From: Clostridia bacterium | GTDB taxonomy: Bacteria; Bacillota; Clostridia; Oscillospirales; RGIG8002 | Length of the DNA stretch: 64,000 bases | Direction: 5' to 3' | Assembly (NCBI GenBank): GCA_017620395.1 | Contig: JAFZQJ010000026.1 | Coordinates: forward strand, 124,001-188,000 | Shown: positions 1-64,000 of the stretch, piece after piece | Layout: each line of letters begins with the position of its first letter | Position numbering within the stretch: position 1 is the stretch's first letter | Notes under the pieces: model-generated | Database searches by the model: none | The model's input: only the letters and a program-made list of their open reading frames with translations | What the model was told of the DNA's origin: nothing | Program-made: the position numbers and the translations under genes

Positions 1-389
1 TTCTCCTTCGGGAAGAACGCTTCCACCGCCTTCATACCGAAATAGCGCGTGAAGGCGAAGATCAGCGCGCCGCCGATGAAAACGCCGATAAGGCAGAGCG
101 CGAGCCCTTCGAAAACGCCGAAAGCGTAGCCGGCGCCGAGCTCCAGCGGCTCGCCGGGTATTATCGCGACGACGACCTGGAGCACCTGCATCCCGATGAA
201 GGCGAGCTTGCCGACGAAGCCGTGCGCGTTCACCCATTCGCGGAACTGCTCCGGCTCCTTGACGAAGCGCAGCATCGGCCGGCCGACAAACCACGCTGTC
301 GCCGCGAAAAACGCGATCATCACCGCTATCGAGACTATCGTTATTATCTTTTTCGCTTTTGGGGAAAGATGCGTTTCCCGTTTTTCCAT
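1..389 (-). CDS. VTT/DedA-like (TVP38/TMEM64) membrane protein, C-terminus beyond window
   Basis: Only the first 129 residues are present; the gene runs off the left edge. A lysine-rich N-terminus is followed by a membrane segment (about residues 15-38) and the start of a VTT (SNARE-associated/DedA) domain. The motif IIPGEPLELGAGYAFG, typical of TVP38/TMEM64 proteins, lies near residues 84-99, and a second hydrophobic stretch follows. Family members are integral membrane proteins thought to act in lipid or small-solute transport; the substrate here is unknown. The ATG lies 2 nt after the stop of the recombinase gene, with a GAGGA ribosome site inside that gene's last codons, so the two are probably translationally coupled. 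The family call is solid; the function is inferred only at family level. Confidence 0.8.
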   Translation of the reverse strand, partial: MEKRETHLSPKAKKIITIVSIAVMIAFFAATAWFVGRPMLRFVKEPEQFREWVNAHGFVGKLAFIGMQVLQVVVAIIPGEPLELGAGYAFGVFEGLALCLIGVFIGGALIFAFTRYFGMKAVEAFFPKE

Positions 390-391
390 AT

Positions 392-1387
392 TCAGTCCTC
401 GCTGTCTTCGGTGCGCTTTTTCGTGTCTGCCCGGCGCTTCGCCTTGCCGAGCGGGTTGCTTTCCATCGCCGCCTGCACCTGCTCGTCGCGCACGTGGGTG
501 TATATCTGCGTCGTGCTCAGGCTTTCGTGCCCGAGCACGTCCTGAAGCACGCGGATGTCCGCGCCGTTCTGGTACATCAGCGTAGCGGCGGTGTGCCTCA
601 GCTTGTGGACGGAAAGGTGCTTGCCGCCGAGTCCGGCGCGGTCGAGCGCCGTGTAGACGACGTGCTGAACGGTCTTCGGACTTATGCGCCGCCCGAGGCG
701 GCTCAGAAAGAGCGCGTCCTTATCCTTCACGCCGTTGACGGGGCGGGTAGGGAGGTAGTCGTTTATCGCGTCGCGGCACATCTGATTGAGGAATAGCGTC
801 CGCTGCTTGTTGCCCTTGCCGGTCACGGTGAGGAAGTCGTCCTTGACGTCGCTGACGTTTATCCCGACAAGCTCGCTCAGTCGCATTCCGCAGTTGAGGA
901 AAAGCGTTATCATGCAGTAGTCGCGCGCTTTGTAGGGCCCGTCCACCGCGTCGAGCAGGTTGACGCTGTCGTCGACGGTGAGGTATTTCGGCAGCGCGCG
1001 TTTCAGCTTCGGCGTTTCAAGCTCGCGGGCGGGGCTGTCCGCGATCATGCCGTTATGCAGCAGGTATTTGTAGAAGCCGCGTATCGCGGAGCACTTGCGG
1101 GCGCGCGCGGCGGCCTGGTTGCTGCGTTCAACTGCGGTGAAGGTGATGAATTCGAGGATGTCCGAATAGGTCACGCCCTTTATGAAGTCTTCGGTTATAT
1201 CCGCGATATCCGTTTCGTCGAAGGGCTTGTCCGTCAGCCCGCGGTAGTGCTTCATGAAGCGGAAAAAGAGCTTTAAGTCGGTATAATACTGGCTGACCGT
1301 CAGGTTCGATTTGCCCTTGACGGTAGTCAGATAGTTGAGATATTTGCGCACGAGCTCCGGCGCGTCGCTGTAAACCCTGCCGACCAT
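392..1387 (-). CDS. Xer-type tyrosine recombinase
   Basis: A 331-residue tyrosine recombinase/integrase. The N-terminal SAM-like core-binding domain covers about residues 8-112 and the catalytic domain about 133-310. The catalytic set is complete: Arg169 (CGMRLSEL), Lys191 (GKGNKQR), His261 and Arg264 (HKLRHTAA), His287 (LGHESL) and Tyr296 (TQIYTHV). XerC/XerD family enzymes resolve chromosome dimers at dif, but paralogues with other sites exist in Clostridia, so I do not assign C or D. A lysine-rich tail follows residue 314. The start is supported by AAAGGAG 5 nt upstream of the ATG. It has its own divergent promoter and is coupled to the downstream VTT gene. No insertion-sequence ends or integrated element are visible around it. 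Confidence 0.93.
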   Translation of the reverse strand: MVGRVYSDAPELVRKYLNYLTTVKGKSNLTVSQYYTDLKLFFRFMKHYRGLTDKPFDETDIADITEDFIKGVTYSDILEFITFTAVERSNQAAARARKCSAIRGFYKYLLHNGMIADSPARELETPKLKRALPKYLTVDDSVNLLDAVDGPYKARDYCMITLFLNCGMRLSELVGINVSDVKDDFLTVTGKGNKQRTLFLNQMCRDAINDYLPTRPVNGVKDKDALFLSRLGRRISPKTVQHVVYTALDRAGLGGKHLSVHKLRHTAATLMYQNGADIRVLQDVLGHESLSTTQIYTHVRDEQVQAAMESNPLGKAKRRADTKKRTEDSED

Positions 1388-1423
1388 GCCTTTCTCCTTT
1401 CAATTATACAAAATCACTTTGTT

Positions 1424-1452
1424 ATTATATCATAGGCTTTTGTGATTTTCAA
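1424..1452 (-). promoter_or_regulatory. Sigma-A-type promoter of the recombinase gene
   Basis: Read on the minus strand, TTGAAA (1447-1452) and TATAAT (1424-1429) are separated by exactly 17 bp. Transcription would start about 30 nt before the recombinase ATG. The divergent gene at 1516 has only a weak TAGAAT at 1490-1495 with no convincing -35 hexamer. Confidence 0.75.
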
Positions 1453-1515
1453 GAATTAAAGCGCATAAAAACAGGCAATAATAACTGCGTAGAATGTTTT
1501 GAAAGGAAAAAGCGT

Positions 1516-3774
1516 ATGAAAGCAGTTATTATGGCGGGCGGGGAAGGGACGCGGCTCAGACCTCTGACCTGTGATATGCCGAAGCCGATGGCGCCGCTCT
1601 GCGGCAGGCCGGTGATGGACTACACGCTGGAGCTTCTCGCGCGGCACGGCTTCGGCGAAGCGGCGGTCACGCTGATGTATATGCCGCAGGCGATAAGCGA
1701 ACACTTCGGCGGCGAGGCGCACGGAGTCAAACTGCGCTACTTCGTCGAGGACGAGCCGCTCGGCACGGCGGGGAGCGTGAAACGCGCGTCCGCGGACTTC
1801 GGCGGCGACTTCCTCGTAATAAGCGGCGACGGGCTCTGCGACTTCGACCTCGGCAAGATACGCGAATACCACGAAGCGAAGGGCGGCGCGGCGACAATCG
1901 TGCTGAAGGGGATGCCGAATCCGCTCGAATACGGGCTCGTCATGACGGACGCGGACGGGCGCGTCACGCGCTTCCTTGAGAAGCCCGACTGGGCGCAGGC
2001 GCTGACCGACCTTGTCAACACAGGCGTTTACGTATTGTCAACCGAAGCTATGAAGCTTGTTCCCGAGGGAAAGCCGTTTGATTTCGGCAAGGAACTTTTC
2101 CCTCTGATGCTCGAAAAGGGGCTTGAAGTGTACGGATACGTCGAAGACGGCTACTGGCTGGATATAGGCGATATCGCGACCTACGTTTCGGCGCAGTTCG
2201 ACCTGCTTGACGGCAGGGTGAAGTTCGGCGTTGCGAAGCCGCCGCGCCGCGAGGGCGTTAAACCGCCCGTCCTGATAGGCGAAAACGTCAGCATCGCGCC
2301 GGGCGCTTCCGTGGGCGAATACGCGGTCATAGGCGACGGATGCCGTATCGCCGCGGGCGCGAGCATACGCAACAGCGTCGTAGGCGCCGGCAGCTATATC
2401 GGCAAACGCGCCGCGCTGCGCGGAGCGCTCGTCTGCGGCGGCTGCGTCGTGAAGGCGGACGCCGCGATGTACGACGGCAGCGTGCTCGGCGCGGGCAGCG
2501 TGCTTTCGGAGGGCTCGGTCGTTTCGCCTAACGTCCGCATATGGCCCGGAAAGCGCATCGAGCCGAACTCCGGCGTCTACTCCGACGTCGTCAAAGGCGT
2601 TTCCGGCGGCGGCCTTATCGAAAACGGGCTTATCGCCGGAACGATAGGCGCGGATATCACTCCGGAATACGCCGCGCGTATCGGCGCGGCGGCTGCGACG
2701 GCGCTGAAGGGCGGTTCCGTCGCCGTCTCCTGCGACGGCTGCGAGGGCGGTGGCGTGATAAAGTCCGCGCTTGCAGCGGGTCTGCTCGGCAGCGGCGCGG
2801 AAGCGGTCGATATGGGCGTGCTGCCGCTGAACGTCTTTTCCTTCGGCGTCGCGGACAGGGAAGTGAAGCTCGGGCTCGCGGTCACGGAGACGGGAATAGC
2901 CGTCCGCGACGGACTCGGCTTGCCGCCCGCGCGTGAGCTAGCACGAAAGCTCGAATCGGCGTACCGCCGCGGCGAGTTCTCCCGCGCCGGATGCCGCGAG
3001 GCGAAAACTGACTCAGCGGTCTTCAGCGACTACGCGCGCGAGCTTGAGAAGTACCGGGCGCCGTTCCCCGTAACCGTCAGCTCGCCTGAGCAGGCGTTTG
3101 GGCGGCTGTTTTCGTCGGTATTCACCGTCGGCGGCAGCGTCCGCGCGCGTATATCGGCGGACGGCTCGTCGGCGTCGCTCGTCGACGAGGAAGGGGAGGA
3201 GATCACGTGTTCCCGCCTGCTTTACGGAATATGCTTTATGCTTGCCGTCGGCGGAGCGAAGCGCGTTCCGCTCCCGCCGGAAACGCCGAAAACGCTCGCG
3301 GATGCTATTCGTCAGTTCGGGTGCGAGCCGCGTATCAGAATGGCGTGCCCGCCGGACAAAAGCGACGACGTTTCGCGCAGAGAGGCCGCGCGCCTGCGCG
3401 TTCTCGACGACGCGGTCTTCGGCTGCGCGTTTCTGCTGAAATCGCTCGCCGACAGAAAGCAGCGCGCCGCCGACTTTTTCGCCTCCGTACCCGACTTCGC
3501 GGTCGCGGAGCTTTCCGAGGACTGCGGCGGCCGTAACGGCGGAATGCTGATCCGTCTGCTTGGCGAAAGAGAAGCCGGCTTCACCGTGTCCGCCGAGGGG
3601 ATCGACCTGCGCCGCGGAGGCGCGGTCTGCACCGTCAAGCCGTCCGATCGCGGCCGGAAGCTGCGTCTCGTCGCCGAGGCAAACACCGTCGAAGCCGCGC
3701 GGGAACTGGGCGCGGAGGTTATCGGGCGGATACGCGAAATCAAAAAAGAACTTGACAATACCCCCTCCGGATGA
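1516..3774 (+). CDS. Sugar-1-phosphate nucleotidyltransferase fused to a degenerate phosphomannomutase domain
   Basis: A 752-residue fusion. Residues 1-230 are a nucleotidyltransferase of the mannose-1-phosphate guanylyltransferase/glucose-1-phosphate thymidylyltransferase type, with the nucleotide loop MAGGEGTRLRPLT at 7-19. Residues about 250-350 are left-handed beta-helix hexapeptide repeats. From about 365 onward it resembles the alpha-D-phosphohexomutase fold. In that half the usual phosphoserine loop (TASHNP) is replaced by a VTETG sequence, the metal loop DGDADR is absent, and only a relic of the C-terminal phosphate loop (VKPSDRGRKLRL) remains. I infer an active sugar-nucleotide synthase with a structural or regulatory mutase-like tail. 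The product is probably a GDP- or UDP/dTDP-sugar for the cell surface, but the sugar cannot be read from sequence. GAAAGGAAA precedes the ATG. Confidence 0.85.
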   Translation: MKAVIMAGGEGTRLRPLTCDMPKPMAPLCGRPVMDYTLELLARHGFGEAAVTLMYMPQAISEHFGGEAHGVKLRYFVEDEPLGTAGSVKRASADFGGDFLVISGDGLCDFDLGKIREYHEAKGGAATIVLKGMPNPLEYGLVMTDADGRVTRFLEKPDWAQALTDLVNTGVYVLSTEAMKLVPEGKPFDFGKELFPLMLEKGLEVYGYVEDGYWLDIGDIATYVSAQFDLLDGRVKFGVAKPPRREGVKPPVLIGENVSIAPGASVGEYAVIGDGCRIAAGASIRNSVVGAGSYIGKRAALRGALVCGGCVVKADAAMYDGSVLGAGSVLSEGSVVSPNVRIWPGKRIEPNSGVYSDVVKGVSGGGLIENGLIAGTIGADITPEYAARIGAAAATALKGGSVAVSCDGCEGGGVIKSALAAGLLGSGAEAVDMGVLPLNVFSFGVADREVKLGLAVTETGIAVRDGLGLPPARELARKLESAYRRGEFSRAGCREAKTDSAVFSDYARELEKYRAPFPVTVSSPEQAFGRLFSSVFTVGGSVRARISADGSSASLVDEEGEEITCSRLLYGICFMLAVGGAKRVPLPPETPKTLADAIRQFGCEPRIRMACPPDKSDDVSRREAARLRVLDDAVFGCAFLLKSLADRKQRAADFFASVPDFAVAELSEDCGGRNGGMLIRLLGEREAGFTVSAEGIDLRRGGAVCTVKPSDRGRKLRLVAEANTVEAARELGAEVIGRIREIKKELDNTPSG

Positions 3775-3780
3775 TATAAT
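3752..3780 (+). promoter_or_regulatory. Sigma-A promoter of rnj, inside the end of the upstream gene
   Basis: TTGACA (3752-3757), a 17-bp spacer and TATAAT (3775-3780) match the consensus perfectly. The -35 hexamer lies in the last codons of the nucleotidyltransferase gene, whose stop is 3772-3774. The predicted RNase J leader is about 120-150 nt, depending on the start codon. Confidence 0.9.
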
Positions 3781-3940
3781 CCATACGGACTCGGGCGTAC
3801 GGAGTATGCAAGATGCGGCTCCGAAACATAGATCTTTTTCCCGTCAGCGAAAGGCGGGTAACATAAAAAATCAAATCATTTCATAATACTTTTCCGAAAG
3901 GAAAGGTATGTTTTGGTATGAAAAATCCGGAGGTACATTT

Positions 3941-6022
3941 TTGAACAACAGCAAATCCAAGAAAAAAACCGAACAGCGCATCGAAGGCGCGAAGAAGCGT
4001 ATGACCGCCGCCGAAAAGCAGGCGGCGCGCGACGCCGCGGACAAGGCGGCGTTCATGGAAAAACTCAACGCGTCCAAAAAAACGCAGGCGGGGCTTCCCG
4101 GCACCGATTCCGCGCCTATTCCGCTGAAAAAGCGCGAGGGCAGGGTGGTCGAGATACCATTCAAGCCCGCGAAGACGCGCGCGAAAAAGCAGCAGCCCGA
4201 GCCGAAGCCGGAACCGCCCAAGCCCGAGCCGAAAGCCGCGAAGAAAAACCGCAGGCGCGCCGAAAAACCCGCTCCCGCGCAGCAGGAAGCGGCACCGGCG
4301 CAGATCCTGCCGGCGCCCGCGCCTTCCGCGAAGCGGAAGAAGAACCGCAAGGCCGAAAAGTCCGCGTCGCCGCTGAAGATCATGGCGCTCGGCGGACTGC
4401 ACGAGATCGGCAAGAATCTGTACGTATTCGAGTATGAGAACGATATGATAATCGTCGACGTAGGGCTCGAGTTTCCCGATCAGGATATGCTCGGCATAGA
4501 CGTCGTCATCCCCGACTTTACCTATCTTCTCAACAACCGCGAAAAGATCCGCGGCATAATCATCACCCACGGCCACGAAGACCACATCGGCGGCCTGCCT
4601 TATCTGATGAAGGAGCTGGATACGACTATCTACTCCACCAGAATGACGCAGGGGCTCATCGAGGCGAAGTTCGTCGAGCACGGGCTGAAGGGCAAAGTCA
4701 ATATGAACACCGTAAAGGCGGGCGACGTCATAAAGCTCGGCTGCTTTGAAGTCGAGTTCATCACCGTCAACCACTCGATCCCGGACGCCGTCGCGCTTGC
4801 GATAAAGACTCCGGTCGGAACGCTCGTCCACACCGGCGACTTCAAGATCGACACCACCCCGACGCAGGGCGAAATGATAGACCTCGCGCGCTTCGGCGAC
4901 CTCGGAAACGAGGGCGTCCTCGCACTGCTGATGGATTCCACGAACGCCGAACGCCCCGGTTATACGATGAGCGAGCGCCGCGTCAGTCAGTCGCTCGAAA
5001 ACATCTTCAAAAACGCCGAGGGCAAGCGTATCATAATCGCGACGTTTTCCTCGAACGTCTACCGCGTGCAGCAGATAATCGACATCGCCGCCGCGCTTGG
5101 CAGAAAGGTCGCGCTTTCCGGCAGGAGCATGGTCAACGTGACCGCCATAGCCGAACAGCTCGGCTACATCAAGCTGCCCGCGGGCGTCCTGCTCGATATA
5201 AACGCTCTTGATAAGTATCCGAAGGATCAGACGGTGATAATCACCACCGGGTCCCAGGGCGAAACGATGTCTGCGCTTTACAGAATGGCGTATTCCGACC
5301 ACCGCAAGGTAGTTGTTTCGGAGGACGATCTGATCGTGCTTTCCTCCAACCCGATCCCCGGCAACGAGAAATTCGTCACGAACATAGTCAACGAGCTGAT
5401 GAAGCTCGGCTGCTCGGTCGTCTACGAATCGCTCGCGGAGGTGCACACCTCCGGCCACGCCTGCCAGGAGGAGCTCAAGCTTATGCTCGGACTCGTAAAG
5501 CCGAAGTTCTACATCCCGGTGCACGGCGAATACAAGCATCTGAAAAAGGCGCAGATGCTCGGCGAAAGCATGGGCATACCGACCGAGAACATAATCATCG
5601 CCGATAACGGGAAGGTGATCGAGCTGACGCCCGACTCCGCCGTTATCAAAGGCGAAGTTCAGACCGGCAGCGTCTTCGTGGACGGCACGAGCGTCGGCGA
5701 CGTAGGCGCGATAGTTATGCGCGAACGCAGGCAGCTCGCGTCGGACGGTCTCATCGTCGTCGCGGTCTCCGTCGACAAGCAGACGGGATATCTGATGTGC
5801 GAGCCGGAGATAATCAGCCGCGGCTTCGTCTATATGCGCGAGTCTGAGGAGCTGCTCGGGCAGCTCAAGGAGCTTGTCGTCGAATGCGTAACGCGCAACG
5901 CGACGATAGGCGTCCACGACTACAATGCGTTGAAAACCGTTGTGCGCGACGAGCTTTCGAAGGCGATATTCAAACAGAGCAAGCGCACGCCGATGATCAT
6001 TCCGGTCATCGCAAGGGTATAA
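3941..6022 (+). CDS. rnj: Ribonuclease J with long basic N-terminal extension
   Basis: Metallo-beta-lactamase/beta-CASP ribonuclease J, an endo- and 5'-3' exoribonuclease for mRNA decay and rRNA maturation in Bacillota. The zinc motif HGHEDH is at residues 210-215, counted from the TTG at 3941. RNase J proteins are usually about 555 residues; here about 140 extra residues rich in Lys, Arg, Pro and Ala precede the catalytic core. I prefer the TTG start because CCGGAGG sits 7 nt upstream. An in-frame ATG at 3908, preceded by AAAGGAAAGG, would add 11 residues. It has its own strong promoter. The AraC-type gene follows 14 nt downstream, so the two are probably co-transcribed. The basic tail may bind RNA or partner enzymes, which is inference. 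Confidence 0.95.
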   Translation: MNNSKSKKKTEQRIEGAKKRMTAAEKQAARDAADKAAFMEKLNASKKTQAGLPGTDSAPIPLKKREGRVVEIPFKPAKTRAKKQQPEPKPEPPKPEPKAAKKNRRRAEKPAPAQQEAAPAQILPAPAPSAKRKKNRKAEKSASPLKIMALGGLHEIGKNLYVFEYENDMIIVDVGLEFPDQDMLGIDVVIPDFTYLLNNREKIRGIIITHGHEDHIGGLPYLMKELDTTIYSTRMTQGLIEAKFVEHGLKGKVNMNTVKAGDVIKLGCFEVEFITVNHSIPDAVALAIKTPVGTLVHTGDFKIDTTPTQGEMIDLARFGDLGNEGVLALLMDSTNAERPGYTMSERRVSQSLENIFKNAEGKRIIIATFSSNVYRVQQIIDIAAALGRKVALSGRSMVNVTAIAEQLGYIKLPAGVLLDINALDKYPKDQTVIITTGSQGETMSALYRMAYSDHRKVVVSEDDLIVLSSNPIPGNEKFVTNIVNELMKLGCSVVYESLAEVHTSGHACQEELKLMLGLVKPKFYIPVHGEYKHLKKAQMLGESMGIPTENIIIADNGKVIELTPDSAVIKGEVQTGSVFVDGTSVGDVGAIVMRERRQLASDGLIVVAVSVDKQTGYLMCEPEIISRGFVYMRESEELLGQLKELVVECVTRNATIGVHDYNALKTVVRDELSKAIFKQSKRTPMIIPVIARV

Positions 6023-6036
6023 GCGGGGAAGTATTT

Positions 6037-6930
6037 ATGGCGGAAATATCAAATAACGACAGGCTTATACTGTTTTTCTGCGCAGTGCCTGACGATGTAA
6101 TGAAATGCTGGGATCAGTATGCGGCCGACAGCCACAGGATACTCTTTTTCGCCCGCGGCGGCGCGGAGCTATCGGTAAACGGAGAGAACGTGACGGTCGA
6201 AGAGAGAACGATCGTCTTTCTGAGAGATACCGATCTTTGCGAGTTCCCGCAGGAATGGCGCGAAGGCTCCGCGAAGCAGCATATCGAGTGTTACACGGCG
6301 TTTATAGGAAGCGTGCATTATGATTCCGTGAAACGGCTTCTCAACGAGCAGCAGGCGTTCGAGGCATACGAGGCTTCGGGCATACCGCCGGTTTTTAAGC
6401 TTGACGACATCCAGTGCGATAAGATAATACGCGAGATGAAGGACTTCAATCAGTCGGACGATGTTTCGGCTGTAGACCATCTCAACGTCACGCGCCTGCT
6501 TGCCGCAAGGCTCTATTATTCGTTCGTAGTCAGGGGCAACAAGCCCGCGGCGCGTTTTGCGGATGCGCCGGACTGGTTCAACGACTACTACGAGTTGATC
6601 GGTAAGCCGCAGGTGTTTACGCTCCCGTTTGAAGAGATAGTCGCGCTGTCTGGCAAGACGAGGGAACATCTTTCCCGCGTTTTCAAAAGCCGGACCGGCG
6701 TAAACATCTCGGATTTTATCGTATCAAAGCGCATAAACTACGCCTGCGTTCTGCTCCGCGACGAGAAGGCGACTTTGCAGGACGTCATAGCAAAATGCGG
6801 CTTCACCAATACCGGAACGTTTTACAGCAACTTCAAGAAGAAGACGGGAGAGTCTCCCGAACGCTACCGCAAGACGCTTTTGGCGGCGGAATCCATCGGA
6901 GGCGGAAAAAAGCGTACATACGGCGAATGA
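6037..6930 (+). CDS. AraC-family transcriptional regulator
   Basis: A 297-residue protein with an N-terminal cupin-like sensing region (about 1-150) and a C-terminal double helix-turn-helix (about 195-285). FEEIVALSGKTREHLSRVF and LQDVIAKCGFTNTGTFYS match the two HTH units of AraC/XylS regulators. The end of the second HTH has the usual ESPERYRK element. An in-frame ATG far upstream (5884) lies inside rnj and is rejected; the ATG at 6037 is preceded by GGGGAAG. The gene lies 14 nt after rnj and is followed by a strong bidirectional terminator. The ligand and targets are unknown. The convergent GH20/citrate synthase unit is a possible but unproven target. Confidence 0.9.
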   Translation: MAEISNNDRLILFFCAVPDDVMKCWDQYAADSHRILFFARGGAELSVNGENVTVEERTIVFLRDTDLCEFPQEWREGSAKQHIECYTAFIGSVHYDSVKRLLNEQQAFEAYEASGIPPVFKLDDIQCDKIIREMKDFNQSDDVSAVDHLNVTRLLAARLYYSFVVRGNKPAARFADAPDWFNDYYELIGKPQVFTLPFEEIVALSGKTREHLSRVFKSRTGVNISDFIVSKRINYACVLLRDEKATLQDVIAKCGFTNTGTFYSNFKKKTGESPERYRKTLLAAESIGGGKKRTYGE

Positions 6931-6960
6931 GCGCCGAACCGATAACAAGTTGAAAAAGCA

Positions 6961-6996
6961 ACAGCCCCTCGCCGGTTTTCGCAGGCGAGGGGCTGT
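6961..6996. terminator. Bidirectional intrinsic terminator between AraC and GH20 genes
   Basis: A perfect 13-bp GC-rich stem (6961-6973 with 6984-6996) has a 10-nt loop. An A-rich run lies on the left, which serves as U-tract for the minus strand, and an AT-rich tract lies on the right. It sits between two convergent genes and can serve both. Confidence 0.88.
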
Positions 6997-7012
6997 ATTA
7001 TACGCTATTTTA

Positions 7013-8887
7013 TCACACCGGGTTCGCCGTCGCGGCGAAGACCCACTTGTTGCAGTGGATATCCGGCTTTTCGCCGTCTCCGCGGCAGTCGAGACGGAGA
7101 CGTTCCTCATTAAGCTCCGGCAGCTCATCGAGCTTGCCGTCGAGGTATTCGTCAATGCGGCGCATCATAGTTATGAAGCGGCTGCGCAGTCCGCCGAGGC
7201 GCAGGTCCTCGACCTCGAATCCGAAGGTCTTGCTCTCGGTATACCACTGTGTGCGGAAGGTCTCGAAAAACTGCTCGAACGCCGCGAACGCCGCCTCGAT
7301 TTCGCCGTCGCGCAGGCGTTTCAGTTCGGCTTTGTCGCCGGAGTCGTACGCCGGTTTAAGTTTGAGCGCGAGGCCGAGCTTTTCGGAAAGGTAGCGGCAG
7401 AGGGCGGCGGAGTTGTCGAAAATGTAGCGCCATTCGGGGTTGCGGTCTGCGGCGCACGAGAGATACTGCGCGTACTTCGCATAGGTCTCCGGATAGTCGG
7501 CGCCGATATGCTTATCCGCCATCCCGATGAACGGATCTCCGTAGACGAGATACTTCGCGGGATTGAGGTCTGTCGGGCTGTCGAAGTTGCCGGCGGGCAG
7601 CTGCGGCATATCCAGCATCATGAAGTCCTGCATCTCGCCGCCGACGCAGGTGCGGAAGCGGCGCGCAGCGCGTTCCTCGCTTACGTCGCCGGTGAAGCAC
7701 CCTTCGGCGTATAGCTGGAAGACGGGCAGCACGGCGAAAAAGGGGCATTCGCAGCCGTTGTCGCCCCACGCGGTTATGAGAATGTCATCCACGCCGTGCT
7801 CGAAGCAGCTTGCGATCGCAGGCTTGCTGCGGGTGAAGCTGTAGTGATTCAGCGGCGCAAAGCCTACCCATTTCCACGCGCCGCCTGCGAAGGCGACGGG
7901 GTTGTCAAACTTTTGGTGCATCTCTATAACGCCGTCGTATATGCGCTTGTCGCCGTTGTAGTAATCCCAGTAGACGAGAGTCATATTCTTCGGCGGAACG
8001 TCGTGTATATCGGCGGGCAGGGAAGCGGCCGTGTCGTATCTGCTGCGCGGGTTGCCGTCCGCGTCGCAGTTGAAGAGCATATCGCTCCACATCATCGGCG
8101 AGAGTCCGTATTTATCGCATATGTCGCAGACCTTTTTCAGGTGCTTGCGCATTATCGAGGACTTTACCTCAATCCCATGACGTTCCTTATACTTTCCCTG
8201 ACCGACCATCCACGCCTCGTCCATACCGACGTGTATGCGGCGGGACGAGAAGTCCTCAGAGCAGGTTCGTATCATCTTTTCGATAAGTTCGTAGGTTTTC
8301 GGCTCGTCGACCAGCAGGATGTCAAATATATCGCAGACGGGGTTGTACGTTTCCCACTTCATCACCTCGCCGAGATGGGCGAGCGTCTGGATGCAGGGAA
8401 CAAGCTCGAGTCCGAAGCGGCATGCGTATGCGTCGATCTCGCGCAGCTCCGCATGGGAATACCTGCCGCGCATATAGCCGAAGTAGGGCTCGCCGTCGAG
8501 CGTGTAGGTGTCCTCGGTATAGAGCATCAGCATATTATGCCCCATCAGAGCGATGTGGCGGATCATTTTTTTGAGCGAAGACACAGTCAGCACGCCGTTG
8601 CGCGAGCAGTCGAGCATAGGACCGAGGGACTTGTGCCGCGGAGTCTCGCTGATTTCGCAGTCGCCGTCCGTTTCGGCAAGCAGTCCGAGCGCACGGAAGA
8701 AAAACGCGGGCTCGGAGTACGCGACGACGGCGGAGCCGCCTTCGCGCTTTACGGACAGCCCGCGCGTTTCGGTTTTTTCGGCGGTCAGCTTGAGAGCGTC
8801 CGCCGATTCTTCGATTTTGAGTATGCCGAGCAGCTCGGCGGCGGGGGAACGGAGTTCTTCGGGAAGCGCTGAAATGTCAAGCTTCAA
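7013..8887 (-). CDS. GH20 beta-N-acetylhexosaminidase, cytosolic
   Basis: A 624-residue glycoside hydrolase family 20 protein. The GH20 signature HVGMDEA holds the catalytic Asp223-Glu224 pair, where Asp orients the substrate acetamido group and Glu is the acid/base. An N-terminal GH20b-like region (about 1-85) precedes the TIM barrel. No signal peptide or membrane segment is seen, so it should act in the cytoplasm on imported GlcNAc- or GalNAc-containing oligosaccharides. It resembles the intracellular GH20C group of Gram-positive bacteria. The start is TTG with AGGAGG 6 nt upstream. The upstream membrane-protein gene ends 18 nt away, so it is probably the last gene of a three-gene operon ending at the 6961 terminator. 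Confidence 0.88.
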   Translation of the reverse strand: MKLDISALPEELRSPAAELLGILKIEESADALKLTAEKTETRGLSVKREGGSAVVAYSEPAFFFRALGLLAETDGDCEISETPRHKSLGPMLDCSRNGVLTVSSLKKMIRHIALMGHNMLMLYTEDTYTLDGEPYFGYMRGRYSHAELREIDAYACRFGLELVPCIQTLAHLGEVMKWETYNPVCDIFDILLVDEPKTYELIEKMIRTCSEDFSSRRIHVGMDEAWMVGQGKYKERHGIEVKSSIMRKHLKKVCDICDKYGLSPMMWSDMLFNCDADGNPRSRYDTAASLPADIHDVPPKNMTLVYWDYYNGDKRIYDGVIEMHQKFDNPVAFAGGAWKWVGFAPLNHYSFTRSKPAIASCFEHGVDDILITAWGDNGCECPFFAVLPVFQLYAEGCFTGDVSEERAARRFRTCVGGEMQDFMMLDMPQLPAGNFDSPTDLNPAKYLVYGDPFIGMADKHIGADYPETYAKYAQYLSCAADRNPEWRYIFDNSAALCRYLSEKLGLALKLKPAYDSGDKAELKRLRDGEIEAAFAAFEQFFETFRTQWYTESKTFGFEVEDLRLGGLRSRFITMMRRIDEYLDGKLDELPELNEERLRLDCRGDGEKPDIHCNKWVFAATANPV

Positions 8888-8905
8888 AGTGAGCCTCCTC
8901 TCGAC

Positions 8906-9706
8906 TCAGTCGTTTGCGTTTTTTTGTTTGAATGCAAGTTTTACGGATACGAGTACCGCGAAGACTGCGATGAGCAGACAGGCGAAATCAAAGCCGGAAA
9001 CGGCTTCAAAGAACGAAACGTTTTTATCGGTGACCGCTTCCGCAACCGCCGGAATGACGGTCATGCAGGAAAACAGCGCCGCGGGCAGCGAAAGCCCGAC
9101 GACCACCGCGGTCGATGCCGTAAAGCCCTTTGCGGTCGATTTGAAGAAATAGAGCAGGAACATCACCGTGCTTGCCGTCATCAGCACGTGGTAATAGTGG
9201 GCGGATATATTCGCGACGCGCGTGTATCCGAGAAACTCGTACGCGAGCTTGACGAGCAGCCAGATCAGCGGGATCAGCGCAAGCAGCAGCGAGAGTTTGT
9301 ATTTGAAGTCGAAGCCGGTGAATATCTGACACGCAAAGATGACTATTACTATCGCCGAAATGAATTCGAACACTCCGAGCAGCAGTGCGAACGCGTCAAA
9401 CGGCGTGTCGGAGAGGACGTTTTCCAGCACCTTTTGCACTGCGTCGAAGCCGAAAGCGATTGCGGCGGCAAAAAGCACTGCGCCCGACGCTTTCGGGGCG
9501 ACCGTTTCGCCGCCGTTATCCTTGCGCGTAAGTATCATAACGACGACTGCGAATACTATCGCGAGTATCGAAATCAGCGCCGCAAAGGTGAATTTCTGTC
9601 CTCCGAGCATCACGTGCGGAAATGAATCGTCACTCAGCGAGAGCAGGCGTAGAACAGTTCCGGCAACGCAGAAGACGGGCGTTGCTATGACGAGGGATTT
9701 TCTCAT
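8906..9706 (-). CDS. Unknown polytopic membrane protein
   Basis: A 266-residue hydrophobic protein with about eight predicted membrane segments, near residues 5-24, 39-60, 75-95, 105-130, 138-160, 170-190, 195-225 and 235-258. I do not recognise the family and see no catalytic or ATP-binding motif. GGAGG stands 6 nt before the ATG. It lies 40 nt after citrate synthase and 18 nt before the GH20 gene, all on the same strand, so co-transcription is likely. A role in uptake or sensing of the GH20 substrate is possible but has no sequence support. Confidence 0.75.
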   Translation of the reverse strand: MRKSLVIATPVFCVAGTVLRLLSLSDDSFPHVMLGGQKFTFAALISILAIVFAVVVMILTRKDNGGETVAPKASGAVLFAAAIAFGFDAVQKVLENVLSDTPFDAFALLLGVFEFISAIVIVIFACQIFTGFDFKYKLSLLLALIPLIWLLVKLAYEFLGYTRVANISAHYYHVLMTASTVMFLLYFFKSTAKGFTASTAVVVGLSLPAALFSCMTVIPAVAEAVTDKNVSFFEAVSGFDFACLLIAVFAVLVSVKLAFKQKNAND

Positions 9707-9746
9707 ATTGTTTCCTCCGATTTGAGCCGCGTGCGCGGCGGATGCG

Positions 9747-11120
9747 TTATCCTCTTTCCGAGAGGGGGGTGTAAGGGGCTTTTTTCAGTACTGACATATA
9801 CGCCGGACGGATTATTCTGTTGGAGACGGTTATCTCTTCGATGCGGTGGGCGCACCAGCCGGCGATACGCGCCGTTGCAAATATCGGCGTGAAGAGTTCG
9901 CGCGGCAGGTTGAGCATCGTATAGACAAAGCCGCTGTACATATCGACGTTGGCGCATATGGGTTTGTCGTTCTGCTTGACCTCGGCGAAGGCCGTAGGCG
10001 CGAGGCGTTCGACGGATTCGATGAGCTTGAACTCGTCGAGCATATCCTTCTTCTCCGCGAGGGAGGAGGCGTACTTCTTGAGCAGCACGGCTCTCGGGTC
10101 GGAGAGGGTGTATACGGCGTGTCCCATTCCGTAGATGAGGCCGCTGCCGTCGCCCTTTTCGTGGCGCAGGATTCCTTTAAGATACTCGAGCACCTCTTCG
10201 TCGTCTTTCCAGTCGGAGACACCGGACTTGATATAGTCCATCATCTCCGTGATCTTGAGGTTCGCGCCGCCGTGCTTGAAGCCCTTGAGCGCGCCGACCG
10301 CCGCGGAAATCGCGGAGTACGTGTCGGTTCCGGAGGAGGAGAGCACTCTGCAGGCGAAGGTGGAATTGTTGCCGCCGCCGTGCTCGGCGTGAAGCATCAG
10401 GCAGACGTCGAGCAGCGTCGCTTCTTCCTCGGAGAAGTGCATATCGGGGCGCAGGAAGGTCAGCAGGCATTCCGCGGTGGAGAGGTTCTTCGGTATCGGG
10501 TGCAGATACATGCTCTGGTTGTCGTAATGCCTGCGTTTGGACTGGTAGGCGTATGAAACGATCGTAGGCACCCTCGCGATTATTTCGATCGACTGACGGA
10601 GCAGCGTTTCAAGGTTGACGTCGTCGGGGTTCGGGCAGTAGGAGTATAGGTTGAGTATCGCGCTTTCCAGCTTGTTCATTATATTGCGGCTGGGGGTCTT
10701 GATAAGCACGTCCTCGATGAAGCCGTGCGGAAGCTCGCGGCACTCGTCTATCGCCGCGCGGAAATCGTCGAGCTGCTTCTGTGTGGGCAGGGAGCCCATC
10801 AGCAGGAGGTATTCCGTCTCCTCGAAGCCGAAACGGTCGTCGGCTCTCGCGCCCGCGACGAGTTCATTGACGTCGATGCCGCGGTATATGAGCTTGCCTT
10901 CCTCGGGAACTTTCTCGTTTTCGTTTATGACGTAGCCGTGGACGTTGCAGATGTTCGTCACGCCGGCGACGACGCCGGAACCGTCGCTGTTGCGGAGTCC
11001 GCGCTTGATGCGGTAGTTGTCGCGTGCGTAGCGTTCAACGTCGATGTTGTTATATTTGTCGTGTTCGCCGCATAGAGTCTCTATGTAGTCGTCCGACAGC
11101 AGGGGTTTTCTTTCTGCCAT
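9747..11120 (-). CDS. gltA: Citrate synthase
   Basis: A 457-residue type of citrate synthase that condenses acetyl-CoA and oxaloacetate. Active-site features are visible: the HAEHGGGNNSTF motif (His244/His247), KHGGAN (around His283) and GMGHAVYTLSDPRA further on. The family is often about 370-440 residues; the extra length here is mostly an N-terminal helical region. An ATG 12 codons upstream also exists, but AAGGAGCGACCCTT directly before the ATG at 11120 decides the start. The gene has its own promoter and a palindrome over the predicted transcription start. No other TCA genes are nearby. In clostridia the enzyme commonly feeds glutamate synthesis; that role is inferred here. Confidence 0.95.
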   Translation of the reverse strand: MAERKPLLSDDYIETLCGEHDKYNNIDVERYARDNYRIKRGLRNSDGSGVVAGVTNICNVHGYVINENEKVPEEGKLIYRGIDVNELVAGARADDRFGFEETEYLLLMGSLPTQKQLDDFRAAIDECRELPHGFIEDVLIKTPSRNIMNKLESAILNLYSYCPNPDDVNLETLLRQSIEIIARVPTIVSYAYQSKRRHYDNQSMYLHPIPKNLSTAECLLTFLRPDMHFSEEEATLLDVCLMLHAEHGGGNNSTFACRVLSSSGTDTYSAISAAVGALKGFKHGGANLKITEMMDYIKSGVSDWKDDEEVLEYLKGILRHEKGDGSGLIYGMGHAVYTLSDPRAVLLKKYASSLAEKKDMLDEFKLIESVERLAPTAFAEVKQNDKPICANVDMYSGFVYTMLNLPRELFTPIFATARIAGWCAHRIEEITVSNRIIRPAYMSVLKKAPYTPLSERG

Positions 11121-11138
11121 AAGGGTCGCTCCTTGTGC

Positions 11139-11154
11139 GTGTATGATTATACAC
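11139..11154. promoter_or_regulatory. Palindrome at the citrate synthase transcription start, candidate operator
   Basis: A 16-bp inverted repeat, GTGTAT-GATT-ATACAC, with perfect 6-bp arms lies just downstream of the -10 hexamer, over the expected +1 on the minus strand. Position and symmetry fit a repressor operator. The arms also contain a second TATAAT-like sequence on the minus strand (11146-11151), which weakens the case. Confidence 0.5.
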
Positions 11155-11158
11155 ATTT

Positions 11159-11187
11159 ATTCTACTACTTATTATCGCAACAGTCAA
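11159..11187 (-). promoter_or_regulatory. Sigma-A-type promoter of citrate synthase
   Basis: On the minus strand TTGACT (11182-11187) and TAGAAT (11159-11164) are 17 bp apart. The predicted start lies about 30 nt before the citrate synthase ATG. Confidence 0.75.
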
Positions 11188-11230
11188 CAAAAAATTACCA
11201 CGGAAATCCGTTTTTTGAAAGGAAAAAGCA

Positions 11231-12226
11231 ATGAAAAGGATACTCGCCGTCTGTTTCTGTTACGCCGCGGTGCTGTTCGCGGTGCCGTTTTTCGTTTCGC
11301 GGCCGGGCGCCGCGTCCGCGGAGAAGGGGGAAGCCGCTTCGCCGCCTGCGTGGGGAGACACACTGAAGGTCTATAACCATAAAACGGACAAGGTCATGTT
11401 GCTTGACGCCTTCGACTACGTCGTCGGAGTCGTCGCTGCTGAGGTGCCCGCGACCTACGAGCCGGAGGCGCTGAAGGCGAACGCCGTCGCCGCGTATACC
11501 TACGCGATACGCAAGAAGGAGTACACCGAGGCGCACCCCGGTTACGCCGAAAACGAGCACAAAGGCGCTCACGTCTGCACGAACTACGCCCACTGCAAGA
11601 GCTGGAAAAGCGAGGAAGAGCAGCGCGAGATGTGGGGGAGCAAATACGATGAATACCGCGCTCGCGTCGAGGACGCAGTCCGCGCCGTCTACGGCGAAAC
11701 GCTGCTGTACGAAGGCGAACCCGCGCTGACGGTATTCTATTCGATATCGGCGGGCTCAACGGCGGCGTGCAGGGACGTCTGGGGCAACGACGTGCCGTAT
11801 CTGCAGAGTGTAGACAGCAGTTGGGACGAAAACGAAAAGGGTTTTTTGTCGACCGTAACGCTTTCCGACGCGGAGGTGAAGGAGAAGCTCGCGGACTGCG
11901 CGCTTCCCGACGCGCCGGAAGAGTGGCTGACCGTGACCGACCGCGCGGAAAGCGGCTACGTCCGCGCCGTAACGGCGGGGGATAAGACCTTCACCGGCGG
12001 CGAAATACGCAAGCTGTTCTCGCTGCGCTCGAATTGCTTCGAGATCGCGCACGCGGACGGAGCTTTCACTTTCACCGTCAAGGGCTACGGCCACGGAGTC
12101 GGCATGAGTCAGACCGGTTCGCAGGCGATGGCGCTCGCGGGCAGCGGCTACCGCGATATACTTTATCACTACTATCCGGGCACGGTGATCGCCGAGCGAT
12201 ACGAGCCCGCCGAAAAAGCGGAATAA
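11231..12226 (+). CDS. spoIID: Stage II sporulation protein D (SpoIID) lytic transglycosylase
   Basis: A 331-residue SpoIID/LytB-domain protein. An N-terminal membrane anchor (about 4-23) is followed by the SpoIID domain. The catalytic Glu is in AAEVPATYEPEALKA (Glu71). A Cys/His cluster HVCTNYAHCKSW (Cys115, Cys122) matches the zinc site known in clostridial SpoIID, and KGYGHGVGMSQ is the conserved C-terminal motif. SpoIID cleaves denuded glycan strands with SpoIIP and SpoIIM during engulfment of the forespore; neither partner is in the window. GAAAGGAAA precedes the ATG. No clear sigma-E promoter is visible in the 110-bp divergent gap. It supports, but does not prove, a sporulating ancestry. 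Confidence 0.9.
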   Translation: MKRILAVCFCYAAVLFAVPFFVSRPGAASAEKGEAASPPAWGDTLKVYNHKTDKVMLLDAFDYVVGVVAAEVPATYEPEALKANAVAAYTYAIRKKEYTEAHPGYAENEHKGAHVCTNYAHCKSWKSEEEQREMWGSKYDEYRARVEDAVRAVYGETLLYEGEPALTVFYSISAGSTAACRDVWGNDVPYLQSVDSSWDENEKGFLSTVTLSDAEVKEKLADCALPDAPEEWLTVTDRAESGYVRAVTAGDKTFTGGEIRKLFSLRSNCFEIAHADGAFTFTVKGYGHGVGMSQTGSQAMALAGSGYRDILYHYYPGTVIAERYEPAEKAE

Positions 12227-12242
12227 TTATTTGCATTTTCTA

Positions 12243-12271
12243 TTGAAATACGCGGCGAAAAATAGTATCAT
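12243..12271 (+). promoter_or_regulatory. Sigma-A-type promoter of purB
   Basis: TTGAAA (12243-12248), a 17-bp spacer and TATCAT (12266-12271) lie in the short gap after spoIID. The predicted leader is about 37 nt. Confidence 0.65.
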
Positions 12272-12314
12272 ATAGTAGTTGAGAAAAACCCTTGAACGCG
12301 AAAGGGGAATGAAA

Positions 12315-13748
12315 ATGCACGAGTATTACGAAAGCCCGCTCTGCAAGCGCTACGCGGGGAAGGAAATGAAGCGCGTCTTTTCCGACGACGTTAAGTTCGC
12401 GACGTGGCGAAAGCTCTGGATCGCGCTCGCGGAGAGCGAAAAGGAGCTCGGACTGCCGATAACCGACGCGCAGATCGCCGAGTTGAAGGCGCATATTGAC
12501 GATATCGACTACGACTTCGCCGCCGCCAAGGAGAAGGAAGTCCGCCACGACGTTATGGCGCACGTCCACACCTACGGAGAGAAATGCCCGAACGCAAAGG
12601 GGATAATCCACCTCGGCGCGACGTCCTGCTACGTCTGCGACAACGCCGACGTTATCATTCAGCGGCAGGCGATGCTGCTGATAAAGCGCGAACTGCTCGC
12701 GGCGATAAGAGCGGTAGCGGAGTTCGCGGAGAAGTACAAGGGCGTTCCGACGCTCGCGTATACGCATTTTCAGGCTGCTCAGCCGACCACCGTCGGCAAG
12801 CGCGCGACGCTCTGGCTGCAGGATCTGCTGATGGATCTCGCGCAGGTGGACTTCGCTGTAATGAATATGAAGCTGCTCGGCTGCAAGGGTACCACCGGAA
12901 CCGCGGCGAGCTTCCTCGAGCTGTTCGACGGCGACGCTGCGAAGGTAGAGGAGCTCGAGAAGCGCATCGTCGCGAAGCTCGGCTTCGACTCCGCGTACGC
13001 CGTCAGCGGCCAGACCTATACGCGCAAGGCGGATTTCGCGCTGCTTTCGGTGCTTTCCGGCATCGCGCAGAGCGCGCATAAGTTCTCTAACGATATCCGC
13101 CTGCTTTCGCATCTGAAAGAGGTGGACGAGCCGTTCGAGAAGGGGCAGGTCGGCTCCTCCGCGATGGCGTACAAGCGCAACCCGATGCGCAGCGAACGCA
13201 TCGCTTCGCTTGCGCGTTACTGCATCTGCGATCTGACCAACCCCGCGATAAACGCCGCTTCGCAATGGCTCGAGCGCACGCTCGACGACTCCGCGAACCG
13301 ACGCATCGCGATACCGGAAGCGTTCCTGTGCGTCGACGCGATCCTCGCGCTGTATATCAACGTCGTTTCCGGTTTGAAGGTCTATCCGAAGATGATGGAA
13401 AAGCACCTCAAAGAGGAACTGCCGTTTATGGCGACAGAAAACATACTTATGTACTGCGTTTCCCGCAAGGGAGGAGACCGCCAGCGGCTTCACGAGGCGA
13501 TACGCCTTCACTCCGTCGCCGCGGCGGAGCAGGTCAAGCTGAACGGCGGCGAAAACGACCTGCTCGAGCGCATCCTCGCGGACGCGACCTTCGGGCTGAC
13601 GCGCGAAGAGCTTGACGGAATCCTCGACGCGGGCGGTTTCACCGGTCTCGCCGAGAAGCAGACGGAGGATTTCCTCGCGGGTCCCGTCAAGGCGGCGCTG
13701 GACGCGAACGCGGGTTTCGAAGCGGTCGACGTCGAGATAAACGTGTGA
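12315..13748 (+). CDS. purB: Adenylosuccinate lyase
   Basis: A 477-residue lyase of the fumarase/aspartase superfamily that acts twice in purine synthesis, releasing fumarate from SAICAR and from adenylosuccinate. The superfamily signature GSSAMAYKRNPMRSE lies near residue 280, and the N-terminal YESPLCKRYAGKEM is typical of PurB. Upstream in-frame starts at 12279 and 12309 exist; the ATG at 12315 is chosen because AAAGGGG is 7 nt upstream. It stands alone, with its own promoter and a terminator directly after the stop, away from other pur genes. Confidence 0.95.
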   Translation: MHEYYESPLCKRYAGKEMKRVFSDDVKFATWRKLWIALAESEKELGLPITDAQIAELKAHIDDIDYDFAAAKEKEVRHDVMAHVHTYGEKCPNAKGIIHLGATSCYVCDNADVIIQRQAMLLIKRELLAAIRAVAEFAEKYKGVPTLAYTHFQAAQPTTVGKRATLWLQDLLMDLAQVDFAVMNMKLLGCKGTTGTAASFLELFDGDAAKVEELEKRIVAKLGFDSAYAVSGQTYTRKADFALLSVLSGIAQSAHKFSNDIRLLSHLKEVDEPFEKGQVGSSAMAYKRNPMRSERIASLARYCICDLTNPAINAASQWLERTLDDSANRRIAIPEAFLCVDAILALYINVVSGLKVYPKMMEKHLKEELPFMATENILMYCVSRKGGDRQRLHEAIRLHSVAAAEQVKLNGGENDLLERILADATFGLTREELDGILDAGGFTGLAEKQTEDFLAGPVKAALDANAGFEAVDVEINV

Positions 13749-13768
13749 CGCTGTACGAATAAAAAAAC

Positions 13769-13798
13769 AACGGCTTGAAGCTATTGCTTCAAGCCGTT
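13769..13798. terminator. Bidirectional intrinsic terminator after purB
   Basis: A perfect 13-bp stem (13769-13781 with 13786-13798) has a TATT tetraloop. It is flanked by a run of A on the left and T on the right, so it can end both purB and the convergent solute-binding gene. Confidence 0.92.
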
Positions 13799-13813
13799 TT
13801 CTTATTCTGCAAT

Positions 13814-15220
13814 TCAGTTGCTGCTGTTTGAAATGCCTTCGATAACGAGGTCGATCTGCTTTGAATACATCTCGCGGACCGAGAGCCACGAGCGGTTGTT
13901 CTCGACCGAGTCGAGGATGAAATCCCAGGTGTCCGATAACTCGACAAAGGTGTATTTGTTCTCATAATAGCGCGGCTTGCGCATTCGCAGGAACTGCTCG
14001 GTCGACCAGTTGTTCAGCTCGCACTGCGCGTTAGTGGAAACGGTGTCGAGCTCGGGAGTCTGCTTGTAAAAGTTGAAGATCTCAATAAACGCCAGCGCGG
14101 CTTCCGTATCCTTCGCGCCTATCGGTATTGCGTGCCCGGAAAGCGCGTAGTCCTGTCTCGGGCCGAGGTCGAGACGGGAGTTCGTCGGCGCGGGCACGAA
14201 GTCGATCGTTCCGCTCAGATTCATCTCCGCAAAGGGCGCGGACATCGAAAGCCAGTTGCCGTACCAGAGCATCGCGAGCTTTCCCGAGGCGAAGTAGGGG
14301 AGCGCCTTGTCCTGCTTGCAGGTCACTCGCGAAACGTTGATCTGTTCGTTGAGGTAGGAGATCGCGTCCGTCACGGCGTCGCTGCCGACCGTGTTTACGT
14401 ATCCGTCGCCGGACTTGACCGAGAGCTGCGCGTCGAACATCGCGAATACCTGCCGCATCCACGTGTGGTCGTAGCCGAAGCCGTAGAGCTGCACGGCGCC
14501 GTCCTGCCTGACGGTCAGCCGCTTGCATATGCTGTCGAACTTATCGAGCGTCCATTCGCCTTTATCGTAGAGCTCTATCGGATCCTCGACGCCGCGTTCC
14601 GAGAATATGTTCTTGTTATACCAAATGAAGTAGTTGGAATTGAACTCGGGCGCGATGAGTATCTGCCCGTTGTACCTGACCGTGTCAAGGAAGGGCTTCA
14701 GGTCGATCCAGTTGCGGCTGTCCCAGTCTATCAGACCGGTAAGGTCGGTAAAAAGTCCCTGGCGCATAATGCCGGCAACGTCGCCGTCGCGGACTTTGTA
14801 CAGATCGGGCGCGTTTTCCGCGAGGACCATAGACTGCAGCTTCGTTCCGCATTCGGCGTAGGGCGCCGTAATGAATTTTACCTGCGGGCCGCCGTATTTT
14901 CGCAGGTAGCTGACCATATGTATCGAGTCGGGCGTATCCGCGTCCCAGTGGCTGAGCAGGGAAACGGTGCGACCGGTCATTTCATACTGCGGCGTGACAT
15001 ATGGCGTGCCGTCTTCGTCGACGAAGGTTTCGACCTCGCCGAGATCGAGTTCGGTCAAACCGGGCTGGTAGCTCATATCGATACCGTCGCCGCTCGAAGC
15101 CGCTGAAGAGTCTGTCGGCAGATTCGGCTTGGCGGGCGTACGGGAACAAGCCGCGCACGCGCATAACGCGCATAGAGCGACCAGAAGGGCGGGTATTCGT
15201 TTTTTTACCGTGTTTGTCAT
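13814..15220 (-). CDS. Extracellular solute-binding lipoprotein, ABC type, orphan
   Basis: A 468-residue protein with a lipoprotein signal peptide: KKR, a hydrophobic stretch, then LCAC with Cys22 as the probable lipidated residue. A Ser/Ala/Gly-rich linker follows, then a type-1 (carbohydrate-class) extracellular solute-binding fold, with features such as YNKNIFSERG and LAMLWYGNW. Such proteins deliver sugars or oligosaccharides to ABC permeases, but no permease or ATPase gene is adjacent. The ATG at 15220 follows GAAAGGCGGC; a GTG five codons earlier is less likely. Transcription probably ends at the 13769 terminator. The ligand is unknown. Confidence 0.85.
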   Translation of the reverse strand: MTNTVKKRIPALLVALCALCACAACSRTPAKPNLPTDSSAASSGDGIDMSYQPGLTELDLGEVETFVDEDGTPYVTPQYEMTGRTVSLLSHWDADTPDSIHMVSYLRKYGGPQVKFITAPYAECGTKLQSMVLAENAPDLYKVRDGDVAGIMRQGLFTDLTGLIDWDSRNWIDLKPFLDTVRYNGQILIAPEFNSNYFIWYNKNIFSERGVEDPIELYDKGEWTLDKFDSICKRLTVRQDGAVQLYGFGYDHTWMRQVFAMFDAQLSVKSGDGYVNTVGSDAVTDAISYLNEQINVSRVTCKQDKALPYFASGKLAMLWYGNWLSMSAPFAEMNLSGTIDFVPAPTNSRLDLGPRQDYALSGHAIPIGAKDTEAALAFIEIFNFYKQTPELDTVSTNAQCELNNWSTEQFLRMRKPRYYENKYTFVELSDTWDFILDSVENNRSWLSVREMYSKQIDLVIEGISNSSN

Positions 15221-15259
15221 TTTGCCGCCTTTCACGGAAATCGTTCCGCAAACTAAATC

Positions 15260-15265
15260 ATTATA
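15260..15265 (-). promoter_or_regulatory. Possible -10 box of the solute-binding gene
   Basis: TATAAT on the minus strand lies 40 nt before the ATG. No good -35 hexamer is present at 16-18 bp, so an activator or a different promoter may be used. Confidence 0.35.
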
Positions 15266-15301
15266 ATTTTATACGTAAACCGCAATATTTTCTTGTCGGT
15301 G

Positions 15302-15330
15302 GGTGATATTTTTACCGTTCGGTGATATTT
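15302..15330. repeat. Two 10-bp direct repeats in the divergent intergenic region
   Basis: GGTGATATTT occurs at 15302-15311 and again at 15321-15330, 19 bp start to start. The copies lie between the divergent solute-binding gene and gdpP. The spacing is near two helical turns, so they could bind one regulator side by side. The rest of this 313-nt gap (15236-15549) is AT-rich and holds the elements listed separately; no further gene is seen. Confidence 0.5.
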
Positions 15331-15402
15331 GTTTCGTGAAATGTTTGTTAAAATTGATAGGCCGGTTCGACTGACTGCGGTGAGGGTTGTGAAAAGAAAA
15401 CG

Positions 15403-15418
15403 AAAATATTGATATTTT
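15403..15418. promoter_or_regulatory. AT-rich palindrome upstream of the gdpP promoter
   Basis: AAAATAT-TG-ATATTTT is a perfect inverted repeat ending 20 bp before the -35 hexamer of the gdpP promoter. It may be an activator site or an UP-like element. AT-rich palindromes also occur by chance. Confidence 0.4.
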
Positions 15419-15438
15419 TATATTTGTGAAAATAACTA

Positions 15439-15467
15439 TTGTAAATCTTCGCCGTATTTGTTATAAT
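15439..15467 (+). promoter_or_regulatory. Sigma-A-type promoter of the gdpP operon
   Basis: TTGTAA (15439-15444), a 17-bp spacer and TATAAT (15462-15467) give a leader of about 75 nt. Confidence 0.8.
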
Positions 15468-15502
15468 CATACTATCAGTAATTATGGGTTACTATGAAGA
15501 AT

Positions 15503-15535
15503 TGTACCCGAAATGTACCCGGCGCCGCGCGCCGG
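15503..15535 (+). promoter_or_regulatory. Structured gdpP leader: tandem repeat and GC hairpin before the ribosome site
   Basis: TGTACCCG occurs twice (15503-15510, 15514-15521). A 7-bp GC-only stem (15519-15525 with 15529-15535, loop CGC) begins in the second copy and ends just before the GAGGTGA ribosome site. It could modulate translation. It does not look like a known riboswitch. Confidence 0.45.
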
Positions 15536-15549
15536 TATGAGGTGATTAT

Positions 15550-17529
15550 TTGAAAAACAAACTGTTCAGATTTCTGAATACGGACTTGATTTTCCAGCTT
15601 TGCGTATACACCGCGATATGCGTCGTGTGCTATATTTTCATGGGCTTCACGAAGCTGTTCTTCATCGTGCTCGGGATCGTGCTTTTCGGGCTGCTTGTGC
15701 AGATGCTTCGCAAGTGGGCTATCTCGCGCAACGTCGTCTCGAAGCTGAAGAGCCTTGTCCGTACGCTCGAGACCGCGGAGAGCGGATCCGATTCGATGTT
15801 CCCGATGCCGACCGTCATAGTCGGAAAAAACGGGAATATCGCGTGGTACAACGAGCTTTTCTTTGCATACGTACTGGGCGGAGCGGACGCGATGGATTCG
15901 CCGTTCTCCGCGATAACGGGCGAGCTTGACTACCGTGCGCTCGGAGTCGACACCGGCGCGGGCGAATGCTGCTTCGACGGCAGGTATTACATGGTTTACG
16001 CCGCGGGCAACAACAGCCGCAGCGAAAAGATGCGCGCCTATTACTTCTCCGATATAACCGAGCTGAAGGAGACCGCCATCGAATACGAACTGAGCAGACC
16101 CGCGGTCGCGCACATCTCCTTCGACAGCTACAACGAGCTGATGAAGAGCGTCAAGGACAGCGAAAAGACGATACTCGCCGGCCGCATGGAGCTCATCGTC
16201 CACGAGGGGCTCGAGAAGTACGGCGGCGCGATGCTGAAGACCGCGCCCGATCACTACGTGCTTGTTTTCGAGCAGCGGCACATTCCGGAAATGAAAGAAG
16301 CAAAGTTTGACCTGCTCGACAAGACGAGGGAGCTTTCCGGCGGTGAAAACTCGCTGTCGACCATCTCCATCGGCATCGGCTACGGAGGCGACGGCTTCGC
16401 CGCCTGCGACGAAATGGCGGTGGAAGCGCTGGATATGGCTCTCGGCAGAGGCGGCGATCAGGCGGCGCTCCGCAACGCCGACGGCTTCGAGTTCTACGGA
16501 GGCAAGTCCCGCGGAGTCGAGAAGCTGACGAAGGTCAAGACGCGCGTCATCGCCACCGAAATACAGGGCGTTATTTCAGACTCCGACAACTGTCTGATTA
16601 TGGGACATAAGTACTCGGATTACGACGCCATAGGCTCGGCGATCGGAATGTACCGCGCCTGCATAAACACGGGTAAGCAGGCTCACATCGTCGTAGACAA
16701 GAACTCCACGCTCGCGGGTGACATGATCGAAGCGTACGGAGAAATGAGCGAATACAGACACGTCTTTGTCGCTCCGGATAAGGCGGCCGACCTGATAACT
16801 CAGAATACGCTGCTGATAGTCGTTGACGCGCACCTTATCGAGCATATAGAATCGAAGCGCATTTACGACGCCTGCGAAAAGGTCATAGTCATCGACCACC
16901 ACCGCAAGGGAGTCGACTACATCGACAGAGCCGCGGTTTTCTGCCACGAGCCGTTCGCGTCGTCTGCCAGTGAAATAGTCACCGAGCTCGTGCAGTATAT
17001 GAACAACGTCCAGCTTATAAAGACCGACGCCGAAGCGCTGCTGACCGGCATAATGCTCGACACCAAAAAGTTCTCCGTCCGTACCGGCGTGCGCACCTTC
17101 GACGCGGCTGCGTACCTGAAAAAGTGCGGCGCCGACTCCGCCGAGGCGCAGAAATACTTTGCCAAGGATATGCGCGAGTATAAGTTCATGTACGAGGTCA
17201 TCTCGAACGCGAGGGAATACAAGGGCTGCGCGATCGCGGTCTGCCGAGGTAAACGCGCCGCCGAATACAAGGTCATGGCGGTGCAGGCGACAGACGAGCT
17301 GCTGAACATAAACGAATTCAAGGCCTCGTTCCTCGTCTACGAGGAAAGCTACGGAGTCAGCGTATCCGCCCGTTCGATGGGCGCGATAAACGTTCAGGTC
17401 ATAATGGAAAAGCTCGGCGGCGGCGGCCATCACACTATGGCGGGCGCGCAGTTCGAGAACGCTTCGGTGGACGAGATCTACGAGCGGCTCTGCGACGCCA
17501 TCGACGAGTATATGAAGGTCAACAAGTAG
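15550..17529 (+). CDS. gdpP: Cyclic-di-AMP phosphodiesterase GdpP
   Basis: A 659-residue GdpP-type protein, close to the usual length. Two membrane helices (about 12-30 and 34-52) are followed by a PAS-like region (about 65-140) and a degenerate GGDEF domain (about 170-300). A DHH phosphoesterase domain then carries HKYSDYD at 353-359 and DHH at 449-451, and a DHHA1 end has the GGGGHH-type motif ([11 protein letters not shown]). It hydrolyses c-di-AMP to pApA and so affects osmotic and wall homeostasis. The start is TTG with GAGGTGA upstream. It leads the classic gdpP-rplI-dnaB order of Bacillota, with rplI 22 nt downstream. Confidence 0.96.
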
Positions 17530-17551
17530 TTTTAAGAAAGGGAGACGCGCT

Positions 17552-18001
17552 ATGAAGGTCATACTCAAAGAAGACGTAAAGGGCTCCGGCAAAAAAGGCG
17601 AGCTCGTGAACGTGGCGGACGGTTACGCCCGCAATTTCCTCATTCCCAAGGGGCTGGCGATCGAAGCCAACGCGACGAACCTCAACGTTTATAACGAACA
17701 GAAGGCCGCCGCGAAATACCGCGCCGACGAGGAGAAAAAAGAAGCGGAGCGCATAGCGGGAATGCTGAACGGCGCGAAACTGACCGTCAACATCAAGGCG
17801 TCCAAAAACGGCAAGCTTTTCGGCTCGCTGACATCCAAGGAGGTCTCCGCGGCGATTTCCGAGCAGTTCGGCGTCGACGTAGACAAGCGCAAGATCGAGC
17901 TGCCCGCCGTCAAGGAAGTCGGCGAAACGGAAGCTAAGCTGAAACTGTATCAGGGCATTTCCGCCGCTCTTAAGATCGACGTTGTCGGGCAGGAGTTCTG
18001 A
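17552..18001 (+). CDS. rplI: Ribosomal protein bL9
   Basis: 149 residues, the normal size. The N-terminal domain begins [17 protein letters not shown] with the conserved [13 protein letters not shown] segment; a long connecting helix and a C-terminal RNA-binding domain follow. bL9 binds 23S rRNA near the L1 stalk and helps maintain reading frame. GAAAGGGAG precedes the ATG. It sits between gdpP and dnaB, the conserved arrangement. Confidence 0.97.
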
Positions 18002-18046
18002 TCGTCCTTCCGCTCGCAAATAACAGCACAGACAGAAGGTGTTCAA

Positions 18047-19405
18047 GTGGCATTTGAAGATATAAAATACCCTTACAGCCTCGAGGCTGAGCAGGCGGTG
18101 CTCGGCGCTCTTGTGGTGGATCCGGATCTTATCAACGATATAGCTCTGCTGCTTCATCCGGACTGTTTCTATATACAGGAGCATGCGGCGATCTATGAGA
18201 TCCTGATAAAGATGAGCGATCTCAACAAGCCGATAGACTTCGTCACGCTGCTCGAGGAGGTCAAGGCGGCGGGCGTTTACCGCGACGACGACGAGGCGAA
18301 GGAATACCTCGTCAACCTTGCGCAGACCGTCCCGACGTCGCACAACGTCAAGAACTACGCCAAGATAGTTGCGGACGACTATATCCTGCGTTCGCTGATT
18401 ACCGCCTCCCGCGATAATATAAACGACGCCACCGACAGGGGAGCCGAAGTCCGCGAGGTAATGGATTCCGCCGAGAACCGTATCTACGGCATAATGAACG
18501 ACCGCAACCGCATCCGCCTGACTCCCATAAGCGAGGCGATGCAGGCTTCGCTCAAGAGCATGGAGGATCTTTCCGACCCCGAGAAGCGCGGAGATATAAT
18601 GGGCGTCAAGACCGGTTTTTCATCCATCGATCAGTACATAACCGGTATGAGGAAGTCCGATCTCGTGTTCGTCGCCGGCCGCCCCGGCTTCGGTAAAACG
18701 TCTCTCGCGCTGAACATTGCGACAAACGTCGCCAAAGCTGGTAAAGGCGTCGCGTACTTCTCGCTCGAAATGTCCGCCGAACAGCTCGCGACGAGGGTGC
18801 TTGCGAGCGAGGCGATGGTGGACAGCAAAAAAATGCTCCGCGGCGAGCTTGAGGACGAGGACTGGATAAAACTCTCCAACGTCTGCGGATCGCTTTCAAA
18901 GGCGCCGATCTACTTCGACGACACCTCAAACATAACCATCACGGAGATGAAGGCGAAACTCAGACGCTTGAACAGTATAGGAAAAATAGGACTTGTGATA
19001 ATCGACTACCTGCAGCTGATGTCCACCGGCAGGCACAGCGACAACCGCGCCAACGAAGTTCAGGAGCTGACCAGAAATATGAAGACGATGGCCAGCGAGC
19101 TCGGAGTCGCGGTGCTCTGCTGCGCGCAGCTCAACCGCGAAGCGGCGAAGCGCTCAATGAGCACGAAGGGTGAAACGAGGCCGGTGCTTTCAGACCTGCG
19201 TGAATCCGGCTCCATCGAGCAGGACGCCGATATGGTAATGCTGCTTTTCAAAAAGAACGAAAACTCCTATGAGGAGTCGGAGGATAAGGACACCGTCGAA
19301 TGCATCGTCGCGAAAAACCGTCACGGCGAGACCGGCACGGGCTTGCTCCGCTGGATAGGTAAATACACGCGCTTCGTATCCATAGATACGAAAAGGGAAC
19401 AGTAA
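18047..19405 (+). CDS. dnaB: Replicative DNA helicase DnaB
   Basis: A 452-residue hexameric replicative helicase (B. subtilis DnaC type). The N-terminal domain begins PYSLEAEQAVLGAL, and a RecA-like ATPase follows with Walker A GRPGFGKTS near residue 210 and Walker B VIIDYLQLM near 320. DLRESGSIEQDAD is the characteristic H4/arginine-finger segment. The start codon is GTG with AGAAGGTG upstream. Its TAA overlaps the tilS ATG by one base, indicating coupling. Confidence 0.97.
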   Translation: MAFEDIKYPYSLEAEQAVLGALVVDPDLINDIALLLHPDCFYIQEHAAIYEILIKMSDLNKPIDFVTLLEEVKAAGVYRDDDEAKEYLVNLAQTVPTSHNVKNYAKIVADDYILRSLITASRDNINDATDRGAEVREVMDSAENRIYGIMNDRNRIRLTPISEAMQASLKSMEDLSDPEKRGDIMGVKTGFSSIDQYITGMRKSDLVFVAGRPGFGKTSLALNIATNVAKAGKGVAYFSLEMSAEQLATRVLASEAMVDSKKMLRGELEDEDWIKLSNVCGSLSKAPIYFDDTSNITITEMKAKLRRLNSIGKIGLVIIDYLQLMSTGRHSDNRANEVQELTRNMKTMASELGVAVLCCAQLNREAAKRSMSTKGETRPVLSDLRESGSIEQDADMVMLLFKKNENSYEESEDKDTVECIVAKNRHGETGTGLLRWIGKYTRFVSIDTKREQ

Positions 19406-20745
19406 TGAAAGAATCGGTCCTCGAAAAAGTCAGAGCGTATATCTCCGAAACGCATATGATTTACGCCGGAGATAAGGTGCTGCTCGCGCTTTCGGGCGGA
19501 GCGGACTCCGTCGCGATGGCGCATATTATGCTGACTCTTTCGGAGGAAACGGGGTTTTCCGTCTGCGCGGCGCACCTCAACCACTGCCTGCGCGGGGAGG
19601 AATCCGACTACGACGAGCTGTTCGTCCGCAATTTCTGCGAGGCTAACGGTCTTGAACTGAAGGTCGAGCGCGACGACGTCGCCGCGCTTGCCGCCGCGTC
19701 GAAGCGCGGGATAGAGGAGACCGCGCGCGATGCGCGTTATGATTTCCTTTTCCGCGCCGCCGAGGAGTTCGGGGCGGACAGGATAGCCACTGCGCACACG
19801 CTTTCAGACAACGCGGAAACGCTGATATTCAACGTCGTCCGCGGCAGCGGTCTGAAAGGGCTCTGCGGCATTCCGGAAACACGCGGCAAGCTTATCCGTC
19901 CGTTGCTGAGGTTGACGCGCGTGGAAACGGAGGGCTATGACAGGGAGTGCGGACTGCCGTTTGTCACCGACAGTACGAACTCGGACACCGAATATACGAG
20001 GAATTATATCAGGCATGAGATAATCCCGCGCCTTACGGAACTGAATCCGGCTTTTCTGGCTTCCGTTGAAAGGCTCGCAGCCGCGGTCAAGGAGGACAAC
20101 GCCTTCATTGAGCGCGAAGCGGATCGCCTTCTCGCCGTCGCAGGAGAGAAAAAGTGCGATCTTCAGACGCTTCGAGAAGCTGATCCTGCCGTTGTGAAGC
20201 GTGCGCTGTCGCGCATCTACGTCGACTTTACCGGCAGACGGCTCGACGCGAAGAATCTTAACGCATTCCTCGCGTTCGCGGTCTCGGAAGGAGACGGAAG
20301 AACGCAGCTGCCCGGCGCCTTCGCGGTCAAATACGGAGGGAAGCTCTCGCTTAGCGACTCCGCGGAGCGAAAGCAGCCGAAGCGCTTCTACCTCGCCGCC
20401 GAAAAGGCAAACGTTCTTCCCGACGGAAGGAAGGTTACAATAAGCGTCGAAAACGGAGGAACTGCGGTTGACAAATTCGCGGTGGACGCGTCGGCGATTG
20501 TCGGCGGTCTGCGGCTGAGGCTGCGTGTTCCGACGGACGAAATGCGCCTGCCGAAGCGTCCGACCAAGTCGCTGAAAAAGCTTTTTTCCGAGCAAAGGAT
20601 CCCGATAGAGGAGCGCGACCGCGCCGTCGTCCTGTGCGACGACAAGGGCATAGTCTGGGTGGAAAAGCTGGGAGCGGCGGAGCGTACCGCGGCTACCGTT
20701 TTTACCGACAAGATCATAAAAATAGATATAAAACCGGAGGGGTAA
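19405..20745 (+). CDS. tilS: tRNA(Ile)-lysidine synthase
   Basis: A 446-residue N-type ATP pyrophosphatase with the PP-loop SGGADS at residues 30-35. It modifies C34 of the AUA-reading tRNA-Ile to lysidine. The C-terminal TilS domain includes the PTKSLKKLFSEQRIP motif, which matches the substrate-binding C-terminal domain. It overlaps dnaB by 1 nt and hpt follows after 3 nt, the widely conserved tilS-hpt-ftsH order. Confidence 0.95.
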   Translation: MKESVLEKVRAYISETHMIYAGDKVLLALSGGADSVAMAHIMLTLSEETGFSVCAAHLNHCLRGEESDYDELFVRNFCEANGLELKVERDDVAALAAASKRGIEETARDARYDFLFRAAEEFGADRIATAHTLSDNAETLIFNVVRGSGLKGLCGIPETRGKLIRPLLRLTRVETEGYDRECGLPFVTDSTNSDTEYTRNYIRHEIIPRLTELNPAFLASVERLAAAVKEDNAFIEREADRLLAVAGEKKCDLQTLREADPAVVKRALSRIYVDFTGRRLDAKNLNAFLAFAVSEGDGRTQLPGAFAVKYGGKLSLSDSAERKQPKRFYLAAEKANVLPDGRKVTISVENGGTAVDKFAVDASAIVGGLRLRLRVPTDEMRLPKRPTKSLKKLFSEQRIPIEERDRAVVLCDDKGIVWVEKLGAAERTAATVFTDKIIKIDIKPEG

Positions 20746-20748
20746 AAA

Positions 20749-21282
20749 ATGGAAAACGTAAAAATGCTCATCACCGAGGATGAGATCAAACGCAGAGTGG
20801 CCGAGCTCGGCGCGCAGATCACCGAGGACTACGCCGGAAAAAGCATACTGCTTATAGGCGTTCTCAAGGGAGCTGCGGTCTTTATGTCGGACCTTATGCG
20901 CGCGATAAATCTCCCCGTTGAGATAGATTTCATGGTCGTGTCGTCATACGGCGCCGGAACGCAGTCCGCCGGCAACATCAAGATCGTCAAGGACACCGAC
21001 GTTTCCGTCGAGGGAAGGGAAGTTCTCATCGCCGAGGATATACTCGACACGGGCATCACCCTGTATAACCTCAAGGAACTACTGATCAAGCGCGGAGCGA
21101 AGAGCTTGAGAATCTGCACGATATTCAACAAACCCGCCCGCCGCAGAAGTCCGATCGAAGCCGATTACGTCGGATTCGAGGTGCCTGACGAATTCGTCGT
21201 CGGCTACGGACTCGACTACGACCAGCAATACCGCAATCTTCCTTACCTCGGAATACTCGATCCGAGCGTATACGGCGGTTGA
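20749..21282 (+). CDS. hpt: Hypoxanthine phosphoribosyltransferase
   Basis: A 177-residue purine salvage enzyme converting hypoxanthine or guanine plus PRPP to IMP or GMP. The PRPP loop EDILDTGIT lies near residue 100 and the base-binding [15 protein letters not shown] near 145. GGAGGGG precedes the ATG. The gene is packed between tilS and ftsH. Confidence 0.95.
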
Positions 21283-21314
21283 TACAGAGAATAACATTAC
21301 CAAGGAGAAATGCT

Positions 21315-23129
21315 ATGAGAAGATCAAGAGGCGGTATCGTACTGCTCGTGCTTATAGTCGGAGTGCTGCTCGCTTCGCTGCTGCTTTCGCAGGGCGGCTC
21401 GTCCGAGAAGCGTACGTATTCCGAAATAATCGACCTGTTCAAACAGGGAAAGGTCGAGAGTTATTCGCTTAATATCAGCAACGGCAAGCTCGTCTTTTTC
21501 ACGAAGGAAGCGCCGACTAAAGAGGAGAGCTTTTCGCTGCCCTCCGCGTCGCTTTTTATCGACGACGTCAGAGATATAGTCAAAGAGCAGCACGATAAAG
21601 GCACGATCAAGGTATACGACTACACCAAATCGTCCGACTGGGCGGGATATCTCGTTTATATCCCTTACGTTCTGATGTTCGGTCTGATAATATTCTTCAT
21701 GTTCCGCACGATGAACAACGCCAACCGCAGCGAGAACCGCGCCATGTCCTTCGGCAAGCTGAAGGTGCGTATGGCGAATAACGAGAAGAACAAAAAGACC
21801 TTTGCCGACGTCGCCGGCGCCGAAGAGGAGAAAGAGGAGCTCGCGGAGATCGTCGACTACCTCAAAAACCCGACCAAGTATATGGAGATCGGCGCGCGTA
21901 TCCCGAAGGGCATACTGCTCGTCGGCCCTCCCGGCACCGGTAAAACGCTTATAGCGAAGGCGACCGCCGGAGAAGCAGGCGTACCCTTCTTCTTCATTTC
22001 CGGCTCCGACTTCGTCGAGCTGTTCGTCGGCGTAGGCGCGTCGCGCGTCCGCGACCTGTTCGATCAGGCGAAGAAGAACGCCCCCTCTATCGTTTTCGTC
22101 GATGAGATCGACGCCGTCGGCAGACAGCGCGGCGCGGGTCTCGGCGGCGGTCACGACGAGAAGGAGCAGACGCTCAACCAGCTGCTCGTCGAAATGGACG
22201 GCTTCTCGGAGAACGAGGGAGTTATCATAATGGCGGCGACCAACCGCCCCGACATCCTCGATCCCGCGCTGCTTCGTCCGGGTCGTTTCGACAGGCAGGT
22301 ATACGTCAGCGCGCCCGACATAAAGGGACGTGAGGAGATACTCAAAGTCCACGCCCGCAACAAGAAGTTTGAGCCGGACGTCGACTTCAAAACGATAGCC
22401 AAGACCACGGTCGGCTTCACCGGCGCGGATCTGGAGAACCTGCTCAACGAGTCGGCGCTGCTTGCCGCGCGCGCCAACCGCAAGGTCATTTCCGCCGCGG
22501 ATATCGAGAACGCCGTCATGAAGGTCGTCGCCGGCCCGGAGAAGAAGTCCCGCGTCGTTTCCGAAAAGGAGAAACGCCTGACCGCGTATCACGAAGCCGG
22601 CCACGCGATCGTTACCCACTTCCTGCCGAGCTGCGATCCGGTTCATCAGATCTCCATTATGCCCAGAGGTATGATGGGCGGCTTCACCCGTTTCCTGCCG
22701 AAAGAGGATAAGAGCTATACCTCCAAGACCGAGATGCGCGAGGAAATTTCCTCGCTGCTCGGCGGCAGAGTCGCCGAAGCGATTGCGCTGGGCGACATCT
22801 CCACCGGAGCGTCCAACGATCTTGAACGCGCCACCCGTATCGCGCGCAACATGGTCACTAAGTACGGCATGAGCGACGCGCTCGGCTCCGTGACCTTCGG
22901 CAGCGAACACGACGAAGTCTTCCTCGGCCGCGACCTGACCACGTCCAAGGTCTTCTCCGAAACCACCGCAGCCAAGATCGACGAAGAGGTCGAGAAGATC
23001 ATCGGCGCCGCCTATAAGAAGGCGGAGGATATACTGAATTCCAACCGCGATAAGCTCGATGCCGTCGCCGCGCTTCTGCTCGAAAAGGAGACGATCGGCT
23101 CCGCCGAGTTCAATTCCGTATTTGCCTGA
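21315..23129 (+). CDS. ftsH: ATP-dependent zinc metalloprotease FtsH
   Basis: A 604-residue membrane AAA protease. One membrane helix near the N-terminus (about 6-22) is followed by an extracytoplasmic region and a second helix (about 107-125). The AAA module has Walker A GPPGTGKT at 204-211, and the zinc-protease motif HEAGH is at 426-430. It degrades unassembled membrane proteins and short-lived regulators. An earlier in-frame ATG (21279) lacks a good ribosome site; AAGGAGAAATGCT directly precedes the ATG at 21315. Its position after hpt is conserved. Confidence 0.97.
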
Positions 23130-23154
23130 TAACCGCGAAAGGACGGACACACCC

Positions 23155-24450
23155 TTGAACAGAACCATGAAACGCATTCTCTCGCTGCTTGCCGCTCTGG
23201 CGATATTCTCCGGAACGGCTGTTTCCGCGTCCGTGCTCAACCCCATAGCCGACGACCGCGATTCCATGATCGCAGCGATAGACGACGGTTTGCGCGAAGC
23301 GTTCGGCAGCGGCGAAAGCGAGGTGGATTTCGCCATAACCGGCGCCTTCGTTTCGCAGTTCAGGGCGACGGACGAAAAGTTCGAGCCGGAAGAGGAGTAC
23401 TTCACGTCCAAAAACCCGATTCTGAAGTATAAATACACCGCCGGCAACGACTATATCGGTCTGAAGATGTCGAGAGTCGACTGGAAGGTCAGCTATACTT
23501 TTGATCCGCAGACGTCGGCGGTCGACACATTCAACGTCGTATGCCTCGTCGAGAAGTGGCATGAGACGCCGAAGGAGACGGAATACGTTGAGAAATACGC
23601 GCGGGAAAATATCGCGGCGATCCTCAACGGCGCGGAAACTGAATACGATAAAGTCAAGAACATCCACGACTGGATGATACTTAATTTCGATTACGCCTAC
23701 AGCGACACCTATAACGCCAAGTCGCATTCCGCTTACGGGATGCTTACCAACGGCAGGGGAGTATGTTCGGCGTACGCCCTGCTTTTCGACGTGCTTTGCC
23801 GTACCGCCGGTCTGAATACGCGCATCGTCTTTTCTGAGAAGACCTACGCGGTGACGAGCAGCACGTTTTACGTTCACTGCTGGAACATGGTCGAGGTCGA
23901 CGGTAAGTGGTACCACATCGACGTGACGTGGGACGATCAGCCGCACCTCGGCAACGGAGTGGTTTATAATTATTTTCTTAAAAGCAGCGACTACTTCCTG
24001 AAAAACAGCCACCTCTGGGACGACCGCGAGGAAGGCCTCGGCACGCCGTATCCGGAAGCGAAGCGCAATCACTGGAACGCGCCCGGCGCGTCCGGCAGCG
24101 ACAACATCACGCGTCCGATCGAGGGCGATAAGCCGAAGGTGGTCGAGCGCGCTATAGGCCTTGAATCGAGCGTTCCGGAGCCGGTCGAGCTTGACGAAAG
24201 CTCTTCTGCCCCGGAGCCGGCGGCGAGCTCGGCGTCTTCCGAAGGCGCCGCCGCGGTCGGCAGCTCCTCGCCGCTGCTGTTCATCCTTGCCGGCGCGGCG
24301 TTCTGCGCCGCGGTCGCCGTTGTCGCGGTAGTTATCGTCCGCGGCAGGAAGAAGCGTTCCGCGTCCGCTCGGGAGGTAAAGTCCGATGAAACTCCGAAGA
24401 GTAGCGGTGTTTACGATTCCTACGATTCTTACGATGGGTTTGACAGCTGA
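23155..24450 (+). CDS. Exported, membrane-anchored transglutaminase-like protein
   Basis: About 431 residues. A signal peptide (RILSLLAALAIFSGTAVSA) is followed by a transglutaminase-like core with the Cys-His-Asp triad: Cys204 (GRGVCSAY), His241 (YVHCWN) and Asp256 (HIDVTWDD). A Ser/Ala/Glu-rich spacer, a second membrane helix (about 377-400, followed by GRKKR) and a polar tail with repeated YDSYDS come next. The core should face outside and may be a protease or cross-linker; in many such bacterial proteins the activity is unproven. The TTG at 23155 has AAAGGA 11 nt upstream; the ATG at 23167 is an alternative. It is lodged between ftsH and miaB and overlaps miaB by 1 nt. Confidence 0.82.
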   Translation: MNRTMKRILSLLAALAIFSGTAVSASVLNPIADDRDSMIAAIDDGLREAFGSGESEVDFAITGAFVSQFRATDEKFEPEEEYFTSKNPILKYKYTAGNDYIGLKMSRVDWKVSYTFDPQTSAVDTFNVVCLVEKWHETPKETEYVEKYARENIAAILNGAETEYDKVKNIHDWMILNFDYAYSDTYNAKSHSAYGMLTNGRGVCSAYALLFDVLCRTAGLNTRIVFSEKTYAVTSSTFYVHCWNMVEVDGKWYHIDVTWDDQPHLGNGVVYNYFLKSSDYFLKNSHLWDDREEGLGTPYPEAKRNHWNAPGASGSDNITRPIEGDKPKVVERAIGLESSVPEPVELDESSSAPEPAASSASSEGAAAVGSSSPLLFILAGAAFCAAVAVVAVVIVRGRKKRSASAREVKSDETPKSSGVYDSYDSYDGFDS

Positions 24451-25832
24451 TGCGTTATTACGATCCGGAATACGAGAATAAAGTCAGAGAGTTCGTCGAG
24501 GGCTCCGGCCGTAAGGCGTACATAAAGACCTACGGATGCCAGCAGAACGTCAGCGATTCCGAAAAGATCGCCGCGCTCGCGCAGAATATGGGCTACGAGC
24601 TCTGCGATTCGCCGGAGGGCGCGTCGCTCGTCGTTTTCAACACCTGCGCCGTGCGCCATTCCGCCGAGCAGAAGATACTCGGCAACGTCGGACTGCTCCA
24701 CGCACTCAAGGAAAAGAACCCCTCCATGATAACCGTACTCTGCGGCTGTATGACCCAGCAGGAGCATATGGTGGAGGATATAAAGAAACGCTATTCCTTC
24801 GTCGATATAGTCATCGGCACGTCGGCGATCCACGAGCTGCCGCGGCTTATCTTCAGCCGCCTGACCGGAGGCAAGAAGATACGCGCGCTTTACGACGAAT
24901 CAGGCGAGATAGTCGAAGGCATCGGCAACGTGCGCAACGAGGATTTCCGCGCCTTCGTGCCGATAATGTACGGCTGCAACAACTTCTGCACCTACTGCAT
25001 CGTGCCTTACGTGCGCGGCAGGGAACGCAGCCGCCGCGCGGAAGACGTGCTCGCCGAGGCGAAGAAGCTCGTCGCTTCCGGCTGCCGCGAGATAACGCTG
25101 CTCGGGCAGAACGTCAACTCCTACCGCGAGCCGGAAACGGGTGAGAACTTCCCGCAGCTGCTCCGCAGGGTGGCGCGTATCGAGGGGGATTTCAAGATCC
25201 GCTTTATGACCTCGCACCCGAAGGACGCGTCGGACGAGCTTATCGACGTTATCGCGTCCTGCGACAAGCTCGCCAAGCACATACACCTTCCGGTGCAGTC
25301 GGGCTCCGACCGCATCCTGAAGGCGATGAACCGAAAATACACCCGCGCCGACTACCTCGCGCTCGTAGGGCGCGCGAGGGAGCGTATAGACGGGCTCTGC
25401 ATAACCTCCGATATGATCGTCGGCTTCCCCGGCGAAACTGAGGAGGACTTCGCGGATACGCTCTCCCTCGTCGACGAAGTGGGGTACGATTCGCTTTTCA
25501 CCTTCCTTTATTCGATAAGGGAAGGCACTCCGGCCGCGAAGATGCCGGACCAGATCCCGCGCGACGAAAAGCAGCGCCGTTTCGATGCGCTCGTCGAGCT
25601 GCAGACGCGCAAGGGCTTCGAGCGCAACGCGGCGATGAAGGGGAAGGAATTCACCGTGCTCGTCGACGAAGTCAAGGGCGACTCGGAGGGCGGTATGAAG
25701 CTGCTTTCCTCCCGCACGGACGGCAACAAGATTGTCGAATTTGAGGGCCCGGCGGAGCTTTACGGAAACTACGCGCGCGTGCGCGTTACCGAGCCGATGA
25801 GCTGGCTGCTCAAGGGCGAGCTTATCGGATAA
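24450..25832 (+). CDS. miaB: tRNA-2-methylthio-N6-dimethylallyladenosine synthase MiaB
   Basis: A 460-residue radical-SAM methylthiotransferase. The N-terminal UPF0004 domain carries the first cluster cysteines (TYGCQQN, NTCAVRH, LCGCMTQ). The radical-SAM motif CNNFCTYC has Cys176, Cys180 and Cys183, and a TRAM domain follows near 385-455. It adds the 2-methylthio group to i6A37 of tRNAs; the i6A step is by MiaA, encoded four genes downstream. It overlaps the previous gene by 1 nt. Confidence 0.96.
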   Translation: MRYYDPEYENKVREFVEGSGRKAYIKTYGCQQNVSDSEKIAALAQNMGYELCDSPEGASLVVFNTCAVRHSAEQKILGNVGLLHALKEKNPSMITVLCGCMTQQEHMVEDIKKRYSFVDIVIGTSAIHELPRLIFSRLTGGKKIRALYDESGEIVEGIGNVRNEDFRAFVPIMYGCNNFCTYCIVPYVRGRERSRRAEDVLAEAKKLVASGCREITLLGQNVNSYREPETGENFPQLLRRVARIEGDFKIRFMTSHPKDASDELIDVIASCDKLAKHIHLPVQSGSDRILKAMNRKYTRADYLALVGRARERIDGLCITSDMIVGFPGETEEDFADTLSLVDEVGYDSLFTFLYSIREGTPAAKMPDQIPRDEKQRRFDALVELQTRKGFERNAAMKGKEFTVLVDEVKGDSEGGMKLLSSRTDGNKIVEFEGPAELYGNYARVRVTEPMSWLLKGELIG

Positions 25833-25870
25833 GAGATTTCAAAATAACACACAGAAACGGAAGCGAAACA

Positions 25871-28456
25871 ATGCCGAGATCACCTATGATCCTTCAATAT
25901 CTCGCCGTCAAGGAGAAGCATCCCGACCACATCCTGTTCTTCAGGCTGGGGGATTTTTACGAGATGTTTTTTGACGACGCCAAGCTCGCTTCCGGCGTGC
26001 TCGATCTCGTGCTGACCGGCAGGGACTGCGGCGACGGCGAACGCGCCCCGATGTGCGGCGTGCCTTACCACGCCTGCGACGCTTATATAGCCAAGCTTAT
26101 CGCGAAGGGGTACAAGGTCGCCATCTGCGAGCAGATGGAGGACCCCGCGACCGCGAAGGGCATCGTCCGCAGGGAAGTCATCCGCATCGTCACGCCCGGC
26201 ACGGTCATGAGCCCCGATTCGCTCGAGGAGGGCAAAAACAACTACATCGCCTCCGTGCATTCGTCGGAAGACGGGCTCGGAATGTGCTTCGCCGACATAA
26301 CCACCGGCACTCTATGCTGCCTTACCGACGGCTCCGAGAAGCGCGCGGAGAAGATAATCAACGAGCTCGGGCGCTTTTCGCCGAGCGAGGTCATCCTTTC
26401 CGCCGCGACCAAGCCGATAAAGGAGGTAACTGACTTCCTCGACAGACGCACCGGCACGGTCATAACCTACGGCACCGGCGACGCGAATCTCGACAGCTGC
26501 ATCCGCATAGTCGAGGATCACTTTCACAAAAACGTGCTCGCGCTCGGCATAAGCGCGATGCCCGCGGTGATAATCGCGCTCGGCAGTCTGCTCGACTACC
26601 TCTATGAAACGCAGATGACCGCAATCGCGAACATCACTGATATAACCTTTGTCAGCGAGGATCAGTATATGCTCCTCGACGTCAGCACGCGCCGCAACCT
26701 CGAGCTTACCGAAACGATGCGCACCGGCGAAAAGAAGGGCTCGCTGCTACACGTCCTTGACCGCACGAAGACGCCGATGGGCAAGCGTATGCTGCGCGGC
26801 TCGCTCGAAAAGCCGCTCATGAAGCCGGAATATATCCGTATGCGTCTGAACGCGGTGGAGGCGCTGCTCGCCGACAGCATAAACTTAAGCTCGCTGCGCG
26901 AAACGATGAGCGGCGTGCGCGATATCGAGCGCCTCGCCGCGCGCATTGCGTACAGGACCGCGGGCGCGAAGGAGCTTCGCGCACTCTGCCTTTCACTGAT
27001 GCCGCTGCCCGAGATAAAGGCGACGCTCGGCGGCTTCGGCGACCCGATGCTTCAGTCGCTCTGCGAGTGCGTCGATCCGCTCGACGACGTCTGCTCCGAT
27101 ATCGACCGCACGATCACCGACGATCCGCCGGTATCCGTCCGCGAGGGCGGCTTCGTCCGCGACGGCGTGGACGCCGAGCTCGACGAGCTGCGCGGACTGC
27201 TGAAAAACCTGCGCGGCGTTCTCGCCTCTATCGAGGAGCGTGAGCGCGAAGCGACCGGTATAAAGAATCTGAAAGTCAAATACAACAAAGTTTTCGGCTA
27301 CTACATAGACGTCACGAATATGTATAAGAACCTCGTGCCGGAGCATTACATCCGCAAGCAGACGCTTGTCGGCGGCGAACGCTACGTCACCGAGGAGCTC
27401 AAGGAGCTCGAGGTGAAGATCTCCACCGCGGACGAGCGTATAAACGACATAGAATACAGCGTTTTCACCGCGCTCCTCGAGAGGGTGGGGAAGCAGCTTT
27501 CGCGCATGCAGGCGACGGCTTCGGCGGTCGCGATGATCGATATGCTCTGTTCCTTCGCGGCGGTATCGTCGTCGAACAGATACGTCAAGCCGGAGATCGT
27601 CAGCGAGGGCGTCACCGAGATAACCGACGGCAGACATCCCGTCGTCGAGAATATGCTGCCGGACGGGCTATTCGTACCGAACGATACGAGGCTCGACCTC
27701 GACGGGAATATGATAGCGATAATCACCGGCCCGAATATGGCGGGCAAATCGACCTATATGCGTCAGGTCGCGCTGATAACGATAATGGCGCAGATAGGAT
27801 GCTTCGTTCCGGCTTCGAAGGCGAAGATAGGCATAGCCGACAAGGTCTTCACCCGCGTCGGCGCGTCGGACGATCTCTCTATGGGGCAGTCGACCTTTAT
27901 GGTCGAGATGAGCGAGGTCGCGTATATACTGAAAAACGCGACGCGGCAGAGCCTCGTCATCTTCGACGAGATCGGGCGCGGCACGTCGACCTACGACGGA
28001 ATGAGCATCGCCAGAGCGGTCATAGACTACGTTGCGGACGTCACGAAGTGCCGCACGCTGTTCGCCACCCACTATCACGAAATAACCGATCTTGAGGCGG
28101 AAATGCCCTGCGTCAAGAATTACAACATAACCGTCAAAAAACGCGACAAGCTCGTTTTCCTGCGCAAGATCGTACGCGGCAGAGCGGACGACAGCTACGG
28201 CATCGAGGTCGCCGACCTCGCCGGAGTGCCCGCCGAGGTCACCGATCGCGCGCGTCAGATCTTAAAGAGCCTCGAGGCGAACGGCGTCGAGCGCCGCGCT
28301 CCCGCGCCGGTCCCGCAGCGCGAGGCCGCGGGGGAGATGGGCGCCGCGCTTCTGGAAAAGCTTCGCAGGGTGCAGGCGGATACGCTTTCGCCCATCGAGG
28401 CGCTGAAGCTGCTCTACGAGCTTTCCGCAGAAGCGAAGGAGGCTGAGAAAGAATGA
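25871..28456 (+). CDS. mutS: DNA mismatch repair protein MutS
   Basis: 861 residues, normal for MutS1. The mismatch-binding domain I contains the Phe-X-Glu element in FFRLGDFYEMF. The core and clamp follow, then the ATPase with Walker A GPNMAGKST near residue 620 and FDEIGRGTSTYDG. It recognises mispairs and recruits MutL, encoded next with a 4-nt overlap. The ribosome site before the ATG is modest (CGGAAGCG). Confidence 0.97.
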   Translation: MPRSPMILQYLAVKEKHPDHILFFRLGDFYEMFFDDAKLASGVLDLVLTGRDCGDGERAPMCGVPYHACDAYIAKLIAKGYKVAICEQMEDPATAKGIVRREVIRIVTPGTVMSPDSLEEGKNNYIASVHSSEDGLGMCFADITTGTLCCLTDGSEKRAEKIINELGRFSPSEVILSAATKPIKEVTDFLDRRTGTVITYGTGDANLDSCIRIVEDHFHKNVLALGISAMPAVIIALGSLLDYLYETQMTAIANITDITFVSEDQYMLLDVSTRRNLELTETMRTGEKKGSLLHVLDRTKTPMGKRMLRGSLEKPLMKPEYIRMRLNAVEALLADSINLSSLRETMSGVRDIERLAARIAYRTAGAKELRALCLSLMPLPEIKATLGGFGDPMLQSLCECVDPLDDVCSDIDRTITDDPPVSVREGGFVRDGVDAELDELRGLLKNLRGVLASIEEREREATGIKNLKVKYNKVFGYYIDVTNMYKNLVPEHYIRKQTLVGGERYVTEELKELEVKISTADERINDIEYSVFTALLERVGKQLSRMQATASAVAMIDMLCSFAAVSSSNRYVKPEIVSEGVTEITDGRHPVVENMLPDGLFVPNDTRLDLDGNMIAIITGPNMAGKSTYMRQVALITIMAQIGCFVPASKAKIGIADKVFTRVGASDDLSMGQSTFMVEMSEVAYILKNATRQSLVIFDEIGRGTSTYDGMSIARAVIDYVADVTKCRTLFATHYHEITDLEAEMPCVKNYNITVKKRDKLVFLRKIVRGRADDSYGIEVADLAGVPAEVTDRARQILKSLEANGVERRAPAPVPQREAAGEMGAALLEKLRRVQADTLSPIEALKLLYELSAEAKEAEKE

Positions 28457-30357
28457 TAAAGGTACTCCCGAAAAACGTTTCCGAGCTGATCGCCGCTGGA
28501 GAGGTCGTCGAAAGACCGGTTTCCGTCGTCAAGGAGCTCGTTGAGAACAGTATCGACGCCGGCGCGCCGGATATCACCGTCGAGATAAAGGACGGAGGCA
28601 TAACCTACATCCGCGTCAGCGACAACGGCTGCGGCATCCCGCGCGACGAGGTGCCGACCGCGTTCCTGCGCCACGCAACGAGCAAGCTGCAGAACGCCGA
28701 TCAGCTCAACAGCATAGAAACCATGGGCTTCCGCGGTGAAGCCCTTGCCGCGATCTGCGCCGTTTCGCGCACCGATATGATCACAAAATGCGCTTCCGAC
28801 GAGGTCGGGACCGCTGTGCGCTACGTCGCAGGCGACCTCGATTCTTGCGAGGACGCCGGTTGCCCGACGGGTACTACCGTCGTCGTGCGCGATCTGTTTT
28901 TCTCGACTCCGGCGCGTATGAAGTTCTTGAAAAAGGACGCTTCGGAAGCGGCGGCGGTCGCGTCGTTTATGGACAGAGTCGCGCTTGCGAACACCGGCAT
29001 AGCGTTCAAGTTTATAAAAAACGGCGCGGAGGAAATGCGCACGCCCGGCGACGGACGCCTCGACGCAGCGATCAACGCCGTCTTCGGCAGGAAGTTTGCG
29101 GAAACGCTCGCTCCCGTAGAGGGCAACAGCTGGGGCATCGGCGTGAGCGGCTTTACGTCGCAGCCCGCGTTCCCGCGTGCGAACCGCAGTATGCAGATAT
29201 TCTTCGTCAACGGCCGCCTCGTCAGGTCAAAGACCTTCACGGCCGCGCTTGACGCCTCCTACGCGAACCTCGTTCCGTCGGGCAAATTCGCGGCTTGTGT
29301 GCTGAATCTGACGCTCAACCCGGCGCTCGTCGACATAAACGTCCATCCCGCGAAGCTTGAGGTGCGTTTCACGGACGACCACGCGGTCTTTGACGCGATT
29401 TATCACGCTGTAAAGAGTGCGCTTCAGGGCAAAAAGGACGACATCGGAGTATCACCGTCCAAGGTCGTTGAGATAGGAGAGCTTAAGAGCGACGTGGTGA
29501 GCGCCGCTCCGGTGAAGAGCATTTTTGCCGCTCCGGCGGCGCATACGCCGGCGGAACAGACGCGAATACCGGAGACCGAAGCCAGGATAAGCGTACCGAG
29601 AGTCGCGTCTTTCCAGTCAGGGAAGCAGGAGGAACGCGCCGTATCAGTCGCCGCGCCGTCTTCATCTCCTTCGCCGGCGGCGAATACCGCGCCCCGCGAG
29701 CCGGAGGCGCCGTTCTTTGAACCTTCCGCGGTGAAGGAGGAAAAAACTCCGGTCGTCCGACAGGATACGACGAAAACCGACGTCGTTCACGGTTATAATT
29801 ACGTGGGAGAGGTTTACAGGACCTATCTTGTTTTTGAGAGCGAATCGGGCGTGCTCTTTGTGGACAAGCACGCCGCTCACGAACGCATTATATTCAACAG
29901 GCTCAAAAAGAGCTTCAACCCTGATTCCGACGCGCAGCTTCTGCTTTCTCCGGTTACCGTTTCGCTCGACAAAACCGAAGCTCGGACGATACTCGACAAC
30001 GTCGAAACGCTCGCTCAGCTCGGCTTCGACGTAGAGGATTTCGGCGCGGGGCAGGTCACTGTCAGAAGCGTTCCCGTCAAGCTGAACGACGACGACGTTT
30101 CGTCGCTGCTTCAGCTCATGGCGGAAAAGCTCCCGAAGGGCGGCAAGCGCAGCGTAAGCGAAGCGTTTTACGACGACGTCCTCCACTCGGTCGCCTGCAA
30201 GGCTGCCGTTAAAGCCGGCAGACGCAGCAGCGAGGAGGACGCCGAAGACATCCTGCGTATGCTTGACGAGGATCCCGACGCGCGTTTCTGCCCTCACGGC
30301 CGGCCCGTCTGCTTTGAGATAAAGCGCGGCGACCTGGATAAGCAGTTCCTTCGCTGA
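28453..30357 (+). CDS. mutL: DNA mismatch repair protein MutL
   Basis: 634 residues. The GHKL ATPase has ENSIDAGA, DNGCGI and GFRGEAL, with a transducer domain to about 330. A low-complexity linker (about 345-440) precedes the C-terminal endonuclease-type domain. Organisms lacking MutH use an endonuclease MutL with DQHAxxExxxxE; here the motif reads DKHAAHERIIFN, keeping Asp, His and the first Glu but not the last. CPHGRP near the C-terminus matches the metal-site element. Nicking activity is therefore likely but the motif is non-canonical. It overlaps mutS by 4 nt, with miaA 1 nt downstream. Confidence 0.96.
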   Translation: MIKVLPKNVSELIAAGEVVERPVSVVKELVENSIDAGAPDITVEIKDGGITYIRVSDNGCGIPRDEVPTAFLRHATSKLQNADQLNSIETMGFRGEALAAICAVSRTDMITKCASDEVGTAVRYVAGDLDSCEDAGCPTGTTVVVRDLFFSTPARMKFLKKDASEAAAVASFMDRVALANTGIAFKFIKNGAEEMRTPGDGRLDAAINAVFGRKFAETLAPVEGNSWGIGVSGFTSQPAFPRANRSMQIFFVNGRLVRSKTFTAALDASYANLVPSGKFAACVLNLTLNPALVDINVHPAKLEVRFTDDHAVFDAIYHAVKSALQGKKDDIGVSPSKVVEIGELKSDVVSAAPVKSIFAAPAAHTPAEQTRIPETEARISVPRVASFQSGKQEERAVSVAAPSSSPSPAANTAPREPEAPFFEPSAVKEEKTPVVRQDTTKTDVVHGYNYVGEVYRTYLVFESESGVLFVDKHAAHERIIFNRLKKSFNPDSDAQLLLSPVTVSLDKTEARTILDNVETLAQLGFDVEDFGAGQVTVRSVPVKLNDDDVSSLLQLMAEKLPKGGKRSVSEAFYDDVLHSVACKAAVKAGRRSSEEDAEDILRMLDEDPDARFCPHGRPVCFEIKRGDLDKQFLR

Positions 30358-30358
30358 T

Positions 30359-31291
30359 ATGGATAAGAAGCCGAAACTGCTCGTTATCTGCGGTCCTACC
30401 GCGGCGGGGAAGACCGCCGTGGCGGTCGAGACCGCCAAGCTGCTTGACGGAGTCATTATCTCCGCCGATTCGATGCAGATATACAAGGAGCTTTCGATAG
30501 GCACCGCCAAGCCGACTTCCGAGGAGCTGGACGGCGTTGAATGCCGCCTTATCGACTTCGTCGAGCCGGACGGCGACTATAACGTTTTCCGCTTCAAGCA
30601 GGACGCCGAGCGCGAGATCGACAGCGTGCTTTCTTCCGGCAGGACGCCGATACTCTGCGGCGGCACCGGCCTCTATATCGACGTGCTCGCGTCAAACACC
30701 GCGCTGTCGGACGAAAGCAGCGACGAAACCGTCCGCGCGGAGCTGAAAAAACAGGCGGCGGAGAAGGGAAGCGCGGAGCTGCATCGTCAACTTGCGGAGG
30801 TTGACAAACCTTCCGCCGAGCGCATCCATCCCAACGATACGAAGCGCGTCATACGCGCTCTCGAAATATACCGCGTGACCGGCAGACCCCAGAGCGTTTG
30901 GGACGCCGAATCTGTGCGCGAAAGCCGTTATTCCCTCTGCAGGATTCTGATAAACTGCCGCGACAGAGCGGAGCTTTACGGGCGCATAGACCGCCGCGTC
31001 GACGCGATGATCGCCGCGGGACTTCGGGACGAGGCGAGGCGCGTCTTTGACGCGTACGATCCCGACAAAATATCCGCTATCGGCTATCCCGAGCTTTTCG
31101 CGTACTTCCGCGGGGAGTGTGCGCTGGACGAAGCCGTCGCGAAGATAAAGCAATACAGCAGGAATTACGCAAAGCGTCAGCTTACGTGGTTCCGCAGAGG
31201 AGAATACATCGGCGAGTTCTTTACCGACGAACGCTCCGTAAAGGAGATAGCCGCGGACGTCGCGCAGCTTTTCGCGTCGTTCGGCGGATAA
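30359..31291 (+). CDS. miaA: tRNA dimethylallyltransferase MiaA
   Basis: A 310-residue enzyme adding a dimethylallyl group to A37 of tRNAs reading UNN codons. The P-loop GPTAAGKT lies at 12-19, and the ISADSMQIYK and GGTGLYIDVL motifs follow. The mutL-miaA-hfq order is widespread. The start follows the mutL stop by one base, so initiation probably depends on coupling. Confidence 0.96.
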   Translation: MDKKPKLLVICGPTAAGKTAVAVETAKLLDGVIISADSMQIYKELSIGTAKPTSEELDGVECRLIDFVEPDGDYNVFRFKQDAEREIDSVLSSGRTPILCGGTGLYIDVLASNTALSDESSDETVRAELKKQAAEKGSAELHRQLAEVDKPSAERIHPNDTKRVIRALEIYRVTGRPQSVWDAESVRESRYSLCRILINCRDRAELYGRIDRRVDAMIAAGLRDEARRVFDAYDPDKISAIGYPELFAYFRGECALDEAVAKIKQYSRNYAKRQLTWFRRGEYIGEFFTDERSVKEIAADVAQLFASFGG

Positions 31292-31317
31292 CGTAAAAAC
31301 GACGAAAGGAGTAGGCT

Positions 31318-31551
31318 ATGCAAAAAACGCAGAACTTGCAGGATCTGTTCCTCAACGCTTGCAGAAAAGAGAACACGCAGGTAACGGTCTTCCTGAAAAA
31401 CGGCTTTCAGTTCAACGGCGCCGTCAAAGCTTTCGACAGCTTCACCGTTTTGCTGATTTCCGGCGGGAAGCAGATGATGGTCTATAAGCACGCGATCTCG
31501 ACCGTGGTTCCGGCGGGGCACGTTGCGATGGAACACGCTGAGGAAGAATAA
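31318..31551 (+). CDS. hfq: RNA chaperone Hfq
   Basis: 77 residues, the short Gram-positive size. The Sm1 region includes [13 protein letters not shown] and [11 protein letters not shown], and Sm2 has the diagnostic YKHAIST. It forms a hexamer that binds A-rich and U-rich RNA. CGAAAGGAG precedes the ATG. The C-terminal tail is only a few acidic residues. Confidence 0.97.
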
Positions 31552-31574
31552 GATCCGAAAAGGGTGAAGGAGAG

Positions 31575-32786
31575 TTGAAAAACAACACCGGCAGGTTCAT
31601 ATCAATCGTCGTGTCCGTGCTGTTGATAGCGTACGTGGCCTATAACATCTTCAATCTTGTTTACGATCCGGTAAAAACGGAACGTGCGTTGAGGGTGAGG
31701 GTGGACGACAGCATCACGGTCGCGGGCGTTGCCCTGCGCTCCGAAAGGCTCGTCGACACGTCGGCCTCGGGTATCGTGGATTATCTTGTCAGCGACGGAG
31801 CGCGGGTAGCCAAGGGCGAACGCATAGCCAGAATATACGCTTCCGCATCGGGAGCGGACGTCGAAAAACAGCTTCGCGAGACCGAAGCCGAAATCGCGCG
31901 CCTTGAAGCGGCGCTCGGCGCTCAGGGAACCGGAGTAGACGCCTACTCAATAGAAACAAATATACGCGGCGGATTTGCGAAGCTCGCCGACGCCTGCCGC
32001 GAAGGAAGGCTGAAGAACGTCGGAGCCGTTATGGACGAAGTGCTGACCGACTTCAATATGCGGCAGGTGGTGCAGGGAAACGTGGAGGGATTCACGGCGC
32101 GCCTTGAAGAGCTGAAAGCGGAACGCGACAGACTTCAGGAAACGCGTGCCGGCGATTACGACACGGTGACTTCGCCCGATTCCGGTTACTTCGTCAGCTA
32201 CACAGACTCGTTCGAGAACGTTGCCGACTACGACAGCATAACCGAGCTTACGCCGAAGGAGATAGCGCGTATCTGCGAAAGAACGCCCGAAGTGTCCGAA
32301 GACTCCGGCACGGGGAAGCTTATAGATCAATACGAGTGGTTTTACGTCGCGCCGATTTCCGAAGCCGACGCGGCGCGGCTCGAGGTTGGCAGAACGCTGC
32401 CGGTAAGGTTTTCGTCCTCGCTTGCTTACGACGTGTATTTCACGGTCGAGAAGCTTGAAGCGGACGAGGAAGGCAACAGGGCGGTCATTTTTTCGTGCAA
32501 TAACGTCAACAGCGAGTTGGCGTGCATGCGCGTTGACAGAGCGACCGTGAAGCTCAACAGCTTTTCAGGGGTCAGAGTCAATTCCGACGCGCTCCGCGTT
32601 GTCGACGGGGAGCAGGGCGTATACATCGCCCGCGGCCAGAAGGTCGCCTTCCGCAAGGTCGATCTCGTCTACACGGGCGACGGATACGTGATTTCGAGGA
32701 TCAGGAGAGACGATCCGTCGATGCTGCAGCTTTACGACGACGTAATAATCGGCGGCAGGAATATGTACGCCGGAAAACTCATCTGA
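31575..32786 (+). CDS. HlyD-like membrane-fusion-type protein in the division gene block
   Basis: A 403-residue protein with one N-terminal membrane helix (about 8-28). A lipoyl/barrel-sandwich hybrid segment (SASGIVDYLVSDGARVAKGE) is followed by a coiled-coil hairpin (about 93-200) and a C-terminal beta-rich region. This is the layout of HlyD/RND membrane-fusion proteins, but no pump or ABC transporter gene is adjacent. The start is TTG after a GAAGGAG region. It lies 23 nt after hfq and 12 nt before yggS. Related proteins occur next to sepF in other clostridia, so a link to division or the envelope is plausible but unproven. Confidence 0.78.
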   Translation: MKNNTGRFISIVVSVLLIAYVAYNIFNLVYDPVKTERALRVRVDDSITVAGVALRSERLVDTSASGIVDYLVSDGARVAKGERIARIYASASGADVEKQLRETEAEIARLEAALGAQGTGVDAYSIETNIRGGFAKLADACREGRLKNVGAVMDEVLTDFNMRQVVQGNVEGFTARLEELKAERDRLQETRAGDYDTVTSPDSGYFVSYTDSFENVADYDSITELTPKEIARICERTPEVSEDSGTGKLIDQYEWFYVAPISEADAARLEVGRTLPVRFSSSLAYDVYFTVEKLEADEEGNRAVIFSCNNVNSELACMRVDRATVKLNSFSGVRVNSDALRVVDGEQGVYIARGQKVAFRKVDLVYTGDGYVISRIRRDDPSMLQLYDDVIIGGRNMYAGKLI

Positions 32787-32798
32787 TCGGAGGACGAA

Positions 32799-33497
32799 AT
32801 GGGAATATCCGATAACATATCGACGATAATGTCGAATATCTCTGCCGCCGCCGTAAGAGCCGGCAGGTCGCCGGAGGAGGTCACGCTTGCCGCGGTGACG
32901 AAATTCCAGAGCGCCGAACGCGTTAACGAGGCGATCGCCGCGGGAGTCCGCGTCATCGCGGAGAACCGCGCTCAGGAGCTTGCGGAAAAATATCCGCTCA
33001 TAAACAAGCCCGAGGGGCTTGAGATACACTTCATCGGGCATCTGCAGAAGAACAAGATCAAATACATAATCGACAAGGTCGATATGGTCCAGAGCGTCGA
33101 TACGGTCGAGCTCGCGCAGGCGCTTTCGGCGGCCTGTGAAAAGCGCGGCAGAGACCTGGACGTGCTTGTTCAGGTGAATATCGGAAACGAACCGCAGAAG
33201 TCCGGCTTTGCCGTGTCCGAAGCGGTCTCCGCCGCGTTGGAGATAGCCTCGATGCCTCGTCTGAAACTGCGCGGACTGATGGCGATTCTGCCGCTCGGAG
33301 TCGAAAAAACGGAAGCTTTGAAACTTTTTTCCGAAATGTGCAAACTGTTTCTTGACATACGAGGTAAAATAAGCGATAATAAATATATAAATATACTGTC
33401 GATGGGCATGACCGACGACTACGAATGGGCGGTCGAAGGCGGCTCCACGCTCGTCAGAGTCGGCAGAGCTATTTTCGGAGAAAGAAATCAAATATAA
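32799..33497 (+). CDS. YggS-family pyridoxal-phosphate-binding protein
   Basis: A 232-residue PLP homeostasis protein (COG0325) with the fold of the alanine racemase N-terminal domain. The PLP lysine is Lys35 in AAVTKFQSAE. FIGHLQKNK and LSMGMTDDYEWAVEGGSTLVRVGRAIFG elements are conserved. It is non-enzymatic and buffers PLP and amino-acid metabolism. Its neighbours sepF and divIVA follow the order ylmE-ylmF-divIVA known from Bacillota. A sigma-A-type promoter lies inside its 3' half. Confidence 0.94.
   Translation: MGISDNISTIMSNISAAAVRAGRSPEEVTLAAVTKFQSAERVNEAIAAGVRVIAENRAQELAEKYPLINKPEGLEIHFIGHLQKNKIKYIIDKVDMVQSVDTVELAQALSAACEKRGRDLDVLVQVNIGNEPQKSGFAVSEAVSAALEIASMPRLKLRGLMAILPLGVEKTEALKLFSEMCKLFLDIRGKISDNKYINILSMGMTDDYEWAVEGGSTLVRVGRAIFGERNQI
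33352..33380 (+). promoter_or_regulatory. Internal promoter for sepF-divIVA within yggS
   Basis: TTGACA (33352-33357), a 17-bp spacer and GATAAT (33375-33380) lie in a locally AT-rich part of yggS, about 130 nt before the sepF ATG. The perfect -35 and ideal spacing make a real promoter likely. Confidence 0.7.
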
Positions 33498-33510
33498 AGG
33501 AGAGCGTAAA

Positions 33511-33942
33511 ATGGGAATCGGAGACAAAATCAAGAACCTTTTCACCTACAATGATGAGGACGATGAGCTGGAAACCGTATCCTCCGGCAGAGAAAGAGAA
33601 GAGGAACAGGTTATCAGACCGCTTTCGGAGGTTCCGAAGGGAAACAAGGTCGTCAACATCCACGCGACAACTCAGCTTCAGGTCGTGCTTGTAAAGCCCG
33701 AGGTGTTCGAGGACGCCAGCGCCATCGCGGACCATCTCAACGAGAAGCGCACCGTCGTTCTCAACCTTGAGAATACCGGCAAAGAGATTTCACGCAGACT
33801 GATAGACTTCCTCAGCGGCGTAGCCTACGCCAACGGAGGCAAGATCCAGCGCGTTGCTCACAGCACTTATCTTATCACCCCGTACAACGTGGGTATCATG
33901 GGTGACCTGCTTGACGAGCTGGAAAACAACGGACTGTTTTGA
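33511..33942 (+). CDS. sepF: Cell division protein SepF
   Basis: 143 residues. An N-terminal amphipathic membrane-targeting helix (MGIGDKIKNLFT) and a charged linker precede the SepF (DUF552) core: ATTQLQVVLVKPEVFEDA, VVLNLENTGKEISRRLIDFLSG. SepF polymerises into rings, binds the FtsZ C-terminus and tethers it to the membrane. AAAGGAG precedes the ATG. Confidence 0.96.
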   Translation: MGIGDKIKNLFTYNDEDDELETVSSGREREEEQVIRPLSEVPKGNKVVNIHATTQLQVVLVKPEVFEDASAIADHLNEKRTVVLNLENTGKEISRRLIDFLSGVAYANGGKIQRVAHSTYLITPYNVGIMGDLLDELENNGLF

Positions 33943-33980
33943 GCCGTAAAGAGTAAAAAATAATGCGTAGGGGGCTGTAA

Positions 33981-34772
33981 ATGATTTATCCGAAAGATAT
34001 CAAAGCGAAGCAGTTTTCAAAGAGCTTCAGCGGCTATAAAATGGAAGAGGTCGACGTTTTTCTCGACGAGGTCGCCGCGGATTACGAGAAGATGCTCACC
34101 GATAACGCCGAATTGATAAAGAAGATCGAAGTCGTCGTTGCCAAGCTCGAGGAATACCGCGGCAACGAGGAGTCGATTTCAAACGCTCTTCTCAATGCCC
34201 AGAAGATAAACGAGCAGGTCATCAGAGAAGGTAAAAACAAGGCGGATCTCATCATCAGAGAAGCGACCTTCAAGGCGGAACGCCTTGTGAAGAACGCGCA
34301 GAAGGACGTCGAGCAGGAGCAGGAGACTCTGAACGTTCTGCGCAAGGAGGTTTCGGATTTCCGCGCCAGACTTTTCGCGATATACCGCAGCCATCTCGAT
34401 ATGATCGATTCGCTGCCTTACGTTGAGGATGAGAAGGAAGAGCCCGCGCCCGAGCTGCCTGAAGAAGCTCAGGAGCAGTCTACGGAAACCGCCGAGCCGG
34501 CGCCTTCGGCAGAAACGGTATCTGCGCCCGAAGCTCCGGCCGCCGAACCGGCTCCGGAAGCTCCCGCGGAAGAGGACGTCAGCATCTTCAAGCCTGAAGA
34601 GGCTGCAGCGGCGGCTCCCGAAGCGCCTGCTGCGCCCGAAGCGCCCGAGGCCGCCGAGGATGCGGAGCCCGAGGACTCTGCGGACGGTCAGCTCCTTTTC
34701 GGCAGCGCCGCCGAAAAGTTCAAGGATATCGACATCAAGTTCGGATCGGACTATGATTTTGACAAAGAATAA
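33981..34772 (+). CDS. divIVA: DivIVA-family polar/septal scaffold protein
   Basis: 263 residues. The N-terminal DivIVA domain (about 1-50) has FSKSFSGYKMEEVDVFLDEVAADYEKM. A coiled coil extends to about 145, and a tail (about 150-240) very rich in Ala, Pro and Glu ends in an FKDIDIKFGSDYDF motif. DivIVA marks negatively curved membrane at the septum and poles and recruits partners. The long acidic Pro-rich tail is absent from B. subtilis DivIVA (164 residues) and may be a docking arm. AGGGGG lies before the ATG. Confidence 0.93.
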   Translation: MIYPKDIKAKQFSKSFSGYKMEEVDVFLDEVAADYEKMLTDNAELIKKIEVVVAKLEEYRGNEESISNALLNAQKINEQVIREGKNKADLIIREATFKAERLVKNAQKDVEQEQETLNVLRKEVSDFRARLFAIYRSHLDMIDSLPYVEDEKEEPAPELPEEAQEQSTETAEPAPSAETVSAPEAPAAEPAPEAPAEEDVSIFKPEEAAAAAPEAPAAPEAPEAAEDAEPEDSADGQLLFGSAAEKFKDIDIKFGSDYDFDKE

Positions 34773-34805
34773 GTGAAAAAACCGGCGGCGGATCCCGCCG
34801 TTAAA

Positions 34806-34845
34806 GGCGAGCGGAATGGATCCGTTCCGCTCGCCTCAATTTGTT
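34806..34845 (+). terminator. Probable intrinsic terminator after divIVA
   Basis: An 11-bp stem (34806-34816 with 34825-34835) and 8-nt loop are followed by a T-rich stretch (TCAATTTGTTTT). A smaller GGCGG/CCGCC hairpin precedes it. It lies in the 92-nt gap before ileS; read-through may supply ileS, since I see no clear promoter in the gap. Confidence 0.6.
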
Positions 34846-34864
34846 TTCGGGAGTATAGAAAGAA

Positions 34865-37660
34865 ATGCAAGAAATGCAGTCTGATTACAACGCTACTCTG
34901 AATTTACCCAAGACCGAGTTCTCGATGCGCGCCAACCTGCCGCAGAGAGAGCCGGAGCTTCTTGAAAAGCAGAAACAGGATAATTTTTACGATACCCTCA
35001 TTAAGCATAATGAGGGTAAACCCTTATATGTGCTTCACGACGGGCCTCCCTACGCCAACGGCGACATACACCTCGGCCACGCGCTGAACAAGGTGCTGAA
35101 GGACATAATCGTCCGCTACAAGAATATGGCGGGCTACTGTTCTCCCTACATTCCCGGCTGGGATACCCACGGTCTGCCCATCGAGCGCCAGGTCATCAAG
35201 AAGTACGGCCCGCCGAGAGGGGATATAGTCGGCTTCCGCAAGCACTGCCGCGAGTTCGCGCTGCAGTACGTCGAAACTCAGAAGGAGCAGTTCAAGCGCC
35301 TCGGCGTCATCGGCCGCTTCGACAAGCCCTATCTCACGCTCAACCCCGAGTTTGAGGCGAAGCAGATCGAGATCTTCGGCAAAATGGCGGAGAAGGGCTA
35401 TATCTACAAGGGGCTGAAGCCTGTCTACTGGTGCCCCGCGGACGAAACCGCGCTTGCCGAGGCGGAGATCGAATACTCCGACGACAAGTGCGACTCCATC
35501 TACGTCAAGTTCGCCGTCGCGGACGACAAGGGCAAGCTCGCGCAGTACGGTATCGACCGCGCAAAGACCTACTTCGTTATCTGGACGACTACCACCTGGA
35601 CCCTGCCCGGCAACCTCGCCATATGCCTCGGTCCGGAGTTTGAATACAACATAGTATCGGCAAACGGCGAATACTATATTATGGCCAAGGAGCTCACCGA
35701 GTCCTCGATGAAGGCCGCCGGCATAAGCGATTACGCGATCGCCGCCTCCGGCATCAAGGGCAGCGAGTTCGAGTATATGACCGCGAAGCACCCCTTCCTC
35801 GACCGCGAATCGCTTATCATCGTAGGCGACCACGTCACGCTCGAAAGCGGCACCGGCTGCGTACATACCGCTCCCGGCCACGGCGAAGAGGACTTCGTCG
35901 TCTGCAAGAACTACCCCGAGATCGGCATCGTTGTTCCCGTCGACGGGAAGGGCAGACTGACCGAGGAAGCGGGCAGGTTTGCCGGCCTGAAGACCGACGA
36001 GGCGAACAAAGAGATCGCCGCATATCTGAAAGAAACCGGCGCGCTCTTTGCGATAGAGGAGATAATCCACCCCTATCCGCACTGCTGGCGCTGCCACAAC
36101 CCGATAATCTACCGCGCCACCGAGCAGTGGTTCTGCTCCGTCGAGGCGATAAAGCCGCAGACTATGGAAGCGATCTCCACCGTCGAGTGGATGCCCAAAT
36201 GGGGAGAAGAGAGGATTCGCTCCATGGTCAGCGACCGCGCCGACTGGTGCATCTCCCGTCAGCGCATCTGGGGCGTTCCGATCCCGATCTTCTACTGCGA
36301 GGAATGCGGCCACGAGCATATCGACCCCGAAGCGATCAAAGCGGTTTCCGAGCTTTTCCGCAGAGAAGGCTCCGACGCGTGGTACTCCACCGACGCCGCG
36401 GATATTCTTCCCGCCGGCACGAAGTGCTCCAAGTGCGGCTGCGATAAGTTCCGCAAGGAAACCGACATTATGGACGTCTGGTTCGACTCCGGCAGCTCCC
36501 ACGCCGCCGTGCTGAGCGAAGAGAACGGCCTTTCCGAGCCCTGCGACCTCTATCTCGAAGGCAACGACCAGTACAGGGGCTGGTTCCAGTCCTCGCTGCT
36601 GACCTCCGTCGCCACCGCGGGCATCGCTCCTTACCGCAGCGTCCTGACTCACGGCATGATAATCGACCTCGAGGGCAGGAAGATGTCCAAGTCGCTCGGC
36701 AACGGCATCTCACCGCAGGACATCATCAAGGAATACGGCGCGGATATCCTCCGTCTGTGGATCTCCTCCGCCGACTACCGCAACGACGTCAAGGTCTCCA
36801 AGGAGATACTCAAGCAGCTCGCGGAGGTCTACCGCAAGATCAGAAACACCGAGCGCTTCATCCTCGGCAACCTTTACGACTTCGATCCGGAAAAGGACGC
36901 CGTTCCGTTTGAGCAGCTTACCGAGCTGGATAAGTGGGCGTGCTACGCGCTCGACGCGCTTATCGACAAGGCGGCGAAGGCTTACGACGCTTTCGACTTC
37001 CACGTCATCTACCACGCCGTTTACAGCTTCTGCGTGCTCGATATGTCGTCCTTCTACCTCGACATAATCAAAGACCGTCTCTATGTCGAGAAGGCGGATT
37101 CGCTCTCGCGCAGAGCCGCGCAGACGGTCATCTATAACGTGCTGAACGCCATCGTGAAGATAGTCGCGCCGATCCTTTCTTTCACGTCGGAGGAGGCGTG
37201 GCAGTTCATCCGCCACACCGCCGGAGAAGACGGAAGAAGCGTGTTCTTCAACGACTTCCCGAAGGCGCAGGGACTCTCCGCGCCCGAGGAGTTCACCGCC
37301 AAATGGGATAAGATCATCGCCGTCCGCAACGACGTGCAGAAAGCTCTCGAGCTCGCCCGCGCCGAGAAGAAGATCGGCGCCTCGCTCGAAGCGGTAGTCA
37401 CCGTCTACGCCGACGCGGACGAAAAGGCGTTCCTCGATACCGTTCCGGATCTCGCGCAGCTCTTCATCGTCTCCGGCGTGAAGATCAGCTGCGACGCCGC
37501 TCCCGCGGACGCCGTGGCGGGTGAGAACGCGGGCGTTTCCGTCCTCGTCGCGAAAGCGGAGGGCGAGAAGTGCCAACGCTGCTGGGCGTACACCGGCGAC
37601 GTCGGATACGACGAAAAGCACCTGACGCTCTGCAAGCGCTGCGCGTCGATTATAGAGTAA
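34865..37660 (+). CDS. ileS: Isoleucyl-tRNA synthetase
   Basis: 931 residues, the bacterial IleRS type. HLGH (69-72) and KMSKS (606-610) are the class I signature motifs. A CP1 editing domain lies between, WDTHGLPIE is conserved, and a C-terminal zinc-binding CQRC...CKRC element ends the protein. The zinc-bearing C-terminus marks the mupirocin-sensitive IleS1 type by family knowledge. An alternative ATG three codons in is possible. No T-box leader is present in the short upstream gap. lspA follows. Confidence 0.97.
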   Translation: MQEMQSDYNATLNLPKTEFSMRANLPQREPELLEKQKQDNFYDTLIKHNEGKPLYVLHDGPPYANGDIHLGHALNKVLKDIIVRYKNMAGYCSPYIPGWDTHGLPIERQVIKKYGPPRGDIVGFRKHCREFALQYVETQKEQFKRLGVIGRFDKPYLTLNPEFEAKQIEIFGKMAEKGYIYKGLKPVYWCPADETALAEAEIEYSDDKCDSIYVKFAVADDKGKLAQYGIDRAKTYFVIWTTTTWTLPGNLAICLGPEFEYNIVSANGEYYIMAKELTESSMKAAGISDYAIAASGIKGSEFEYMTAKHPFLDRESLIIVGDHVTLESGTGCVHTAPGHGEEDFVVCKNYPEIGIVVPVDGKGRLTEEAGRFAGLKTDEANKEIAAYLKETGALFAIEEIIHPYPHCWRCHNPIIYRATEQWFCSVEAIKPQTMEAISTVEWMPKWGEERIRSMVSDRADWCISRQRIWGVPIPIFYCEECGHEHIDPEAIKAVSELFRREGSDAWYSTDAADILPAGTKCSKCGCDKFRKETDIMDVWFDSGSSHAAVLSEENGLSEPCDLYLEGNDQYRGWFQSSLLTSVATAGIAPYRSVLTHGMIIDLEGRKMSKSLGNGISPQDIIKEYGADILRLWISSADYRNDVKVSKEILKQLAEVYRKIRNTERFILGNLYDFDPEKDAVPFEQLTELDKWACYALDALIDKAAKAYDAFDFHVIYHAVYSFCVLDMSSFYLDIIKDRLYVEKADSLSRRAAQTVIYNVLNAIVKIVAPILSFTSEEAWQFIRHTAGEDGRSVFFNDFPKAQGLSAPEEFTAKWDKIIAVRNDVQKALELARAEKKIGASLEAVVTVYADADEKAFLDTVPDLAQLFIVSGVKISCDAAPADAVAGENAGVSVLVAKAEGEKCQRCWAYTGDVGYDEKHLTLCKRCASIIE

Positions 37661-37665
37661 ATTGA

Positions 37666-37689
37666 ACGGCAGGCGGAAACGCCTGCCGT
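37666..37689 (+). other. Intercistronic hairpin with GAAA tetraloop between ileS and lspA
   Basis: A perfect 10-bp GC-rich stem (37666-37675 with 37680-37689) is closed by a GAAA loop. No T-tract follows; the lspA ribosome site comes 6 nt later. It may stabilise or set processing of the operon mRNA. Confidence 0.6.
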
Positions 37690-37706
37690 CTCAAAGGAGA
37701 AAGCCA

Positions 37707-38204
37707 ATGCTGTTGTTCTTTCTGCTTTCCGCCGCGCTCGTCGCCACGGATCAGATAACGAAAGCGCTCGCCGTCGCGTATCTCAAGCCGGTCACGACCG
37801 TTCCGATAATACGGGACGTGCTTCACCTGACCTACCGCGAGAATACCGGCGCGGCGTTCAGCATACTCAACGGCTTCCGATGGGGCTTCGTGATACTCGC
37901 GGTAATAGTCTGCGGAATAGTGATATATATCAACGTTTCGCGCAAGATTGACTCGAAGCTCTTCTACGCGTCGTCGATACTCGTCGTCGCGGGCGCGATC
38001 GGGAACGTGATCGACCGTATCGCGACCGGAGCGGTCGTCGATTTCATAGATTTCCGGCTGATCGATTTTCCGGTGTTCAACTTTGCGGATATCTGCCTTA
38101 CCGTCGGAGTTGCGATGCTCTTTATCTATTTCCTGTTTTTCTACGGCAAAGAGAAAAAGACCGTGAAGACGGAGGAAACGCCCGATGAGGATAACGGTAA
38201 CTGA
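37707..38204 (+). CDS. lspA: Signal peptidase II (prolipoprotein)
   Basis: 165 residues with four membrane helices. The catalytic aspartates are Asp103 (GNVIDRI) and Asp128 (FNFADIC), with the conserved ENTGAAFS box. It cleaves lipidated prolipoproteins, such as the solute-binding protein and serpin predicted in this window. AAAGGAGAAAGCC precedes the ATG at 37707, so the longer frame from 37662 is rejected. Its end overlaps the next gene by 20 nt, the frequent lspA-rluD pair. Confidence 0.95.
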   Translation: MLLFFLLSAALVATDQITKALAVAYLKPVTTVPIIRDVLHLTYRENTGAAFSILNGFRWGFVILAVIVCGIVIYINVSRKIDSKLFYASSILVVAGAIGNVIDRIATGAVVDFIDFRLIDFPVFNFADICLTVGVAMLFIYFLFFYGKEKKTVKTEETPDEDNGN

Positions 38205-39117
38205 AGAAACCGCGGGAACGCGGCTCGACGCGGTCGTATCCGCTTCCGGGGAGTTCTCGCGCTCCGCGGCGCAGAAGCTCATCGAGTCGGGCGCGGTCGA
38301 AATCAACGGAGCGCCCGTTACCGCGAAGAACCATAAGACGAAGGCGGGCGACGAGATAGTCGTCACACCTCCGGAAGCCGAGCCGCTCGATATGGCTCCG
38401 GCTGAGATACCGCTTTCCGTGCTCTACGAGGACTCCGACCTGCTCGTCGTGGACAAGCCCGTCGGAATGGTCGTTCACCCCGCGCCGGGGAACTATTCCG
38501 ATACGCTCGTCAACGCGCTTCTCGCGCACTGCGGCGATTCGCTCTCCGGCATAAACGGAGTGACGCGCCCGGGCATCGTCCACCGCATAGACAAGGAGAC
38601 GAGCGGGGTGCTGCTCGTCGCGAAAAACGACAAGGCGCACCTTTCGCTCGCGGAGCAGATAAAGGAGCACACGGCGCGCAGGGAATACCTAGCCGTCGTC
38701 CACGGCCGCTTCCCGAAAAAAGAGGGCACAGTCAACGCGCCGATCGGGCGCAGCCGCGCCGACCGCAAGAAGATGGCGGTCACGGCGGTCAATTCAAAGC
38801 CTGCGGTCACGCACTACGAAGTGCTTGAAGAATTCGACAAATACTCGCTGATCCTCTGCCGCCTCGAGACCGGCAGAACGCATCAGATACGCGTCCACAT
38901 GGCGCATATCGGACACCCCGTCGCGGGGGACAGGCAATACGGCAGGACAACCGACCTGCCGCTGACGCATCAATGCCTCCACGCGGCGAGAATAACCTTC
39001 CGCCACCCTTCAACGGGCGAAGAGATGACGGTCGAAGCGCCGCTGCCCGACTATTTCACCGAAACGCTCAGCGTTTTGAGAAAGGGAGATGCTCATGGAA
39101 AAACAGAAACTTACTGA
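38185..39117 (+). CDS. RluD/RluC-family pseudouridine synthase
   Basis: 310 residues. An N-terminal S4 RNA-binding domain (about 12-60) precedes the RluA-type catalytic domain with HRIDKETSG; Asp136 is the catalytic aspartate. It isomerises uridines in 23S rRNA; the exact sites cannot be told from sequence. It overlaps lspA by 20 nt and the transketolase gene by 23 nt. Confidence 0.93.
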   Translation: MRITVTEETAGTRLDAVVSASGEFSRSAAQKLIESGAVEINGAPVTAKNHKTKAGDEIVVTPPEAEPLDMAPAEIPLSVLYEDSDLLVVDKPVGMVVHPAPGNYSDTLVNALLAHCGDSLSGINGVTRPGIVHRIDKETSGVLLVAKNDKAHLSLAEQIKEHTARREYLAVVHGRFPKKEGTVNAPIGRSRADRKKMAVTAVNSKPAVTHYEVLEEFDKYSLILCRLETGRTHQIRVHMAHIGHPVAGDRQYGRTTDLPLTHQCLHAARITFRHPSTGEEMTVEAPLPDYFTETLSVLRKGDAHGKTETY

Positions 39118-39949
39118 GCTTGCCGTCTTCGCGGAAAAGGTACGCCTCGCCGCGCTTGAGGGCATCTACAACGCCGCCTCGGGACATCCCGGCGGATCGC
39201 TTTCGATCGCGGAAGTCGTAACGTATCTGTATAACTGTGAAATGCGCATACGTCCCGATCAGCCCGACTGGGAAGACAGAGACAGATTCGTTTTATCCAA
39301 GGGGCACTGCGCGCCCGCCGTCTACGCCGCGCTCGGTCTGAAGGGCTACTTCGACGTCAAAGAGGTCGCGAATCTCCGTAAGCTCGGGCACTTCCTTCAG
39401 GGTCACCCCGATATGAAGGGCGTTCCCGGCATCGATATGTCCACCGGCTCGCTGGGGCAGGGCATTTCCGCCGCCTGCGGAATGGCGCTCGCCGCGAAGC
39501 TCGACGGAAGGGACTACCGCGTTTACACAATCCTCGGCGACGGCGAAAGCCAGGAGGGACAGGTCTACGAAGCCCTCATGTTCGCCGCGCACTACAACCT
39601 CGATAACCTCGTCGTGATGATCGACTATAACGGCCTGCAGATAGACGGCGATATAACGAAGGTCATGTCGCCTCTGCCGTTTGCCGATAAGTTCAGGGCG
39701 TTCAACTTCAACGTCTTTGAGGCGGACGGGCACGACTTCGAGTCCATCGCCGCCGCGCTTGACGCCGCGAGAGCCGCGAAGGGCAAGCCGAGCGGCATAA
39801 TCCTCCGCACTGTCAAGGGCAAGGGCGTTTCGTTTATGGAAAACAACCCCGCCTGGCACGGCTCCGCGCCGAAGCAGGAGCAGTACGAGATCGCGAAGGC
39901 GGAGCTCGAGGCGCGTCTTGAAGCGGCGCAGAAAGGGGAACTGAGATGA
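39095..39949 (+). CDS. Transketolase, N-terminal (TPP-binding) subunit
   Basis: 284 residues carrying the thiamine-diphosphate domain: SGHPGGSLSIAE, SKGHCAPAVYAALG and the TPP motif GDGESQEGQVYEAL. Bacillota and archaea often split transketolase in two chains; the other half is encoded next with a 4-nt overlap. Together they act in the non-oxidative pentose phosphate pathway. The ATG at 39095 follows AAAGGGAG at good spacing; the ATG 6 nt earlier is too close. The start lies inside the preceding gene. Confidence 0.94.
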   Translation: MEKQKLTELAVFAEKVRLAALEGIYNAASGHPGGSLSIAEVVTYLYNCEMRIRPDQPDWEDRDRFVLSKGHCAPAVYAALGLKGYFDVKEVANLRKLGHFLQGHPDMKGVPGIDMSTGSLGQGISAACGMALAAKLDGRDYRVYTILGDGESQEGQVYEALMFAAHYNLDNLVVMIDYNGLQIDGDITKVMSPLPFADKFRAFNFNVFEADGHDFESIAAALDAARAAKGKPSGIILRTVKGKGVSFMENNPAWHGSAPKQEQYEIAKAELEARLEAAQKGELR

Positions 39950-40884
39950 AAGCAACGAGAGAAAGCTACGGCCTGACGCTCGCGGAGCTCGGCGAGACCA
40001 ATAAGGATATCGTCGTCCTCGACGCCGACCTTTCCGGCTCGACCAAGACCGCGATTTTCGGCAAAAAGTTTCCCGACAGATTCTTCAACTGCGGCATCGC
40101 GGAAGGCAATATGATGTCCGTCGCGGCGGGACTCGCCGCCTGCGGCAAGACCGTTTTCGCCAGCTCCTTCGCTATGTTCGCCACCGGCAGGGCGTTCGAG
40201 CAGATAAGAAACTCCATCTGCTATCCCGGCCTTAACGTAAAAGTCGCCGCGTCCCACGCGGGCGTTTCCGTGGGCGAGGACGGCGCGACTCACCAGTGCA
40301 TCGAGGATATATCGATAATGCGTTCCATTCCCGGCATGGTGGTCGTCAGCCCCGCCGACGACGCGGAGGCGTGCGCGGCGGTACGCGCCGCCGCCGAGTA
40401 TAACGGACCTATGTATATCCGCCTCGGCCGTCTCGTCTACCCGGACGTCTATACGCCCGAAACCTGTCATTTCAAGCTCGGCAAGGGCGACGTCCTGCGC
40501 GACGGCTCCGACGTGACCATCGTCGCGACCGGACTTATGCTTTCCGAGTCGCTGATCGCCGCCGATATACTTGAAAAAGAGGGGATAAGCGCCGCGGTAA
40601 TCAACATCTCCACGATAAAGCCCATCGACGCCGAACTGCTCGTGAAATACGCGCAGAAGACCGGCTGCATCGTCACCGCCGAAGAGCATAATATCATCGG
40701 CGGGCTCGGCTCCGCGGTCTGCGAAGCGCTCAGCGAGCACTGGCCCGTTCCCGTCAGCCGCGTCGGCATAAACGACGTTTTCGGCTTGAGCGGCAAGGCG
40801 AAGGAGGTCCTCGCTTACTTCGGCCTCACCGGCGAAAAGATTGCCGAGAGAGCGAAGATGATAACGAAAATGAAAAAAGCGTGA
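39946..40884 (+). CDS. Transketolase, C-terminal subunit
   Basis: 312 residues with the pyrimidine-binding and C-terminal transketolase domains: NCGIAEGNMMSVAAGLAACGKTVFASSFAMF and, later, a TAEEHNIIGGLGSAV element. It completes the active site formed with the upstream subunit. It overlaps that gene by 4 nt (ATGA), so equal synthesis by coupling is expected. The cre-like site of the pgk operon begins at its stop codon. Confidence 0.94.
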   Translation: MKATRESYGLTLAELGETNKDIVVLDADLSGSTKTAIFGKKFPDRFFNCGIAEGNMMSVAAGLAACGKTVFASSFAMFATGRAFEQIRNSICYPGLNVKVAASHAGVSVGEDGATHQCIEDISIMRSIPGMVVVSPADDAEACAAVRAAAEYNGPMYIRLGRLVYPDVYTPETCHFKLGKGDVLRDGSDVTIVATGLMLSESLIAADILEKEGISAAVINISTIKPIDAELLVKYAQKTGCIVTAEEHNIIGGLGSAVCEALSEHWPVPVSRVGINDVFGLSGKAKEVLAYFGLTGEKIAERAKMITKMKKA

Positions 40885-40895
40885 AAACGCTTGCA
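40881..40895. promoter_or_regulatory. cre-like CcpA site overlapping the pgk promoter
   Basis: GTGAAAACGCTTGCA fits the catabolite-responsive-element consensus WTGNAANCGNWNNCW at 14 of 15 positions; only the first base differs. It overlaps the -35 hexamer of the pgk promoter. The same bases also form a short hairpin at the transketolase stop, so the match could be coincidental. Confidence 0.5.
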
Positions 40896-40919
40896 ATTCA
40901 CGCCGGCACGGCGTAAAAT
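40891..40919 (+). promoter_or_regulatory. Sigma-A-type promoter of the pgk-tpiA-gpmI operon
   Basis: TTGCAA (40891-40896), a 17-bp spacer and TAAAAT (40914-40919) give a leader of about 28 nt. The spacer contains an inverted repeat, ACGCC-GGCAC-GGCGT (40900-40914). Confidence 0.75.
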
Positions 40920-40953
40920 AACACTGATAATTTTATAAACGGAGGATATACAC

Positions 40954-42249
<1,296 letters not shown>

Positions 42250-42267
42250 TTCAAAAAGCAATTTAAG

Positions 42268-42292
42268 CGGGGCGGTCGCACCGGCCGCCCCG
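42268..42292 (+). other. Intercistronic GC hairpin between pgk and tpiA
   Basis: An 8-bp stem (42268-42275 with 42285-42292) has a 9-nt loop and no T-tract after it. It sits in a 69-nt gap inside the operon, so a processing or stability element is more likely than a terminator. Confidence 0.55.
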
Positions 42293-42318
42293 AAATCACT
42301 TTATAAGGAGAAACTGCA

Positions 42319-43086
42319 ATGAATAAAGACCTCAGAAGCGCCATTATCGCCGGCAACTGGAAGATGAACAAGACTCCGTCCGAAGCGGCGAAGCTCATCG
42401 AGGAGCTCAAGGCCGCCATGCCCGAGCCCGACTGCGAAGTCGTCGTCTGCGTTCCCGCCATCGACATCCCCGCAGTCGCGGAAGCGATAAAGGGCAGCCG
42501 TATACATCTCGGCGCGCAGAACGTGCATTTCGAGCCCAGCGGCGCCTTCACCGGCGAGATCTCCGCGTCCATGCTCGCGGAAATGGGCGTTGAATACGTT
42601 ATCGTCGGCCACAGTGAACGCCGCCAGTACTTCGGCGAGACCAACGAAACGGTCAACCTCCGCGCCAAAGCGGCGATCGCCGCCGGACTTACCCCCATCA
42701 TCTGCGTCGGCGAAACGCTCGAGCAGCGTGAGCAGGGGATAACCGACGACCTGATCTCCATGCAGACGAAGATCGCCTTCAACGGCATTGAGAAGGAAGA
42801 CGCGATCAACTGCGTCATCGCCTACGAGCCCGTGTGGGCGATAGGCACCGGCAAGACCGCCACCGCCGAGCAGGCGAACGAGGTCTGCCAGCTCATCAGA
42901 GACACCATCGGCGTCCTCTACGACGACGAGACCGCGGACGGCATCTCCATTCAGTACGGCGGCTCCATGAACGCGAAGAACTGCGCCGAGCTGCTCGCGA
43001 TGGAAGACATCGACGGCGGCCTTATCGGCGGCGCTTCGCTGAAGGCCCCCGACTTCTCTGTCATCATCGACGCGGCTTCCAAGTAA
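42319..43086 (+). CDS. tpiA: Triosephosphate isomerase
   Basis: 255 residues, normal length. Catalytic residues are Asn13 and Lys15 (GNWKMN), His98 (VGHSERR) and Glu170 (YEPVWAIGTG). It interconverts dihydroxyacetone phosphate and glyceraldehyde 3-phosphate. AAGGAG lies before the ATG. gpmI follows after 21 nt. Confidence 0.97.
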   Translation: MNKDLRSAIIAGNWKMNKTPSEAAKLIEELKAAMPEPDCEVVVCVPAIDIPAVAEAIKGSRIHLGAQNVHFEPSGAFTGEISASMLAEMGVEYVIVGHSERRQYFGETNETVNLRAKAAIAAGLTPIICVGETLEQREQGITDDLISMQTKIAFNGIEKEDAINCVIAYEPVWAIGTGKTATAEQANEVCQLIRDTIGVLYDDETADGISIQYGGSMNAKNCAELLAMEDIDGGLIGGASLKAPDFSVIIDAASK

Positions 43087-43107
43087 TAAACAGAAAGTGT
43101 TGATAAT

Positions 43108-44679
43108 ATGAAAAGACCTGTTGTATGCGTCGTCATGGACGGCGTCGGGTTCAGCAAGACCGGACTCGGCGACGCCGTCGGCAACGCCAACACCCCGACC
43201 CTCGACAAGCTCTTCGCGACCTGCCCGCACACGCGCCTGAAGGCGCACGGTGCCGCCGTCGGACTCCCCGGCGACGACGATATGGGCAACAGCGAAGTCG
43301 GACATAACGCCCTCGGCTGCGGCCAGATCTATTCGCAGGGCGCGAAGCTCGTCAACGAATCCATCGAGAGCGGCAAGCTCTATCAGAGCGCCGTCTGGAA
43401 AAAGATCGTCGCGGGCTGCGTCGAAAGATCGTCGACTCTGCATTTCATCGGTCTGCTTTCCGACGGCAACGTCCACTCCAACGTTTCGCACCTTTTCGCG
43501 ATGCTGAAAAAGGCGAAGAGCGAGGGCGTGAAAAAGGCGAGAGTCCACATCCTGCTCGACGGCAGAGACGTTCCCGCGACCTCGGCGCTTATCTACGTCG
43601 AGCAGCTGGAAAACGTCCTCGCGGAGCTCAACGACGCCGGCTTTGACGGAAAGATCGCCAGCGGCGGCGGCAGAATGAAGGTCACGATGGACAGATACAA
43701 GGCCGACTGGAATATGGTAAAGATCGGCTGGGATACACACGTCAGAGGCGAGGGCAGACAGTTCGCGTCCGCCGCGGAAGCGATCGAGACCTACCGCGCC
43801 GAGAACGAAGGCGTCATCGACCAGGATCTGCCCGCGTTCGTCATCGCCGATAACGGCGAGCCGGTCGGCAGGATAACCGACGGCGACGCGGTCATACTCT
43901 TCAACTTCAGAGGCGACCGCGCGATCGAGATCAGTATGGCGTTCGACGACGAAAACTTCACCGCCTTCGACAGAGGCGCGCGCCCCGACGTCATATACGC
44001 CGGAATGCTGCAGTACGACGGCGACCTCGAGCTGCCGAAGAACTACCTTGTCAACCCGCCGGAGATAAAGGACACGCTCAGCGAGCTGCTCGTCGCTCAC
44101 GGCCTTAATCAATACGCCGTTTCCGAAACGCAGAAGTACGGCCACGTAACGTATTTCTGGAACGGCAACAGAAGCGGCAAGACCAGCGAGGAGCTCGAGA
44201 CCTTCGAGGAGATCCCCTCCGACAAGGTTTCCTTCGACGAGCGCCCGTGGATGAAGTCCGCCGAGGTCACCGACGCGATGATAGCCGCGCTGAAGAGCGG
44301 CAAATACGACTTCCTGCGCTGCAACTATCCCAACGGCGACATGGTCGGACACACCGGCAGCTACGACGCCGCGATAATCGCCGTCGAATCGGTCGATATC
44401 GGCCTCGCGCGTCTGATAAAGGCGGTCGACGAAGCCGGCGCGATCCTGCTCGTTACCGCCGACCACGGCAACGCCGACGAAATGCTCGAGAAGAACAAGA
44501 AGGGCGAGCTTCAGGTGCGCACCGCGCATTCGCTCAACCCCGTCCCGTTCATTATCTACGACACGCAGGCAAAGCATGAGATAATCGACGGCGAATACGG
44601 CCTCGCCAACGTCGCCCCGACAATCGCGAAACTGCTCGGACTCACGCCTCCCGCGAGCTGGCAGCCGAGCATGATATGA
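43108..44679 (+). CDS. gpmI: Phosphoglycerate mutase, cofactor-independent
   Basis: A 523-residue iPGM of the alkaline phosphatase superfamily. Asp11 (VMDGVG) and the phosphorylated Ser62 (DMGNSEVGH) are present, as are the metal ligands in the VTADHGNADEM motif near the end. It interconverts 3- and 2-phosphoglycerate. The ribosome site is weak (AGAAAGTG). An intrinsic terminator follows the stop. Confidence 0.95.
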   Translation: MKRPVVCVVMDGVGFSKTGLGDAVGNANTPTLDKLFATCPHTRLKAHGAAVGLPGDDDMGNSEVGHNALGCGQIYSQGAKLVNESIESGKLYQSAVWKKIVAGCVERSSTLHFIGLLSDGNVHSNVSHLFAMLKKAKSEGVKKARVHILLDGRDVPATSALIYVEQLENVLAELNDAGFDGKIASGGGRMKVTMDRYKADWNMVKIGWDTHVRGEGRQFASAAEAIETYRAENEGVIDQDLPAFVIADNGEPVGRITDGDAVILFNFRGDRAIEISMAFDDENFTAFDRGARPDVIYAGMLQYDGDLELPKNYLVNPPEIKDTLSELLVAHGLNQYAVSETQKYGHVTYFWNGNRSGKTSEELETFEEIPSDKVSFDERPWMKSAEVTDAMIAALKSGKYDFLRCNYPNGDMVGHTGSYDAAIIAVESVDIGLARLIKAVDEAGAILLVTADHGNADEMLEKNKKGELQVRTAHSLNPVPFIIYDTQAKHEIIDGEYGLANVAPTIAKLLGLTPPASWQPSMI

Positions 44680-44700
44680 AAACAGAATAAAAATTATCCG

Positions 44701-44736
44701 AAAACCGCAAGAGTTAGTTTAATTCCTGCGGTTTTT
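44701..44736 (+). terminator. Intrinsic terminator after gpmI
   Basis: A 9-bp stem (44701-44709 with 44727-44735) is followed by T residues (44732-44736). It lies 22 nt after the gpmI stop and just before the next gene's promoter region. Confidence 0.8.
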
Positions 44737-44740
44737 GTGT

Positions 44741-44746
44741 TATAAT
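44741..44746 (+). promoter_or_regulatory. -10 box for the UroD-type gene
   Basis: TATAAT lies 27 nt before the ATG. The -35 position (TTTAAT at 17 bp) is poor and overlaps the terminator loop, so strength is uncertain. Confidence 0.45.
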
Positions 44747-44772
44747 CAAGGCGAAGAAGGGGAGGGCGAAGT

Positions 44773-45825
44773 ATGTTCGAAGGTTTCGTTCCCGATTATA
44801 CGAATATCGTAGACGCCGCGCGCAACAGATCCGCGAAGCGCCTGCCGCTTTACGAGCACCAGATTGACGACGCGATTATGGAAAAGATCGTCGGCAGGGA
44901 GTTTTCCGGCCTGCAGGACGGCTCTGCCGCGGAAGCGGCTGAATACGTCGGCCGCGTCTGTGAAAGCTACCTGAAATGCGGTTACGACACCGTTACCTTC
45001 GAGCGCTGGCTCAGCGTCGCGTTCCCGGGCAGCGGCGCGCTCGGCGGTCACAAGCCGCCCGTGATAAGAGACCGCGCCGACTTCGAGAAGTACCCCTGGG
45101 ACGAGGTGCCGGATAATTTCTTCAAGCTTTACGGCAAGCTTTTCGACGGCCTGCGCGAAAAGCTCCCCGCCGGAATGAAGGCGATAGGGGGCGTAGGCTG
45201 CGGCGTCTTCGAGTGCGTCGAGGACCTCGTCGGATATCAGGATCTCTGCCTGCTTTCTTATGACGATCCGGAGCTTTACGCCGACCTTTTCAAAAAAGTC
45301 GGCGGCGTCAGCGCCGCGACGTGGGAACGCTTCATCCGCGAATACGGCGACCTCTACTGCGTGCTGCGCTTCGGCGACGATCTCGGCTACAAGTCGAATA
45401 CGCTCCTGCCGCACGATGATATCAGAACGCATATAATCCCGCAGTACAAGCGGATAATCGATATGGCGCACGCGAGCGGAAAGCCGTTCCTGCTGCACTC
45501 CTGCGGCAACATCTTCGGCGTTTTCGACGACCTTATCGCCGCCGGAATAGACGCGAAGCACTCGAACGAGGATCAGATCGCGCCATTCACCGAATGGGTT
45601 GAGCGTTACGGCGACCGCATCGGCAACTTCGGCGGCGCGGACGTCGACGTGCTCTGCCAGTCTTCGGAGTCGGAGATAAGAGAATACGTCACGGATATAT
45701 TGAAAAAGTGCGAGGGGCGCGGGGGCGTCGCCTTCGGCTCCGGCAATTCGATAGCCGGATACGTCCCGGTGGAAAACTATCTCGCTATGGTGCGCACCGT
45801 ACGCGAATACCGCGGCGAAAAGTGA
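44773..45825 (+). CDS. Uroporphyrinogen-decarboxylase-family (MtaA/CmuA-like) methyltransferase
   Basis: A 350-residue TIM-barrel protein of the UroD superfamily. The HSCGN motif (His242, Cys244) is the His-X-Cys zinc pair of corrinoid-dependent methyltransferases such as MtaA/MtbA; Cys295 is a candidate third ligand. True HemE decarboxylases lack this pair, and no haem genes are nearby. I infer methyl transfer between a corrinoid protein and another acceptor or donor. A corrinoid protein is encoded 1.4 kb downstream, beyond the serpin gene. The substrate is unknown. GGGGAGGG precedes the ATG. Confidence 0.82.
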   Translation: MFEGFVPDYTNIVDAARNRSAKRLPLYEHQIDDAIMEKIVGREFSGLQDGSAAEAAEYVGRVCESYLKCGYDTVTFERWLSVAFPGSGALGGHKPPVIRDRADFEKYPWDEVPDNFFKLYGKLFDGLREKLPAGMKAIGGVGCGVFECVEDLVGYQDLCLLSYDDPELYADLFKKVGGVSAATWERFIREYGDLYCVLRFGDDLGYKSNTLLPHDDIRTHIIPQYKRIIDMAHASGKPFLLHSCGNIFGVFDDLIAAGIDAKHSNEDQIAPFTEWVERYGDRIGNFGGADVDVLCQSSESEIREYVTDILKKCEGRGGVAFGSGNSIAGYVPVENYLAMVRTVREYRGEK

Positions 45826-45877
45826 CCGCCGCAGTGTGAAACTTGCGTGTGCGCCTTGTATTCCTCATTTTCTTCTG

Positions 45878-45905
45878 AACGAACGTGACTTACGGTTCGT
45901 TTTTT
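45878..45905 (+). terminator. Weak intrinsic terminator after the UroD-type gene
   Basis: AACGAAC (45878-45884) pairs with GTTCGTT (45895-45901), followed by T residues. The stem is short, so read-through into the serpin gene is possible; I see no good promoter between this hairpin and the serpin start. Confidence 0.55.
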
Positions 45906-45958
45906 ACGGGTATATAAGTGAAGAGTGTTCAACAGTCGTGATAACAGGAGGCGCGATT

Positions 45959-47161
45959 ATGAAAAGGATCATTGCGTTGACGCTGGCGCTCGTTATCGGA
46001 GCGGCGATATTCGCGGGCTGCGGAAACCAGCCGGCGGAGCCGGATCCGGCAGCCGCGGGCTACGTCGAAAAACCGGTCGGCAAGGTCAACGGCGCCGCGC
46101 TTTACAACCTCGACGAAAAGCTGCTCGACTATATCGCCGAGCGGCAGAGCGGAAACTTCGTCATATCTCCGATGTCATTCAAATACGCCTACGGGCTTAT
46201 GCTCGCCGGCGCGGAAGGGAACACGAAAAAAGAGCTCCTTGGCGCATTCGCGCTGGAGAACGAGCATTATATCAATAAAGCGCTCTCGTCGTTCAATGAG
46301 TACGCGGATGAAAGCGCGGGCAATACCGATCTGAAAATCGCAAACTCCGTGTGGACGCGCGAGGACATAGGCTCGGTAAAACAGAGCTATAAAGAGAAAA
46401 TCAAAGAGTATAACGCGGAATACTTTGACTTTTCCGGAAACGTCGCCGAAAAAGCCGACGAATGGGTGAAGGGAAAAACCAACGGTATGATCCCGCGTCT
46501 TTTCCCCGAGGGTCACGATACATCCGACCTCGTTATGCTGCAGCTGAACGCCTTATATTTCAAGGGTGCCTGGGATTCGGAGTTCAAACCCGAAGACAAT
46601 CAACGTTCTGATTTTACGAAGGAAGACGGTTCTTTCGTCGAAAAGGACTTTATGTTCCAATCGGAAGCGATGCCGTATTACGAGGATGAGGATACCAAAC
46701 TTGTGATCTTGCCTATCAGAGACTTTTATAGCGAGACGGGCGTCGTTTTCGTTCTCGGAAGCACCGACGATCTGATCGAAAAAATCGGAAAGGCTTATAA
46801 CAGCAGGCCGATAGTCAATCTGGCGATACCGAAGTTCGAGGTCGAAACGTCTTTGGAGAACGGCGAGTTCTGCGATTTCCTGAAAGCGTGCGGCGTTGCC
46901 GACGCGTTCGATGCTTCGGACGCGGACTTTTCCGGAATTACCGATATGCCGCTTTATGTCAGCGAGATCATCCAGAGAGCGAAGCTCGGAATCAACGAAA
47001 AAGGAATAGAAGGCGCGGCCGCGACGGAAATAGGTTACTCTTTAGGTTTCATGCCGACGGAATCGGTGGATTTCAAAGCCGACCGCCCGTTTTCCTTCTT
47101 CGTCGTCGCCGATCTTCAGACGTCGCGCCACGTTATTTTCGAGGGGCGCATCGTCGAGTAA
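45959..47161 (+). CDS. Serpin-family lipoprotein
   Basis: A 400-residue serpin behind a lipoprotein signal (IGAAIFAGC, Cys21). Conserved serpin segments are visible: NFVISPMSFKYAYGLML (66-82), NALYFKGAWDSEF (197-209), hinge GINEKGIEGAAAT (344-356) and DFKADRPFSFFVVAD (371-385). The hinge with its small residues suggests an inhibitory serpin, although P14 is Ile rather than Thr or Ser. The reactive loop (about 357-370) offers Leu362, Phe364 or Met365 as scissile candidates, hinting at chymotrypsin- or elastase-like targets; this is inference. It should sit on the outer face of the membrane. AGGAGG precedes the ATG. The gene looks more AT-rich than its neighbours, which fits horizontal gain. 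Confidence 0.92.
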   Translation: MKRIIALTLALVIGAAIFAGCGNQPAEPDPAAAGYVEKPVGKVNGAALYNLDEKLLDYIAERQSGNFVISPMSFKYAYGLMLAGAEGNTKKELLGAFALENEHYINKALSSFNEYADESAGNTDLKIANSVWTREDIGSVKQSYKEKIKEYNAEYFDFSGNVAEKADEWVKGKTNGMIPRLFPEGHDTSDLVMLQLNALYFKGAWDSEFKPEDNQRSDFTKEDGSFVEKDFMFQSEAMPYYEDEDTKLVILPIRDFYSETGVVFVLGSTDDLIEKIGKAYNSRPIVNLAIPKFEVETSLENGEFCDFLKACGVADAFDASDADFSGITDMPLYVSEIIQRAKLGINEKGIEGAAATEIGYSLGFMPTESVDFKADRPFSFFVVADLQTSRHVIFEGRIVE

Positions 47162-47189
47162 AATCCGCAAAATATTTCGCCGATTTATC

Positions 47190-47218
47190 TTGCAACGTCA
47201 AAATCGTTATGGTATAAT
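47190..47218 (+). promoter_or_regulatory. Sigma-A promoter of the corrinoid protein gene
   Basis: TTGCAA (47190-47195), a 17-bp spacer and TATAAT (47213-47218) lie 37 nt before the ATG. Confidence 0.8.
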
Positions 47219-47254
47219 TACGCTATCAAACAACCTACCCGAGGGGGCGGCAGT

Positions 47255-47887
47255 ATGTCTATTCTCAATGAAATAAGCGAATACATCCAGCGCGGCAGAG
47301 CGCCGGAGGTCGAGGCCTCCGTCACAAAGGCGCTTGAAGACGGCATTCCCGCGCAGCAGATACTTTCAGAAGGACTGCTCGACGGAATGAACGTCATCGG
47401 CGAGAAGTTCAAGAATAACGAAGTCTTCGTGCCGGAGGTGCTTATCGCCGCCCGCGCGATGAATAAAGGCACCGCGCTGCTCAAGCCCTACCTCGCCGCG
47501 GAAGGCGTCAAGGAGAAGGGCGTCGCCGTCATCGGTACCGTAAAGGGCGACCTGCACGACATAGGCAAAAACCTCGTCAAGATGATGATGGAGGGGCGCG
47601 GCATAAAGGTCATCGACGTCGGCGTAGACGTCCCCGCGCAGAAATTCATCGACGTCGCCGAAGAAAACGACGCGCAGATCATCTGCTGCTCCGCGCTGCT
47701 GACGACGACGATGAACGAGATGAAAAACGTCGTCGACGCAGTCAACGCCTCCGGGCTCAAGGGCAAGGTCAAGGTCATGGTCGGCGGCGCGCCTGTCAGC
47801 CAGGCGTTCGCCGACAGCATCGGCGCGGATTGCTATACCTCCGACGCCGCCTCCGCAGCCGAAGCTGCGGTGGGCTTCCTTGAATAG
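47255..47887 (+). CDS. Corrinoid (B12-binding) protein, MtbC1/MtaC-like
   Basis: A 210-residue methyltransferase cognate corrinoid protein. A helical cap (about 1-85) includes EGLLDGMNVIGEKFKNNEVFVPEVL. The Rossmann B12 domain has the base-off DLHDIG motif with His101 as the cobalt ligand, and VMVGGAPVSQAFA follows. Such proteins carry a methyl group between a substrate-specific methyltransferase and a UroD-type enzyme. The UroD-type gene at 44773 is the natural partner, but a substrate-side methyltransferase and a corrinoid reactivase are not in the window. It has its own promoter and terminator. GAGGGGGCGG lies before the ATG. Confidence 0.92.
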   Translation: MSILNEISEYIQRGRAPEVEASVTKALEDGIPAQQILSEGLLDGMNVIGEKFKNNEVFVPEVLIAARAMNKGTALLKPYLAAEGVKEKGVAVIGTVKGDLHDIGKNLVKMMMEGRGIKVIDVGVDVPAQKFIDVAEENDAQIICCSALLTTTMNEMKNVVDAVNASGLKGKVKVMVGGAPVSQAFADSIGADCYTSDAASAAEAAVGFLE

Positions 47888-47910
47888 CAGTTTCGGAAAT
47901 AATCGTTAAA

Positions 47911-47940
47911 ACAAACCGCACGACCTGCGGTTTGTTTTTG
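47911..47940 (+). terminator. Intrinsic terminator after the corrinoid protein gene
   Basis: A perfect 10-bp stem (47911-47920 with 47926-47935) with a 5-nt loop is followed by TTTT. Confidence 0.9.
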
Positions 47941-47967
47941 TAAAAGCAAACGGAAAGGAGAGTGCGA

Positions 47968-50900
47968 ATGCTTAAATTCATCGCCGGCAGAGCCGGAACC
48001 GGCAAGACCTATACCGCGCTGCGCGACGCCGTCGCGGCGGCGCCGTCGCATAAGATGACCTACATCATCGTGCCGGAGCAGAGCACGCTCTCTTATGAAA
48101 AACAGCTTATCGAATACAACGCCGAGGCGCGCCGTCTCGGCGTTGAAGTGCTGAGCTTCACCCGCCTTGTCGAGAAGGTCATGCTCGTCACGGGCGGGCT
48201 CGCCGGCAACTATATCGACTCTATGGGCAAGACCGCGCTTATCTACCGCGCCGTCCGCGACTGCGCGGATACGCTGACGCTCTTCGGCAAATACGCGGAC
48301 GATCCGCGCTTCGCCCTCCGCATCGCAGAGACCGCGGACGAGCTGAAGATAAACGGCGTTTCGCCGGACGCGCTCCTCGCCGCGTCCGAAGGCGAGGGGC
48401 TCGCGGATACCCTGCGCGGAAAGATGCGCGACACGGCGCTTATCGTCCGCGAATACGAGCGCCTTATCAGCGGCAGCTTCTTCGATCCCGCGGACAAGCT
48501 CACCGCGCTCGGCGAGATACTCGACGGCGAAGACTTCTTCTCCGGCTGCGCGGTCTATTTCGACGGCTTCGTCGGATTCACTCCGCAGGAGGAAGCGGTA
48601 ATCCGGCGCATCATAAAACAGAGCGCCGTGTGCGTTATATCGCTGACCGCGCCTTCGGACGGTATGGACGTCGGCGAGGAGTTCTATCCCGTCGCGCTTA
48701 TGGCGGAGCGCTTCCGCAGCTTCGCCCGCGATACCGGCGTTGAGATCGGCAAAGCGACCGTGCTGAACGAAAATCACAAGTTTAAGACGCCCTCGATGCT
48801 CCTGCTTGAAAGCATGCTCTATTCGGGCGAAAGCGGCGTTGCCGGCGGCGAAGGCATAACCGTTTACGCCGCCGCGGATCCTTACGACGAGATGCGCTAC
48901 GTAGCATCCGAGATCCGCCGCCTGACCGCCGAAGAGGGCTGCCGCTACCGCGACATAGCGGTCATTGCCGGCGACCTTGAAGCGTGCAGGAGCGCCGCGG
49001 AGATCGAGTTCGAGCTTTACGGCATACCTTACTTCATAGACTCGCGCCGCGACGTGCGCTTCAAGCCGCTGATGCGGCTCGTGCTTTTCGCCATCCGCGC
49101 CGCGACGCACGGGATGTACTACGAGGACATGGCCGACCTCGCGAAGACCGGACTCGCCGGGATCGACGTCGAGCAGTCCTCGCTGCTTGAGAACTATATC
49201 AACCTCTGGCGCGTAAGCGGCGTAAAATGGGGGGCGCGGTTCACGCTGAACCCCTCCGGCTTCGCGGAGGAGATGAAAGAAAGCGACGCCGAGCTGCTTG
49301 ACGTCGTCAACGAGGCGAGGGATAAACTCGCGACGCCGCTTTTCGCGTTCGCGGAAAAGCTCGCTTCCGCGCGCACCGCGGACGACTTCGCGAAGGCGAT
49401 ATACGAATACCTACTTTCCGCCGGAGCCGCGGAGACCATACGCGCGCAGCGCGAAGCCGCGCTCGCCGCCGGAGAGGAATACGACGGCGACAGGATGTGG
49501 GAGCTGCTGATGGACGTGCTCGACCGCATATCGTCCGCCATGGGCGGAGAAACGGTAAGCAAAGACAGCTACGCGGAGCTGCTTCGCATAATGTTTGAGA
49601 ACGCCGACGTCGGCGTTATCCCGCCGCACGCGGACGAAGTCATAATCGGCAGCGAGGGCAGGGCGCGCGTCGAACACATAAAATACTGCTTCATCGTCGG
49701 CGCGACCGACGAAGCGTTCCCGCGCCCGTTCGGCCAGAAGGGCGTTTTTACAAACGCCGATAAAGAAGACCTCTTCAAGCTGGACGTTCCGCTTATTCAC
49801 GAGGAGGAGGTGCGCCGCTGCGAGCTCATGCTGTCGGTCTACAACGCGCTGACGATCCCTTCGCACGGGCTCACCGTTTCCTACAGCGCGTCAGAAAGCG
49901 CGCTTTCCGTTTCCGCGCCGTCGCGCGTGATACTCGACCTTAAAAACACCTTCAAGGATTGCCGCAGGATAGAGGCGTCCGAGCTTGAATACGCCGACGT
50001 ATGCTCCGCGCCGGCGGCCGCGCTGGATATATGCGCGCCGTTCTACGAAGCGCCGGAGAACGTCGGGGAGGCCTCCGTCGCGGCGGCGGTTTCGCGCACT
50101 CCCGCGCTGGCGGCAAAGCTGGATTCCTACCGCGCGATGCGTGAGAGCGCGCTCCGTCCGCTCGACGCGGACGCCGCGGCGTACGTCGCCGGGAAGACGC
50201 GCGTCATGAGCGCGTCGAAGGCGGAGCAGTACGCCGGATGCCCGTACAGTTTCTTCTGCAAATACGGGCTTTCGCTTCGCCCGGAGGCGAAAGCGGAGCT
50301 CGATCCGCGCAACGTCGGGACCTTCGTCCACTACGTCCTCGAACGCACCGTCAGAGCGATTGCGGACGGCGGCGCCGGCGCAGACGTCGACGCGTACGCG
50401 AAGCGCGTTGCCGAGGAGTACGTCGAAAACTGCCTCGGTGGAAAAGAGAACCTGCCGGCGTCCTTCCTGCGCTCGATAACGACGACCACGGCGCTGATCG
50501 TCGAGCTTATCGGCTGTATCCGCGACGAACTCGCGGAGAGCGGCTATACTCCGACCGACTTCGAGCTCCCAATAGGCGAAGGCGGCGTCGATTCCTGGGT
50601 GATCGACGCGAACGGCGCCGCTATCGGCTTTGAGGGCAAAATAGACCGCGTTGATATCTGCGAACGCGGAGGCCGCAAGTACCTGCGCGTCATAGACTAC
50701 AAAACGAATAAAGAGAAAAAAGAAGTGTCGCTGCGCAGGGTCTACAACGGCGTCGATATGCAGATGTTCGTGTATCTCATCTCGCTCTGGCTGAACGGCG
50801 CCGCCAGATACGGCGAAGGCGTCGCTCCCGCCGGCGTCTACTATTTCCCGGCGAACAGAGTCAGAGTCGACGCTTCGGACGGCAAGATTGCCGAAAAGCT

Positions 50901-51240
50901 CGCCGACGCGCGCACGATGTCCGGAATGGCGCTTGAGGATTCCCCGATTGACGAGCGTCCGCCCGAGAAAAAACGCCCCGTCCGCTACTCATTCGAACAG
51001 CTTGCGCTGCTGAAAAACCATATAGAAAAGCTGACGCGCCGTATGCGCGAACAGCTTGCGGCGGGCAATATACCCAAATATCCGCTAAAAAAGGGCAAGA
51101 GCGAAAAGCTGCCCTGCGAATACTGCGATTATATTTCCGTCTGCGGCGTGGATAAAGACAAGGTGGAACCGCGCGCGTTCGATGCGATCAAGGACGAGGA
51201 GGTCTTTGAAAGACTGCGGGAGGAGGAAGCGGATGTATAA
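47968..51240 (+). CDS. addB: Helicase-exonuclease subunit AddB
   Basis: 1090 residues. An N-terminal UvrD-like helicase domain starts with Walker A GRAGTGKT, and the C-terminal RecB-like nuclease contains FEGKIDRVD and VIDYKTNKE. The iron-sulfur cysteines are Cys758 (YAGCPYS) and Cys1050, Cys1053 and Cys1059 (CEYCDYISVC), the arrangement known for AddB. With AddA it resects double-strand breaks and responds to Chi. The ATG at 47968 follows GGAAAGGAG; a GTG two codons earlier is less likely. addA starts inside its last codons. Confidence 0.96.
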   Translation: MLKFIAGRAGTGKTYTALRDAVAAAPSHKMTYIIVPEQSTLSYEKQLIEYNAEARRLGVEVLSFTRLVEKVMLVTGGLAGNYIDSMGKTALIYRAVRDCADTLTLFGKYADDPRFALRIAETADELKINGVSPDALLAASEGEGLADTLRGKMRDTALIVREYERLISGSFFDPADKLTALGEILDGEDFFSGCAVYFDGFVGFTPQEEAVIRRIIKQSAVCVISLTAPSDGMDVGEEFYPVALMAERFRSFARDTGVEIGKATVLNENHKFKTPSMLLLESMLYSGESGVAGGEGITVYAAADPYDEMRYVASEIRRLTAEEGCRYRDIAVIAGDLEACRSAAEIEFELYGIPYFIDSRRDVRFKPLMRLVLFAIRAATHGMYYEDMADLAKTGLAGIDVEQSSLLENYINLWRVSGVKWGARFTLNPSGFAEEMKESDAELLDVVNEARDKLATPLFAFAEKLASARTADDFAKAIYEYLLSAGAAETIRAQREAALAAGEEYDGDRMWELLMDVLDRISSAMGGETVSKDSYAELLRIMFENADVGVIPPHADEVIIGSEGRARVEHIKYCFIVGATDEAFPRPFGQKGVFTNADKEDLFKLDVPLIHEEEVRRCELMLSVYNALTIPSHGLTVSYSASESALSVSAPSRVILDLKNTFKDCRRIEASELEYADVCSAPAAALDICAPFYEAPENVGEASVAAAVSRTPALAAKLDSYRAMRESALRPLDADAAAYVAGKTRVMSASKAEQYAGCPYSFFCKYGLSLRPEAKAELDPRNVGTFVHYVLERTVRAIADGGAGADVDAYAKRVAEEYVENCLGGKENLPASFLRSITTTTALIVELIGCIRDELAESGYTPTDFELPIGEGGVDSWVIDANGAAIGFEGKIDRVDICERGGRKYLRVIDYKTNKEKKEVSLRRVYNGVDMQMFVYLISLWLNGAARYGEGVAPAGVYYFPANRVRVDASDGKIAEKLADARTMSGMALEDSPIDERPPEKKRPVRYSFEQLALLKNHIEKLTRRMREQLAAGNIPKYPLKKGKSEKLPCEYCDYISVCGVDKDKVEPRAFDAIKDEEVFERLREEEADV

Positions 51241-54200
51241 GGAAATAATCGGCTCATCAACTCCCTGGACCGACGGGCAGAAGCTCGCGATAGGGCTCAC
51301 GGGCGGCAGCGTGCTCGTTTCCGCCTCCGCGGGAAGCGGCAAGACCGCCGTCCTCACGGAACGCATCATGCAGTGCGTGATCGACGCGGACGATCCCGCC
51401 GACGTGCGCGACTTCGTCGTCGTCACCTTCACGAAGGCGGCGGCCGCGGAGATGAAGGCGCGCCTCGGCAAGAAGCTCAGCGACTACGCGCGCGAGCATC
51501 CGGAGAACAAGCGCGTCAAAAACCAGCTTATGTATATTCCCGAGGCGCATATCTCGACGATAGACGCCTACTGCCTCTCGCTGCTTGAGAAGTATCAGGC
51601 CGCCGAGGGCGCGGACTATTCCGCGGGCGTGCGTATTTCCGCGGAGGGCGAGGCCGATCTGCTTTTCAAAAAAGCGCTCGCCGACGCAATCGAAGAAGAG
51701 TTTGACAAAGGCGACGCGGAGTTCTACGCGCTCGTCGACGCCATGGAAGACAGCGGCGGCGGCGCGTCCGATCTGAAAAGCGCAGTCTGCCGTCTGCACG
51801 AGCTTATGACCAGAACCCCCGACCGCGAGGAGTTCAAGGCGCGCGTTCTTGAAGTCTTCGGCGAAGGGTACGGCACGGGCAACGCGGAGTTGTTTGCCGA
51901 CGTGTTCCGCAACGTAGCGAACGCGGCGGAGTATTACGAAAAAGAACTCCGCGGCGTCATCGCCGAAGCTCCGGCATTTTCGGGCGATTCGAAACTTGAT
52001 GATAACCTGAAAGGGCAGATAGCCTACCTTGAGGCGTGCGCCGACCGCTTCGCGTCGTTGAAGTCCGCGGCAGCGGGAAAGGACTACGCGTCCGTCGTCG
52101 CGCTGCTCGGAACGCCGCCCGGCGAGCTTTCGAACAAACCGAGGAAATGTCCCGCCTGGGACGGGTGGATGGACGCGCGAAAGGCCGTTGCCGATAAATG
52201 CAGGGGTTATTTCAAAGCCGCCGCGTCCGACTTTTCCGCGACCGAAGATGAAATGCGCGCCGAAGCCGACGCGCTGAGCGTTATCGTCCGCCGCCTGTTC
52301 GCTTTGCAGGAGCTGACGGAAAAGAAATACGCCGAACTGAAAAAAGACCGCGGCGTCTGGGACTACGCCGACCTCGAAACGAAGGCGCTGAACCTGCTGT
52401 GGAAGCGCGATGCGGACGGAACGCTGCGCCGCACCGGCGTTTCGCTCGAAGAGGGCAGGGCGCACCGCGAGATACTCATTGACGAGTATCAGGACGTCAA
52501 CGGGCTGCAGGAGCTCATCTTCCGCGGCATTTGCTCCGAGTCGGAGGATAATCTGTTTATGGTCGGCGACGTCAAGCAGGCGATATACGGTTTCCGCGGC
52601 GCGACGCCAGAGCTCTTCCTGCGGCACCGCAACGAATACGCGCCCGCCGTCGGAGAAGACTGCGAGTTCCCGGCGAAGATAAGCCTGAATAACAACTTCC
52701 GAAGCAGACGCGCCGTTACCGACGCGGCGAACGCGGTTTTCGCCGCGATCATGACGGGGGAGACCTGCGGGATAAACTACGGCGCGGAGGACGTCCTCCG
52801 TCCGAACCCCGATGCGGAGAGGGAAAACGCCGGCAGCGGAGCGTATTTCACGCTCCTTCAGGGCGATAACGTCGAGGCGGGCAGACTTGCCGAGGGACGC
52901 TATATCGCCGCGAAGATCAAGGAACTGATCGCCGGCGGCATGACCGTCGCCGACAAGCGCGACGGAACCGAGCGCAAGATCGGCTACGGCGACTTCGCGG
53001 TGCTTATGCGCGGCACTACTCAGCCTCATCTGCGTCCGATAACGGACGCGTTCACCGAGGCGGGCGTACCGTTTTCCGCGCCCGGCACCGATTCATGCTT
53101 CGACGTACCGTCGGTGCGGAGGATGATCTCGCTGCTGCGCGCGATAGATAACCCGATGAAGAATATCGATCTCGCCGCGGCGATGACGAGCGGCGTCTTC
53201 GGCTTCACCGACAGCGAACTCGTCGGGGTCCGCCGCCGCGGGCGGGGAGTGTTCTACTACGCGGTCAAAGCCGCCGCGGAGGCGGGGGACGCGAAGTGCG
53301 CCGGCTTCCTCGCGGCGCTCGAGCATTTGCGCTGTAAGTCCGCCGCGCTGACGGCCGATAAGCTTATATGGTATATTTACAAGACGTCCGGCTTCCTCGC
53401 CTTCGCGTCTTCGCTGAAGAGCGGCAGGCGCGAACGCGCCGCCCTTATGCGCTTTTACGAGATCGCCAAGGCTTACGGCGCTTCCGGCAGGCAGGATCTT
53501 TCCGGCTTCATCGGCTACGTCGACAAGGTCATATCGGAGGGCGTGAAAACCGGCGGCAACGGAACGTCCGGCGTCGGCGGCGAGGTCAGGATAATGAGCA
53601 TCCACGCGTCGAAGGGGCTTGAGTTCCCGGTCTGCTTCATCTGCGACGCCGCTTCGAAGTTTAACGAAGACGATTTGAGCAAGAGCTGCATCATAGCCGG
53701 CGGCTCCTCGTTCGGCATAAAGATCGCCGCGCCGGGAGAGCACACCGTGCGCAACACCGCCGCGAGAAAGCTCGCCGCGGCGAAACTGAAAAAGAAGGGG
53801 CGCGAGGAGGAAATGCGCCTCCTCTACGTCGCGATGACGCGCGCGATAGAACGCATAGAGATCGTCGCCTCCGTTGCCGATACCGCCGTGACCGTCAGCG
53901 GGAGCAGACTCAGACTCAACGCCGCGGGAGAGATGGATCCGTATGAAGTCACGCAGGCGAACAGTTACCTTAAACTCGTCGCGCCGATCGCGCTTGCGGA
54001 AACGGGCGCCTTCGACGTATCGATAGATCCGGAGTTCGAGGTCTCCGCCGCCGGAGAGGAGGGCGCCGCGCCCGAGCCGGACGAAGAGCTCGCGCGGAAG
54101 ATATACGCGCGCATAAACGCCGAATACGGCTTTGCCGCGTCCGCGTCGGTGCCCACGAAGCTGACCGTCAGCGACATCGTCGCGATGAAGGCGGGCAAGA

Positions 54201-54754
54201 GCGAGAGCGACCGCTGCTGCGAGCGCAGACCGGCTTGCCTCGACGCGGAGCGCCGCGGCGGCGCCGAAGCCGGCACCGCGACCCACGCCTTCCTGCAGTT
54301 CGCGGACTTCGATAAGCTCGACGATCCCGAGGCGGAGCTCGAGCGGCTCGTTTCGCAGCGCTTCATAACCGAAAAGCAGGCGCGGATGGTTGACAGGCGC
54401 AAGCTTGACAACTTCATTTCCTCGGAGCTTTTCAAGCGGATACGCGCCGCTGAAAAAGTCACGCGCGAGTTCAGATTCACCTTCGAGGCGGACGCTTCCG
54501 ACTACCTGCCCGACGCGCCGGAAGAAAAACTGCTCGTTCAGGGCGCGATAGACTGCGTCTTTGAGGAGGACGGCAGGTGCGTCGTCGTCGACTACAAAAC
54601 GGACCGCATAAAAGACGACCTTGCCGAAAAGGCCGCCTACTACAAGCCGCAGCTCGAGATATACGCCCGCGGACTCGCCGAACTGACCGGCAGGGAGGTC
54701 TCGGAGGCGTTCCTCTTTTTCCTCGACGCGGGCGAAGAGGTGAAGGTGCTGTAG
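51233..54754 (+). CDS. addA: Helicase-exonuclease subunit AddA
   Basis: A 1173-residue superfamily 1A helicase-nuclease. The Q motif WTDGQ (Gln16) and Walker A AGSGKT (33-38) are followed by IDEYQDVN (Walker B), NFRSR and VMSIHASKGLEFP-type motifs. The C-terminal RecB nuclease has VVVDYKTDR (Asp1120, Lys1122). It overlaps addB by 8 nt, with GGAGGAAG upstream of the ATG at 51233, so the longer frame from 51182 is rejected. A terminator follows. Confidence 0.96.
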   Translation: MYKEIIGSSTPWTDGQKLAIGLTGGSVLVSASAGSGKTAVLTERIMQCVIDADDPADVRDFVVVTFTKAAAAEMKARLGKKLSDYAREHPENKRVKNQLMYIPEAHISTIDAYCLSLLEKYQAAEGADYSAGVRISAEGEADLLFKKALADAIEEEFDKGDAEFYALVDAMEDSGGGASDLKSAVCRLHELMTRTPDREEFKARVLEVFGEGYGTGNAELFADVFRNVANAAEYYEKELRGVIAEAPAFSGDSKLDDNLKGQIAYLEACADRFASLKSAAAGKDYASVVALLGTPPGELSNKPRKCPAWDGWMDARKAVADKCRGYFKAAASDFSATEDEMRAEADALSVIVRRLFALQELTEKKYAELKKDRGVWDYADLETKALNLLWKRDADGTLRRTGVSLEEGRAHREILIDEYQDVNGLQELIFRGICSESEDNLFMVGDVKQAIYGFRGATPELFLRHRNEYAPAVGEDCEFPAKISLNNNFRSRRAVTDAANAVFAAIMTGETCGINYGAEDVLRPNPDAERENAGSGAYFTLLQGDNVEAGRLAEGRYIAAKIKELIAGGMTVADKRDGTERKIGYGDFAVLMRGTTQPHLRPITDAFTEAGVPFSAPGTDSCFDVPSVRRMISLLRAIDNPMKNIDLAAAMTSGVFGFTDSELVGVRRRGRGVFYYAVKAAAEAGDAKCAGFLAALEHLRCKSAALTADKLIWYIYKTSGFLAFASSLKSGRRERAALMRFYEIAKAYGASGRQDLSGFIGYVDKVISEGVKTGGNGTSGVGGEVRIMSIHASKGLEFPVCFICDAASKFNEDDLSKSCIIAGGSSFGIKIAAPGEHTVRNTAARKLAAAKLKKKGREEEMRLLYVAMTRAIERIEIVASVADTAVTVSGSRLRLNAAGEMDPYEVTQANSYLKLVAPIALAETGAFDVSIDPEFEVSAAGEEGAAPEPDEELARKIYARINAEYGFAASASVPTKLTVSDIVAMKAGKSESDRCCERRPACLDAERRGGAEAGTATHAFLQFADFDKLDDPEAELERLVSQRFITEKQARMVDRRKLDNFISSELFKRIRAAEKVTREFRFTFEADASDYLPDAPEEKLLVQGAIDCVFEEDGRCVVVDYKTDRIKDDLAEKAAYYKPQLEIYARGLAELTGREVSEAFLFFLDAGEEVKVL

Positions 54755-54779
54755 GGGAGAGCGCCGGTTATATAGGTTG

Positions 54780-54812
54780 ACAGGACGGGACGAAACGGCT
54801 CGTCCTGTTTTT
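54780..54812 (+). terminator. Intrinsic terminator after addA
   Basis: A 10-bp stem with one G-U pair (54780-54789 with 54799-54808) is followed by five T (54808-54812). Confidence 0.85.
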
Positions 54813-54886
54813 GCGTCTTTTCGGGTATTTGTGCACATATCCGGAAGCGCAAAAGTGAAAAAATTAGAAAAAGTTCTGAAAAATGC

Positions 54887-54915
54887 TTGACATTTGCTTT
54901 TCGGGGTGATAGAAT
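54887..54915 (+). promoter_or_regulatory. Main sigma-A promoter of rpoB
   Basis: TTGACA (54887-54892), a 17-bp spacer and TAGAAT (54910-54915). An A-rich stretch directly upstream (54851-54885) resembles an UP element. The leader would be about 190 nt. Confidence 0.85.
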
Positions 54916-54939
54916 ACTAAAATCCATATTATCGCATTC

Positions 54940-54948
54940 TGGTATAAT
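54940..54948 (+). promoter_or_regulatory. Second, extended -10 promoter of rpoB
   Basis: TGGTATAAT is an extended -10 element without a recognisable -35, 28 bp downstream of the first promoter. The rest of the 355-nt gap before rpoB holds the addA terminator, the promoters and leader hairpins; no gene is seen. A further TATAAT at 54975-54980 has no partner hexamer. Confidence 0.55.
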
Positions 54949-55037
54949 AGGTGGTTTAGCCGCGCCAAATTGCGTATAATAAGGAATTATTCCGTTGAAA
55001 TCTGACGTTTCGCAATAGCGATTCGTCGTGCGCGAAC

Positions 55038-55082
55038 CGGCATTCGCCGGATGCCGGCGGGAAGCGGCTCCGCCGCCTTCCG
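55038..55082 (+). promoter_or_regulatory. Paired hairpins in the rpoB leader
   Basis: CCGGCAT/ATGCCGG forms a 7-bp stem near 55038-55058. It is followed directly by an imperfect hairpin (GGAAG-CGGC with GCCG-C-CTTCC) at about 55060-55082. They end 27 nt before the rpoB ATG and have no T-tract. A regulatory or protective leader structure is possible. Confidence 0.4.
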
Positions 55083-55109
55083 TAAAATACAATAGGAGAG
55101 GTAAAAGAA

Positions 55110-58100
55110 ATGGCAAACGTTCAACCGAAAGAGGTAAAATTCGGCAAAAAAACGAGAATGAACTTCGCCAAGATCGACGAAGTGCTCGAGATGCCGAATC
55201 TTATCGAGGTGCAGATCGATTCCTACAAGTGGTTCCTCAACGAGGGACTGCGCGAGGTCTTTGACGACGTTCCCTCGGTGAGCAATTTCTCCGGAAACCT
55301 GGTGCTCGACTTCGTCGACTATTCCATCGACGACAAGGCGAAGTACACCATCGCGGAGTGCAAGGAGAGAGACGCGACCTACGCGGCTCCGCTTCGCGTT
55401 AAGGTCCGTATGCTCAACAAGGAGACCGGAGAGGTCAAGGAATCCGATCTCTTTATGGGCGATATCCCCAAGATGACTCCCAGCGGAACATTTATTATCA
55501 ACGGAGCCGAGCGTGTCGTGGTATCGCAGCTCGTCCGTTCTCCGGGTATGTACTACGACTTCACCCACGACAAGACCGGCAAGAAGCTCTTCACTTCGCA
55601 GGTCATCCCGAACAGGGGAGCGTGGCTGGAGTACGAGGTCGATCCGTCCGACGTTTTCTGGGTGAGAATAGACAAGAACAGAAAGCTTCCCGTAACGAAG
55701 CTTATCCGCGTTCTGAAATGGCTGACCGGCGAAGACCTGTCCGTCGAGACCGACGAGGAGATCATGGAGCTGTTCGGCAACGACGAGCGCATCCGCCTCA
55801 CTCTCGACAAGGACACCTCCAAGACGGTCGAGGACGCGATCATCGAGATCTACAAGAAGCTCCGCCCGGGCGAACTCCCGACGACCGACGCTGCTACTTC
55901 TCATATCTTCAACCTCTTCTTCGATCCCAAGAGATACGATCTCTGCCGTTTCGGCAGATTCAAGTACAACAAAAAGATGGCGCTGGCCGCGCGTATCCGC
56001 GACCAGATACTCGCCCGTCCCGTCGCCGATCCTTTCACCGGCGAAGTGCTCGACGTTCCCGTCGGCGAAGCGATTACCCGCGAGAACGCCCGCCTCATCG
56101 AGAGCAGGGGAGTCAACGAAGTCTGGCTCAAGGTCACTCACAGAGACATCGAGACCGGTGAAGAAAGCGAGCTTGAAATCAAGGCGTTCGCCAACAATAT
56201 GGTCGACGCGTCGCTCCTGCTGAGCTTCGATCCCGCGGAAGTCGGCGTCAACGAAAAGGTCCATCTTCCCACCCTCAGGCGCCTTGTTGAGGCCGCTGAG
56301 AACGAAGATGATCTGAAGGCTTCCGTCGCGGCGCACATCGCCGAGCTGATCCCTAAGAACATCATCGCCGACGATATCCTCGCTTCCATCAACTACCTCA
56401 ACTGCCTGGAGTACGGCGTCGGAACGACCGACGACATCGACCACCTCGGCAACCGCCGCATCCGTTCCGTCGGCGAGCTTCTGCAGAATCAGTTCCGCAT
56501 TGGCTTTTCCCGCATGGAGCGCGTCATCCGCGAGAGAATGACGCTTCAGCGCCAGGATACCGAGGGCATCGACCCGCATTCTCTCATTAATATAAGGCCG
56601 GTAGTCGCGGTCATGAAGGAGTTCTTCGGCTCCTCGCCGCTGTCTCAGTTCATGGACCAGACGAACCCCCTCGCCGAGCTGACTCACAAGAGAAGGCTTT
56701 CCGCGCTGGGCCCCGGCGGTCTTTCGAGAGACCGCGCCGGATTCGAGGTCAGAGACGTACACCACTCCCACTACGGCAGAATGTGCCCGATCGAGACCCC
56801 CGAAGGTCCTAACATCGGACTTATTTCCTACCTTTCCACCTACGCCCGCATCGACGAGTACGGCTTCCTTGAAGCGCCTTACCGCAAGGTCGACAAGGAG
56901 ACCGGCGCCGTCACCGACGTCGTCGAGTATATGACCGCCGACGTCGAGGACGAATACATCGTCGCGCAGGCCAACGAAGAGCTTGACGAGAAGGGAAGAT
57001 TCGTCCGTCCGCGTGTTACCGCGCGTTACCGCGACGAGATCCTCGAAGTCGACCGCGAGCGCGTCGATTACGTCGACGTCAGCCCGAGAATGATGGTTTC
57101 CGTCGCGACCGCGATGATCCCGTTCCTCGAGAACGACGACGCGAACCGTGCGCTGATGGGCTCAAACATGCAGAGACAGGCGGTTCCGCTGCTCACTACC
57201 GAGGCGCCCATCGTCGGCACCGGTATGGAATACAAGACCGCCGTCGACTCCGGCACCGTGGTGCTCGCGGAGAACGCCGGCACGGTCGTCCGCGTTTCCG
57301 CCGACGAGATCATCATCCAGCGTGATGACGACGGCGAGCTTGACACCTATCCGCTCATCAAGTTCCTGCGTTCCAACCAGGGCACCTGCATCAACCAGAA
57401 GCCCATCGTCGACAAGAACGAGAAGGTCGAGAAGGGGCAGGTCATCGCCGACGGCGCCTCCACCTCCGGCGGCGAGATCGCGCTCGGCAAGAACGTGCTC
57501 ATCGGCTTCATGACCTGGGAAGGTTACAACTACGAAGACGCCGTTCTCATCAACGAGAATCTCGTCAAGGACGACGTTTACACTTCCATCCATATAGAAG
57601 AATACGAACTCGAGTCCCGCGACACCAAGCTCGGACCGGAAGAGATCACCCGCGACATCCCGAACGTCGGCGAAGACGCGCTGAAGGATCTCGACAAGGA
57701 CGGCATCATCCGTATCGGCGCCGAGGTGCACGCTCAGGATATCCTCGTCGGCAAGGTAACGCCCAAGGGCGAGACCGAGCTGACCGCCGAGGAAAGACTG
57801 CTCCGCGCGATTTTCGGCGAGAAGGCGAGAGAGGTCAGAGACACCTCCCTGAAACTTCCGCACGGTGAATCCGGCATAGTCGTTGACGTCAAGGTCTTCA
57901 CCAGAGAGAACTCCGACGAGCTTTCTCCCGGCGTCAACAAGGTCGTCAGAGTCTACGTCGCGCAGAAGCGCAAAATCTCCGTCGGCGACAAGATGGCCGG
58001 CCGCCACGGTAACAAGGGCGTTATTTCCCGCATACTCCCGCAGGAGGATATGCCCTTCCTGCCGGACGGCACTCCGCTCGACATAGTCCTCAATCCTCTG

Positions 58101-58862
58101 GGCGTTCCGTCCCGAATGAATATCGGACAGGTGCTTGAGGTCCACCTCGGCTACGCCGCCAAGGCGCTGGGCTGGAACATCATGACCCCGGTCTTCGACG
58201 GCGCGAAGGAAGAGGACATCCGCGAGCTGCTCAAGCGCAGCGGACTTTCCGAGGACGGCAAGAGCGTGCTTTACGACGGCCGTACCGGCGAGCCCTTTGA
58301 TAACAGGATTACCGTCGGATACATGTACTTCCTGAAACTGGCGCACCTTGTCGACGACAAGATCCACGCCCGTTCCACCGGCCCGTACTCCCTCGTCACC
58401 CAGCAGCCTCTGGGCGGCAAGGCGCAGTTCGGCGGACAGCGCTTCGGCGAAATGGAAGTTTGGGCGCTCGAAGCCTACGGCGCGGCGCACACTCTCCAGG
58501 AGATCCTTACCATCAAGTCGGACGATACCGACGGACGCGTAAAGACCTACGAATCCATAGTCAAGGGGCAGAACGTTCCTACTCCGGGCGTTCCCGAATC
58601 CTTCAAGGTCCTTATCAAGGAGCTCCAGTCTCTGGTGCTCGACGTCAAGGTGCTTGACAAGGATATGAACGAGATCGATCTCAAGGAAGTTTCGGACGAC
58701 GACGCCGTCGCTTACGTCGACGCTCCGCCGGAGTACGCCGCCAACGACGAGGACTTCGAAGACAGCGGATTCTCTATAACCGACGCGGACGATTACGACG
58801 GTTACGGCAGTTCGGAAGACGAATTCGGGTCCGACGAGGACTTCGAAGACTTCCCGGGTTGA
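55110..58862 (+). CDS. rpoB: RNA polymerase beta subunit
   Basis: 1250 residues. All core blocks are present, including the rifampicin region [26 protein letters not shown] read as overlapping motifs, the [14 protein letters not shown] block, [12 protein letters not shown] and [21 protein letters not shown]. In the rifampicin region the position of E. coli Gln510 is Pro, while the main contact residues Asp516, His526 and Ser531 are kept. After the usual end a tail of about 55 residues very rich in Asp, Glu, Ser and Gly follows. TAGGAGAGG precedes the ATG. rpoC lies 36 nt downstream. No rplJ/rplL genes precede it. Confidence 0.98.
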
Positions 58863-58898
58863 CCGGAAGCGCAGTGATCAGAGTTTGGAGGTAACGAA

Positions 58899-62495
<3,597 letters not shown>

Positions 62496-62505
62496 TCCGT
62501 TTCCG

Positions 62506-62533
62506 CAGGCGCGCGGTATATATCGCCCGCCTG
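62506..62533 (+). other. Hairpin after rpoC without a T-tract
   Basis: CAGGCG-C-GCG pairs with CGC-C-CGCCTG around a GTATATAT loop, with one C-C mismatch. An A-run, not a T-run, follows on the plus strand, so it is not a classical intrinsic terminator. It may stabilise the rpoBC 3' end. Confidence 0.45.
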
Positions 62534-62547
62534 TGCGAAAAAAACAC

Positions 62548-62575
62548 TTGACAAAGGGCAAAATAGTGTTATAAT
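62548..62575 (+). promoter_or_regulatory. Sigma-A promoter of the rpsL-rpsG-fusA operon
   Basis: TTGACA (62548-62553), a 16-bp spacer and TATAAT (62570-62575). The leader of about 90 nt contains a GC-rich hairpin around 62610-62640. Confidence 0.85.
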
Positions 62576-62671
62576 AGCCTTTGTGTGATTTTCGCATTTT
62601 GTGTGATATGCGGCGGCTCGCGGCCTGCGGGCCACCGCTGTCATAGAATCTTTGAAGAAAGGAGGAACTCC

Positions 62672-63085
62672 ATGCCTACTTTTAACCAGTTGGTAAGAAA
62701 GGGAAGAGAGGTTTCCGTCAAGAAGTCTACCGCTCCTGCGCTGCTCCGCGGCTACAACTCCAAGAAGAAGGTCGCCATCCAGCAGAATTCGCCCCAGAAG
62801 AGAGGCGTTTGCACCGCGGTCAAGACCACGACTCCTAAGAAGCCTAACTCCGCGCTCAGAAAGATCGCCAGAGTCAGACTCTCCAACGGAATCGAAGCGA
62901 CGTCCTACATTCCCGGTATCGGCCACAACCTGCAGGAGCACAGCGTCGTTCTCATCAGAGGCGGCAGAGTCAAGGACCTGCCCGGCGTCCGTTACCACAT
63001 TATCCGCGGCACTCTCGACGCTCAGGGCGTTGCGAACCGCAGACAGGGCCGTTCCAAGTACGGAGCGAAGCGCCCGAAGGCGTAA
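62672..63085 (+). CDS. rpsL: Ribosomal protein uS12
   Basis: 137 residues, a decoding-centre protein of the 30S subunit. [14 protein letters not shown] and [14 protein letters not shown] are the conserved loops where streptomycin-resistance changes occur; the lysines there are wild type. GAAAGGAGG stands before the ATG at 62672, so the frame opened at 62585 is not used. It heads the str operon. Confidence 0.98.
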
Positions 63086-63226
63086 GCCTGCAAAATTGAA
63101 TTCAGCAGCCGTTCAGAGCTGTTTTACAGGGTTTATGCCCGTATATAACACCTCGGAATCGCGCGCTGACGAAAGAACAAAACTTTCGAGTACCTATGAT
63201 ATCATAATGTGAAGGAGGGAAGTAAA

Positions 63227-63697
63227 GTGCCGAGAAGAGGTTCTATTTCCAAGAGAGATGTGTTACCCGATCCACTTTATAATTCCAAGCTCGTTACCAG
63301 ACTGATAAACAATATCATGCTGGACGGCAAAAAGGGCGTTGCTCAGAAAATAGTCTACGACGCCTTTGCAATAATCAACGAAAAGACGGGAAAGGATCCC
63401 CTCGAGGTCTTCAAGGCCGCGCTTGAGAACATCATGCCCACCCTTGAGATCAAGACGAGACGTGTCGGCGGCGCCAACTATCAGGTGCCGATCGAGGTCC
63501 GCCCCGACAGAAAGCAGACTCTCGGACTCAGATGGCTCACCACCTATTCGAGAGCCCGCGGCGAGAAGACCATGAAGGAAAGACTCGCTGCCGAGCTGCT
63601 TGACGCGCTCAACGGAACGGGCGCTTCCGTGAAGAAGAGAGAAGATACCCTCAAGATGGCCGAAGCCAACAAGGCGTTCGCTCACTACAGATGGTAA
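63227..63697 (+). CDS. rpsG: Ribosomal protein uS7
   Basis: 156 residues, the primary 16S rRNA-binding protein of the 30S head. The start [18 protein letters not shown] and the [13 protein letters not shown] segment are diagnostic. The start is GTG with AAGGAGGGAAGTAAA upstream; an ATG six codons earlier overlaps that ribosome site and is rejected. The 141-nt gap after rpsL holds only short hairpins. Confidence 0.97.
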
Positions 63698-63751
63698 TTC
63701 CCCTATTCTTTACCATCGCATAAGACGCGTTATCCCGAACAGGAGAAAGAA

Positions 63752-64000
63752 ATGCCAAGAACTCACCAGCTTGAAATGTATAGAAATATCGGCATTATGG
63801 CTCACATCGATGCCGGTAAAACCACGACTACCGAGAGAATACTTTTCTATACCGGCAAAAACCGCAAAATGGGAGAGACTCACGAGGGCGCCGCTACGAT
63901 GGACTGGATGGAGCAGGAGCAGGAGAGAGGTATAACCATAACCTCCGCCGCTACCACATGCCTCTGGAAAGGTCACCGTATCAACATTATCGACACCCCC
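63752..64000 (+). CDS. fusA: Translation elongation factor G, N-terminal part
   Basis: The first 83 codons of EF-G; the gene continues past the window. The G1 loop [15 protein letters not shown] (17-31) and the switch region [19 protein letters not shown] (50-68) are exact family features, and IDTP begins the G3 motif at the edge. It drives ribosomal translocation. AGGAGAAAGAA precedes the ATG. It is third in the rpsL-rpsG-fusA operon. Confidence 0.97.

Follow-up and report, generated by a model that had tools for sequence, protein, structure and literature searches.

A mosaic serpin lipoprotein gene between genes for a UroD-type methyltransferase and a probable shared corrinoid carrier in a genus of Clostridia

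Four-part MTI-CP-MTII-activase systems have been described for acetogens (PMC13222342), and in marine bacteria methionine synthesis and substrate demethylation share a single corrinoid protein (PMC12478193). For UroD-fold methyltransferases, a rule based on the zinc site has been used to judge whether a protein belongs to the subgroup acting on thiols or selenols (PMC10418091), while for serpins a hinge consensus of the inhibitory type is quoted in PMC8233489. Here, we describe a locus from a member of the Clostridia (the window, a stretch of 64,000 nucleotides) in which a serpin gene lies between genes for a UroD-fold protein and a corrinoid protein. The genes pgk, tpiA and gpmI are located upstream, and addB and addA downstream. 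Pfam searches confirmed the gene order proposed by an earlier sequence-only reading, with all three genes in place on one strand (Table 1), and the motifs it had named were all present, i.e. HSCGN in the UroD gene (at 45496), the lipobox IFAGC in the serpin and DLHDIG in the corrinoid gene (at 47549). The serpin start is best read as the ATG at 45959, which is preceded by AGGAGG, and not as the GTG at 45836. As a side observation, two types of gpmI occurred among the compared loci (L243-L262): type 1 is about 60-77% identical to the gpmI of the window (43108-44679) and unlinked to tpiA/pgk, type 2 is about 40% identical and found inside pgk-tpiA-gpmI clusters; in the window, a gpmI of type 1 occupies the place of type 2.

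Table 1 Features of the locus (positions in the window)
Feature	Position	Strand	Basis
Intrinsic terminator of gpmI (hairpin followed by a T run)	44699..44737	+	fold -19.3 kcal/mol, z -7.6
TATAAT (-10) upstream of UroD	44741..44746	+	seen in 4/4 aligned genus intergenic regions
UroD-superfamily methyltransferase, probable MTI	44773..45825	+	Pfam URO-D 1.5e-21; MtaA fold match; residue conservation
Weak terminator-like hairpin after UroD	45877..45905	+	-8.2 kcal/mol, z -0.85
Serpin lipoprotein of 400 aa with a hinge of the inhibitory type (EKGIEGAAAT)	45959..47161	+	Pfam Serpin 7e-67; conserpin best PDB match
Replaced serpin core (mosaic tract), reactive loop included	46216..47071	+	36% difference from G002, against about 6% outside the tract
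Predicted hinge and reactive centre loop	46997..47071	+	alignment to conserpin and three orthologues
Promoter of corrinoid gene, TTGCAA-17-TATAAT, TG before TATAAT	47190..47218	+	promoter scan; genus alignment
Corrinoid protein, MtgC/MtbC-like	47255..47887	+	Pfam B12-binding_2 + B12-binding, NCBIfam
Intrinsic terminator of corrinoid gene	47907..47939	+	-16.7 kcal/mol, z -4.2; kept in genus

PDB sequence searches with the UroD protein returned nothing useful and a fold search was needed, in which the model (pLDDT 78) had its best Foldseek match in MtaA of M. mazei (4AY8/4AY7). The fold does not separate MtaA from UroD (VIA Z of 23.7 and 24.4, respectively). H242 and C244 of the H242-x-C244 motif were invariant in 78 homologous sequences, and the position of the third ligand of MtaA, a cysteine, is taken by Ser323 in the window (equivalence by alignment) and by Ser or Thr in 77/78 sequences; the His-Cys-Cys zinc site of S-methyltransferases is absent. 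Following the rule in PMC10418091, this substitution argues against the thiol/selenol subgroup only, and we infer an O- or other non-thiol compound as donor. The protein is a probable substrate-side corrinoid methyltransferase (MTI). The corrinoid protein consists of a helical cap and a B12 domain with the DxHxxG motif (PF02607 and PF02310), and the MtgC, MtbC and TIGR02370 models matched below their cut-offs, so that no substrate-specific name is earned.

Whole-genome searches identified the corrinoid protein of the window as the only B12-binding_2 protein and found no MttB, MetE or MetH. The sequence-only reading had reported neither a reactivase nor a substrate-side partner, which is correct for the window; across the genome, the absence stood for MttB, but a single RACo reactivase, a THF-side methyltransferase and three proteins of the homocysteine methyltransferase (HMT) type are encoded on other contigs. 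One HMT is fused to MTHFR as a bifunctional protein, in addition to two further HMTs, and the end of the fusion gene is overlapped by the only gene of the genome for a pterin-binding methyltransferase, whose best match is the methyl-THF:corrinoid/iron-sulfur protein methyltransferase model (below cut-off). Its interpretation as a MetH remnant was not favoured (223 bits for the AcsE/MtgA-type model, 89 bits for MetH). As the only Pterin_bind protein is this corrinoid methyltransferase, folP (dihydropteroate synthase) seems to be absent, and the organism hosting the genome is probably a folate auxotroph. The sole RACo gene (L103:7155-9787; contig C32 of the window genome, G000) lies beside a CE2/GDSL carbohydrate esterase gene, an unusual setting for the gene of a corrinoid reactivase, and the same arrangement was seen in G002 (L118).

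Within the limits of their draft genomes, the congeners carry the same methyl-transfer set, and in this genus the partner genes lie apart from the corrinoid gene. By gene content, the set corresponds to a split methionine synthase with separate homocysteine, pterin and corrinoid modules and with no MetH or MetE. The corrinoid protein probably serves as a common hub of this dispersed system of methyl transfer, to which the UroD protein could possibly contribute a donor arm for a non-thiol substrate. An alternative explanation is that the corrinoid protein serves the UroD system only, in a catabolic O-demethylation with the THF methyltransferase as MTII and with methionine being taken up, and all MTI-CP-MTII-activase parts are indeed present, as in UroD-type O-demethylases and Cdm (PMC13222342). 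However, all three HMT-type proteins are conserved in the genus, including the MTHFR fusion with its overlap with the THF methyltransferase gene, and in the outgroup G054 the neighbours of the corrinoid gene (71%) are RACo and a homologue (69%) of HMT2 of the window genome, and we consider a corrinoid protein dedicated to UroD rather unlikely.

The three genes look like neighbours that are transcribed separately and do not form one operon. The gpmI terminator was kept in 4/4 genomes of the genus, its stem being rebuilt in G003, and the conserved TATAAT ahead of UroD was not picked up by the strict promoter scan. The hairpin after UroD, a candidate for a firm terminator, was rejected as it performed no better than shuffled sequences and was not conserved (found only in degraded form in G002 and missing from G001 and G003); since the UroD-serpin gap is also only about 72 bp in G001 and G003, read-through into the serpin is possible in these two genomes. 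Between the serpin and the corrinoid gene no terminator was seen. The earlier suggestion that the corrinoid gene has its own promoter and can be transcribed independently was borne out, as the promoter (TTGCAA-17-TATAAT; TTGnnn-17-TATAAT in the genus alignment) is conserved in 4/4 genomes even though the rest of the spacer has diverged. A shared condition of use for all three genes, which had also been suggested, found no such backing: they appear to be separate units, and outside the genus no serpin recurs with a UroD or corrinoid gene.

The sequence-only reading had further assumed that UroD-type and corrinoid genes usually occur side by side. Among 80 loci with UroD homologues (54-91% identity; 2 from this genus and 78 from outside), a corrinoid gene was found within about 7 kb at nine, two of which belong to this genus; at the seven loci outside (7/78), the related corrinoid gene was directly adjacent in some cases and accompanied by RACo and DUF2284 in others. 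A link between the two genes is plausible yet loose, and the pairing is not obligatory, as a corrinoid gene within 7 kb is missing from 71/80 loci. A single clade of corrinoid-adjacent UroDs was rejected since the adjacency is scattered over the UroD tree. The cluster UroD-DUF2284-RACo-corrinoid is complete in three outgroups (G050, G081, G121), and in genus g39 (L109:11060-18034, L043, L108) the order is UroD-DUF2284-RACo-corrinoid-UroD2-like-UroD-UroD3-like, the DUF2284 protein being cysteine-rich and predicted to bind metal. Outside the genus (L206, L156 and others), UroD homologues are often located beside AraC regulators (27/80), sugar ABC permeases and a GH38 mannosidase, which hints at methylated sugars or similar compounds as substrates.

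These neighbours, the 71 loci without a nearby corrinoid gene and the apparently separate transcription of UroD, serpin and corrinoid gene would also fit a UroD protein that is no partner of the corrinoid protein and acts in the catabolism of sugars or other compounds, its closeness to the corrinoid gene being incidental. We regard incidental closeness as rather unlikely, given that the seven cases outside the genus come from scattered parts of the tree and exceed the random expectation (by our own estimate about 0.6% per locus, for a genome of about 2.5 Mb), that the fold agrees with that of a corrinoid methyltransferase and that the His-x-Cys site is invariant.

A recent insertion of the serpin between the two methyl-transfer genes, as the sequence-only reading had considered, is refuted at the genus level. 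The order gpmI-UroD-serpin-corrinoid-addB is identical in all four genomes of the genus, one for each of its known species (G000 and G001-G003, all of them MAGs; two of the congeners are Clostridia MAGs from goat and water-buffalo rumen), and none of these close relatives has an empty site. Likewise, an adjacent UroD-corrinoid pair lacking the serpin was not found at the gpmI-addB locus, neither in the genus nor in 20 outgroups, whose gpmI neighbourhoods (about 16 kb covered in seven of them, about 1.5 kb to either side in the other 13) contained no UroD, serpin, corrinoid or addB gene, and gpmI was therefore rejected as an anchor for an ancestral empty site. As the pair is missing from this locus in the outgroups, they provide no state by which an older insertion could be polarised. 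That the serpin nonetheless split a formerly adjacent pair is unlikely; such an event would fit the adjacency of UroD and corrinoid genes in some other genomes (L211; nearby in L145) and the location of serpins at other loci outside the genus, but outgroups with both genes usually have them at other loci, with DUF2284, RACo or other UroDs in between or alongside, and with the pair missing from the gpmI-addB locus of the outgroups it may equally have assembled around the serpin. Inspection of the gaps by eye revealed no insertion footprint (direct repeats, mobile genes).

The serpin covers the Pfam profile from 13 to 368 of 370 and thus has a full-length serpin fold, and conserpin and other solved serpins align across the full serpin domain. 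A hinge of small residues lies near P15-P9 and contains EGAAAT in all four orthologues, with an Ile at P14 of the window serpin where the consensus has Thr. From the fold and the hinge, the serpin is predicted to be of the inhibitory type; its reactive loop has a one-residue insertion relative to the congeners, and the P1 position has been assigned putatively.

Identity between the serpin and its genus orthologues is only 58-62%, compared to 85-95% for UroD and 93-99% for the corrinoid protein. This divergence is concentrated in a tract of about 70% of the gene: relative to the sister species G002, the window shows no difference at 46031-46215, about 36% across the tract and near identity thereafter, with dS values of 0.07, 1.67 and 0.11 for the three parts in order, and the gene ends are alike between the sister species. 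A segment test gave an LLR of 335 compared to at most 10.4 in 200 permutations, which treat sites as independent and overstate its significance, although the edges are plain by eye. To judge from these patterns, the divergent block is a segmental replacement by recombination, with the hinge and reactive loop falling inside it. The serpin 3' ends of G000 and the more distant G001 are also near-identical (dS 0.05 over 27 codons), which points to more than one exchange. Low GC content as a mark of a foreign core was rejected, as the core has about 50% GC in all four orthologues, and a foreign donor is not indicated. A serpin scan of genome contigs found no relative, the best outgroup core was 45% identical (G044), and a literature search on recombination in bacterial serpins yielded nothing relevant among the papers searched. 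A second tract, in addA (about 51800-54200 of the window), has diverged 10-45% from G002, with a sharp start and flanks that are 95-99% identical, so that the serpin is not the only part of this region affected by recombination. An assembly chimera, conceivable as all genus genomes are MAGs and a chimeric assembly could mimic a mosaic, or ordinary fast evolution of one stretch, conceivable as the core is the fastest part of the serpin in all other genome pairs too, is very unlikely, since a chimera would need two in-frame joins to leave the frame intact across both edges and both ends serpin-continuous, and selection on amino acids does not make dS rise abruptly, as it does here across a sharp edge (0.07 to 1.67).

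Allelic variation is known for bacterial surface antigens, and a re-targeted serpin would be its inhibitor counterpart. We tentatively suggest, as a possibility, that this surface serpin has been re-targeted by cassette-like recombination, the conserved ends serving as crossover points at which different inhibitory cores, each bringing a new reactive loop, would be traded among gut Clostridia. A swap of the core and reactive loop as one block, by homologous recombination between the conserved gene ends, would alter the protease target and keep export and expression, both target and selective reason being presumptive. Should more strains show the mosaic, bacterial serpins would count among the surface proteins that exchange their target-facing part by recombination, and this would help to trace the proteases of host, diet or microbes that these serpins encounter.

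Taken together, we hold with moderate confidence that the locus combines a shared corrinoid carrier, a UroD protein acting as MTI and a separate, genus-ancestral serpin with a recombined core. The corrinoid protein would be the cell's single methyl carrier of its type, reactivated by the RACo from another contig and tied to folate by the methyl-THF:corrinoid methyltransferase, and the homocysteine methyltransferases would take the methyl group from it to form methionine, as in a split methionine synthase. The UroD-fold MTI would transfer methyl groups to this carrier from a methylated compound that is probably not a thiol. The serpin would be a protease inhibitor anchored to the membrane, and no link between it and methyl transfer was seen. 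If these presumed reactions are correct, the split methionine synthase extends from marine proteobacteria to gut anaerobes, and one corrinoid protein is the shared carrier for methionine and a further methylated substrate.

Similar to the split methionine synthase with an MtgC core of marine roseobacters (PMC12478193, PMC12366255), the genome encodes separate corrinoid, pterin-binding and HMT proteins and no MetH, and one corrinoid protein may serve two pathways; unlike in the roseobacter core, the donor arm would be UroD-type instead of MttB-type, the reactivase is a RACo, the organisms are anaerobic Clostridia and the parts lie on different contigs. The OdmB/VdmB/MtvB and CdmBCA systems (PMC13222342) likewise have a UroD-fold MTI, a small corrinoid protein, a methyl-THF:corrinoid methyltransferase and RACo in the genome, but the parts are not clustered here, and the likeness is one of gene content. 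Type 1 mlp clusters (PMC10418091) contain UroD-fold proteins, a corrinoid protein and a Ram/RACE activase and are resembled by the clusters of G050, G081 and G121, whereas the window has a single UroD that lacks the His-Cys-Cys site, with RACo on another contig. With siropins and other gut bacterial serpins (PMC5127057), the window serpin shares the inhibitory-type hinge and the origin from gut Clostridia, and it differs by its lipobox anchor, its mosaic core and the one-residue insertion in its loop. Each of the gene families is already known, but the mosaic structure of the serpin and a single corrinoid protein with a probable shared role are unusual.

Follow-up and report, generated by a model that had tools for sequence, protein, structure and literature searches.

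The window, by which we mean the whole 64,000-nucleotide stretch of DNA that was analysed, carries a serpin gene between the genes for a methyltransferase and a corrinoid protein (Table 1). The encoded protein matches the Pfam serpin profile (PF00079) over residues 58-399 and profile positions 13-368 of 370, with an E-value of 7.2e-67 and 226.6 bits against a cut-off of 27, a near-whole-domain match of the kind by which members of the superfamily are recognised, and the closest sequence of known structure is the consensus design conserpin (E 1.9e-37). An AlphaFold2 model, computed with 26 relatives alongside the window protein, has a mean pLDDT of 85, falling below 50 at residues 355-359 and 363-366 in the loop, and resembles solved serpins both by Foldseek (E 1.4e-26) and by VIA-align (Z up to 39.1, rmsd 2.0 over 329 residues); the protein is thus predicted to have the serpin fold, by a model rather than a solved structure. 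Pfam at E<=0.001 found the serpin domain alone, with neither a dockerin nor any other domain.

Table 1. Positions of the serpin gene, its parts and its conserved neighbours in the window.
Feature	Position	Strand	Basis
URO-D/MtaA-like methyltransferase, conserved upstream neighbour	44773..45825	+	Pfam, comparison
Ribosome-binding site AGGAGG	45946..45951	+	sequence
Serpin gene, 400 aa + stop, ATG start	45959..47161	+	ORF, Pfam, predicted model
Putative signal peptide with lipobox-like FAG-Cys21	45959..46021	+	motif only
Constant 5' part, residues 1-86, dS to G001 0.085 (codons 1-87)	45959..46215	+	comparison
Apparently replaced body: most of the serpin body and the reactive loop, dS about 1.7 (codons 88-373)	46216..47071	+	comparison
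Hinge E347-T356 (P17-P8), Ile350 at P14	46997..47026	+	sequence
Candidate scissile region Leu362-Gly363-Phe364-Met365	47042..47053	+	inferred by counting and alignment
Constant 3' part, C-terminal strands	47072..47161	+	comparison
MtgC-like corrinoid protein, conserved downstream neighbour	47255..47887	+	Pfam, comparison

The serpin gene in its genus

We compared the host genome (G000, 98.7% complete) with the three other genomes of its genus, one per species (G001, G002 and G003). Each of the four gave one serpin match, the window gene being the sole serpin found in G000, and a search at E<=10 for second copies or silent cassettes returned none in the four genomes, of which G002 is 75% complete. 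About 17 residues present in the siblings immediately ahead of the body strand LKIANS (near window position 46327) are missing from the G000 protein.

The sequence-only reading had described the gene as richer in AT than its surroundings and had raised the possibility of transfer. The composition is as described, with a GC of 0.524 and a GC3 of 0.666 against 0.592-0.623 and 0.766-0.828 in five neighbouring genes, and the deficit sets in after the first 300 bases (0.597, then 0.499). A GC of 0.524-0.537 is found in the serpins of all four species, whereas the neighbours in G000 lie at 0.59-0.62, and the low value is therefore old and shared. In G001, G002 and G003 the serpin stands between the same URO-D/MtaA-like and corrinoid-protein genes, followed by addB and addA; because all four genomes carry it at one place, the data argue against a recent insertion, and the serpin is a resident gene of the genus at a fixed position. 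Recent acquisition of the whole gene from another organism could account for its low GC, and outside the genus the DNA matches of more than 300 bases to loci of the wider serpin clade mostly end near the serpin, in differing contexts. Such an acquisition is nevertheless improbable, given the two constant flanking genes, the GC common to the genus, and two gene ends whose match to the closest relative is as good as that of the flanks. We therefore rejected recent transfer of the whole gene on synteny and shared composition; what stands of the transfer proposal concerns the middle of the gene, residues about 87-371, described below.

Searches for regulatory signals of the gene's own returned a single promoter-like site, 3' of the gene, and a single terminator-like site, on the opposite strand, neither above shuffled sequences. 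At about 45877-45905 there is a hairpin followed by a run of T, whose folding is no stronger than that of shuffled sequences (z -0.49). An MtaA-like URO-D gene and a gene for an MtgC-like corrinoid protein, a pair that might perhaps be expected to be adjacent, are split by the serpin (44773-47887).

Relatives, hinge and reactive loop

Bacterial serpins had been taken to be uncommon, which fails at least for the order Oscillospirales, where 119 of 245 genomes carry one; in the genus, which is also the family, all four do. Named genomes gave no match when scanned with only the window protein as query, and 28 loci in an alignment-based scan. In eight of these the title refers to red deer or to a site in the ruminant gut, and another 11 carry RUG isolate names, which we take to stand for rumen uncultured genome; L069 and L070, from buffalo and goat rumen, are apparently the contigs of G003 and G002. 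For loop comparison the scan set comprised 30 sequences, L087 being cut by a contig end and duplicate loops being counted once; it was found with the group's own patterns, and the order set consists of best-scoring loci rather than a random draw, with three sequences unparsed and the genus rows, L042 and L050 omitted.

The hinge reads E347-K-G349-I350-E-G-A-A-A-T356, with small residues at P12-P9 and Thr at P8 (GAAAT, 352-356), as in inhibitory serpins, and Gly at P15. At P14 it has Ile350 where the inhibitory consensus, quoted as ExGTEAAAA (PMC8233489, in excerpt), has Thr, a trait of the consensus and not a strict requirement. The sequence-only reading had singled out this Ile within GIEGAAAT; the residue is there, and it is ordinary among relatives. 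C1 inhibitor is a natural inhibitor with an aliphatic P14, a parallel on which the argument here does not draw. The 29 scan-set loops that were parsed have V at P14 in 17 cases, L in five, I in four, and M, A and T in one each, hence an aliphatic residue in 27; the A comes from a gammaproteobacterial record (L095) and the T from one of Opitutales (L096). In the other serpins of the order, P14 is Thr in 40 of 45 parsed loops, or 42 once the 'M' of L020 and L051 is reread as Thr.

We masked hinge and bait and built an unrooted tree of 78 serpins, in which the genus and the scan set without L095 and L096, 27 sequences together, separate from the 51 others with an ultrafast bootstrap of 100. This tree omits four duplicates and the order-set genus rows, L042 and L050, while P0001, P0003, L069, L070 and L087 are represented by genus rows or omitted. 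Because the group with aliphatic P14 is monophyletic at full support, Ile350 is a trait of a clade of Clostridia serpins, many of whose members come from the rumen, and it gives no sign of lost function.

The loop had been judged about three residues longer than that of alpha-1-antitrypsin, and an alignment to the antitrypsin loop grafted on conserpin (6ee5) does leave a three-residue gap; since loops of relatives span 28 to 34 residues (values of 20, 21, 22, 26 and 27 being excluded as parser errors), its length is ordinary. Counting 17 residues from P17 makes Gly363 the P1 residue and Gly363-Phe364 the predicted bond, whereas alignment to the three siblings, which have Leu-Gly-Ala-Met here, points to Phe364-Met365; both estimates fall within the proposed range Leu362-Met365. 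Relative to its siblings, the G000 bait has Phe for Ala and one extra residue.

Divergence of the serpin body between close relatives

The DNA surrounding the serpin in G000 and in its closest relative, G001, is about 95% identical. Over 37.8 kb, 189 windows of 200 bp have a median identity of 0.95, and 17 fall below 0.80, 13 of them outside the serpin; the lowest six are four windows in the serpin (0.59-0.69) and two in addA (0.51). Neighbouring proteins are 95-99% identical (addA 84%) and the serpin 67%. Within the gene, identity in 40-base bins is mostly 0.95-1.00 up to 46215 (0.82 in one bin), then 0.47-0.80, and 0.88-1.00 from 47060. The best two-border model delimits a block at 46216-47071, residues about 87-371 (2dlnL 488), with borders supported to within 46209-46222 and 47065-47078 at three log units; 304 of 835 sites differ inside the block and 148 of 2872 outside. 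Silent divergence changes abruptly within the gene, as is characteristic of mosaic genes, the first 87 codons having a dS of 0.085, the core 1.71 and the final 27 codons 0.109, against 0.09-0.37 for the five neighbours. Because silent sites diverge here, which selection on the protein does not cause, we conclude from these comparisons that the serpin body appears to have been replaced by homologous recombination with a strongly diverged allele, by way of near-identical ends.

The excess divergence differs between pairs. On the core tree G000 and G001 lie 0.97 apart, and for the products of four neighbouring genes (gpmI, addB and the URO-D-like and corrinoid genes, with addA omitted) the path length is 0.034, a ratio of about 28, whereas G002 and G003 are separated by 0.44 in the core and 0.33 in the neighbours (1.3 times). 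Tree shape adds no proof: the core of the genus quartet has the same shape as the neighbours and agrees with the species, a test with outgroups does not reject G000 and G001 as sisters (AU, p 0.30), and we found no conflict between block and flanks, so that the case for exchange rests on divergence, not topology. With its three siblings the core of G000 shares 54-58% identity, and with no other sequence encountered more than 45%, and no donor closer than the genus was found among 394 genomes of the order and 391 of the class. In the stretch immediately beyond the 5' border, as far as codon 93, it is G002 rather than G001 that G000 matches, so that either species of the pair may have been the one that changed.

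Could the body instead have evolved very fast in place, under diversifying selection and without recombination? The large protein change (dN 0.35) and the agreement of tree shape with the species would fit such a history, but selection on the protein does not raise dS, and silent sites near saturation in the body (dS 1.7) would have to adjoin, across sharp borders, ends with the low values given above. Selection of this kind is also at odds with the hinge and loop, whose P17-P2' identity exceeds that of the body in all six pairs of the genus (0.67-0.89 against 0.54-0.71, over only 18 positions), and we regard it as very improbable. Since the bait is more conserved than the body, the greatest change does not lie in the bait, and this conservation speaks against a simple switch of protease specificity, even though the G000 bait does differ from that of its siblings.

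An assembly artefact, in which one of the two contigs joins alleles of different strains, deserves thought where at least two sibling genomes are metagenome assemblies, as the titles of L069 and L070 state, and where another relative, L087, has a suspicious join. We give it very little credence, as the four genomes have intact frames, different bodies and the same neighbours, the contig of the window is 190 kb long, and even a chimera presupposes that another allele sharing these ends really exists.

Further divergence from G001 occurs elsewhere in the window. A second sharp block lies in addA at 51850-52250 (0.51 against 0.80-0.99 nearby) and is perhaps another exchanged segment, and milder windows (0.73-0.80) at 23050-24450, 29450-29850, 31850-32850, 34450-34650 and 53850-54050 fall in transglutaminase-like, mutL, HlyD-like (to its end), DivIVA-like and addA genes.

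Serpin loci of other genera

We extended the comparison to ten further genera, with 37 serpin loci, and set these beside the four loci of this genus, in 65 within-genus pairs, L125 and L126 being omitted from the 39 fetched loci for want of a shared flank match. Flanks with a median identity of at least 0.84 occur in 20 pairs from six genera, and the core lies at least 0.15 below the flanks in five of these, three in this genus and two in genus g68, both involving G165. Pairs from g55, g28, g6 and g42 track their flanks, with deficits of up to 0.12 in g42. Comparable replacement is thus seen in one other of the six genera with close pairs and is absent from four.

At the protein level the G165 serpin (L123) shares 77% identity with its counterpart in the distant G196 and 63% with those in the closer G102 and G142, whereas its downstream DNA is 0.735 identical to G196 and 0.88-0.89 to G102 and G142. 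This is a second replacement in place, together with some upstream DNA, which reaches about 600 bases upstream of the ORF in the comparison with G102 and is milder in that with G142. The serpin tree shape is not excluded by the g68 flank quartet (p 0.41), and distances therefore carry this case too. The 99% identical serpins of L076 and L087 were set aside as a candidate for recent transfer between genera, a contig misjoin being equally likely: L087 diverges from L076 (at about 5966) at a short shared stretch in a histidine-kinase-like frame.

Tentatively, and with more doubt than conviction, we suggest that in these gut Clostridia the serpin locus is a polymorphic surface locus, at which recombination between species would exchange the body time and again and leave anchor, C-terminal strands and bait hinge in place. 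If this is true, selection would fall chiefly on whatever recognises the body, be it proteases, phage, protists or host antibodies, and less on the specificity of the bait.

Function and relation to known serpins

The N-terminus of the window protein has a lipobox-like motif (FAG-Cys21), and its siblings have FAGC, LAGC and LAAC; a loose lipobox motif matches 22 of 30 sequences and misses eight, a count by motif only with start codons picked by rule. The protein is probably membrane-anchored, and the description of a surface-anchored serpin with an inhibitory-looking hinge holds in this form, on the lipobox-like motif and the small-residue hinge. We consider it probable, with some reserve, that the gene encodes a lipid-anchored serpin of inhibitory type outside the cell of an anaerobic gut Clostridia species, and that this resident gene had its body exchanged with a diverged allele.

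We infer lipid anchoring, suicide inhibition and protease targets, the mechanism being that of the family. A protease would cut the exposed loop near Gly363-Met365, the small-residue hinge would then insert into sheet A, and the protease would be dragged along and distorted in a one-shot trap. The likely targets would be proteases of other (gut) organisms. Peptidase_S8 matches occur in the genomes of G002 and G003, and none was found in those of G000 and G001, which makes a self-made subtilase an unlikely target.

A non-inhibitory serpin, whose loop is cut as a substrate or which acts as a binding protein, would suit the Ile at P14, the uncertain P1 and the extra residue relative to the siblings, and hinge mutations can turn PAI-1 into a substrate (PMC7782431, in excerpt). 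We think this unlikely, though worth keeping in view: P12-P9 are all small, P8 is Thr and P15 is Gly, uncharged hinge residues favour loop insertion (PMC10167670, in excerpt), and an aliphatic P14 is fixed in all 27 clade members. An inhibitory serpin remains our preferred reading.

Among characterised bacterial serpins, miropin of Tannerella forsythia (PDB 5ncs) matches the window serpin by sequence and fold at about 25% identity; its host belongs to another phylum and another body site. The loop region of chloropin from Chlorobium limicola (PDB 8gxv) aligns with few gaps, but it has Thr at P14 and by this hinge trait lies outside the aliphatic group. The siropins of Eubacterium siraeum, like the window serpin, come from gut Clostridia and have small-residue hinges, and in vitro they act on human neutrophil elastase and proteinase 3; predictions place one inside and one outside the cell, their low mutual identity is ascribed to gene transfer, and the available excerpt of the report mentions neither a lipobox nor block exchange (PMC5127057). 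The cellulosomal serpins of Clostridium thermocellum are likewise from Clostridia, and one inhibits subtilisin (as cited in PMC6718151, in excerpt); the window serpin differs from that class in having no dockerin module. Serpins of gut and cellulolytic Clostridia thus act on elastase-like and subtilisin-like enzymes (PMC5127057 and PMC6718151, in excerpts), and the role of serpins in many prokaryotes has been called enigmatic (PMC8233489, in excerpt).

Its aliphatic-P14 clade and its swapped body set the window serpin apart as a variant within its family, and a limited literature search found no report of mosaic bacterial serpins. Recombination of diverged alleles inside a fixed gene is familiar from the mosaic penA alleles of Neisseria. 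Those mosaics are selected by antibiotics. A locus that exchanges its body and keeps its bait offers a way into the question of what prokaryotic serpins do: it points towards an external opponent by which the protein is recognised, and its alleles lend themselves to assays with candidate proteases. Odd base composition or low identity in such genes may stem from old alleles and swapped segments and not from whole-gene transfer.

Some further loci carry features of their own. Two serpin copies lie in each of L081 (3398-4714 and 9477-10378) and L078 (4902-5968 and 6001-7269), and the second copy in L081 matches just both ends of other serpins, its middle being absent. The G044 serpin (43% identical; L068, 2755-11126) lies within a few kb of two genes named by eye from their translations, one large and resembling serine recombinases, the other encoding a MobA-like relaxase.
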